Source of the DNA: SAR86 cluster bacterium
Lineage (GTDB): Bacteria; Pseudomonadota; Gammaproteobacteria; Pseudomonadales; Pseudohongiellaceae
Direction of reading: 5' to 3'
Assembly: GCA_002746215.1 (NCBI GenBank)
Contig: NVWI01000005.1
Location: forward strand, 62,879-101,488
DNA length: 38,610 nucleotides
Translations under genes and position numbers: made by a program
The notes under the pieces: generated by a model
What the model saw: the letters and a program-made list of their open reading frames with translations, nothing else
Told to the model about the DNA's origin: nothing
The model's database searches: none
Shown: positions 1-38,610 of the stretch, in pieces
Numbering within the stretch: position 1 is the stretch's first letter
Layout: each line of letters begins with the position of its first letter

Positions 1-314
1 GTGTTGATGGAGAAATTGATGCGCTTAATTTCATACTTGAACTCATGGTGCCAAATCTATTTGCTGAAGGCGGCACTTATGTAGTGCCTGGGCATGGCCG
101 TATTGGGGATGAAATTGATATTGTCGAATATCGGAATATGATTTATATCATTAGAGACCGCATTCAAGACATGGTTGACAGAAACCTGAGCCTTAGGCAG
201 GTTCTGGCAGAACGGCCATCTTTTGATTACGACACAGAATACGGCGGACACCGTGGTGGCCCAAGCAACGAAGAATTCATCACTGCTATCTATCAAAGCC
301 TGACTAAAGAATAA
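1..314 (+). CDS. MBL-fold metallo-hydrolase, C-terminal fragment
   Basis: The reading frame is open from the window edge (first full codon at base 3) to a TAA at 312-314, so only about the last 103 residues are present and the start lies outside. The segment EGGTYVVPGHGR followed by an acidic, helical tail resembles the C-terminal part of metallo-beta-lactamase-fold hydrolases, where the PGHG histidine is a late metal ligand; the main HxHxDH motif would be upstream and cannot be checked. The substrate is unknown. The next gene starts 12 bases downstream on the same strand and codes for a secreted protein, so the two are probably co-transcribed. The family call is fairly safe; any specific function is not. 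Confidence 0.7.
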   Translation, partial: VDGEIDALNFILELMVPNLFAEGGTYVVPGHGRIGDEIDIVEYRNMIYIIRDRIQDMVDRNLSLRQVLAERPSFDYDTEYGGHRGGPSNEEFITAIYQSLTKE

Positions 315-326
315 GGACCAACGACT

Positions 327-1124
327 ATGAAAACTTTTATACAACGCTTATGCTTTCTAGTAATCACCGTATTTGGCTTTAATATTAATGCCTCTATTGC
401 CCAACCTCGGCCGCCTGGCCCTCCACCACCACCTCCTCCAGGTCAAATTAGTGCACCTATTGATCTCACGGGCACCTGGGTTGCCATCATTACAGAAGAT
501 TGGCCAACACGCATGGTCACGCCTTTAATTGGTGATACGTCCAGTATCCCGGAAAACCAGGCGGCCAAGGACATTGCTATGGAATGGCGCCCTGAAATGG
601 ATGTTGGTAATGAGTGTAGGGCCTATGGCGCTGCAGCCATTATGAACGAACCTAGTAGATTGAGAATCAGCTGGGAAGATGATCTAACCTTGAAGATGGA
701 AATTGATTCCGGCATGCAAACACGGTATTTCCATTTTGGTGATTCAATTCCTGCTGGTGCTCCCTCCAGGCAGGGCCATACAGTCGCACACTGGTCAGGC
801 CCCTTTACCCAAACACCCCGGCAATTTGGCTTGGGAATTAACCAGGTAAATCAGCCTCCCAGCTTCATGGAAGCTCACACGGGCAACCTTATTCCTGGTT
901 ATTTGCGGAAAAATGGCATACCCCACAGCGATCAGGCTACTGTTACAGAATACTTCGATGTTATCCAGATTGCCGATGGCAGCACCTGGTTAATTGATGT
1001 GGTTATTGTTGATGATCCGGTTTATTTGAGTCAGCCCTATGTTGTTAGTAGAAACTTCAAAAAAGAAGCTGATGACTCAAAATGGAACCCTCAAGACTGT
1101 TTTGTAACTAACCCTGGCTGGTAA
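327..1124 (+). CDS. Secreted protein of unknown function, proline-rich N-terminus
   Basis: This 265-residue protein begins with a clear Sec signal peptide (MKTFIQRLCFLVITVFGF..., probable cleavage after SIA, about residue 25), followed by a proline run (about residues 27-37) and then a segment, IDLTGTWVAII, typical of a poorly characterised periplasmic family of marine gammaproteobacteria. Later parts such as CRAYGAAAIM, a predicted beta-rich middle and SDQATVTEYFDVI match my memory of that family, whose function is not established. The ATG has AAGGA nine bases upstream. It follows the MBL-fold gene by 12 bases. Its last 34 bases overlap the end of the convergent cyclase gene. It may be distantly related to the C-terminal half of the protein at 26043-27095. 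Confidence 0.75.
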   Translation: MKTFIQRLCFLVITVFGFNINASIAQPRPPGPPPPPPPGQISAPIDLTGTWVAIITEDWPTRMVTPLIGDTSSIPENQAAKDIAMEWRPEMDVGNECRAYGAAAIMNEPSRLRISWEDDLTLKMEIDSGMQTRYFHFGDSIPAGAPSRQGHTVAHWSGPFTQTPRQFGLGINQVNQPPSFMEAHTGNLIPGYLRKNGIPHSDQATVTEYFDVIQIADGSTWLIDVVIVDDPVYLSQPYVVSRNFKKEADDSKWNPQDCFVTNPGW

Positions 1125-2815
1125 ATTTTTAAACTCTCTCGTTTACCTTTGACTAATACTTCTCCCAGCTCCTGATAAGAAAACTCAGGAGCCTGGGACA
1201 TGGTCGATTCGCTGACTATCAATGCCGCCCCCTTTTCCTTGCATAAGCCTTCAATACGCGAGGCAATATTCACGCCATCACCAATTGCCGTGTAGTTAAG
1301 ACGGGACTCTGAGCCCATGTTTCCCAAAACAACTCTGCCCGTATTAATACCAATCCCGATATCTAAAGCTGCAATACCTCTAGCTGCAAAGCGCTGATTA
1401 ACACCTTCCAGCGCATTGAGCATATCCAATCCTGCGGCAACTGCGTTGGATGCGGCATTAGTTTGAACTAAAGGCGCGCCAAACAGTGCCATTACGGCAT
1501 CCCCAATAAATTTATCAACCACACCGCCATGTGCTTCAATAACTTTTGTAATTGCCGAAAAATATTCATTCAGCAAACTCAGAATATCTTGCGGTGATTT
1601 GCCTTCACATAAAGTTGTGAAACCCCTTATGTCCGAAAACAATATGGTCACTTCACGCTCCTCACCTCCGAGTTCAATATCCTTGCTTAATAATTCATCG
1701 GCAATTTCCTTTGAAACAACCTTGCCAAGTAAACTTCTAATTTTTTCTTTTTCTGCCAAACCTTCTGCCATGCCATTGAAGGCCGTCGCCAACTGACCAA
1801 TTTCATCTTCATTTTCGACGATGACTTTTTGCTGGTATTCACCGGCTTCAATACGTTTAGCGCCACTGACAAGTTCAAGCACAGGCCTGGTTACTGTTCG
1901 AGATATAAAAAGCACGCCAACAATAAGCGCGACGAAACCCAATGCAAAAATTGTCAGCAAGGTTCTACTTAACGCTTCATAGGGCGCTAATTGTTCCGAT
2001 AAAGAACGTTGTAAGAGCACATAGACTGAATCAGTGCCAGCAACAATAGGTTGCGCCAAACTCACGAATTCTTCTCCAGCAAAGGTACTAACATTGGTCT
2101 GATCAAAATCCATATTCATTAAGCTGAATCTCGACAACACTTCATTTTTGACAACACTTGATACAGTCGAAGCATTACTCTGCCATAGCCCGCCTTCACT
2201 TTTAAAAAGCACCGTAACATCTGCCGATATCGAATCTTTAAACTCTTGGGTAAAAGCCTGATCAATTGCAAAACCCATGGCAACCCAGGCTTCAATATCT
2301 GGATTTAGGAAAGGTAACACTGTCAGATGATAAGGCTGCTCATCAATAACCACTATGCCCGCCGCTTCAGGATATTCACCTTGCCTATCCAGCTCCCGAG
2401 CCTGCTCTATCAGGTTAATCCAGGTTGGAGCTTCGCCTTCAACAGCGGGTTGCTTTGTATCAGCAATAATCAGATTATTATTAGCAATCAGCACCATAAA
2501 ATCTGCATTATCGACACGGTATAAAAGGTTTTCCATAGCAGACAGAATTGTCGCATGGTCATTCGTCGCATAGACTTGTTTGAAAGCAAAATCGGCAGAC
2601 AAGGCATCCGCTGCAATTGCTAACGATTCATTTCTGCGAGAAATGGTGGCATCAAAATTTGCTGCTCCAATTTCAAGGTCAGAGCTTATAACTGTCAACG
2701 CATTTTCAAAGTTTTGGCTGTTAACCAGAATATAGACCGGCCCGAGAACGAGTAAGAGCAGGCTGAACAGGAAAAAAAGCAGGCGAGTCTGGATGCGTTT
2801 AAATCTGAAATTCAT
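1091..2815 (-). CDS. Membrane adenylate cyclase (Cache-like sensor, HAMP, class III cyclase)
   Basis: The 574-residue protein has a transmembrane helix at about 12-31, a periplasmic sensor of about 250 residues that looks Cache-like, a second helix at about 286-306, a HAMP domain at about 305-357 and a class III nucleotide cyclase domain at about 388-560. The two metal-binding aspartates are D395 (in FSDIRGFT) and D439 (in FIGDAVMALFG). K435 and D513 sit where the adenine-selecting pair is expected, and N516 and R520 are the transition-state residues. It should therefore make cAMP from ATP at the inner face of the membrane in response to an external signal. The ligand cannot be inferred. The gene stands alone and overlaps the convergent upstream gene by 34 bases at the 3' ends. 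Confidence 0.9.
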   Translation of the reverse strand: MNFRFKRIQTRLLFFLFSLLLLVLGPVYILVNSQNFENALTVISSDLEIGAANFDATISRRNESLAIAADALSADFAFKQVYATNDHATILSAMENLLYRVDNADFMVLIANNNLIIADTKQPAVEGEAPTWINLIEQARELDRQGEYPEAAGIVVIDEQPYHLTVLPFLNPDIEAWVAMGFAIDQAFTQEFKDSISADVTVLFKSEGGLWQSNASTVSSVVKNEVLSRFSLMNMDFDQTNVSTFAGEEFVSLAQPIVAGTDSVYVLLQRSLSEQLAPYEALSRTLLTIFALGFVALIVGVLFISRTVTRPVLELVSGAKRIEAGEYQQKVIVENEDEIGQLATAFNGMAEGLAEKEKIRSLLGKVVSKEIADELLSKDIELGGEEREVTILFSDIRGFTTLCEGKSPQDILSLLNEYFSAITKVIEAHGGVVDKFIGDAVMALFGAPLVQTNAASNAVAAGLDMLNALEGVNQRFAARGIAALDIGIGINTGRVVLGNMGSESRLNYTAIGDGVNIASRIEGLCKEKGAALIVSESTMSQAPEFSYQELGEVLVKGKRESLKIYQPGLVTKQS

Positions 2816-2820
2816 GCTTA

Positions 2821-2844
2821 CTTATCCAACTCCTTATCCAACTC
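2821..2844. repeat. 12-bp tandem duplication upstream of the cyclase gene
   Basis: CTTATCCAACTC occurs twice head to tail, just upstream of the cyclase start codon (2813-2815). On the minus strand it puts a GGAG-containing segment about 16 bases from the ATG. It is probably a replication-slippage duplication in the 5' leader. The rest of 2845-3034 shows nothing I can name. Confidence 0.7.
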
Positions 2845-3034
2845 GGCTTTCCAGTATAAAGCCTAAAGTATAGAAGCCCTGCTTCAAGTAAGCCAGTCTG
2901 GTTTTAAACCACGTTATTGGAACAGGATTGGGTGGGAAAGGTCTGCAATGGCTGATTTCAGAATCTTATCAATCATTGCATTATCTGATAGTAATGCTTT
3001 GAAAATTTAGCGTGTGACAACTCTCTTTTATGCT

Positions 3035-4066
3035 TCACTCTGTTTGTTCTTTTTTAATATGCTTTTGGATCAGTCGCCGCGACATTGCTCCACCCGCATC
3101 TATATCCAGAGAAAGCAGTCTGCGTTTTGGATTTGCAGATAACGACAGTTGCTGACGTTCCAAAATGTCCATATCTTCTTGGAATATTTCTCCCTGACCT
3201 TCCTTTATGATGCTGGTCATTACTGAGTCTGCAACACCCCAGGTACGTGCCAAGCCCCAAAAATACCAATGGCTGTCTGGCGTTTCAGGTGTAATAAAGT
3301 CAACTATAACCGCATATGCTTTTACACTTAGATCGGCATCAAAACCGCCATTACCTGCTAAAGCTACGCCTACATCTACCATGACCTGACTAGGTGCTTG
3401 AAAACGGCAGATTTGCCAACGATCGACAATGGCATTGTCATCAAGACCTTTTTGGCGCATAGCCATTTTCCAAAATGGTGGGGCTTCAACACTTTCCATA
3501 AACCGACTTGTAATAACCTGATCACCTTCCAGCTTGGTATGCACCGGCTGCTCATCAATTTCTTTTTGTCCGATGCTTGAACTGTGCACATAATTTTCAT
3601 GGCTCAGGTCCATAAGATTATCTATCATTAATCGATAATCGGCAGCAACATGATAGACACCACCGCCATAAGCCCAATCCGGATTATCTGCCCAATGTAA
3701 CTCTGGCAGTTGATCTATGTTTGCTTTTTCAAAGTCTCCAGGCCAAACCCAGATAAAACCAGCTTTCTCAATAACAGGATAAGTTCGATTACATGGGAAA
3801 TTATGAACTTGCTGCTTAGGCATGCTTACTGTTTCACCACTCTGCCCCATACACAGGCCATGGTAACCACAAACCAAAACGTCGCCTTCTACTTTACCTA
3901 GAGATAAGGGCAGCCCTCGATGTGGGCAAAAATCTTCAACCGCAGCAACGACCCCTGAGCTATTTCGGAAAAATACAATTTCTTGTTCACAAATCGTACG
4001 TCCTAAAGGTTTATCTTTCAGCTCTTCTGATGTGGCAGCAACGTACCAGGAATTTACTATATACAT
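3035..4066 (-). CDS. Rieske non-heme iron oxygenase, VanA-like
   Basis: The 343-residue protein matches the oxygenase component of vanillate O-demethylase-type systems. The Rieske [2Fe-2S] ligands are C47, H49, C66 and H69 (CPHRG...CGYHG). The mononuclear iron site is visible as D153-L-S-H156-E-N-Y-V-H161, with a candidate third ligand, an aspartate in QEDMDILERQ near residue 290. Length is normal for the family. Such enzymes demethylate or hydroxylate aromatic compounds using electrons from a partner ferredoxin reductase (VanB type). No reductase is encoded nearby, so the electron donor must be elsewhere and vanillate itself is only one possible substrate. The gene is monocistronic as far as can be seen. 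Confidence 0.85.
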   Translation of the reverse strand: MYIVNSWYVAATSEELKDKPLGRTICEQEIVFFRNSSGVVAAVEDFCPHRGLPLSLGKVEGDVLVCGYHGLCMGQSGETVSMPKQQVHNFPCNRTYPVIEKAGFIWVWPGDFEKANIDQLPELHWADNPDWAYGGGVYHVAADYRLMIDNLMDLSHENYVHSSSIGQKEIDEQPVHTKLEGDQVITSRFMESVEAPPFWKMAMRQKGLDDNAIVDRWQICRFQAPSQVMVDVGVALAGNGGFDADLSVKAYAVIVDFITPETPDSHWYFWGLARTWGVADSVMTSIIKEGQGEIFQEDMDILERQQLSLSANPKRRLLSLDIDAGGAMSRRLIQKHIKKEQTE

Positions 4067-4301
4067 AATTTATTTATGTGTTTATTACCACGTTTATAGA
4101 CACCGCCTTATCTTTAATAAGATGCGCCGAAAATCAGCACTTAGCCCTACATATGATTGTGCGGATACAGTCTCAGAATAAATTTTAAAGATTCACTCTA
4201 ACACCTCGATGTTAATAATGTTATTTTGGGTTCCGGAATTAATTAGGAATAATTTAAGCCAAGATAAACTAAACACTCTCTTGTCCTAAACTAGGAAATG
4301 T

Positions 4302-4317
4302 TACATCCATAGATGTA
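4302..4317. promoter_or_regulatory. Perfect inverted repeat upstream of the DUF8021-like gene
   Basis: TACATC-CATA-GATGTA is a perfect 6-bp-arm inverted repeat lying 38 bases before the ATG at 4356. Its place in the leader or promoter region suits an operator for a dimeric regulator, but no regulator gene is nearby and a chance palindrome is possible. The remainder of 4067-4355 is AT-rich and contains a weak hairpin (CTTAT-CTTTA-ATAAG) near 4108-4122. Confidence 0.3.
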
Positions 4318-4355
4318 CATGAATTACGTTTCAAATAATTGAAGGATGAAAAATA

Positions 4356-5267
4356 ATGAAAATTCTGACCGCCGTATTATTTTATTTTATCTCGGCTCTT
4401 CATGCGCAAGCTGCTTCTGATTGTGACAAAGAGTGTTTAGAAAATTTTGCCGATCAGTACCGTGCGGCGTATCTACAACACGACCCCGCTTTGGTAAACA
4501 TTTCTGCAGATGTTAAATTCACTGAAAATAATGTTGAGTTGCCTTTCCCCGATGGAAGCTGGGACACAGTCAGTGAAGAAGTTATTGAAGCACTAACATT
4601 CTCTGATCCTGTAACGGCTAACGTGGGGTTTTATACGGCTATTATGCAAAATGACACCCAGGGCTTCCTTGCTGTTCGTTTAAAAATAGCGGATGGGGAA
4701 ATTACCGAAATAGAACACATACTTTCTACTCGACGGAATTTGAGTTCACCACCTACACCTTTTGCTGACCCTCATGGTTATAGCCATGATCCTGATATAG
4801 ATAGAACAGTCCCTCTGGATGAACGGGTTTCTCGTGACAGATTAATCTATCATGCAGATGGCTATTTCTCGATATTAGAAAATAACACTGGTGAGATTCG
4901 TGGAGTAAACTTTGCGCCTGATGCCAGTCGTTTTGGGAATGGTATGGAGTCTACTGAAATCGAAAAGGGTTTCTTATCTGGGAGTTACCGTTCTAATGAT
5001 CGAGTGCGCGAGCGCGATTACTTTCTAGTCGATGAAGAACGAGGCATAGTAATGGCAAGAGCTTTTATAGATCACAAAGGTGTGCTTGATGAGTTTACTT
5101 TAACAGACGGAACAGAAATGAGATCCCCTTATAGGGAGCCACAAACCTGGTCTTTACTTGAAATGTTTAAAATTAAAAATGACATGATTACAGCTGTCGA
5201 AGCAACCTTTATTGCAGTGCCTTATTATATGCCCTCATCATGGACTGCAAATTCAGACTCTCGTTAA
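4356..5267 (+). CDS. Secreted DUF8021-like protein
   Basis: The 303-residue product starts with a signal peptide (cleavage probably after AQA, about residue 20) and continues with CDKECLENFADQYRAAYLQHD and KFTENNVELPFPDGSWDTV. These agree with the DUF8021 family, proteins with an SnoaL-like alpha+beta fold found in bacteria and fungi. A second, similar segment (YRSNDRVRERDYFLVDEE and SLLEMFKIKNDMITAVEA) suggests two tandem units. No catalytic residues are known for the family. The ATG has AAGGA eight bases upstream. It is transcribed alone, divergently from the Rieske oxygenase, which may hint at a shared catabolic role, but that is speculation. Confidence 0.7.
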   Translation: MKILTAVLFYFISALHAQAASDCDKECLENFADQYRAAYLQHDPALVNISADVKFTENNVELPFPDGSWDTVSEEVIEALTFSDPVTANVGFYTAIMQNDTQGFLAVRLKIADGEITEIEHILSTRRNLSSPPTPFADPHGYSHDPDIDRTVPLDERVSRDRLIYHADGYFSILENNTGEIRGVNFAPDASRFGNGMESTEIEKGFLSGSYRSNDRVRERDYFLVDEERGIVMARAFIDHKGVLDEFTLTDGTEMRSPYREPQTWSLLEMFKIKNDMITAVEATFIAVPYYMPSSWTANSDSR

Positions 5268-5423
5268 CTCTATTAAGCAACGCAGCCAAATTTTAGACTA
5301 TGGGAAAATTAATTAATCGTTAGAATGTTAGTCAGAGCACATCTGTAGCCATTGATTTCATTAGCGCCAAAAAAGGTGAAACGATAGCAGAGCAACATTT
5401 ACAGTTCACTCGGAAATGAGAGG

Positions 5424-6062
5424 CTAGTAGCGTTTCTTACCACGTTTAGGTGCACGCCTGACCATACGTTCGGGTAGGAGTTGTACATCAAAAGCCAGAC
5501 TCAAACTCTCATTTTCACCTAATGGAATTTGCTGAGTCAGCTCAATCTCAATTTCCAGTCGCGGATGCCAGAGCCTAAGTTCCAGATTGCCAGCGGGGAC
5601 ATTTTGAATTGCACCCTGGCCTTCTTCAATTTCAACAAAATACGGCGTATCCAGTACCAATATATAACCGCGCATGTGGTCATGAATATTACAGCCTAAA
5701 ACGACCAAACCGGGGTTATCAAACAACACAGGCTCTGCTGGCACATCCAAATAGAGCGGTAATTCAAAAGTTTTCGCTGCAGAAAAGGAATACACATGGT
5801 GCTGCACATCATCAGAGTTAGGAAAATCAACCAGAGACCCAATTGTTGTTGCTCTTACATGCGGCACATACATTTCATCGCGCTGATCAATAACAACGCT
5901 AGATTCAGGCACCGATTCTGGTATTTTCCCATTTATGGTCTGGATATAAACAATGGCATCATAAACTGGCTCACCATACTGGTCATGAACCGACACTGTT
6001 AATGATCCGGCATAAACTAGTGGAGAAAAACAAAGTGCTGTGATTAAAAATAGTGTTTTCAT
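5424..6062 (-). CDS. Cupredoxin-like periplasmic protein ('methylamine utilization protein' type)
   Basis: The 212-residue protein has a signal peptide (MKTLFLITALCFSPLVYA), an N-terminal beta-sandwich segment like carboxypeptidase regulatory domains (residues 20-60) and a cupredoxin-like part in which H88/H89 and the cluster C124-N-I-H127-D-H129-M130 could form a type 1 copper site. Databases often label such proteins as methylamine utilization proteins, but no mau genes are present, so this name should not be read as a function. It starts four bases after the stop of the outer-membrane barrel gene upstream, so the two are almost certainly translated from one message. The C-terminus is basic (RRAPKRGKKRY). 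Confidence 0.75.
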   Translation of the reverse strand: MKTLFLITALCFSPLVYAGSLTVSVHDQYGEPVYDAIVYIQTINGKIPESVPESSVVIDQRDEMYVPHVRATTIGSLVDFPNSDDVQHHVYSFSAAKTFELPLYLDVPAEPVLFDNPGLVVLGCNIHDHMRGYILVLDTPYFVEIEEGQGAIQNVPAGNLELRLWHPRLEIEIELTQQIPLGENESLSLAFDVQLLPERMVRRAPKRGKKRY

Positions 6063-6066
6063 CTGG

Positions 6067-6939
6067 TTACCAGCTCAACATCAATCCTGTACGAAAGATA
6101 TTGGTATCATAGTTAATCCCTGCACTGGCTTTTGAGTCCTGCTTCTCATAACCGACATAAAATGTCGACGACTCTGAAATTGCCCTATTCCAATCAATAC
6201 TGTACACATCAGTTTCGGCATCAAGTCTATAGGCAATAATCGGCACGCCATTATCAAAAGTATGATCTCTATTTGTCGCCGTTGAAGCATTTAACATTAG
6301 TGTGGATGTTGAAGAGCTTGAGGTTATTTCACCTGACCTTCTTGTATAAGAGAAGCCTATCCAATCGCGGGCATTTATATCTAGAAAACCACTGACATAA
6401 GTTGAAAAACTATTAGTGTCTAATGAAAGATAATGATCACTTCGCCTATCTTCATGCTTAACACCAAAGCTAAGCTCCAGGTAATCATTAAAGCGCTTTA
6501 CTAAAGACAAATCAGCGCGTCTAACTTCAACGTCACGGATTTCATATTCATATTTATGCTCGCCAATACTAACCGTTCCATTAAGCCTTGGAACTTTATC
6601 TCCCACACCGAATTTATGGTTAAAAGATAGGCCTAAATTTAAGCTAACATTATTTAAATCTGAGTATTCTTGGAAATGCGCCAGCGTAAATGCTGCACTG
6701 GCAGTGACGCCGGTATATTCTGCTACTTGAGAAAAATAACCGCCGACAAAAGCCCCTTCAAGGCTGATGTCACTGCGGATATCTGACTCCAGGATAGCTC
6801 GATTGAGATTGTCATTAAAAAGAAATTCAGCAGAACCTTCCTGGAACCAATCAGCTAAAGCCTGCTCTGTAGGCCACAGGGATACGCTAACGATAAACAG
6901 AAGAATACTCGTTTTTAGTCGAAAAGGTTTGTTATACAT
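6067..6939 (-). CDS. Outer-membrane beta-barrel protein of unknown function
   Basis: The 290-residue protein has a signal peptide ending near ALA (about residue 29), long amphipathic beta-strand-like stretches throughout, and a C-terminal tryptophan (GLMLSW), the usual signal for BAM-dependent outer-membrane insertion. No specific family motif is recognised. It is followed four bases later by the cupredoxin-like gene. I know of similar pairs in Proteobacteria, where the barrel and the putative copper protein travel together and are sometimes joined by a cyclic-di-GMP protein, which is absent here. A role in exporting or anchoring the copper protein is only an inference. Confidence 0.65.
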   Translation of the reverse strand: MYNKPFRLKTSILLFIVSVSLWPTEQALADWFQEGSAEFLFNDNLNRAILESDIRSDISLEGAFVGGYFSQVAEYTGVTASAAFTLAHFQEYSDLNNVSLNLGLSFNHKFGVGDKVPRLNGTVSIGEHKYEYEIRDVEVRRADLSLVKRFNDYLELSFGVKHEDRRSDHYLSLDTNSFSTYVSGFLDINARDWIGFSYTRRSGEITSSSSTSTLMLNASTATNRDHTFDNGVPIIAYRLDAETDVYSIDWNRAISESSTFYVGYEKQDSKASAGINYDTNIFRTGLMLSW

Positions 6940-6992
6940 GCTCTGCTAAAAATCCAATATTTAACTTATTAGATTACAGAGAAAATGGAAAG

Positions 6993-8381
6993 TTACAAGG
7001 ACTTAACAATATAGCTTTTCACATCAGTTAAGTCTTGAGGCAATACGACATAGCTTTCGTCACGCTCAAGCAAATCTGCCAAATGATCAGGTAAAGCAGG
7101 CGCTTCTAAACCTGCTCTTTCAATCGCTTCGGTAAACTTAACCGGATGCGCGGTAGCCAGAGAAATCATGGGGATGTCCGAATTTCTCTTACAAAGCTGG
7201 GCAGCCCTCACACCAATTGCTGTGTGAGGATCAAGCAAATATCCATATTTGTCACTGACTTCTTTAATCACTGCACAGGTTTCTTCATCATTAATGCTCG
7301 CCGAATCAAAGTTAGCTTTGGCAAATGCCCACTCATCCTCACTAACCTGATTCAATTCTTTACTCAAACCGGTAACGAAAGCTGTCACTTTGTCAGCATC
7401 GCCTTTGAACATATCAAAAATAAAGCGTTCAAAATTACTGGAGACCATGATGTCCATACTTGGAGACAAACTGGCTTCTAGGCCTCTCAAATTGTACTGA
7501 TTCTGACTGACAAAACGATGCAGGATGTCATTTTTATTGGTCGCAATAATTAATTGATCAATCGGCAAACCCATTTTTTTCGCTAGGTAACCGGCATAGA
7601 TATCACCAAAATTCCCAGTTGGCACCGAAAAAGAAACAGCTTCATTCTTATCAAGAAATTTTAAGGCGGCATAAAAATAATAGACAATCTGCGCCATGAT
7701 TCTGGCCCAGTTAATAGAATTCACAGCGGCCAATTGATAACCATCAGGCAGAAAACTTTGATCCGAAAATGCCTGTTTAACCAGTTGCTGGCAATCATCA
7801 AAGTTGCCTGATATAGCAATGTTATGCACATTATTTCCAGCAACAGTTGTCATTTGTTTACGCTGTACTTCTGAGACGAGGTTATGCGGATGCAAAATAA
7901 ATATATCGACAAATTTGGAGTGCTTACACCCCTCCAAGGCAGCAGAACCTGTATCACCGGAAGTGGCTCCTAAAATAGCAACGTGTTGCTGACGCTTTTC
8001 CAGAAAGTAATCCAGCAAACGACCCAGGAGCTGCAAGGCAAAATCTTTAAACGCCAGTGTAGGCCCATGAAATAATTCCAGAACCCACTCGTTATCACCT
8101 AACTCATGTAAAGGAGCGACTTCCGGGTGGCTAAATTCAGCGTAAGTGTCTGTAACCATCTGCTTTAATACATCGTCCTCAACCGCACCATCGACATATA
8201 AGCGGATAATTTCATACGCCAGATCAGCATAGCTCAGATTCTTCCAGCTTAATATTTGTTCACCACTAAGCTGCGGCACTGTTTCCGGAATAAATAGTCC
8301 ACCATCAGGTGCCAAACCTGTTAGCACAACTTCTTCAAAGCTGTGTGGCTCACATTGCCCACGAGTGCTTATATATTTCAT
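6993..8381 (-). CDS. thrC: Threonine synthase
   Basis: The 462-residue protein converts O-phosphohomoserine to threonine with PLP, the last step of threonine synthesis in the cytoplasm. The PLP lysine is K112 in HGPTLAFKDFALQLLGR. The N-terminal MKYISTRG and later SVPTGNFGDIYAGY are typical of the long gammaproteobacterial type. It lies 25 bases after hom, so the two form an operon with dsbC (dsbC-hom-thrC), the order seen in Pseudomonas. No leader peptide or attenuator is visible before the operon. The call is secure. Confidence 0.97.
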   Translation of the reverse strand: MKYISTRGQCEPHSFEEVVLTGLAPDGGLFIPETVPQLSGEQILSWKNLSYADLAYEIIRLYVDGAVEDDVLKQMVTDTYAEFSHPEVAPLHELGDNEWVLELFHGPTLAFKDFALQLLGRLLDYFLEKRQQHVAILGATSGDTGSAALEGCKHSKFVDIFILHPHNLVSEVQRKQMTTVAGNNVHNIAISGNFDDCQQLVKQAFSDQSFLPDGYQLAAVNSINWARIMAQIVYYFYAALKFLDKNEAVSFSVPTGNFGDIYAGYLAKKMGLPIDQLIIATNKNDILHRFVSQNQYNLRGLEASLSPSMDIMVSSNFERFIFDMFKGDADKVTAFVTGLSKELNQVSEDEWAFAKANFDSASINDEETCAVIKEVSDKYGYLLDPHTAIGVRAAQLCKRNSDIPMISLATAHPVKFTEAIERAGLEAPALPDHLADLLERDESYVVLPQDLTDVKSYIVKSL

Positions 8382-8406
8382 GTGATATCTACTTTTCTAA
8401 CGCTGA

Positions 8407-9735
8407 TCAGCCGAGTTCTGCAACCCGAATTCGTATAATCCCTGCTGTCACTGCATCAAGCCCTTCTAATTCAGTAATAGCCTTATTCATAACGGCTTCC
8501 TGTATTTCATGCGTCATAATAATGACTGGAATTGCCTCATGATCTTTACCAGATTTATCAGGATCCTTTTGAATCATGGCATCAATACTGATACCGTTAT
8601 CACCTAATATTTCTGTAATATCAGCGATGACACCCACTTTATCCTGCACTGAAATTCGCAGATAATACGCACAGACAATTTCTTCAATCGGCAATATCCG
8701 GGTATCTCTGAGTGCCTCATGCTGAAAAGCCAAGGCCGGAATTTGTTCTTGCCCCTCTTTGGAGTTATCAATACATCCCATGCGTCTTACTATATCAATC
8801 ACATCAGCAACTACCGCTGACGCTGTTGGTTCCGCGCCAGCACCAGCACCATAATAAAGCGTTGAACCAACCGCATCACCATGCACTAACACTGCATTCA
8901 TTACGCCATCAACTTTAGCAATTAATTCCTGCTTAGCAATCAATGTTGGGTGAACACGCAAATCAATTCCCTGCTCAGAAAGGCTGCTAATACCTAAATG
9001 CTTAATGCGATAACCTAATTCATCAGCATATTCCAAATCTTCAGGCGTAATCTGGCTAATCCCTTCTGTATAAACCTTTTCAAGCTGCAAGGGCGTTCCA
9101 AATGCCAGTGCTGAAAGAATAGTCAATTTATGAGCAGCATCGATACCTTCAACATCATACGTAGGGTCAGCTTCTGCATAACCCAAGTCTTGTGCTTCTT
9201 TCAAAACATCGACGAAAGGCCGCGACCGGGATTGCATTTCAGTAAGAATATAGTTGCCAGTACCGTTGATTATCCCTGCCAACCAATCAATTTTATTAGC
9301 CGCTAAACCTTCTCTGACTACTTTAATGATAGGTATGCCACCGGCAACGGCAGCTTCGTATGCAACGATTACATTGTTATCACGGGCGGCCTTAAAAATT
9401 TCATTGCCATAAGTCGCAATAAGAGCTTTATTCGCGGTAACAACATGTTTTCCATGAGCAATAGCTTCGAGGACTAACTGGTAAGCAAATTCAGTGCCGC
9501 CGATCAATTCCAGTAAAATATTCACCTCAGGGTCTCTGGCAACAACCATAGCATCATCAGTGATTTTTACATCACCTATATCCTGGCCATCTTTTAAAGA
9601 CAAGGTCGCAATATGTGAGACACACAAAAGCTTCCCCAGCCGACGGGAAATTTCCTCTTGGTTGCTTTTAAGCACACCATAGCTGCCATAGCCAACAGTA
9701 CCCAAGCCACAGATACCAATATTGATTGGTTGCAA
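8407..9735 (-). CDS. hom: Homoserine dehydrogenase, TTG start
   Basis: The 442-residue enzyme reduces aspartate semialdehyde to homoserine. It has an N-terminal Rossmann fold with GICGLGTVG (residues 7-15), a catalytic region with VTANKALIATYG near residue 100 and the GIINGTGNYIL segment, and a C-terminal ACT domain (about 355-440, ISVQDKVGVIADITEIL) for amino-acid feedback control. It is monofunctional, with no aspartokinase fused. The start codon is TTG at 9733-9735, chosen because CAGGAG lies just upstream and the protein then begins exactly like family members (M-x-P-I-x-IGICGLG). It sits between dsbC and thrC in one operon. Confidence 0.97.
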   Translation of the reverse strand: MQPINIGICGLGTVGYGSYGVLKSNQEEISRRLGKLLCVSHIATLSLKDGQDIGDVKITDDAMVVARDPEVNILLELIGGTEFAYQLVLEAIAHGKHVVTANKALIATYGNEIFKAARDNNVIVAYEAAVAGGIPIIKVVREGLAANKIDWLAGIINGTGNYILTEMQSRSRPFVDVLKEAQDLGYAEADPTYDVEGIDAAHKLTILSALAFGTPLQLEKVYTEGISQITPEDLEYADELGYRIKHLGISSLSEQGIDLRVHPTLIAKQELIAKVDGVMNAVLVHGDAVGSTLYYGAGAGAEPTASAVVADVIDIVRRMGCIDNSKEGQEQIPALAFQHEALRDTRILPIEEIVCAYYLRISVQDKVGVIADITEILGDNGISIDAMIQKDPDKSGKDHEAIPVIIMTHEIQEAVMNKAITELEGLDAVTAGIIRIRVAELG

Positions 9736-9787
9736 GCTAATCTCCTGGAGATTTAATGAAGTAAATAGTTAATTAAATAGAAAAGGC

Positions 9788-10591
9788 TTATTCGTCTTCG
9801 AATAAAAATGCGGCCAGATCATCAGCGGGCACATAGCCAGGCAAGATAGATCCATCTTCAAATACCAATGTTGGCGTACCTGTTACACCAACCAGTCTGC
9901 CCAATTGGTATTGATTGGCGACAGGGTTAACACAATCCGTTTCAGGAATGGCCGCTCCCCGCGAAACCGTCGTAAAAATTAAGTTACGATTTTCAGCACA
10001 CCAGGTCGAAACCATTTTGGGGTAGGTGACTTCATCTAGCCCACTGCGTGGGAATGCCAAGTAGCGAATGGTGATGCCATATTCATTAAGCTGTGAGACT
10101 TCACTATGCAGACGCTGGCAATACGGGCAGTCAACATCTGTAAACACAGTAAGAGTCGCCTTAACTTCTCCTTCTGCGGGATAAATTATCATATCTGCCT
10201 CATCAACTGTTGAGATCAAATCAAGTCGAATATCGTTACGGCGTCCTTCACCCAGATTAACCAAACCATCTGAAGTAGCCTGGTACAAGTCGCTAGGAAG
10301 AAAATATTGCGCATCGGCACTGGCAAAGATCGCTTGGCCGTTTTGCATTCTGACCTCGAAAAGGCCATCGACCGGGCTGGAAACTATAGATTGAATGTTT
10401 ATAGTCGGTTGTGTTTCCAGCAAAACTGAACGAATTGCTGCAACTTCTGGAGTATCATCAATTTGACTGCTTGATAAGCCTTGCGCCAGAACTATTTCTG
10501 AAAAAGGTAGAAATAAAAGCGACAAAGAAATTGCCGCAATTCTAATTTTGCTGACCTTGCCAAACAATATTTCAGGAAGATTAACCGACAT
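9788..10591 (-). CDS. dsbC: Thiol:disulfide interchange protein DsbC
   Basis: The 267-residue periplasmic protein has an N-terminal signal (hydrophobic at about 16-36), a dimerisation domain, and a thioredoxin-like domain with the active site C155-P-Y-C158 and the cis-proline loop GVTGTPTLVF. Two more cysteines (in STWCAEN and ETDCVNP) match the structural disulfide of DsbC. It shuffles wrong disulfides and is kept reduced by DsbD, not encoded here. The gene heads the dsbC-hom-thrC operon, 52 bases before hom. The N-terminus is somewhat long before the hydrophobic core, so an internal start is possible, but AGAGG upstream of this ATG supports it. Confidence 0.94.
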   Translation of the reverse strand: MSVNLPEILFGKVSKIRIAAISLSLLFLPFSEIVLAQGLSSSQIDDTPEVAAIRSVLLETQPTINIQSIVSSPVDGLFEVRMQNGQAIFASADAQYFLPSDLYQATSDGLVNLGEGRRNDIRLDLISTVDEADMIIYPAEGEVKATLTVFTDVDCPYCQRLHSEVSQLNEYGITIRYLAFPRSGLDEVTYPKMVSTWCAENRNLIFTTVSRGAAIPETDCVNPVANQYQLGRLVGVTGTPTLVFEDGSILPGYVPADDLAAFLFEDE

Positions 10592-10674
10592 GAGAGCCTC
10601 TTTTCAGTTGATCTGTTCAAACTCAGACCAGTATGTTTAAAGGCATTGTAACAAGCCGCAAAGTCTTAAAGCAA

Positions 10675-10695
10675 AAGCACTTTAGAAAAGTGCTT
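10675..10695 (-). terminator. Intrinsic terminator downstream of rplS
   Basis: A hairpin with 9-bp arms AAGCACTTT and AAAGTGCTT and a 3-base loop is followed, on the minus strand, by TTTG. It is the second of two hairpins after the rplS stop and is the more terminator-like because of the U-rich 3' side. It would end the rpsP-rimM-trmD-rplS message before dsbC. Confidence 0.7.
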
Positions 10696-10704
10696 AAGAA
10701 AAGT

Positions 10705-10726
10705 ACTTAGGCAAAAATGCCTAAGT
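10705..10726 (-). terminator. First hairpin downstream of rplS
   Basis: A perfect 9-bp stem (ACTTAGGCA / TGCCTAAGT, 4-base loop) begins one base beyond the rplS stop codon. On the minus strand it is followed by ACTTTTC. It forms a tandem pair with the hairpin at 10675-10695 and probably contributes to termination or protects the 3' end of the message. Confidence 0.65.
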
Positions 10727-10727
10727 C

Positions 10728-11105
10728 TTAAACGTCTTGTCCAGCCTTCTTGTCTAGTTTTTCAGAGATGCGCGCTGCACGACCCGTTAGCTCTCTTAAG
10801 TAATACAGTTTAGCTTGACGAACATCACCACGACGTTTCAGTTTAACGCTTTCTATCAAAGGACTATGGGTCTGAAAAGTTCTTTCCACCCCAACACCAT
10901 GAGACATTTTTCGTACTGTAAAGGCCGAATTCAGGCCACGATTGCGAATACCAATAACGATACCTTCAAATGCCTGCAAACGCTCACGCTCACCTTCTTT
11001 AATACGCACTTGCACCACAATCAAGTCACCAGGACTAAATTCAGGCATATCAGTCTTTAACTGATCTTGCTCTACTTTTTGAATAATAGCGTTCTTGCCA
11101 CTCAT
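10728..11105 (-). CDS. rplS: 50S ribosomal protein L19
   Basis: The 125-residue protein has the L19 signature segments [55 protein letters not shown] and [18 protein letters not shown]. It lies at the 30S-50S interface. It is the last gene of the rpsP-rimM-trmD-rplS operon and is followed immediately by two hairpins. The ATG is preceded by GGAG. The length is normal and the call is secure. Confidence 0.98.
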
Positions 11106-11137
11106 CTTCTTACTCCGGTTTACTTATTCAGATTAAC

Positions 11138-11164
11138 TTTTTTAGTTTAATTTTTTTAGTTTAA
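11138..11164. repeat. 13-14 bp tandem duplication starting at the trmD stop codon
   Basis: TTTTTTAGTTTAA occurs at 11138-11150 and again at 11152-11164. On the minus strand this is TTAAACTAAAAAA twice, and the first copy contains the trmD stop (TAA, 11163-11161), so the second copy supplies another TAA. It lies between trmD and rplS. Confidence 0.8.
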
Positions 11165-11916
11165 CTTTCTTGTTCATTGATGAACTCTTCCAACAAAACC
11201 TTCTGTTCATCATCTAATGTAAATTTATGCAACAAATCGGGCCGTCGTAACCAGGTTCTGCCCAAGCTTTGTTTTAAACGCCAACGAGCTATAGCTGCAT
11301 GGTCGCCACTAAGCAAAACTTCTGGCACCTTATGTCCAGCAAATTCCTCTGGTCGAGTATAGTGTGGATACTCTAAAAGCCCTGTAGAGAAAGAATCTTC
11401 AGCAGCAGAGTCTTTATGACCCAACGCTTCATCTTGCAAACGAATCATGGCGTCCATTAAAACCATCGCCGCCAATTCACCCCCACTGATGACATAGTCA
11501 CCTAATGAGTACTCTTCATCTACCTGGGTCTCTATAACCCTTTCATCTATTCCTTCATAACGACCACACAGCAAAATCAAGCTACTTTCTTTTGCTAAGC
11601 GGGCAATATCTTTCTGTTTAAGTCTTTTTCCCTGAGGACTAAGACATAATACTTTGGGCTTACTACTGTTACTGCCTTCTGTTAATTCTTCACGTGCTGC
11701 ATCAATTGCTGCGATAACTGGCTCAGTCTTCATCAGCATGCCAGGGCCACCGCCATAAGGCCTGTCGTCTACTGTGCGATGCTTATCCTTGGTGAAATCT
11801 CTTGGATTCCAACATTGAGCTTGCACAAGCCCTTGCTTCACCGCCCTGCCACTAACACCGTATTCGGTGAGTGCAGTAAACATTTCTGGGAATAAGGTGA
11901 CTATGGCTATGTTCAT
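11161..11916 (-). CDS. trmD: tRNA (guanine-37-N1)-methyltransferase
   Basis: The enzyme methylates G37 of tRNAs with SAM and prevents frameshifting. Its trefoil-knot SAM site shows as [13 protein letters not shown] and [16 protein letters not shown], with the N-terminal TLFPEMF and the [12 protein letters not shown] segment also in place. Two ATGs lie in tandem (11919 and 11916). The second is preferred because AAGGGG then stands five bases away instead of two, and the protein begins M-N-I like its relatives (M-W-I). It lies 40 bases after rimM and 55 before rplS in the operon. A 13-14 bp duplication begins at its stop codon. Confidence 0.97.
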
Positions 11917-11959
11917 CATGTCCCCTTTAAGGCTTTATAATCAATGCCTTAACAATGTT

Positions 11960-12493
11960 TCAGTAATCCCTTTCCCAGTTAACCTTTATCAGTCGTTGAT
12001 CTGGGTCAATACTGTCGATTACCTGCTCAAGCAGGTAAGGAATCAATCTTTCTTCTTTATCTACACTGAGTGCATCAGGCTTAACCACCAGCACATCATT
12101 CACACCCGTTTCAAGTAAATGACCCACAACACCCAGATCATCCCCACTCAGTGTTTTTACTCGCATCCCCTGTAACTGATACCAGTAGTATTCATCGTCA
12201 CCCAGCTCAGGCAGCAAGGCTTTTTTAATATATAAATCTTTGCCGGTAAATTCCTGGGTAAGATTTCTGTCGTCACAACCCTTAATATGGGCAACAAAGC
12301 CTTTTCCTTGTGCTTTGCTTTGATCTATTTCCAATTCAACCAGAGAACTGTCTTGTGGCGTCAAAAAAACCGAGTAATTGAGGATGTTGCTTTTCGGACT
12401 GGAAAATGAAATCAGTTTCACCCAGCCTTTAATCCCGTAAGCAGCCCCGACACGTGCAATCAGAACATGATCAGCAAACTGCTGTTCTGTCAT
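11960..12493 (-). CDS. rimM: Ribosome maturation factor RimM
   Basis: The 177-residue protein has the N-terminal RimM barrel (VLIARVGAAYGIKGWVKLISF) and a C-terminal PRC-barrel with YYWYQLQGMRV and LIPYLLEQVIDSID. It helps mature the 30S head, binding S19. Its ATG follows directly on the rpsP stop (TAAATG), so translation is coupled. Downstream comes trmD after 40 bases. The length is normal. Confidence 0.97.
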   Translation of the reverse strand: MTEQQFADHVLIARVGAAYGIKGWVKLISFSSPKSNILNYSVFLTPQDSSLVELEIDQSKAQGKGFVAHIKGCDDRNLTQEFTGKDLYIKKALLPELGDDEYYWYQLQGMRVKTLSGDDLGVVGHLLETGVNDVLVVKPDALSVDKEERLIPYLLEQVIDSIDPDQRLIKVNWERDY

Positions 12494-12739
12494 TTAAGCT
12501 GCCGCAGCTTCCTTTAACAAACTAGTGACACGCTGACTGAGCTGTGCACCTTGACCTTTCCAATATTCCACACGCTCCAAATCAATACGAATGCGCTCTT
12601 CCTGACCTCTGGCTCCAGGATTAAAAAAACCAATGCGTTCTATAAAACGTCCATCACGAGCTTTACGTTTATCAGCCACGGTAAAATGATAAAAAGGACG
12701 TTTCTTAGCACCGCCCCTAGCAAGTCTAATCATTAACAT
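12494..12739 (-). CDS. rpsP: 30S ribosomal protein S16
   Basis: The 81-residue protein carries the S16 signature [20 protein letters not shown], then [14 protein letters not shown] and the C-terminal region with [12 protein letters not shown]. It is an assembly protein of the small subunit. The first ATG (12737-12739) is kept because M-L-M-I-R aligns with the usual M-V-T-I-R, although AGGA is eleven bases upstream. It is the first gene of the operon; its promoter is likely in 12740-12898, where a TAGAAT-like -10 is present on the minus strand but the -35 is unclear. Confidence 0.97.
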
Positions 12740-12898
12740 AAGTTATTGTTCCTAAATAATAAATTCTGTTTTTCTTCAACTTAAGGTTGAGAGATTTCTA
12801 GCCTAAACTTTCCAGACCGGAAAAAAGGCGAGTATTCTAAGGGAAAAGCACCAGTATTGGAACCTTAAATGCCTGATTTAACGTAAAAATATACCTTT

Positions 12899-14284
12899 TT
12901 ACCTGCCAGGGAAACCACCGCCAGGAGGAGGCATGCCGCCAGGCGTATTCATCCCTCCCAGCCCGCGCATCATATTGGCTAACTTGCCACCTTTCATTTT
13001 CTTCATGACTCGCTGCATTTGCTTATGCTGCTTAATAAGACGGTTCAAGTCTTGAATATTGGTACCAGAGCCTTGTGTAATACGGCGTTTACGGGACCCA
13101 TTCAATACGTCAGGATTACGTCTTTCCTTCATCGTCATTGAATTGATTATCGCCTCCATGCGGCTAAACATCTTATCATCTACTTTGCCCGCCGCCGCTT
13201 GTGCCATACCGCTCATACCAGGCATTTTATCCAGCATGTTGGCAATGCCGCCCATATTCTGCATTTGTTGCAACTGTTCTTTGAAGTCTTCCAGATCAAA
13301 ACGTTTACCGCGTTTAATTTTTTGCGCTAATCTTTGCGCTTTTTGCTTGTCGACTTTCCTTTCAACATCTTCGATCAGAGACAGCATATCCCCCATACCG
13401 AGAATTCTTGACGCCACTCGATCAGGGTGAAAGGCTTCCAGGCCATCAACTTTTTCTCCAATGCCCAGAAATTTGATGGGTTTACCCGTAATATGCCGCA
13501 CTGATAAAGCAGCACCACCTCTAGCATCACCATCGGTTTTGGTCAGAATGACACCGGTTAAAGGCAAAGCTTCATTGAATGCTTTAGCGGTATTTGCTGC
13601 ATCTTGGCCGGTCATGGCATCCACCACGAACAGAGTTTCTGTTGGCTTAATAGCGGCATGCAAAACCTTAATTTCAGACATCATCTCTTCATCAATAGCC
13701 AGACGCCCGGCGGTATCGACAAACAGCACATCAATAAATTTTTTCTTGGCTTCAGCTAAAGCACTTTTAACGATATCTTCAGGTTTTTGCTCAACATTAC
13801 TAGGAAAGAACTCAACCCCGACTTCTGCAGCTAATGTCTCCAATTGCTTTATAGCTGCCGGACGATAAACATCTGCACTGACGACCATAATCGATTTTTT
13901 CTGATTATTTTTTAGCCATAACGCCAGCTTGGCGACAGAAGTGGTCTTACCAGCACCTTGCAAGCCAGCCATCATAATGACGGCTGGAGGAACGGCTTGT
14001 AGGTTTAATGCTTCATTGGCATTGCCCATCAAGGCTTGCAGCTCAGCTTGGACAATTTTCAAAAAAGCCTGGCCTGGATTTAAACTGGCACTGACTTCCT
14101 GCCCAACTGCACGCTGTTTAACTTGTTCAATAAAGTCTTTAACGACTGGCAAGGCAACATCGGCCTCAAGTAAAGCTCGGCGCACTTCACGCAAACTTTC
14201 CTGAATATTGTCTTCCGACAGCTTAGCTTTACCGCTTATGCTTTTTAGAGCCCCGGACAATCTCTCTGTTAACGTTTCAAACAT
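12899..14284 (-). CDS. ffh: Signal recognition particle protein Ffh
   Basis: The 461-residue GTPase binds 4.5S RNA and signal sequences of nascent membrane proteins and docks with FtsY. It has the N-domain helical bundle (1-90), the G domain with P-loop GLQGAGKT (107-114), VDTAGR and TKTDGDARGG, and a methionine-rich M domain that ends in a glycine/proline tail (GGMPPPGGGFPGR). The length is typical. It lies upstream of rpsP in the same direction with a 159-base gap, and is divergent from ypjD across about 90 bases, the classical arrangement. Confidence 0.98.
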   Translation of the reverse strand: MFETLTERLSGALKSISGKAKLSEDNIQESLREVRRALLEADVALPVVKDFIEQVKQRAVGQEVSASLNPGQAFLKIVQAELQALMGNANEALNLQAVPPAVIMMAGLQGAGKTTSVAKLALWLKNNQKKSIMVVSADVYRPAAIKQLETLAAEVGVEFFPSNVEQKPEDIVKSALAEAKKKFIDVLFVDTAGRLAIDEEMMSEIKVLHAAIKPTETLFVVDAMTGQDAANTAKAFNEALPLTGVILTKTDGDARGGAALSVRHITGKPIKFLGIGEKVDGLEAFHPDRVASRILGMGDMLSLIEDVERKVDKQKAQRLAQKIKRGKRFDLEDFKEQLQQMQNMGGIANMLDKMPGMSGMAQAAAGKVDDKMFSRMEAIINSMTMKERRNPDVLNGSRKRRITQGSGTNIQDLNRLIKQHKQMQRVMKKMKGGKLANMMRGLGGMNTPGGMPPPGGGFPGR

Positions 14285-14373
14285 TTTTCATCACTTTGTC
14301 GCTACTGGTTCGATCCGGTAATTCTACAACAAAAAAGCTTCTATGGCGTGCGTACTTATGAGAGACTTTCCTA

Positions 14374-15174
14374 ATGCTTGCAACAGTTTCAGGAATCACC
14401 GCAGTCGCTCTTTATTTGCTGGGAACATGGTTCCAGGCTCAAGGTTTATTGCAAGAACGTAGTACCCGGCCACTTGTCTTAGCTTGTGGTAGTTTTGCTT
14501 TGTTAGCCCATTTGATCAATATGATCGAAGTGATTAACACTCCGCTAGGCTACAATTTTGGTTTCTTTAAAATAGCCACCTTATTCAGTTTCGCCATTTC
14601 CTCTTTAGTTTTATTGAGCAGTTTAAAAAAACCGCTGGAAAATCTGTTCCTAATTATCTTTCCAATAGCCATTATCAGCATTTTATGTTCTCTGTTTGCA
14701 CCTGATAACTATATCCCACACGCAGATTATAGTAGGGGTTTAGCTCTGCATATTGTTCTGGCCATATTAGCGACCAGCATCATCACTATTGGTGCCGTGC
14801 AAGCGGTTTTTATGGCTTACGAAAATCAGCAACTGAAACAAAGGCACGGTTTTCGTTTAATCCGACACATGCCCCCATTACAGACAATGGAAAGTTTGTT
14901 GTTTGAAATTGTCTGGGTCGGAATTTTCTTATTAAGCGGCGTTATTATTACTGGCATCTTGTTCACAGAAGACTTCCTGGGACAGCATCTTTCACACAAA
15001 ACCGTACTTTCAATAAGTTCCTGGATTGTGTTCGCTATACTGCTATGGGGTCGGCACTTTGCGGGTTGGCGGGGAGCCACTGCAATTCGCTGGACTCTGG
15101 TAGGTTTCTTATTCCTGGTGTTGGCTTATTTTGGTAGCAAATTTGTGCTTGAATTAGTCCTGGAACGCACGTAA
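14374..15174 (+). CDS. ypjD: Inner-membrane protein YpjD, CcsA-like
   Basis: The 266-residue protein is almost wholly hydrophobic with about eight predicted membrane helices and belongs to the CcsA/CcmC-like cytochrome c assembly superfamily, in the YpjD branch that sits beside ffh and corB. The motif LLWGRHFAGWRGATAIRW near the C-terminus is typical. Haem handling has been proposed for the branch from homology; in E. coli ypjD is linked by neighbourhood to the CorB-type protein. It is followed after 58 bases by corB in the same direction. Confidence 0.88.
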   Translation: MLATVSGITAVALYLLGTWFQAQGLLQERSTRPLVLACGSFALLAHLINMIEVINTPLGYNFGFFKIATLFSFAISSLVLLSSLKKPLENLFLIIFPIAIISILCSLFAPDNYIPHADYSRGLALHIVLAILATSIITIGAVQAVFMAYENQQLKQRHGFRLIRHMPPLQTMESLLFEIVWVGIFLLSGVIITGILFTEDFLGQHLSHKTVLSISSWIVFAILLWGRHFAGWRGATAIRWTLVGFLFLVLAYFGSKFVLELVLERT

Positions 15175-15232
15175 TGCACAGTAAAACCGTATAGTGAAAC
15201 ACCACTGCCTTACCTATAGTTTTTTAACATAA

Positions 15233-16522
15233 ATGAGTAATCTTTCCTTAGAAACCCTGTTCGGCATTCTATTAGTCTTGATCATTATTTCGGGCTACTT
15301 CTCAAGCTCGGAAACTGCAATGATGGCACTGAATCGTTATCGTTTGCGTCACCTGGTAAAGCGTCAACATAAAGGTGCAATCCGAGCTAATAAATTACTC
15401 GAACAACCCGATCGACTCATCGGTATTATTCTGATCGGCAATAACTTTGTAAATATTTTTGCATCTGCAATTGCCACAATCATTGGCGTCAGACTATTCG
15501 GTGATACTGGAATTCTTATTGCGACTATTGCACTGACTATCGTGATATTAATCTTTTCAGAAGTCACCCCTAAAACCATTGCAGCGGTTCATCCTGAAAA
15601 ACTGGCCTTCCCTTTCAGCCTGCCTTTAATTTTTTTATTAAGGGTTTTTCATCCCCTGGTCTGGGTAGTCAACACTGTCTCTAATTCATTGGTACGTCTG
15701 CTGGGTTTTGACACTGATGATATTGACCATCATCAGTTAAACGCAGAAGAATTAAAAACAGTGGTTTATGAGTCCGGCACCCACCTACCTGTACGACATC
15801 AAAACATGCTGGTTAATATTCTTGATTTAGAAAAAGTATCTGTGAGCGACATCATGGTTCCACGCAACGAGGTTGTTGGAATCAATATAGACGATACTAT
15901 TGATGGGATTATGCAAACCATCATCAATAGCCAGCATACCCGCTTACCCGTTTATAAAGAGAATCTCAACAATGTCGTCGGTTTTCTGCATATGCGAAGT
16001 ACCGCGCAATTAATCAACGTAGAGAAGGTGAATAAAGCTGAGCTTATGCAGCTCACCAGAGAAAGTTACTTTGCCCATGAATCAACGTCCTTACACACCC
16101 AGTTGGTAAACTTCCAGAAACTTAAACGTCGAATAGCAATGGTGGTCGATGAATATGGCGATGTGCAAGGAATAGTGACGCTTGAAGATATTCTGGAAGA
16201 AATTGTGGGCAACTTCACAACCAGTCTGGCCGATGAAACAGATGAAATTCATCCGCAACAAGATGGCTCCTATCTAATAGAAGGCAGCACAAACATTCGA
16301 GAAATTAATCGCGCATTAGGCTGGGATTTACCTATTGATGGTGCAAAAACGTTAAATGGTCTTCTAACGGAAATTCTCGAAATTATTCCCGAAAATAATG
16401 TCGGCATTCAACTTTCATATTACCGAGCTGAAGTTATTCAAGTTAAGGATAATATGATAAAAAATGTTCGCATGTGGCATTTAGCCCTTGACGATGAAGC
16501 CAAACAAACACCATTACTTTAA
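15233..16522 (+). CDS. corB: CNNM/CorC-family membrane protein, CorB (YfjD) type
   Basis: The 429-residue protein has an N-terminal DUF21/CNNM transmembrane domain (about 1-150, with GYFSSSETAMMALNRYRLRHL and IFSEVTPKTIAAVHPE), a CBS-domain pair (about 190-315, DIMVPRNEVVGI and IAMVVDEYGDVQGIVTLEDILEE split across the two repeats) and a C-terminal CorC/HlyC domain (about 335-420). The family is linked to magnesium and cobalt transport or resistance. No strong Shine-Dalgarno precedes the ATG. It follows ypjD and precedes the Nudix gene by 11 bases. Confidence 0.92.
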   Translation: MSNLSLETLFGILLVLIIISGYFSSSETAMMALNRYRLRHLVKRQHKGAIRANKLLEQPDRLIGIILIGNNFVNIFASAIATIIGVRLFGDTGILIATIALTIVILIFSEVTPKTIAAVHPEKLAFPFSLPLIFLLRVFHPLVWVVNTVSNSLVRLLGFDTDDIDHHQLNAEELKTVVYESGTHLPVRHQNMLVNILDLEKVSVSDIMVPRNEVVGINIDDTIDGIMQTIINSQHTRLPVYKENLNNVVGFLHMRSTAQLINVEKVNKAELMQLTRESYFAHESTSLHTQLVNFQKLKRRIAMVVDEYGDVQGIVTLEDILEEIVGNFTTSLADETDEIHPQQDGSYLIEGSTNIREINRALGWDLPIDGAKTLNGLLTEILEIIPENNVGIQLSYYRAEVIQVKDNMIKNVRMWHLALDDEAKQTPLL

Positions 16523-16533
16523 ACATAAATACC

Positions 16534-17141
<608 letters not shown>

Positions 17142-17142
17142 C

Positions 17143-17958
17143 ATGTTTATCAACACGATAAAAGTAAACCCTCTCTCTGCGACCAGCAAAGAACAAGATG
17201 ACGTAGTTGCTGATGAAGAACCGCTGGAAATACGCCTGGGCTATATTGATGCTCAACGCGGGCGGGTTCATAAAAGCATCGCCATTACTATGCGTACACC
17301 CGGGCAGGATATTGAATTAACACTTGGATTTTTGTTTAGCGAAAATATTATTCAATCTGCCAACCAAATTATGGATGTAGATACGACCAAGGACAACCTA
17401 ATAAGAATAGAGTTGTCTAACGAAACCAGTTTTGACCTAAAGCGCCTGGAAAGACATTTCTATACCACGTCCAGCTGTGGTGTCTGTGGCAAAGCATCAC
17501 TGGAAGCACTCAGCATGAACGGCGCAGAAGTCCAGACAGGTGGTCAGTTTCAAATTCGTGCAGAGCAACTCGTGACTCTAGGGGAAAACCTGCGAATTAA
17601 GCAGAACTTATTTCACAGCACTGGCGGCACCCATGCCTGCGGTCTATTTGACAATCTGGGTGTGGTGTTGGAACTGGCAGAAGATATCGGCCGACATAAC
17701 GCTATGGACAAACTCATTGGCCAACGACTCATGGCAAAAGCCTTGCCTTTACGTAAAAACGGTTTAATTGTCAGTGGTCGAGCAAGTTTTGAGTTATTAC
17801 AAAAAGCCTTAATGGCACAAAGCCCATTACTAATTGCGGTGGGCGCTCCTTCATCACTTGCGGTTGAACTTGCACAAGAATTTAATATTTCTCTCGTTGG
17901 CTTTCTGAGTGACACTGAATTTAACATTTACCATGATGACGATCGCATCATAGTCTGA
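17143..17958 (+). CDS. fdhD: Formate dehydrogenase sulfurtransferase FdhD
   Basis: The 271-residue protein delivers sulfur from IscS to the molybdenum cofactor, which is needed for active formate dehydrogenase. The essential pair is C112-G-V-C115 in TTSSCGVCGK. Other family segments are EEPLEIRL, FHSTGGTHACGLF, EDIGRHNAMDKLIG and LIVSGRASFELLQKA. It lies about 700 bases upstream of fdsGBA in the same direction, with a small convergent gene in between, so it is probably in a separate transcript led by corB or the Nudix gene. It starts right after the octamer array without a recognisable ribosome binding site. Confidence 0.96.
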   Translation: MFINTIKVNPLSATSKEQDDVVADEEPLEIRLGYIDAQRGRVHKSIAITMRTPGQDIELTLGFLFSENIIQSANQIMDVDTTKDNLIRIELSNETSFDLKRLERHFYTTSSCGVCGKASLEALSMNGAEVQTGGQFQIRAEQLVTLGENLRIKQNLFHSTGGTHACGLFDNLGVVLELAEDIGRHNAMDKLIGQRLMAKALPLRKNGLIVSGRASFELLQKALMAQSPLLIAVGAPSSLAVELAQEFNISLVGFLSDTEFNIYHDDDRIIV

Positions 17959-18008
17959 AATATAGTCGATCTAAAATAGTCTGCTCTAACTATAACCAAG
18001 CTGATATG

Positions 18009-18049
18009 AGCCCTAAGTATTAATTAATAACTATTAATTAAATTGGGCT
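18009..18049. terminator. Bidirectional terminator-like hairpin between convergent genes
   Basis: AGCCC (18009-18013) pairs with GGGCT (18045-18049), enclosing a perfect AT inverted repeat TTAATTAATA (18020-18029) and TATTAATTAA (18032-18041). It lies between fdhD and the convergent gene ending at 18034 and overlaps that gene's stop codon. The 3' flanks are U-rich only weakly, so efficiency is uncertain. Confidence 0.45.
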
Positions 18050-18348
18050 TTACTCGCGCCCCTGACTCCAATGGGAAATACCACCATCAATAACAGAATT
18101 ACCATCAATACATCTCTATCTACGGAATATTGGAGTAAAAAATCGCTAGGTAAATTCACGGCCAGACTCATTACCAAAGCGATAATAATAAGCAACAAGC
18201 CCCTATATACCAGCAAGCCACTGACTATCAATGCACCTAAAGCGACAAGTAAATAATCGGTTTCCATACCAACACGCTCTAACAATGCCTGACTGAGAGT
18301 AATCCCCAAAGTCATGAATAGTATTAAACCGTAACCAAGTATCTTCAT
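18034..18348 (-). CDS. Small membrane protein of unknown function
   Basis: The protein (104 residues from the preferred start) is almost entirely hydrophobic with three or four predicted membrane helices and a short basic tail (GVRGASKAQFN). I recognise no family. An upstream TTG (18360) and ATG (18351) are in frame, but ATG 18348 has GAGG six bases away, the best spacing. It is convergent with fdhD and divergent from fdsG, and nothing ties it to formate metabolism except position. Confidence 0.6.
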   Translation of the reverse strand: MKILGYGLILFMTLGITLSQALLERVGMETDYLLVALGALIVSGLLVYRGLLLIIIALVMSLAVNLPSDFLLQYSVDRDVLMVILLLMVVFPIGVRGASKAQFN

Positions 18349-18652
18349 CATTCGCCTCAATAGCCTTCAAACCACAGCTATCTGTTACTGTTATCTATTA
18401 TAGGGCTGCAGTGTAGTTAAGAAGTGCGACTAGAAACTGTTAATGCCATCACAATAACATTACAACTTGCTACTTATGGTCAAAAATGCGAACTAAGTCT
18501 ACATATTCAAACATACGGACTGGGCGCTAAAAAAGCAGCCCTGAAACTGTCAAAGTTCCGGCCAGCCTCGCCTCGTGTCAGCTGCTAAGGCATATGTTAG
18601 GATTATTAACATTAATTTTGAATAAAGCTTTCAGAAGCTAGCAGGAAACACC
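18349..18652. promoter_or_regulatory. Intergenic region upstream of fdsGBA
   Basis: About 300 bases separate the small membrane gene from fdsG and must hold the fds promoter. I see no confident -35/-10 pair. Present are a GC-richer patch near 18530-18585 inside an otherwise AT-rich stretch, possible weak pairing between GCAG and CTGC around 18534-18585, and a short palindrome ATTAACATTAAT near 18605-18620. A 54-codon open frame with GTG start (18424-18588) is also there, without recognisable similarity. Confidence 0.4.
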
Positions 18653-19165
18653 GTGTTAGATATTGCTCATAACGTCCCTAAAAATCATTTTGAAGACTGG
18701 CAGCTGGAACTGGCTGCCAAGCTGTTAAAAGATTTTGATAGCGAAGAACACAACCTGTTGGATGTGCTGCATTTTTTTCAGGGTACTTTTGGTTATATAG
18801 ATAAAGAACTCATCCCTCTATTAGCAAAATTTTTTAATTTATCCCGCGCTGAAGTACACGGTGTTATTAGTTTTTATCATGACTTTAGAGATGAAAAACC
18901 CGCTGCTTATGTCTTGAAAATATGCCAGGCAGAATCCTGCCAGGCCATGGGTTCTAATAAATTAACAACTGAACTTAAGGCGGCTCTAAACATAGATTTT
19001 CATGAAACCAGCACTGCAACTGATATCACCTTGGAACCCGTATATTGTCTGGGAAACTGTTCTTGCTCCCCCAACCTAATGATCAATTCACAAATGTTCA
19101 GCCGTGTTACTAGTGAGAGTTTAACGCAAATATTACAAGGGCTTACGGAAGAGCAGCATGACTAA
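18653..19165 (+). CDS. fdsG: NAD-dependent formate dehydrogenase, gamma subunit (NuoE-like)
   Basis: The 170-residue protein is a thioredoxin-fold [2Fe-2S] subunit like NuoE, with ligands C91, C96, C132 and C136 (ICQAESCQAMG and YCLGNCSC). The N-terminal helical part with VISFYHDFR is typical. The start is GTG at 18653, supported by AGGA seven bases upstream. It passes electrons within the FdsGBA complex in the cytoplasm. It overlaps fdsB by eight bases (ATGACTAA), so the two are translationally coupled. Confidence 0.93.
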   Translation: MLDIAHNVPKNHFEDWQLELAAKLLKDFDSEEHNLLDVLHFFQGTFGYIDKELIPLLAKFFNLSRAEVHGVISFYHDFRDEKPAAYVLKICQAESCQAMGSNKLTTELKAALNIDFHETSTATDITLEPVYCLGNCSCSPNLMINSQMFSRVTSESLTQILQGLTEEQHD

Positions 19166-20723
19166 AATTTATCTACCAAGAGAAACTACGGCCCTTTCAT
19201 TGCATGTTGAAGAAGTAATATTGGCGATAAGGAAAGAAGCAACTAAACATGACCTTGAACTACAGATAATCAGAAATGGCTCACGCGGTGCTGCCTGGCT
19301 TGAGCCTCTGCTGGAAATTGAATATGAAGGTAAGCGTATAGCTTATGGCCCAATAAGAGCTGCTGATATTAACAGCCTGTTTAAGGCAGACTTTTTACAT
19401 GCTGGAGAGCATGAATTAAAACTTGGCGCTATTGATGACATTCCATGGTTTAAGCAGCAGCAAAGATTAACATTTAAGCGTAGCGGCAATACCGAAGCGC
19501 TATCGATAGACGATTATCGTAAGTTTAATGGCTTTGCTGGATTAGAAAAAGCACTCAAATCAGACAAGCAAGAAATTATCCAGACCGTTCTAGATTCTGG
19601 CTTGCGCGGTCGAGGTGGTGCAGCTTTCCCTACCGGCATAAAGTGGCAAACCGTTGCGGATGCCGATGCTGATTGCAAATACATTGTCTGCAATGCTGAT
19701 GAAGGCGACAGTGGCACTTTTTCTGATCGCTTATTGATGGAAGGTGACCCTTATTGCTTGATCGAAGGGATGTTAATTGCGGGTATTGCAGTAGGCGCAG
19801 AACTTGGCTTTATCTATCTTCGCTCCGAATACCCCTTAACTAAATTAATACTCGAAGAAGCCTTAATTAAGGCCCGAGAAGCAGGTTATCTCGGCAACAA
19901 AATACAGGGCAGCGATTATAACTTTGACATACGCTTACACATAGGTGCTGGCGCTTATATTTGTGGTGAAGAAACGTCACTGCTGGAAAGCCTGGAAGGT
20001 AAACGTGGACAGGTCAGATTCAAACCTCCCCTACCAGCATTGGAAGGCCTGTATGGCAAGCCTACTGTGGTTAATAATGTCATCACTTTTGCTTCTGTCC
20101 CTCTTATACTCTCTAAAGGTGCAGACTATTATGCAAATTTTGGTCAAGGAAAATCCTTAGGCACTATGCCATTTCAACTCAGTGGAAATATTAAACACGG
20201 CGGTTTGGTGGAGCTTCCTTTCGGTCTGACATTACGTGAATTAATAGAAGACTTTGGTGGCGGAACTTATTCAGGCAAACCAATCGGTGCCGTTCAAGTT
20301 GGCGGGCCATTAGGGGCTTATTTTTCCGGCGATCAACTTGATACATCTCTGGATTATGAAAGCTTCAGTGCTGCCGGCGGCATGCTGGGTCATGGTGGTA
20401 TTGTGGTGTTTGACGAAACCGTGGATTTACTTAAACAAGCACGTTTCGCCATGGAGTTTTGCGCTATTGAATCCTGTGGTAAATGCACACCCTGTCGGAT
20501 CGGCTCTGTACGTGGAGTAGAGGTCATTGATCAAATTCTGGATGCTCAAGATCCATCAGATACAGGCCATCATTACGAATTACTTGAAGACCTTTGTGCC
20601 ACCTTGGAAGATGCCTCACTCTGTGCCATGGGTGGATTAACACCAATGCCTGTGCGAAGCGCTGTGAAATTGCATCAACTGTCAACTTCGACTGTCAACT
20701 ACAGAGAAGAGGCAGACCAATGA
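19158..20723 (+). CDS. fdsB: NAD-dependent formate dehydrogenase, beta subunit (NuoF-like)
   Basis: The 521-residue subunit holds FMN and the NAD site and reduces NAD+ with electrons from formate. After an N-terminal thioredoxin-like extension without cysteine ligands (about 1-80) come the glycine-rich loop GRGGAAFPTG (151-160), NADEGDSGTFSDR, CGEETSLLESLEG and the [4Fe-4S] motif ESCGKCTPCRIG near 437-446, with a fourth cysteine in ASLCAMGG near 488. It overlaps fdsG by eight bases and fdsA by four (ATGA), as expected for a tightly coupled operon. Confidence 0.95.
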   Translation: MTKIYLPRETTALSLHVEEVILAIRKEATKHDLELQIIRNGSRGAAWLEPLLEIEYEGKRIAYGPIRAADINSLFKADFLHAGEHELKLGAIDDIPWFKQQQRLTFKRSGNTEALSIDDYRKFNGFAGLEKALKSDKQEIIQTVLDSGLRGRGGAAFPTGIKWQTVADADADCKYIVCNADEGDSGTFSDRLLMEGDPYCLIEGMLIAGIAVGAELGFIYLRSEYPLTKLILEEALIKAREAGYLGNKIQGSDYNFDIRLHIGAGAYICGEETSLLESLEGKRGQVRFKPPLPALEGLYGKPTVVNNVITFASVPLILSKGADYYANFGQGKSLGTMPFQLSGNIKHGGLVELPFGLTLRELIEDFGGGTYSGKPIGAVQVGGPLGAYFSGDQLDTSLDYESFSAAGGMLGHGGIVVFDETVDLLKQARFAMEFCAIESCGKCTPCRIGSVRGVEVIDQILDAQDPSDTGHHYELLEDLCATLEDASLCAMGGLTPMPVRSAVKLHQLSTSTVNYREEADQ

Positions 20724-23563
20724 GCCTTGATAAAGACATCGATTTTGGAACACCGGAATCTAAAAATCAGGTCTTAGTCAGCCTGGAAATTGATGGACAT
20801 CAGGTCATCGTGCCGAAAGGTACCAGTATCATGCGAGCGGCCAAACAACTGGGCACTAGCATTCCCAAACTTTGTGCTACGGACAATCTTGAAGCCTTTG
20901 GTTCCTGCCGCTTATGCTTAGTCGAAATTGAAGGCCGACGTGGCATGCCTGCATCTTGCACTACGCCTGTAGAAGCTGACATGGTTGTGCATACACAAAC
21001 TGATAAACTGGCTAAATTACGCAAAGGCGTAATGGAGCTTTATATTTCAGATCATCCTCTGGATTGTTTAACCTGTAGTGCTAACGGAGATTGTGAATTA
21101 CAGGATACGGCAGGAGAAGTTGGTTTACGTGAAGTTCGTTACGGCGGCTACCAGGGTGAAAACCACCTTGCAGCAACAACTGACAACTCCAACCCCTATT
21201 TCTCATTTGATGCCAGCAAATGCATTGTCTGCTCACGCTGTGTCAGAGCCTGTGATGAAGTACAGGGAACTTTTGCGCTTACCATTAGCAAGCGCGGCTT
21301 TGAATCACATGTAAGCGCGGGTATCGAAGAAAGTTTTCTCGCGTCAGAATGCGTCTCTTGTGGTGCCTGTGTACAAGCCTGCCCGACGGCTACATTGATG
21401 GAGAAATCAGTCATTGAACAGGGCATTCCAGAACATAGCATTGAAACCACTTGCGCTTACTGCGGTGTAGGCTGCACCTTCAATGTTGAAATGAAAGGTG
21501 AGCAAGTGATCAGAATGGTGCCCTCTAAGAAAGGTAAAGCCAACGACGGTCATGCCTGCGTTAAAGGCCGGTTTGCCTGGGGCTATGCCAGCCATAAAGA
21601 ACGTATTCTAAAACCCATGTTGAGATCTTCCATCGATGATCCCTGGCAAGAGGTCAGCTGGGATGAAGCTATTCAGTTCACCGCTAAGCGTTTTCAAGAA
21701 ATCCAACAACAATATGGACGTAAAGCTATTGGCGGCATTACCTCATCACGCGCCACCAACGAAGAAGTTTTTGTTGTACAGAAGCTGGTTCGAACCGCCT
21801 TTAAAAACAATAATGTTGATACTTGCGCTCGTGTCTGCCACTCACCAACCGGCTTTGGATTAAATAAGACACTTGGCACTTCTGCTGGCACGCAAGATTT
21901 TGCCAGTGTTGAAAGTGCTGATGTGATTTTACTTATTGGAGCCAACCCAACCGATGCTCACCCGGTTTTTGCTTCTCGAATGAAGAAACGTTTGCGCGAA
22001 GGTGCACAAATTATCGTTGCCGACCCAAGACGCATCGATATGGTTGAAAGCCCACACATTAAAGCTGTTGCGCACCTGGCCCTAAGGCCAGGCACTAATG
22101 TTGCGCTTATCAATGCCTTTGCACACACAATTGTTGAAGAAGACCTGGTTGACTGGGACTATGTCAATCAACGTTGTGACAAAGAACTGTTTGAACACTG
22201 GCTAGCCTTTATCAAACAAGCAAATAATGCACCGGAATCAGTTGCCACCCTTTTAGGTGTCGATGCTGAAACACTTAGACAGTCCGCACGGCTTTATGCC
22301 GAGGCGGAACGTGCAGCAATTTATTATGGTTTAGGTGTTACCGAACATTCTCAAGGTTCCACCATGGTCATGGGCATGGCGAATCTAGCCATGCTAACTG
22401 GCAACCTTGGCTTTAATGGTTGTGGTGTCAACCCACTACGTGGGCAAAATAACGTGCAAGGTTCCTGCGATATGGGTTCATTTCCCCATGAATTACCCGG
22501 TTACCGCTCTGTCAGTGATGACCTAACCCGGCAAAGTTTTGAACAGGACTGGGGGCTGAGTCTGGATAATGAACCCGGCTACCGCATACCAAATATGTTT
22601 AACGAAGCCATAAGTGGCACATTCAGAGGCATGTACATTCAAGGTGAAGATGTTGCGCAATCTGACCCGGATATTCACCATGTTGAAGCGGCTCTACGTA
22701 GCCTTGACTGCCTTGTGGTGCAAGATTTATTTCTCAATGAAACCGCAAAATATGCCCATGTTTTTCTGCCAGGGACTTCTTTTTTAGAAAAAAATGGCAC
22801 CTTCACCAACGCCGAACGTCGCCTGGGTCGGGTCAGGCCTGCTATCAAACCTCGTACAGGCAAGCATGAATGGCAAATAACCATGGATATTGCCCAGGCT
22901 ATGGGTTATCCAATGCACTATGAACATTCATCAGAAATCATGCAAGAAATTGCGCGTTTGACCCCAACATTTGCCGGTATCAGCTTTGACAAACTTGATC
23001 GTGAAGGCAGCGTGCAATGGCCATGCAATGATGAAGCGCCAAACGGAACCCCCATCATGCATGTCGGTGGTTTTGTCCGCGGCAAGGGCGCCTTTGAAAT
23101 TACCGAATTCGTCGCAACTGAAGAAAAAGTTACCCCTAAATTTCCCTTACTTTTAACCACAGGAAGGATTCTTAGCCAATACAACGTTGGGGCACAAACA
23201 CGTCGTACCGAGAACAATGTCTGGCATCCAGAAGATATTCTGGAAATTCATCCGCATGATGCGGATGAGCGTGGCATTAAAGACGGCGACCTGATCATGC
23301 TGAAAAGCCGTAAAGGTGAGACATCTCTACATGCTCTAATCTCAGAACGTATGCAGCCGGGCGTTGTCTATACCACTTTTCACATGCCTTTTTCTGGCGC
23401 CAACATTGTCACAACGGAATACAGTGACTGGGCGACTAACTGCCCTGAATACAAGGTTACCGCAGTACAGTGCAAATTAACTGATCATATTTCTGAATGG
23501 CAACAGCATTTTCTGGATTACCAAGAAAAGCAAAATACAACCAACAAGGTTATTCCTGCTTAA
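20720..23563 (+). CDS. fdsA: NAD-dependent formate dehydrogenase, alpha (molybdenum) subunit
   Basis: The catalytic subunit oxidises formate to CO2 at a bis-MGD molybdenum centre. Starting at ATG 20720 (ATGA overlap with the fdsB stop, GAGG upstream) it has 947 residues, the usual size; a longer in-frame reading to 20594 would add 42 residues unlike any relative. Iron-sulfur ligands are: [2Fe-2S] C52, C63, C66, C80; His-Cys3 cluster H112, C116, C119, C125; [4Fe-4S] C168/171/174/178 and C211/214/217/221; and the cluster beside the cofactor C245, C248, C252, C280. The molybdenum ligand is C373 followed by H374 (ARVCHSPT), so this is the cysteine, not selenocysteine, type. No fdsD follows. Confidence 0.96.
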   Translation: MSLDKDIDFGTPESKNQVLVSLEIDGHQVIVPKGTSIMRAAKQLGTSIPKLCATDNLEAFGSCRLCLVEIEGRRGMPASCTTPVEADMVVHTQTDKLAKLRKGVMELYISDHPLDCLTCSANGDCELQDTAGEVGLREVRYGGYQGENHLAATTDNSNPYFSFDASKCIVCSRCVRACDEVQGTFALTISKRGFESHVSAGIEESFLASECVSCGACVQACPTATLMEKSVIEQGIPEHSIETTCAYCGVGCTFNVEMKGEQVIRMVPSKKGKANDGHACVKGRFAWGYASHKERILKPMLRSSIDDPWQEVSWDEAIQFTAKRFQEIQQQYGRKAIGGITSSRATNEEVFVVQKLVRTAFKNNNVDTCARVCHSPTGFGLNKTLGTSAGTQDFASVESADVILLIGANPTDAHPVFASRMKKRLREGAQIIVADPRRIDMVESPHIKAVAHLALRPGTNVALINAFAHTIVEEDLVDWDYVNQRCDKELFEHWLAFIKQANNAPESVATLLGVDAETLRQSARLYAEAERAAIYYGLGVTEHSQGSTMVMGMANLAMLTGNLGFNGCGVNPLRGQNNVQGSCDMGSFPHELPGYRSVSDDLTRQSFEQDWGLSLDNEPGYRIPNMFNEAISGTFRGMYIQGEDVAQSDPDIHHVEAALRSLDCLVVQDLFLNETAKYAHVFLPGTSFLEKNGTFTNAERRLGRVRPAIKPRTGKHEWQITMDIAQAMGYPMHYEHSSEIMQEIARLTPTFAGISFDKLDREGSVQWPCNDEAPNGTPIMHVGGFVRGKGAFEITEFVATEEKVTPKFPLLLTTGRILSQYNVGAQTRRTENNVWHPEDILEIHPHDADERGIKDGDLIMLKSRKGETSLHALISERMQPGVVYTTFHMPFSGANIVTTEYSDWATNCPEYKVTAVQCKLTDHISEWQQHFLDYQEKQNTTNKVIPA

Positions 23564-23696
23564 TTAAAATTTCCGCCTTCAAACAGATCAATGTGCAAAT
23601 AAATAAATTTCACCTCTAATCTTGTTTCATTGCCTTTTATTACTTACATCTCTGAGGTATTCTCCTGCCTCCAAAATTCAGTATCAAGGAACTCTT

Positions 23697-25877
23697 TTGG
23701 CTAAGTACATACGGATATTAATTTGCTTATCACTGAGCTTGCCAACTCTGGCCTACGCACAGCCAACTGCTGTCTCTGCCAATAATAAGTCTATTGAAAT
23801 CCAATACACGAATACGCCTCCTGTCATAGACGGCCTTATCGATGATGCCGTTTGGGAAAATGCAGCGTTTATAGATGATTTACACCAGGTAAATCCGGTT
23901 GAATACGCCACTCCTTCTGAGCGCACAGATATCTATCTGCTTTATGATACTGATGCGCTTTATGTTGCTGTCCGATTATTTATTGATGAGGCAGACCTGA
24001 CTGACAATATATTGCGCAGAACCGGTAATGTCATTCAAGATGACAATATTGTTATCAATGTAGACCCCTTTAATAATCAACGCACTGGCTATTATTTTGG
24101 TGTAAACGCAAATGGCGTGAGAGTCGACGGTATTTTTCAAAATGTCACCCAACCTGACAACGACTGGGACAGCATCTTTTATGTTGAAACCTCTCGTTTT
24201 GAAGGTGGCTGGATTGCCGAGTTTGCCATCCCGTTCAAGTCTCTGTCCTTTGATCCAAACTCAAGTACCTGGGGCCTGAATTTTACCCGCGCGATTCAAA
24301 GTCGTAATGAAATGATGGCATGGCAAAGTTATGACCGGCGTTTCGATCCAAGTAGTTATGGGGAATTAACAGGCCTAGACAATATCAATCAAGGGCTTGG
24401 ATTAGATATCACACCATCATTCAGCATGAACAGTGCTCGACGTTTTTCGCCTGATAATACAAATGAAAATTTTGAACCCAGCCTGGATCTGGTCTATAAA
24501 ATCACGCCATCCCTTAACGGCTCTTTCACCGTTAACACCGATTTTTCTGCCACCGAGGTCGATAACCGTCAGGTCAACCTGAGTCGTTTTAATCTATTTT
24601 TCCCAGAAAAACGTGACTTCTTTCTACGTGAGTCAGACATTTTTCAATTTGGTCGTATTGGCGCAAGCGGCACGCTTGGTGGCGGGCAAAATGGCCGACC
24701 CTTCTTTTCCAGAAATATCGGACTGGGCAATTCCGGTGGATCGGTTGATCTGAATTATGGCGCCAAAGTCAGTGGTCGTATTGGCAACCTGGACATAGGC
24801 GCATTGAGCATTCGTCAGGCAGAACAAGCTACTGCTGATGCCAGCACGCTTTCAGTCGTGCGTGCCAACATGGGGCTAACAGGCGAATCTACCTTGGGCT
24901 TTATTATGACTGATGGTAATCCTCGCTCGAATCTGGATAACAGCTTATTTGGGGCTGACTACCTCTATCGAAACTCTGGCCTTTCAGGCGGACGCAGTCT
25001 TGAAGTTTCTGGCTGGTACCAAGCTTCAGATACAGAAGGCATAAGTGATAATGACAGTGCTGCAGGGGTAGGTTTTGCACTCACCAACAACAATGGTTTT
25101 AATGGCGGTGTTGCTGTAAAACGCTTTGAGAGTAATTTTAATCCCGCCCTGGGTTTTGCTAACCGCACAGGGGTGGAGGATTTTTCCGTTCAATCGGGAT
25201 ACAGCCATCGTTTTTCAAGTGGCTACCTACAAACCTACGACTTCAGACTAACCGGACGTCGCTACGATAGCATTGGTGGTGGACTAGAATCCCAGACCAT
25301 CCTGTTCCAGCCTTTTAGCATTTCCAACAGGAGTGGCGACCGATTTTTATGGATATCAAAATATAATAAAGAAGTTCTTATAGCTCCTTTTGAGATCTCT
25401 CCTGGCGTCATTATTCCCGCTGGTGAATATCACTTCAACGATGACGGTTTTACCTTTAGAACTGCAGGCTTCAGAGAATGGTCCGGTAGCATCAGCTACA
25501 TCCATGGAAATTTTTATAGCGGGACTTTTGATCGTTCCTGGGCTGATATCACCTGGAAACCAAGCCCTAAGTTCAATACCACAATAAGCTATGATATTCA
25601 GTTTGTCGATTTGCCCGAAGGTAAATTTACCACTCGAATCTTAAGTGGCGGCATCGACTATATCTTTTCAAAAAGCCTGTCATGGATCAACCTGATTCAA
25701 TACGACAATGTCAGTGAAACGATGGGTATCAACATGCGTTTACACTGGATTCCTGAGGAAGGTCAAGAGTTCTTCTTTGTAATAAATCAAGTTCTGGAAG
25801 ATTACGATCGCGATAATCGCTTCCATTCTGCATTAACCGATATAACCGCTAAATTCAGTTATACCTTCCGTTATTAG
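23697..25877 (+). CDS. DUF5916 protein with N-terminal CBM9-like domain, TTG start
   Basis: The protein (726 residues) has a signal peptide (AKYIRILICLSLSLPTLAYA, cleaved before QP), a carbohydrate-binding-module-9-like domain (about 40-220, with PPVIDGLIDDAVWENA and YLLYDTDALYVAVRLF) and a long C-terminal region matching DUF5916, predicted as an outer-membrane beta-barrel and ending in FRY. The TTG at 23697 is chosen because AAGGA lies six bases upstream and the signal peptide then starts correctly; an open frame runs back to another TTG at 23622, but its residues do not form a leader. Substrates are unknown; ligand capture at the cell surface is an inference from the fold. Confidence 0.85.
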   Translation: MAKYIRILICLSLSLPTLAYAQPTAVSANNKSIEIQYTNTPPVIDGLIDDAVWENAAFIDDLHQVNPVEYATPSERTDIYLLYDTDALYVAVRLFIDEADLTDNILRRTGNVIQDDNIVINVDPFNNQRTGYYFGVNANGVRVDGIFQNVTQPDNDWDSIFYVETSRFEGGWIAEFAIPFKSLSFDPNSSTWGLNFTRAIQSRNEMMAWQSYDRRFDPSSYGELTGLDNINQGLGLDITPSFSMNSARRFSPDNTNENFEPSLDLVYKITPSLNGSFTVNTDFSATEVDNRQVNLSRFNLFFPEKRDFFLRESDIFQFGRIGASGTLGGGQNGRPFFSRNIGLGNSGGSVDLNYGAKVSGRIGNLDIGALSIRQAEQATADASTLSVVRANMGLTGESTLGFIMTDGNPRSNLDNSLFGADYLYRNSGLSGGRSLEVSGWYQASDTEGISDNDSAAGVGFALTNNNGFNGGVAVKRFESNFNPALGFANRTGVEDFSVQSGYSHRFSSGYLQTYDFRLTGRRYDSIGGGLESQTILFQPFSISNRSGDRFLWISKYNKEVLIAPFEISPGVIIPAGEYHFNDDGFTFRTAGFREWSGSISYIHGNFYSGTFDRSWADITWKPSPKFNTTISYDIQFVDLPEGKFTTRILSGGIDYIFSKSLSWINLIQYDNVSETMGINMRLHWIPEEGQEFFFVINQVLEDYDRDNRFHSALTDITAKFSYTFRY

Positions 25878-26042
25878 TTGGATAGTTGAACAGTAATCAA
25901 TCTGTTGCCTTGGCTAATACGCTATTTTTTCTGTATCAACTCATTCAGTTAGCAAATTCATAGTGCTTATTTCGCATTCAATGTTCTATTGTTCCAAGCT
26001 GATTTATGGCAATATTAAAATAAAATAAATTCGGAGCTAAAC

Positions 26043-27095
26043 ATGTCTCGCCTATTGATTCTTATTTCTGCCCTTACTACTTTTTGTCTTTTCGCAGGCT
26101 CGGTTAATGCCCATCACAGTACTGTTGCTTTATTTAATGGTGATCAAACAATTGAGATCACGGGAGTAATTGAGCAAGTTTCCTGGCGCAACCCCCATGG
26201 TTACATTCTTTTTAGCGTAGAGGACGAATCGGGTGAATCCATACTTTGGCGTGCTGAAACGATATCCTATAGTGTGATGAGAAATCGAGGTATTCAGGGT
26301 GATGAAATCAGGGTTGGTGACACCATAACCATGGCTGGCGCACCTTCTAAACTTGGTAGACCTGAGATACTCGCCAGAAACCTATTGCTACCCGGCGGGT
26401 ATGAGTTTGATTTTGGCACTGGCAATCCATATTTTCCGGCAGGAAAAGCGGGTAATTTAATCGGTTATGTCGATCCAGAAAACTCTGGTGTTGATATTGA
26501 TGCAGCAATGGCCTCTGCTGACGGTATTTTCCGAACCTGGAGCACCATCATGAACGACCCTGAGGCTTTTCCCATGTTTACAGGCAACTACCCCCTAAAT
26601 GATGTCGGCGAAGCCTTCCTGACTCAATGGGACCCCTGGGATAATGAACTCCTGCGCTGCGGTACTAAAGGTACTCCTTTAATTATGATGACCCCTCTCC
26701 CCGTCGAATTCACAGATCTTGGCAATACTATTGAGCTGCACATGGAAGAATACGATGCCATGCGCACTATTCATATGAACCCTGATGCAATTGCACCTGA
26801 AGGAAGCAGCATGTTTGGCTTCTCTCGTGGGCATTGGGAAGGCAACACCTTAGTGGTTGAAACTGACCATATCAGTGCAGGTTATTTTGGTTGGACAGGT
26901 GAACCGCAAAGCGATCAAATCACTATCGTTGAACGCTTCATACCTTCAGCTGACTATGCACGCATGGATTACCGCCTGACTGTCACTGACCCAATTTATT
27001 ACACCGAAGCCTTTGACTTAACTAAGTATTTTGTCTGGCTCCCATACCGCCAAGTTAGAGCTTATGAATGCCTGGAACGAGAATATGAAAACTAA
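26043..27095 (+). CDS. Secreted DUF6152-like protein
   Basis: The 350-residue protein has a signal peptide (cleaved near VNA, residue 23) immediately followed by HHSTVALF, then EITGVIEQVSWRNPHGYI and RAETISYSVMRNRGI, the hallmarks of the DUF6152 domain (about 24-120). The second half, with SMFGFSRGHWEGNTLVVET and SDQITIVERFIP, belongs to a periplasmic family often joined to it and possibly related to the protein at 327-1124. Function is unknown. The ATG has GGAG about seven bases upstream. It stands alone, 165 bases after the DUF5916 gene, with no clear hairpin between them. Confidence 0.75.
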   Translation: MSRLLILISALTTFCLFAGSVNAHHSTVALFNGDQTIEITGVIEQVSWRNPHGYILFSVEDESGESILWRAETISYSVMRNRGIQGDEIRVGDTITMAGAPSKLGRPEILARNLLLPGGYEFDFGTGNPYFPAGKAGNLIGYVDPENSGVDIDAAMASADGIFRTWSTIMNDPEAFPMFTGNYPLNDVGEAFLTQWDPWDNELLRCGTKGTPLIMMTPLPVEFTDLGNTIELHMEEYDAMRTIHMNPDAIAPEGSSMFGFSRGHWEGNTLVVETDHISAGYFGWTGEPQSDQITIVERFIPSADYARMDYRLTVTDPIYYTEAFDLTKYFVWLPYRQVRAYECLEREYEN

Positions 27096-27137
27096 GCCTC
27101 AGATAAATCTGAGCTGACATTTCATACCACTCAATAA

Positions 27138-27530
27138 ATGAAAAAAATTATCTTTCTGTTTCTTTTGACATCTATGAGCCTTACTGCAAAAGAAACTGAA
27201 ATATGGTCTTGTCAGGGAACAACAGCCGGCGGCTTATATTGGCAGGATGGTGAATGGAAACCTGGCGAATTTGGCACTAGAATTTACAAAATAGAGCTAC
27301 AAGGTTTAAAAGCCGTAATATCCGAAAATAATGACCCTCCGTTATTACTTATGGATTGCGAGTCAAACACATGGTCCTGGAGTTGTTCTAATGACGCTGC
27401 TGCTCTAGAGTTAAATAAAGCAAACACAACTGCCGTATTCATGCGCTTTTTTGGCGGAATATTCCCCGAACCCAACTCGAATCAGAAAGACTCTATTTAT
27501 ATCGAAGCTTTGCAATGCAGAAAATTTTAA
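27138..27530 (+). CDS. Small secreted protein of unknown function
   Basis: The 130-residue protein starts with a signal peptide (MKKIIFLFLLTSMSLTA) and has four later cysteines (in WSCQGTT, MDCESN, WSCSND and LQCRKF) that could form two disulfides in the periplasm. Tryptophans are frequent. I recognise no family. It begins 42 bases after the DUF6152-like gene in the same direction and may share its message, although no strong Shine-Dalgarno is seen before the ATG. Confidence 0.6.
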   Translation: MKKIIFLFLLTSMSLTAKETEIWSCQGTTAGGLYWQDGEWKPGEFGTRIYKIELQGLKAVISENNDPPLLLMDCESNTWSWSCSNDAAALELNKANTTAVFMRFFGGIFPEPNSNQKDSIYIEALQCRKF

Positions 27531-27622
27531 CGATTAAGGCCGCAAAAAAAACAATTAACGTTACCCCGGCAACGATAATAAAAGCGCCCCTTTATCGATC
27601 ATTACATTTTTAGGAGGACAGT

Positions 27623-27913
27623 ATGGAAGTAAACATGGCCCATTTTCGGCAAAAAACTGTAATTGGGGGCTTTATAGATTTTGCTATTTTCGATGCTAAA
27701 TCAGAATCTGGCACTGAAAGTGACAACCTGGAACTTTTAAACAGTTTAACTCGCGCTGCAATTCAATCAAAAAACTTAAAGATTGATCAGGCAGCTCTGG
27801 TGTTTAAGAAAAATGATCAGGTACGTTTCTATGGTTCTAACGATCTTGTCAATTACCTGTCAAAAGCAGGTTTCCCTAAGTGGACACATACTCTTGAGGT
27901 AGAAGATCCATAA
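27623..27913 (+). CDS. Small cytoplasmic protein of unknown function
   Basis: The 96-residue protein has no signal or membrane segment and a mixed alpha/beta look (FIDFAIFDAKSESG, LLNSLTRAAIQSKNLKIDQAAL cut in two helices, FYGSNDLVNYLSKAGFP). It resembles no family known to me. A very strong Shine-Dalgarno (AGGAGG, 27611-27616) stands six bases before the ATG, which argues for real and efficient translation. Upstream is a short inverted repeat CGTTACC-CC-GGCAACG (one mismatch) near 27558-27573 that could be an operator. Confidence 0.6.
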   Translation: MEVNMAHFRQKTVIGGFIDFAIFDAKSESGTESDNLELLNSLTRAAIQSKNLKIDQAALVFKKNDQVRFYGSNDLVNYLSKAGFPKWTHTLEVEDP

Positions 27914-28203
27914 GGGAGCTAATAGTGGACGCCGAAAAATGAATATTAGAGAGCCTCTGGTTCGAAGCCTGCTATTCTACCCATTAAAAATAAATTGAAT
28001 CAATTTAGCTAAGTATAATCATTACCTATTATCACGAATCCTCCCATTTCATAGCTATTGGTTTTATTGAGAAGAGTATTTTTATATAGGATAGTTTTAT
28101 ATGAATATTTTCCTCATTAAAATGGAATAATTTTGCTATTATCAATAACGGGATCAAAGAAGCCCTTTTATCAACTGTTAACTTTCTAGGAAATTACCTT
28201 TTT
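27914..28203. other. AT-rich intergenic stretch
   Basis: This 290-base gap is strongly AT-rich, especially 28060-28150, and probably contains the promoter of the 88-residue gene. I see no confident promoter pair, hairpin or gene. A 19-codon open frame starting at 27939 is too short to support. Confidence 0.4.
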
Positions 28204-28470
28204 ATGCTGGATAAAATTACTCTCGTACGAGATTACCTGAACAAGGTTAAGACTCGCTGCACCAACAATGCAGCGGCTAAAGCTCTAGGTATTAAGCCGG
28301 CCGAATTAAAAAAATTACTAGGTGACCGTTGCCCGGAAAATTCTTGGTTCGTAAACATCGCTGCTGGAGAACCAGTAGGATACGCTGACAACGAAAAACA
28401 TCCTGAGCTTTATCGGACAAAACGAATTATTGAATCCGCAGAGGTTTTAACCAGGAATCTGGATCTGTGA
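28204..28470 (+). CDS. Small protein of unknown function
   Basis: The 88-residue protein is mostly helical. The segment NNAAAKALGIKPAELKKLLG looks like part of a helix-turn-helix (recognition by 'sequence of turns' only), so DNA binding is possible but not shown. The ATG follows AGGAAATT at a rather long distance. It lies in an AT-rich stretch downstream of the 96-residue gene and is followed by two hairpins before the convergent mobA. It is probably a real gene, but evidence is limited to length, base composition and codon use. Confidence 0.5.
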   Translation: MLDKITLVRDYLNKVKTRCTNNAAAKALGIKPAELKKLLGDRCPENSWFVNIAAGEPVGYADNEKHPELYRTKRIIESAEVLTRNLDL

Positions 28471-28488
28471 AACCAGCGTAACCCCCTT

Positions 28489-28503
28489 ACAGTCGGCGAC
28501 TGT
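28489..28503. terminator. Short hairpin after the 88-residue gene
   Basis: ACAGTC-GGC-GACTGT is a perfect 6-bp-arm hairpin 18 bases after the stop at 28470, followed by TTTGAG on the plus strand. It could be a weak terminator for that gene; the U-run is short. Confidence 0.4.
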
Positions 28504-28580
28504 TTGAGGCCTTAGTAGAGATAGTCTTTATTACTCCTTCAAACTCTGTCGGTTTTTTCCAGTACTGGAAATACTTTACA

Positions 28581-28614
28581 AAAGAGTAACCTGCTTCGAA
28601 GCCTGTTACTCTTT
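28581..28614 (-). terminator. 34-base near-palindrome, probable terminator of the mobA operon
   Basis: Arms AAAGAGTAAC (28581-28590) and GTTACTCTTT (28605-28614) are perfect complements, and the centre holds a second palindrome, GCTTCGAAGC. On the minus strand the stem is followed by TGTAAAG after CTCTTT, giving a U-rich end about 60 bases past mobA. Its symmetry would also allow termination in the plus direction, or binding of a dimeric protein. Confidence 0.5.
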
Positions 28615-28676
28615 CCATGTTCACTCAACTGGTTTTAGCATCAATTTCATATCAATAAAGCAGACAGGGCACTAAC

Positions 28677-29273
28677 TTATACTTTTATGTTAAGCGTCTT
28701 ATTATAATCTTCAGGTGTATTGATATTACTAAACATGCCTTCAGAAAGAAGACCTTTTGATATTGGGTTGCTGCTACAGAATTTAAGCACCGCTCGCATA
28801 GACCGTTTCCCTCCAAGCTTGTGGCTTTCTTCAAATAGCTGTTGCAGGTATTGTCTTAACTTATCACTGGCCCGCACCACACAAGGAAATATTTCGTCTT
28901 CAAAATGACAGGCTTGTTGTCCTTCCATATTACTGAGCAAAGCTGTTAATACATCCACATTCAATAAAGGCATATCAACTGGCAGCACTAGTAAAGGTGA
29001 GTTATCCAACTTTCCAATCTTTAATAAATAATCCAGACAGGAATAAAGACCACCAGGCGGGCCAGAACGAGGAATAATATCTGGAATTGAATTCAGCAAG
29101 CCTTCGCGGCCGCTAATAAGAACAAGCTCACTGCCAGTAGCTTCGAGTAGATTTAATCCTCGCTGTAAAAGACTTTCCCCCTCTATTTTCAACTCGGCTT
29201 TATCTTCTCCCATTCGAGAAGACAGACCACCTGCCAGCAGAATTGAATAATGCACTGTTAGCTCAGGAGTCAC
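28677..29273 (-). CDS. mobA: Molybdenum cofactor guanylyltransferase
   Basis: The 198-residue enzyme joins GMP from GTP to molybdopterin to make the MGD cofactor used by formate dehydrogenase and related enzymes. The nucleotide-binding loop LLAGGLSSRMGEDKAEL (residues 11-27) and the metal-site region LVLPVDMPLL are clear, with RSGPPGGLYSCL between them. Its start overlaps the end of the MscS gene by 11 bases, so it is translated from the same message. It serves the FdsA subunit encoded about 5 kb away, at least in part. Confidence 0.93.
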   Translation of the reverse strand: MTPELTVHYSILLAGGLSSRMGEDKAELKIEGESLLQRGLNLLEATGSELVLISGREGLLNSIPDIIPRSGPPGGLYSCLDYLLKIGKLDNSPLLVLPVDMPLLNVDVLTALLSNMEGQQACHFEDEIFPCVVRASDKLRQYLQQLFEESHKLGGKRSMRAVLKFCSSNPISKGLLSEGMFSNINTPEDYNKTLNIKV

Positions 29274-30093
29274 TATCCCGAATCAGGTGAACATCACGTT
29301 GGGGAAATGGAATTTCAATATTGTTCTCAGTGAGAGCTTTATGCACTGCCATATTGATTCGATATTTAGTATCAAACAGCTCTGTCGTCATTACCCAACA
29401 GCGTATGCTGATATTAATACTGCTATCACCAAAATTATCGATGCCAATTTGTGGCGCTTTATTTTGATCAAGCCCTTTCAAGCCATCAAATACCTTGCTG
29501 ATCACCGTTATGGCTTGCCCAGGATTACAGTGATAGGCGATACCTATAGATAGCTCCAAACTACTACTCGCATTTGAATTATGAATAATTTCACCAATAA
29601 TATGCCGGTTTGGGATGGTAATAATGACGGCATCTTCATTGGTTAAAATGGTGTAACCCAGCTTGATCTCTTTAACCACGCCAGCAACTCCCTGCACCAT
29701 GATGGTATCTCCTACCACAAAGGGTCGGGCTACAATAATGCTGATGCCAGCGCCATAATTCGAAAGTAGCCCTTGTAAAGCAAGCCCAGCACCTAAAGAC
29801 AAAGCACCAATGGCGGCAACGAATGGGGTAACACTAATGCCTAATCGTCCCAGCACCATAATAGCGACCATAACAATAATAATGGCCTTGATAGTACTGG
29901 CCGTAAATTTGCTCAGTGTCACATCCATATCTTTACTGAGCATAAGCTTGTTCAGCTTGTCAGTAACTTTACCGGCGACAAATATGCCTACAATTAAAAT
30001 AATAATTGCGCCAAGCACCTGGAAACCATAGGTAACCAGGTAAGTCGTAATTAGATTATAGATTTCCTGCGCTTGTTCGAGTTCTTCAGACAT
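29263..30093 (-). CDS. Small-conductance mechanosensitive channel, MscS family
   Basis: The 276-residue protein has three membrane helices (about 19-42, 66-90 and 92-125). The third, rich in glycine and alanine (GALSLGAGLALQGLLSNYGAG), is the pore helix of MscS, followed by the beta domain (VGDTIMVQGVAGVVKEI, ITIPNRHIIGEIIHN) and the C-terminal alpha/beta part. It opens under membrane tension to release solutes during osmotic downshock. It follows pirin by 22 bases and overlaps mobA by 11. Confidence 0.93.
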   Translation of the reverse strand: MSEELEQAQEIYNLITTYLVTYGFQVLGAIIILIVGIFVAGKVTDKLNKLMLSKDMDVTLSKFTASTIKAIIIVMVAIMVLGRLGISVTPFVAAIGALSLGAGLALQGLLSNYGAGISIIVARPFVVGDTIMVQGVAGVVKEIKLGYTILTNEDAVIITIPNRHIIGEIIHNSNASSSLELSIGIAYHCNPGQAITVISKVFDGLKGLDQNKAPQIGIDNFGDSSINISIRCWVMTTELFDTKYRINMAVHKALTENNIEIPFPQRDVHLIRDSDS

Positions 30094-30115
30094 AACATTC
30101 TCTTTTTACAAAAAA

Positions 30116-31132
30116 TTAAGCTGGCTCTTCTTCACGACCATCTTCATGAATGGCAAAGCGCTCTCTTCTACCATGAACCTGGTCTTGATCTTGCCAGGGC
30201 CATCCACCAAATTGGTCTTTTTGATAATCACTAAAAGCTTGTTCCAATTCACTTCGAGTATTCATCACGAAGGGGCCATGCTGTGCGACTGGTTCACCAA
30301 TTGGCTTACCTTGTAACAACAAAAACCGAGCTGGTTTTTCGCCAGTATTTTTAATATTCAAACCAGCATCAGAATTCAAATGCATTCCAGTATTTACAGC
30401 GATAGTATGCCCATCAGCTTGTATGTTATTACCATCATAAAAATAGAGTCTACGATTTAAACCCGCTTCTTCTGCAGATAACGTCCAGTCTGCACCTGGT
30501 GCCAAATCAATTAACCATATAGCCACCTTACTTTCAGCTCTGGCAGCCCAGGAATCAGGTGGAGGTGTCAGGGCTTTAACGCCATTGATTTCACCCGCTA
30601 TCACTTTGATTCTAATATCATTACCGGCTTCATCCTGAGCCTCATAAATGGGAATTTCCTGATCCCAGAACATGGCAAAATGCGGATCAGCCATTTTACT
30701 TTCAGCAGGTAAATTCAACCAAATTTGAAAAAACAACAAAGGGTTGTTAGCTTCACGGTTTAACAACGGAAACATTTCACTGTGTTGCACACCTTTCCCA
30801 GTTGTCAGCCATTGCACATCGCCGTTACCGTAGCGGCCAGCCGCGCCCATCGAGTCAGCATGATCCACCAAGCCAACTGGCACAATACTGACGGTTTCAA
30901 AACCTCGATGTGGGTGGACCGGAAAACCTGCGACACGTTGACCGTGATACATGCGCCAACCATCTTTTAGCTGAAAATCCTGACCGATAGGCCTACCTGC
31001 TAGAGATGCATCTGGCCCTAAGTTTTCATTTCCTTTTGGAAAATTATCGTTATGAAATGCACAGAAAAGAAAAGGGTCTGAGACTTCCCAATGTAAACCT
31101 AATACTTGAGTGCTAATGATTGCATTTGACAT
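30116..31132 (-). CDS. Pirin family protein
   Basis: The 338-residue double-cupin protein has the metal ligands H73, H75 (PVHPHRGFET), H117 and E119 (KGVQHSEMFP), equivalent to the four iron ligands of human pirin. Some bacterial pirins have quercetinase activity or bind other proteins; which applies here is unknown. The C-terminus carries an extra polar tail (DQDQVHGRRERF...). It lies between the DUF6164-like gene and the MscS gene in the minus-strand run. A GGAAGAG stands eight bases before the ATG. Confidence 0.92.
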   Translation of the reverse strand: MSNAIISTQVLGLHWEVSDPFLFCAFHNDNFPKGNENLGPDASLAGRPIGQDFQLKDGWRMYHGQRVAGFPVHPHRGFETVSIVPVGLVDHADSMGAAGRYGNGDVQWLTTGKGVQHSEMFPLLNREANNPLLFFQIWLNLPAESKMADPHFAMFWDQEIPIYEAQDEAGNDIRIKVIAGEINGVKALTPPPDSWAARAESKVAIWLIDLAPGADWTLSAEEAGLNRRLYFYDGNNIQADGHTIAVNTGMHLNSDAGLNIKNTGEKPARFLLLQGKPIGEPVAQHGPFVMNTRSELEQAFSDYQKDQFGGWPWQDQDQVHGRRERFAIHEDGREEEPA

Positions 31133-31209
31133 GGTCGAACTCTTCCTCTTATTTTCTAATTTTTTCTAACTTATCTTCTAACCTAATCCAGGCTAGGCGA
31201 ATCTAGTCT

Positions 31210-31572
31210 TCACATTATGTTAATGAATGGCGCTATGGAAAAATACACCAAGACAAATACGATAACTATATACAGCCCCACCTTGAATGGGTTCTCCCTG
31301 ACTAGATCCATAAAAGTGCGGACTTTACCCGTCTCTTTCAAGTACTGATATTCCTCGCGCGCGCGTTGATATCTTTGCTCACTATATTCATCCAGCATAG
31401 TACGAACCTGGGTGTAGTCTTCCTCATTGACCAACCACAATGCCGGCATGGAAATACCCCAATTACCAGCACTGGTCTCATAAAATTCAACCTCATGAGA
31501 CTCTAGTAATTCATAGATTTCAGCAAGTTCGTCTACCGGAACATTACGCAGTTTTAGCAGTTGTTTAGCCAT
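31210..31572 (-). CDS. DUF6164-like protein with C-terminal membrane helix
   Basis: The 120-residue protein has a cytoplasmic N-terminal domain with LRNVPVDELAEIYELLESH and FYETSAGNWGISMPALWL, which match the DUF6164 family, an amphipathic charged middle (EYSEQRYQRAREEYQYL) and one membrane helix at about 97-117. Function is unknown. There is no visible Shine-Dalgarno before the ATG. It lies 49 bases after the preceding membrane gene and 77 before pirin. Confidence 0.75.
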   Translation of the reverse strand: MAKQLLKLRNVPVDELAEIYELLESHEVEFYETSAGNWGISMPALWLVNEEDYTQVRTMLDEYSEQRYQRAREEYQYLKETGKVRTFMDLVRENPFKVGLYIVIVFVLVYFSIAPFINIM

Positions 31573-31621
31573 AAAAAGGAAGGTACAGGAAGCCTATTAA
31601 ACTATAAAGCACAGCATTGTC

Positions 31622-31996
31622 TTATTTGCGCAATAATTGATCTGATTTGTTATCAAGCTTTGCCTTTTTGCGTAAGAAATTAAAGCCATCATCACTACCT
31701 TCAATATGACGCTGTATTAGCGTCTCTTCTTGTTCAATTTTACTTTCAAGCAATAGACGTCTTTCAACAATAACGAAGTAGGCTGCAAAACCCAGAATAT
31801 ACAAAGTAATTTTTAGCAGAGAAGCCTGCCATAAAAAACTGGTATCAGTAGACAGTTCAACATAACTGATATATTCAGCATGTAATAAGCGAATGACAAA
31901 CCAGAAAGCCAGTAACAACAACAAGCCTTTGAATCTCGGTTTTAAAAATCGCCCGCTGACAACCAAAGCACCAATTTTAAGCAAATTATTAATCAT
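31622..31996 (-). CDS. Membrane protein of unknown function
   Basis: The 124-residue protein has two or three predicted helices (about 20-40, 57-78) and a charged C-terminal tail (EQEETLIQRHIEGSDDG... to LRK) that would face the cytoplasm. I recognise no family. Its ATG overlaps the stop of the upstream gene by one base (TAATG), so it is translationally coupled. Confidence 0.6.
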   Translation of the reverse strand: MINNLLKIGALVVSGRFLKPRFKGLLLLLAFWFVIRLLHAEYISYVELSTDTSFLWQASLLKITLYILGFAAYFVIVERRLLLESKIEQEETLIQRHIEGSDDGFNFLRKKAKLDNKSDQLLRK

Positions 31997-32229
31997 TAGT
32001 AGAGCCCTAGTGCCAATAAGATAAGAACCAGGGACGAGTTTTTGTAACGGCGGATTATCTTGTCTTCTTCAGCTTTCACGATTATTTCCAATTGTTCCTG
32101 GTCATAATCTTCTACCTTTTTCCCAGCCAAAGAAATTTCCACCTTAGCTTGCCCAATAGCCTTCTCACGGATAATCAAACGATACTTGGCAATGATGCCT
32201 TGCTTCTTTGTCGCTACCCAATTTTTCAT
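31996..32229 (-). CDS. Small tail-anchored-like protein of unknown function
   Basis: The 77-residue protein is charged and helical over most of its length (QAKVEISLAGKKVEDYD, then EDKIIRRYK) and ends in a short hydrophobic helix (SSLVLILLALGLY), like a tail-anchored protein. ATG 32229 is preferred to a TTG at 32238 because AGAG is then about nine bases upstream. It is the first gene of the minus-strand run ending with mobA, and is coupled to the next gene by a TAATG overlap. Confidence 0.55.
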   Translation of the reverse strand: MKNWVATKKQGIIAKYRLIIREKAIGQAKVEISLAGKKVEDYDQEQLEIIVKAEEDKIIRRYKNSSLVLILLALGLY

Positions 32230-32407
32230 AGTTATCAACTCTGTATTTACCCTATTAATGTACAGCTTTAATTCTGCACTTAGTATCTTTTATTGTACTT
32301 TTTCAAAGCACGGCTAAAAAAACCATTTATTGGTAAATAATGAAATATAAATTTTTATTTTATTTTAAAATTTATATAACTAATTGTTTTTATTATAAAA
32401 TAAAAGT

Positions 32408-32423
32408 TGGCATGATATTAGCT
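32408..32423 (+). promoter_or_regulatory. Candidate sigma-54 promoter
   Basis: TGGCATGATATTAGCT matches the -24/-12 consensus TGGCACG-N4-TTGCW at ten of twelve fixed positions, with the GG and GC pairs correctly 12 bases apart. Transcription would start near 32435, about 30 bases before the ATG at 32467. About 90 bases of very AT-rich DNA just upstream (32330-32406) could take IHF, as at many such promoters. No enhancer-binding regulator is encoded here. A sigma-70 reading of this stretch is not convincing, but chance match is possible. Confidence 0.4.
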
Positions 32424-32466
32424 TATATAGTTAGTGTTTACGGCTAATTTCACACAGGAAACAATA

Positions 32467-32619
32467 ATGAACTTTTTAATGACAACGTTGGTTACTTTCA
32501 TTTCAAGTATTGGGCTGGCTATTTTGCTCCCGCTGCTGCCAGTTGGACTTGCATTTTTATCAGTGACAGGGGCTTTTTTAATCTGGCTTTTTCCGACTGT
32601 TTATTACGGAAATCTATAG
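32467..32619 (+). CDS. Very small hydrophobic membrane protein
   Basis: The 50-residue protein is one or two membrane helices (MNFLMTTLVTFISSIG, then LLPLLPVGLAFLSVTGAF) and ends FPTVYYGNL. AGGAA stands six bases before ATG 32467, which makes this the start, although the frame is open further up. The segment LLPVGLAFLSVTGAFLIWLFP is similar to LLTIGVALLFVGGAFLIWFLP in the next protein, so the two are probably paralogues. Function unknown; the layout recalls small stress-membrane proteins such as PspG, without real similarity that I can show. Confidence 0.55.
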   Translation: MNFLMTTLVTFISSIGLAILLPLLPVGLAFLSVTGAFLIWLFPTVYYGNL

Positions 32620-32680
32620 CAGATAGAAAGCTTTTGAAACATATGAACTGTTAATTTTATTAATACTGAAGGAATCCATT

Positions 32681-33010
32681 ATGAACATTATATTAGCTAT
32701 TTTGGTTCTTTGTGCGTTAACTTTTGGCTTCGTGGCATTGATACCTTTACTTACTATAGGGGTAGCGCTTCTTTTTGTTGGAGGGGCATTTTTAATTTGG
32801 TTTCTTCCTATACTAATCATCGCTTCCTCGGATAAAACGACCGGTGGAGAGAAGTGTTGCTGGATACTCGCCATTATTTTTCTATCCTGGTTTGCCTGGG
32901 TTTTCTATTTTTTCATCGCACCGATAAAGCCAAAGCCACAGCCACAGCCACAGCCACAGCGCTATGATTATCGTAATGGCTATAGCCGTTATCACAAATA
33001 TCAATACTAG
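32681..33010 (+). CDS. Small membrane protein with polar tail, paralogue of the 50-residue protein
   Basis: The 109-residue protein has two or three helices (about 1-22, 24-47 and 60-80) and a cytoplasmic or periplasmic tail with KPKPQPQPQPQ followed by a tyrosine- and arginine-rich end (RYDYRNGYSRYHKYQY). The first half resembles the 50-residue neighbour. CC at 59-60 (EKCCW) may be acylated or structural, but this is a guess. AAGGAA lies eight bases before the ATG. The proline-glutamine tail is encoded by a 6-bp tandem repeat. Confidence 0.65.
   Translation: MNIILAILVLCALTFGFVALIPLLTIGVALLFVGGAFLIWFLPILIIASSDKTTGGEKCCWILAIIFLSWFAWVFYFFIAPIKPKPQPQPQPQRYDYRNGYSRYHKYQY
32929..32958. repeat. 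GCCACA hexamer tandem repeat within a coding region
   Basis: GCCACA occurs four times in a row (32935-32958), preceded by a near copy, GCCAAA (32929-32934). It codes for the KPKPQPQPQPQ tail of the 109-residue protein. Copy changes keep the reading frame. Confidence 0.9.
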
Positions 33011-33019
33011 GCGAAAACT

Positions 33020-33412
33020 ATGCATTACCGGATTCCTGAAGAAAAGCAAAATTCATCCAGACTAAACAACTTGCTAGCTAAAATATTGGCAGGATTTTTT
33101 GTTTTGATTTGCCTTGCTGTTGGCATTGTTGGCTTGATACTGCCTATCATCCCTGGGCTACTGTTTCTTTCCATTGCCGCCATGATTACAGCCAGGCATT
33201 CACCCTCCCTCGACCGTTGGTTCAGAAAGAATCGGATTATCAGAGGCTATTTGGACAGCGGAGAGGGCTTTTTAAATCTGAGTTGGCTGAGAAGGATCCA
33301 ATTTATATTATGGCTGTGCCTAAAAATCTTTATCGACACCATAGTGATGATCTTTGCATTGATAGCAGGTTTATTAACCTTTTCAGTTAAAAAGTATCAG
33401 TCCTATCGTTAA
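33020..33412 (+). CDS. DUF454-like small membrane protein
   Basis: The 130-residue protein has a helix at about 22-55 with the turn LILPIIPGLLFLSIAA, then RHSPSLDRWFRKNRIIRGYLD, which resembles DUF454 (YbaN-like) membrane proteins, and a second helical hairpin at about 90-122. Function is unknown. It starts nine bases after the 109-residue gene, so the three small membrane genes form one operon. Its stop codon lies in the first copy of a 14-bp tandem repeat. Confidence 0.7.
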   Translation: MHYRIPEEKQNSSRLNNLLAKILAGFFVLICLAVGIVGLILPIIPGLLFLSIAAMITARHSPSLDRWFRKNRIIRGYLDSGEGFLNLSWLRRIQFILWLCLKIFIDTIVMIFALIAGLLTFSVKKYQSYR

Positions 33413-33460
33413 GAACTTAGCGTTAAGAACTTAGCGTTAAGAACTTAGCGTTAAGAACTT
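33407..33460. repeat. 14-bp tandem repeat starting at a stop codon
   Basis: CGTTAAGAACTTAG is repeated three times perfectly (33407-33448) with a fourth copy matching for 12 of 14 bases. The first copy encodes the final Arg-stop of the DUF454-like gene and each further copy repeats TTAAG. Each unit contains a small palindrome (TAAG-AA-CTTA). The array ends five bases before the convergent gene's stop at 33465. Confidence 0.95.
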
Positions 33461-33464
33461 ATCA

Positions 33465-33995
33465 CTAAAAATTAAGCGCAGGGTAATTCAAACCATAGCT
33501 TGAGCTGTAGGCAATAAGGCGGCCACAGACGACGACACCCACCCAAAGGCATATCGAGATAAAAGCAGAAACTCTGACTTTACGCGGCGGCAATACGTCC
33601 ATATCCCACTGGTCAATGTCTGCAAGCAGAAACTTGTGCATCCAAAGAGCATTTAGGCCCGCCAGTATTATCAGCAGCATCTTGTATTGGAAAATCGAAT
33701 TTACTGGGTATTCCCAAGGTGTTACAAAGAAAAAAACTATCCCACTAAAATTTGCCAGCGCAAAAGCAAACCAGGCTATGTTTAAAATATGACGCATGGT
33801 TTGCTGAGTCGAGATGAAACGACCGACACCTAATAAGCGAAAATCCAGCATCATCATGCCACCAAAAAAAGTTCCGTAAGTGACAACATGAACAACTTCT
33901 ACAACAGGAAAACTATAATAAGATAAACTCAAAAGATCCGTCAGCGGATTCTCAGCAAGCAAACCCGACAAGCTCTTCATCATTTCATCAAACAT
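33465..33995 (-). CDS. Integral membrane protein, DUF6644-like
   Basis: The 176-residue protein has four predicted membrane helices (about 34-52, 70-92, 102-120 and 143-165). Several histidines and a cluster of methionines lie in or near the helices (VVEVVHVVTYGTFFGGMMMLD, cut by the first helix), which could suit haem binding, as in small cytochrome-like membrane proteins, but this is not proven. The family name is from memory and moderately sure. AGGAG lies eight bases upstream of the ATG. It is divergent from the M16 peptidase gene. Confidence 0.65.
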   Translation of the reverse strand: MFDEMMKSLSGLLAENPLTDLLSLSYYSFPVVEVVHVVTYGTFFGGMMMLDFRLLGVGRFISTQQTMRHILNIAWFAFALANFSGIVFFFVTPWEYPVNSIFQYKMLLIILAGLNALWMHKFLLADIDQWDMDVLPPRKVRVSAFISICLWVGVVVCGRLIAYSSSYGLNYPALNF

Positions 33996-34120
33996 AAATT
34001 ACTCCTGTCCCATCAAGCTTTAAGGCTATCTGATTAGCCTAGCCATAGCTAGCGGCATTGAGCTTCTTATGCTTTAATCTTGCGTCTTTATTTCCTTCTT
34101 AAAATAGACATGAGGTCGGG

Positions 34121-37042
34121 ATGCTCCCTACAAATAAACTTCTTTTAAAAAGCCTGTTCCTGACTGCTACATGCTGCGTACTATTGGCTTGTAGTGACTC
34201 CGATAACCTTGATAACGAAGACTCGGCGTCAACCAACACCACCTCAGAAAACTCAGTAAGCAGCGCCCTTCCCGCCGGTGTTACCCTGCTTGAGCGCGTT
34301 GAAGCTAATAATAACGAACTACTTATCTCTTATAGCAAGTTTCAATTAGACAATGGTTTAACTATTGTTATTCATGAAGACCATTCAGACCCTATCGTCA
34401 AAGTAGATGTTACTTACCATGTTGGTTCGGCACGTGAAGAAGCACGCCGTTCCGGTTTTGCGCATTTCTTTGAGCACATGATGTTTCAAGGCTCCGAGCA
34501 TGTTGGAGATGACGAGCACTTCAAAATTGTCACTGAATCTGGTGGCACTATGAATGGTTCTACCAGCAATGACCGAACCAATTACTACCAGACTGTACCA
34601 AGCAACCAACTGGAAACCATGCTCTGGTTGGAATCCGACCGAATGGGCTTTTTGTTAGATGCAGTCACTCAGGAGAAATTTGAGATACAGCGCGACACCG
34701 TGAAAAATGAGCGCGGCCAAAATGTTGAAAACAGTCCTTATGGGCGATTTAACGAGATCAATTCATCAGCCTTGTATCCCCCGGAGCATCCTTATTCCTG
34801 GCCTACTATCGGCTACCCTGAAGATCTGGATGCTGCCACGCTGGACGACCTGAAAAATTTCTTCCTACGCTGGTATGGGCCCAATAATGCCACCTTAACA
34901 ATTGGTGGCAACGTCGATGAGACTGATGTGTTGAATCTGGTCAAGCAATACTTTGGTGAAATTCCAGCAGGCCCCGAAGTGCTGCTGGATTCTCAAGAGT
35001 TAATCACTCTCGATGAAGATCGCTACGTTTCCTATGTTGATGAAAACATACGCTTCCCTGCGCTTCTTTTCACTTACCCAACGGTTCCACTAAATCACCC
35101 AGATAAAGTAGCGCTGGAAGCTTTAAACGAAGTCATCACAGGTGGGCGTAAGTCAGTTTTCTATAAAGATTTTATACTGACCAACAAAGCCATTGCCGCA
35201 ACAGGGTTTAACAATACAATGGAGTTGGCCGGTTCACTGACTTTCTATGTCATGCCCTTTCCCGGCACTCCTTTGAGCCAATTTGAAGAAGAAATACGTG
35301 CAGTACTGACAAACTTTAATGAAGACTCGATCTCTGATGAAGACTTACAAATATACAAAGCGCAACAAGAGGCCGGTTTGATCAACAGCCTGGCAAGTGT
35401 CAGCGGTAAAGTTTCGCAATTGGCTTATTACCAAACCTTTTACAATAACCCCAACATCATTCCTGAAGAACTGGAAGCCATTCAGAATCTGACTAAAGAC
35501 GATATCCTGCGCGTCTATAACACCTACATCTCAGGTAAAGCTGCGGTGATTCAAAGCATTGTTCCTGGCGATGACCCTGAAGGTCAGGCTCAGCCCGATA
35601 ACTTTACAATTCCTCAACAACTTAGCCTTTTAGAAAGTGCCAACGATAATTTAGAAGAACGTATTGTTGTGTCTGCCTTTGACCGCTCAATAAACCCTGA
35701 AGCGGGACCCATCCCTCTGGTCATAATGCCGGAATATTGGGAAGCTTCTCTGGATAACGGCATAGACATCATTGGCGCTCTCAGCAATGAAATTCCTACC
35801 GTTAATATCAGAATGAGTTTTGATGGTGGGCATTTATTGGAATCTCCTGAGAAGTACGGGCTGGCAAGCCTTAGCGCCGACATGATGAATGAAGGCACTG
35901 AACAATACAGCGCTGAAGAATTTGAAATTGAATTGGACAAGCTCGGCAGTAGCATCTCAGTCTCTGCTGGTTCGCAAGGAACCACCATTAGTCTACGCAG
36001 CCTGAGCCGAAATCTTGATGCGACATTAGACTTGCTTGAAGAACGCTTATTTGCCTCTGTCTTTACTGAAGATGACCTCGTTAGATTACGCCAACAAACC
36101 ATCGAAAACATCGAAGCCAGTAAAGAGGAGCCAAGCTCAATCGCTGCTGGTGCTTATCGAAAACTGATTTACGGAGAGGGTCACCCTTTTGCAATATCTT
36201 CAGCCGGCGAAATTGACACACTGGAAAATATCAGCCTTGAAGATATACAAATTTTTAGTCGTCAAAGCCTAGTTTCACAAGCCCTTGATGTTGTGGTGAT
36301 AGGTGATATTGAGCAAGAAGATATTCTGCCAAAATTAAACTTTTTGGCAGACATCCCCAATGCAGGGGTCGTGCTTCCTGAGCTTCCAGCCACTCCAGTC
36401 ATTACAGAAAACACCTTATATCTCATTGATAAACCACAGGCACCACAATCTGAAATTAGAATCGGCTATATGGGCAATCTGACATACAACCCTACCGGTG
36501 AATACTTCGAACGCTACTTGATGAACTATACACTTGGCGGTGCATTCAGCAGTCGTATCAACCTTAATTTACGTGAGGATAAAGGCTATACCTATGGCGC
36601 ACGTAGTAATTTTTCAGCAACTCAATACCCTGGGCCCTTTACTGCCTCTGCCAGTGTCAGAGCCGACTCTACTGCCGATTCCATCGTGCAATTCATCAAT
36701 GAAATAACGCAGTTCCGAGATCAGGGCATCACAGCAGAAGAACTCGCTTTCACCAAGAATGCCATTGGCCAAAGTGAAGCCTTGGATTATGAAACACCGG
36801 GGCAAAAATCTCGCTTACTGGGTCAGATTATTAAATATGGTCTGAATAGAAATTTCGTCAATGTACAACAGGAAATCATCAATGACCTTAGTATTGAACG
36901 AGTTAATGAACTCGCCAGAGAACATTTACCCGTGGAAGAAATGATACTCGTCGTGGTTGGTGACAAGATGTTGATTGAGCAATCATTGATAGAGCTTGGT
37001 TATAACATTGTAGAATTAGATAACGAAGGTCAGCCTCTTTAA
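34121..37042 (+). CDS. M16 family zinc metallopeptidase, lipoprotein, two-unit fusion
   Basis: The 973-residue protein starts with a lipoprotein signal (LLAC, cysteine 24). It has an active N-terminal M16 unit with the inverted zinc motif H115-F-F-E118-H119 and a downstream glutamate in VKNERGQNVENS, followed by an inactive M16 domain. A second pair of M16 domains begins near residue 540 (LASLSADMMNEGT, no HxxEH) and ends with the typical REDKGYTYGARSNF region. The arrangement resembles pitrilysin-like proteins, in which four domains form a closed chamber that cuts peptides. It would be in the periplasm or outer membrane, attached by lipid. The start ATG has GAGG five bases upstream. The NadR-like gene follows after four bases. 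Confidence 0.93.
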   Translation: MLPTNKLLLKSLFLTATCCVLLACSDSDNLDNEDSASTNTTSENSVSSALPAGVTLLERVEANNNELLISYSKFQLDNGLTIVIHEDHSDPIVKVDVTYHVGSAREEARRSGFAHFFEHMMFQGSEHVGDDEHFKIVTESGGTMNGSTSNDRTNYYQTVPSNQLETMLWLESDRMGFLLDAVTQEKFEIQRDTVKNERGQNVENSPYGRFNEINSSALYPPEHPYSWPTIGYPEDLDAATLDDLKNFFLRWYGPNNATLTIGGNVDETDVLNLVKQYFGEIPAGPEVLLDSQELITLDEDRYVSYVDENIRFPALLFTYPTVPLNHPDKVALEALNEVITGGRKSVFYKDFILTNKAIAATGFNNTMELAGSLTFYVMPFPGTPLSQFEEEIRAVLTNFNEDSISDEDLQIYKAQQEAGLINSLASVSGKVSQLAYYQTFYNNPNIIPEELEAIQNLTKDDILRVYNTYISGKAAVIQSIVPGDDPEGQAQPDNFTIPQQLSLLESANDNLEERIVVSAFDRSINPEAGPIPLVIMPEYWEASLDNGIDIIGALSNEIPTVNIRMSFDGGHLLESPEKYGLASLSADMMNEGTEQYSAEEFEIELDKLGSSISVSAGSQGTTISLRSLSRNLDATLDLLEERLFASVFTEDDLVRLRQQTIENIEASKEEPSSIAAGAYRKLIYGEGHPFAISSAGEIDTLENISLEDIQIFSRQSLVSQALDVVVIGDIEQEDILPKLNFLADIPNAGVVLPELPATPVITENTLYLIDKPQAPQSEIRIGYMGNLTYNPTGEYFERYLMNYTLGGAFSSRINLNLREDKGYTYGARSNFSATQYPGPFTASASVRADSTADSIVQFINEITQFRDQGITAEELAFTKNAIGQSEALDYETPGQKSRLLGQIIKYGLNRNFVNVQQEIINDLSIERVNELAREHLPVEEMILVVVGDKMLIEQSLIELGYNIVELDNEGQPL

Positions 37043-37046
37043 ACGT

Positions 37047-37583
37047 ATGACCCAAATTCATGTGCTCACCGGCCCAGAGTCGTCAGGCAAGACGACTTTG
37101 GCATCTACACTTGCCAATTATTGGTCAGCCCCTCTGCTATTGGAACAATCGCGGGCCTATTTAGATAAAAAAGCCGATGACAAAGTCAGTGATCCAGCTT
37201 TCATTTATCAACAATCCGATATCCTTGCTATTGCAAAACAGCAAATCGCAAAAGAACATGAGGCCCTTCTACAACAGCCAGAACTGCTTATTTGTGATAC
37301 TGACCTGTTAGTTCTGATTATCTGGAGTGAGGTTAAATTTGGTCACTGTGATAAATGGATTTTAGAACAATTTGAGCAAGAGCTTGATGCCAACTCACGT
37401 CACTACATACTTTGTGATTGGCAAATCCCCTGGGAGCCTGACCCACTAAGAGAAAACTCTGAGGACAGAGAGCAGCTATTTCGCTTATATCAAGCCAAAT
37501 TGAAAGCCTATGGCATAGATTACCTGGCTGTAAGTGGTAGTAATATGCAAAGATTTAAACAAGTCCAAGCGGCAATAGCTTAG
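37047..37583 (+). CDS. NadR-like AAA kinase (possible nicotinamide riboside kinase)
   Basis: The 178-residue protein has a Walker A motif GPESSGKTT (9-17), a Walker-B-like segment LLICDTDLL (residues 85-93) and the region WQIPWEPDPLRE typical of the kinase domain of NadR. In NadR this domain phosphorylates nicotinamide riboside; the adenylyltransferase half of NadR is missing here. It begins four bases after the peptidase stop, so is probably co-transcribed. A TPP riboswitch and TonB receptor lie 600 bases on, so phosphorylation of another vitamin cannot be excluded. Confidence 0.8.
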   Translation: MTQIHVLTGPESSGKTTLASTLANYWSAPLLLEQSRAYLDKKADDKVSDPAFIYQQSDILAIAKQQIAKEHEALLQQPELLICDTDLLVLIIWSEVKFGHCDKWILEQFEQELDANSRHYILCDWQIPWEPDPLRENSEDREQLFRLYQAKLKAYGIDYLAVSGSNMQRFKQVQAAIA

Positions 37584-37592
37584 TTAGCAGTA

Positions 37593-37958
37593 TTAGAATA
37601 AATACACTTTAGGCGCAAACCTACGATATTGATCTTCGTTGATGGTGCTGGCAAGTAGTAAGCGATGTAAAATTTCTTCACGTCTGCACCATTTTTGAAT
37701 ATTCAATAATTTTTTGACTTCTTCCGCATTCAGATAACCCAGCTCAATTGCCACATCACCAAACAAACCACCGGTTTGCTCCTGAATCTCAAGCAGATTA
37801 TTAATTTTTTCCATATCCATCAAATTGAGCTTTAGACTAAGCGCCCCAAGTGTCGTTCCTACACGACCCCAGCTACCAAGAATGGGCTTATCCGCCTCAT
37901 CCAGCCCCAGCTCTCTAGATAAATATTCTATAAACAATTTTGTGCCTCTAATTGCCAT
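37593..37958 (-). CDS. Small protein with GspE/MshE-N-terminal-like repeat
   Basis: The 121-residue soluble protein contains INNLLEIQEQTGGLFGDVAIELGYLN, cut here as the motif LLEIQEQTGGLFGD plus VAIELGYLNAEEVKKLL, the kind of helical segment seen at the N-terminus of type II secretion/type IV pilus ATPases, where it can bind cyclic-di-GMP. There is no ATPase domain, so this would be a stand-alone adaptor. Its function is unknown. It is convergent with the NadR-like gene (nine-base gap) and divergent from the riboswitch-controlled receptor. Confidence 0.55.
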   Translation of the reverse strand: MAIRGTKLFIEYLSRELGLDEADKPILGSWGRVGTTLGALSLKLNLMDMEKINNLLEIQEQTGGLFGDVAIELGYLNAEEVKKLLNIQKWCRREEILHRLLLASTINEDQYRRFAPKVYLF

Positions 37959-38068
37959 TCTTAATTTTATTGAAACATCCCTATGTATATCGACAATGTT
38001 TCAGAATATTTAACCTCGTTTTACCTAAAAATAAATATTTGTAAATTTTAAAAAGCCATCAAGATGAA

Positions 38069-38081
38069 AATGATAGTAATT
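38069..38081. promoter_or_regulatory. Weak Fur-box-like site
   Basis: AATGATAGTAATT matches the central part of the Fur consensus AATGATAATCATT at 11 of 13 positions. It stands 23 bases before the stronger site at 38105-38117. Confidence 0.3.
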
Positions 38082-38104
38082 TAATATCAATATATGATAT
38101 CGAA

Positions 38105-38117
38105 AATGATTATCATT
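38105..38117. promoter_or_regulatory. Fur-box-like palindrome
   Basis: AATGATTATCATT is a perfect 6-1-6 palindrome and agrees with the central Fur consensus AATGATAATCATT except for the middle base; over the full 19-bp box the match is about 14. It lies about 50 bases before the probable -35 of the riboswitch promoter, and upstream of the divergent 121-residue gene, so either could be the target. Confidence 0.45.
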
Positions 38118-38164
38118 TAGATTAATTAAACAATGCTTAATTAAAAAAGTCTAATCTACCAAAG

Positions 38165-38195
38165 TTTACACTTGTAAAAAACTAATTCTTATAAT
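38165..38195 (+). promoter_or_regulatory. Probable promoter of the riboswitch-receptor transcript
   Basis: TTTACA (38165-38170) and TATAAT (38190-38195) form a -35/-10 pair with 19 bases between them. The -10 is perfect and the -35 a little far. Transcription would begin near 38202, directly at the 5' edge of the TPP riboswitch. Confidence 0.6.
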
Positions 38196-38204
38196 AAAGT
38201 GCCC

Positions 38205-38300
38205 GTCATCCTGAGGGGTGGCTATTGCCTGAGATGTTTCTACTAAAAAAGAAACGAACCCTTTGAACCTGAACCAGCTAATACTGGCGTAGGAATAGGG
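38205..38300 (+). ncRNA. TPP riboswitch (THI element)
   Basis: The conserved core is complete and in order: GGGGTGGC (38215-38222), GCCTGAGAT (38227-38235), a variable hairpin GTTTC/GAAAC (38236-38255), ACCCTTTGAACCTGA (38258-38272), and CCAG...CTGG with the TAATACTGGCGTAGGA segment ending near 38294. P1 can form from TCCT (38209-38212) and AGGA (38291-38294). It senses thiamin pyrophosphate and normally lowers expression of downstream thiamin genes. Its only visible target is the TonB-dependent receptor at 38362. Confidence 0.95.
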
Positions 38301-38304
38301 TTAC

Positions 38305-38333
38305 GAAGTTGCGCATCTGCGACTTTGCCTTTT
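38305..38333 (+). terminator. Terminator-like hairpin of the riboswitch expression platform
   Basis: AAGTTGCG and TGCGACTT (38306-38325) pair with G-U wobbles around a CATC loop and are followed by TTGCCTTTTCT. It lies just 3' of the aptamer and could compete with it, causing premature termination when TPP is bound. Confidence 0.55.
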
Positions 38334-38356
38334 CTCCGTGAGTATTATTAGCGGAG
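38334..38356 (+). promoter_or_regulatory. Helix sequestering the receptor's ribosome binding site
   Basis: CTCCG (38334-38338) is complementary to CGGAG (38352-38356), and GGAG is the Shine-Dalgarno of the ATG at 38362. The 5-bp stem with a 13-base loop could close the site, giving translational control in addition to or instead of termination. Confidence 0.5.
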
Positions 38357-38361
38357 TAAAC

Positions 38362-38610
38362 ATGAGACATTTTTTCCCAATTGCCCCAAGCCTAACAGCA
38401 GTTATTTTATATAGCGCATGCAGCACATTTGCTGTCGCGCAACAAAGTAACCCCTCTATAAACCCTACCATCGAAGAAGTTATTATCAGCGCTGACTTTT
38501 TCAATACGCCTTTAATGCAAAGCAGTAATAGTGTGAGTGCAATTTCCACTGATGCCATACAAATGCGAGGCGCACAACACCTTGAAGAAGCCTTCTCATC
38601 AGTTCCAAAC
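38362..38610 (+). CDS. TonB-dependent receptor, N-terminal fragment (probably thiamin uptake)
   Basis: The frame begins at ATG 38362, with GGAG six bases upstream, and runs open for 83 codons to the window edge. The signal peptide is cleaved after about residue 26 (FAVA|QQ), a TonB-box-like segment IEEVIISAD (38-45) follows, and then the start of the plug domain (SVSAISTDAIQMRG, LEEAFSSVPN). The barrel lies outside the window. Receptors under a TPP riboswitch in gammaproteobacteria are predicted thiamin or thiamin-precursor transporters of the outer membrane, so this is the likely role; the Fur-like sites upstream leave open iron-responsive control as well. Confidence 0.85.
   Translation, partial: MRHFFPIAPSLTAVILYSACSTFAVAQQSNPSINPTIEEVIISADFFNTPLMQSSNSVSAISTDAIQMRGAQHLEEAFSSVPN

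Follow-up and report, generated by a model that had tools for sequence, protein, structure and literature searches.

A TPP riboswitch ahead of a predicted outer-membrane thiamin importer in a SAR86 cluster bacterium, and a neighbouring NadR-like kinase as candidate thiamin kinase

The window analysed here, a stretch of 38,610 nucleotides from a SAR86 cluster bacterium (contig C5:62879-101488 of genome G000; completeness 97.99%), ends in a TPP riboswitch followed by the gene for a TonB-dependent receptor. We propose, with a probability of about 0.88, that ample TPP makes the riboswitch repress an outer-membrane importer for thiamin or one of its vitamers, and that this importer opens a scavenging route, its genes scattered over the genome, in a thiamin auxotroph. 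The pair of riboswitch and receptor is real and of a known kind (omr1, OMthi), and we infer that it is functional. Points counted against the importer were a siderophore-receptor model as the top named family, solved structures of siderophore or metal receptors as best matches, a PnuT gene that does not adjoin the receptor, a Fur-box-like palindrome and leader folds without a switch. The new, testable claim concerns the neighbouring NadR-like kinase as a thiamin kinase. Features of the locus are collected in Table 1.

Table 1. Features at the 3' end of the window (window coordinates).
Feature	Position	Strand	Basis
Gene for a NadR-RNK-like (AAA_28) kinase of 178 aa, a candidate thiamin kinase	37047..37583	+	PF13521 1.6e-26, distribution, AF2 model
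Small ORF, 121 aa, between kinase and riboswitch	37593..37958	-	Similar frames beside riboswitch in G001, G004 (by eye)
TPP riboswitch aptamer (RF00059)	38204..38312	+	cmscan; sole TPP match in genome
Terminator-like hairpin right after aptamer core, 10 pairs (4 G-C), tail CCUUUUCUCC	38304..38327	+	Pattern scan, MFE folds
Hairpin pairing CUCC with Shine-Dalgarno GGAG (38353-38356)	38334..38356	+	ViennaRNA
TonB-dependent receptor gene, 5' part	38362..38610, continuing to G000:C5:103387	+	Open frame from ATG 38362

A cmscan search of the window against all of Rfam returned the TPP aptamer as the sole match above the gathering score (73.1 bits against 54.3, E = 1e-12), covering the full model (1-105) with one pair flagged as non-standard; no second TPP match was found across the 3.13 Mb genome. 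The original prediction had begun the aptamer at 38205, accurate to one base, and the check that it proposed, a significant covariance match, came out in its favour. The aptamer ends 49 nt before the receptor ATG, and the GGAG lies five bases ahead of that codon. Formation of the terminator-like hairpin was seen in MFE folds, and that of the hairpin occupying the Shine-Dalgarno sequence both in MFE folds and in pair probabilities, with a pairing probability of ∼1 whether the aptamer was enforced or not. By eye, both hairpins were recognisable in the leaders of three of four congeners, and the arms AAGTTG...CAACTT of the terminator-like hairpin were seen again in three of the four. A ligand-dependent switch was sought in the leader folds and none was shown; both hairpins formed with and without the aptamer enforced, so that the folds favour neither transcriptional nor translational control.

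A perfect palindrome resembling the Fur core (AATGATTATCATT, 38105-38117) lies 86 nt 5' of the aptamer, and is the only one of its type in the window, where 0.15 would be expected with up to one mismatch. For 30 riboswitches we compared the preceding 250 nt (60 nt in the case of L030) with a Fur consensus. The best match of the window was 15/19, a score also reached by its shuffles, and congeners gave 11-13/19; Fur as a conserved control was rejected on these scores. No such palindrome was found upstream of the riboswitch in the congeners.

The next gene had been predicted to encode a TonB-dependent receptor, and this was confirmed. The window stops inside the gene, and when the frame was extended on contig C5 (locus L002) it gave a protein of 715 aa in which Pfam recognises a Plug domain (6.4e-15) and a TonB barrel (1.8e-29); two ambiguous bases in the gene fall outside the window. 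By eye, the protein has a signal peptide and a TonB-box-like segment, IEEVIISA. Its top named family was the siderophore receptor model TIGR01783, at 126.6 bits and below the cut-off of 223.5, while the B12 receptor model TIGR01779 gave 49.3 bits, below its cut-off of 599.7. The best matches among solved structures were siderophore or metal receptors. In a tree of receptors, 22 riboswitch-linked gamma receptors, including that of the window, fell on one side of a branch (support 100), and seven receptors of E. coli (FhuA, FepA, CirA, Fiu, FecA, BtuB and PqqU) on the other. The position of the receptor apart from these seven came out in favour of the original prediction. The gamma receptors and 15 riboswitch receptors of Bacteroidota formed two separate groups (support 100 each), joined at 89 with long branches; OMthi of B. 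theta itself was absent from this tree.

We surveyed 57 genomes, covering the window's own genome, genus, family and order. TPP riboswitches at E ≤ 0.001 occurred in 33 of these, with 36 matches altogether. Thirty matches were inspected directly, and 22 precede a relative of the receptor (the window's own and 21 at 33-78% identity to it), six precede ThiC and two precede binding-protein-like proteins (by eye). G035 is a 23rd genome with riboswitch and receptor; among the remaining five matches, three stand before ThiC by position (G040, G046 and G052) and two were left out of the inspection. The pair is therefore present in 23/57 genomes. ThiC was absent from all 23 and present in 33 of the 34 others, the exception, G049, having ThiG and ThiE. 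ThiE above cut-off was not found in any of the 23 pair genomes, three congeners of the window giving sub-cut-off matches of 22-25 bits. Full-length ThiG was likewise not found in these 23, whose matches, where present, were short and confined to part of the profile (positions 135-222). That of G005 was just over the cut-off, and some others, including that of G000, exceeded it when combined with neighbours in frame; we read these matches as related TIM barrels and not as ThiG. The carrier family PF04973 scored above 150 bits in 23/23 pair genomes and in 1/34 others (G055), a co-occurrence with a Fisher p of 5e-15, which ignores relatedness. Two genera (g4 and g8) hold both states, and the traits switch together within them. 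The riboswitch, the receptor, these gene presences and absences and the co-distribution are direct observations. By their gene content the 23 pair genomes are predicted to be thiamin auxotrophs. The original reading of the receptor as a predicted thiamin importer is well supported, the genome being without ThiC, full-length ThiG or ThiE above cut-off.

ThiL was present in all 57 genomes, and thiamin pyrophosphokinase (TPK, PF04263) was found in none of the 57; as a control, the TPK profile matched in 7 of 14 control genomes. Imported thiamin must therefore first become TMP, or TMP itself be imported, and a TMP-forming thiamin kinase is to be expected. In G000, ThiL appears twice at an identical score (C4:175165-176142 and C17:588967-589944), possibly a duplicated assembly segment.

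We looked for the inner-membrane part of the route among PnuC-family proteins. The idea that PnuT-like or thiamin kinase genes might follow the receptor failed in G000, where PnuT lies on another contig (C1:59891-60427), but held elsewhere: PnuT follows on the same strand in six genomes, together with a ThiK-like kinase in G007, G038, G043 and G045, the other two being G018 and G023. The gene order is receptor, PnuT and APH kinase in G007, G043 and G045; G038 has a small protein inserted before PnuT, and G018 and G023 have receptor, small protein and PnuT. These genes are split over two contigs in G047, and in G000 the small protein and PnuT stand together on C1. Two of seven tested small proteins encoded before PnuT (G018 and G038) exceeded the cut-off for YkoF (PF07615), and all seven were below that for Thiamine_BP (PF01910; 15.1-22.8 against 24.9), as was the G000 protein, at 20.7. 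The G000 carrier scored 163 bits against PF04973 (cut-off 27.3), and its NCBIfam name is PnuC (TIGR01528, 71 against 42.45 bits). In a quick tree with long branches it fell into a group of 45 rows (support 97) with the operonic PnuTs, apart from the PnuC proteins of E. coli and G055. Clade and operon context thus suggest that it is the thiamin carrier PnuT.

The route that we propose would run as follows. At low TPP the receptor would be made, and TonB would energise uptake through it. PnuT would carry thiamin inwards, with the small YkoF/thiamine-binding-like protein encoded beside it; a kinase would then trap thiamin as TMP, which ThiL would convert to TPP. Repression by TPP, thiamin as the substrate and the order of these steps are what we infer.

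The kinase step is most likely performed by the NadR-like protein encoded upstream, whose gene, left unmentioned in the original prediction, ends 620 bases before the riboswitch. The protein matched the NadR model TIGR01526 at 53.1 bits (cut-off 341.15), over profile positions 167-320 only, and has 24% identity to the E. coli NadR domain. The ThiK model TIGR02721 was not among its NCBIfam matches up to E = 0.01. An AF2 model (pLDDT 89.8) had the NadR structure 8x7f_A as its best match (Z 21.0, rmsd 2.1, 170 residues), and NadR chains ranked first (Z 17.8-21.0), followed by deoxynucleoside and thymidylate kinases at Z ∼16. The model would fit a small-molecule kinase, and because these other kinases follow at Z ∼16, the fold leaves the substrate undecided. 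The NadR paper on L. lactis (PMC7221760), in its passages on the RNK domain, presents that domain without substrate. In the loci viewed, the kinase gene is upstream of, or divergent from, the riboswitch, and so is not itself under riboswitch control.

Within the window's family, strong AAA_28 matches (>80 bits) were present in 17 of the 18 genomes with the receptor and in 0 of the 18 others. Outside the family no match of this strength occurred in the five receptor genomes, whereas three of the other 16 genomes (G048, G055 and G056) have the kinase without a riboswitch receptor. By position, 10 of the 17 kinase genes lie within 2 kb of the riboswitch, and seven are farther away or on another contig. 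An APH kinase stands behind PnuT in five genomes (G007, G038, G043, G045 and G047); the best model for that of G007 was ThiK TIGR02721, at 91.1 bits and below the cut-off of 299.45. A profile built from these five proteins scored its own members at 347-374 bits, another G043 gene at 119 and a G048 match at 76, but reached at most 50 bits in any of the 17 AAA_28 receptor genomes and had no match in G000. Among the 23 pair genomes, therefore, 17 have the NadR-like kinase, five the ThiK-like APH kinase and one (G044, L114) neither found, although its riboswitch receptor and PnuT are present. The AAA_28 kinase and a PnuT-linked APH kinase occurred together in 0/57 genomes. We consider it reasonably likely that the NadR-like AAA_28 protein acts as a thiamin kinase which, without being orthologous to ThiK, takes its place and fills the gap from thiamin to TMP in ThiL-bearing auxotrophs of Gammaproteobacteria and Bacteroidota.

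To place the kinase in a wider context, we scanned GTDB with a 17-row kinase alignment (A1) and kept the best 80 of 573 relatives, 46 from Pseudomonadota and 34 from Bacteroidota by title. Among the matches listed, close homologues occur in records titled Pseudohongiella, OM182, one SAR86 MAG and many Gammaproteobacteria/Pseudomonadales. With R1, a TPP model made from 30 riboswitches of the surveyed genomes, a riboswitch was found in 51 of these 80 loci with flanks of up to 8 kb (34/46 Pseudomonadota and 17/34 Bacteroidota). The survey density of 36 per ∼195 Mb (a hand-made sum of rounded sizes) predicts ∼0.2 for 1.03 Mb, the loci being non-independent through relatedness, and some of the 51 match by construction, because the same records built R1 (for example, L135 is G001). 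Rfam confirmed the riboswitch above gathering in 10/10 gamma loci checked; a gathering scan of 13 loci, mostly Bacteroidota, passed two (L175 and L182). When six Bacteroidota loci positive with R1 were scanned permissively with Rfam, each matched RF00059, L198 above gathering and the other five below it (35.9-50.4 against 54.3 bits, E 0.0025 or better). The next frame after the riboswitch was long and receptor-like in all 16 Bacteroidota loci viewed (of 17), two being cut by the contig end, and local HMMs gave the order small protein, PnuT, kinase in six Bacteroidota loci. Since the gamma and Bacteroidota receptors form two groups, the kinases share a thiamin context and not one closely related receptor; in all, the AAA_28 kinase was found near two receptor clades and two PnuC/PnuT clades.

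R1 found no TPP riboswitch in the other 29 of the best 80 of 573 AAA_28 loci. The 3' flank is shorter than 500 nt in five of these 29 and longer than 7 kb in 14; four of them were scanned with Rfam (E up to 0.1), and none gave a TPP riboswitch. Seven (L139, L141, L164, L171, L173, L176 and L210) share a kinase sequence with G026, G021, G035, G016, G030, G012 and G025, in which the riboswitch receptor is farther off or on another contig. TPK was not found in any of 20 wider genomes searched, whose completeness is unstated.

A different role for the kinase, as a nicotinamide riboside kinase paired with a PnuC riboside carrier and only incidentally placed beside a thiamin receptor, is in our judgement rather improbable, but it has several observations in its favour. 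Both the fold and the nearest named families are those of the NadR RNK domain, and a PnuC-AAA_28 pair occurs in G055, a genome with ThiC. The kinase lies directly behind a PnuC of another clade, which also holds non-TPP PnuC proteins, in eight Pseudohongiella-type loci (L146, L151, L155, L162 and L166-L169); no other strong PF04973 gene was found in any of these eight genomes, so that either thiamin is the cargo of this PnuC or the pair works on nicotinamide riboside. Four further loci (L178, L193, L199 and L209) have a PnuC-AAA_28 pair with an APH-family gene adjoining on the other strand and no TPP riboswitch, which means that the two kinase families are not mutually exclusive everywhere. 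Against this role stand the kinase's restriction to receptor genomes in the window's family, its alternation with the ThiK-like kinase among the 23 receptor genomes and the riboswitches in its homologous loci. In addition, the only PF04973 gene of G018 sits inside the TPP-riboswitch operon, leaving no other PnuC-type carrier for the kinase. The pairs in L178, L193, L199 and L209 are possibly a separate salvage module.

Two other substrates were weighed for the receptor. Uptake of a precursor (HMP or thiazole) in place of intact thiamin would be in line with TPP riboswitches that also precede precursor-type carriers (G049, ThiY-like by eye), but we regard it as very unlikely, as ThiE, which joins the precursors, is absent above cut-off and full-length ThiG is absent too. 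Import of a siderophore or other iron ligand, with the riboswitch a relic, is the least credible reading: the top named family and the upstream Fur-like palindrome speak for it, but the model score is under its family cut-off, the palindrome was not found in congeners and in 23/23 genomes the receptor clade goes together with the riboswitch and with lost thiamin synthesis.

The thiamin importer that we favour resembles omr1/OMthi of Bacteroidota, SAR86 and other bacterioplankton, for which passages of two papers (PMC5613172; PMC10881298) likewise describe TonB-dependent receptors, proposed to import thiamin, that have a TPP riboswitch in their leader or close to it. Those on Bacteroides OMthi give PnuT as its inner-membrane partner (PMC5613172; PMC10881298), whereas PnuT is unlinked in G000; the gamma receptors are also a clade of their own, apart from the Bacteroidota riboswitch receptors. 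According to a section of PMC5613172, B. thetaiotaomicron without thiamin synthesis needs about ten times more thiamin when it also lacks OMthi or pnuT.

The PnuT-Tnr3 system of Bacteroides shares a PnuC-family carrier and a trapping kinase with our route. Tnr3, however, is a thiamin pyrophosphokinase, a family not found in the 57 surveyed or the 20 wider genomes, all 57 of the surveyed set having kept ThiL. ThiK (YcfN, APH family) shares the proposed reaction from thiamin to TMP, followed by ThiL, but the window kinase belongs to the P-loop AAA_28 family and has no ThiK model match. With the ribosylnicotinamide kinase domain of NadR it shares domain family and fold; unlike NadR, it is a stand-alone protein of 178 aa in which no NMNAT part was matched, and has a thiamin gene context. 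In the open-licence literature we found no paper naming a NadR-like thiamin kinase; a description in closed papers is possible.

Thiamin auxotrophy is common in plankton. In surveys, omr1 figures as an importer whose specificity is unclear (PMC12442306), and one survey reports MAGs of Flavobacteriales and Cytophagales that lack key enzymes of biosynthesis but have ThiL and omr1 (PMC12236431), so that the step from thiamin to its monophosphate is unaccounted for. With a candidate enzyme for this step, such genomes could be read as those of complete thiamin users, and NadR-like kinases that adjoin PnuC-family carriers would be annotated differently.

Some minor observations were made along the way. 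Locus L163 (CAMDML010000014.1) is from a MAG titled Klebsiella pneumoniae, and its kinase falls among those of the window's relatives; the title looks mislabelled. The 5.5 kb contig of L161/L110 (G031:C36) has a receptor piece on either side of the kinase and riboswitch, as though it were circular or misjoined. Elsewhere in the window, at 19158-25877, frames that match complex I domains of NuoF and NuoG type precede a CBM9/DUF5916 protein.
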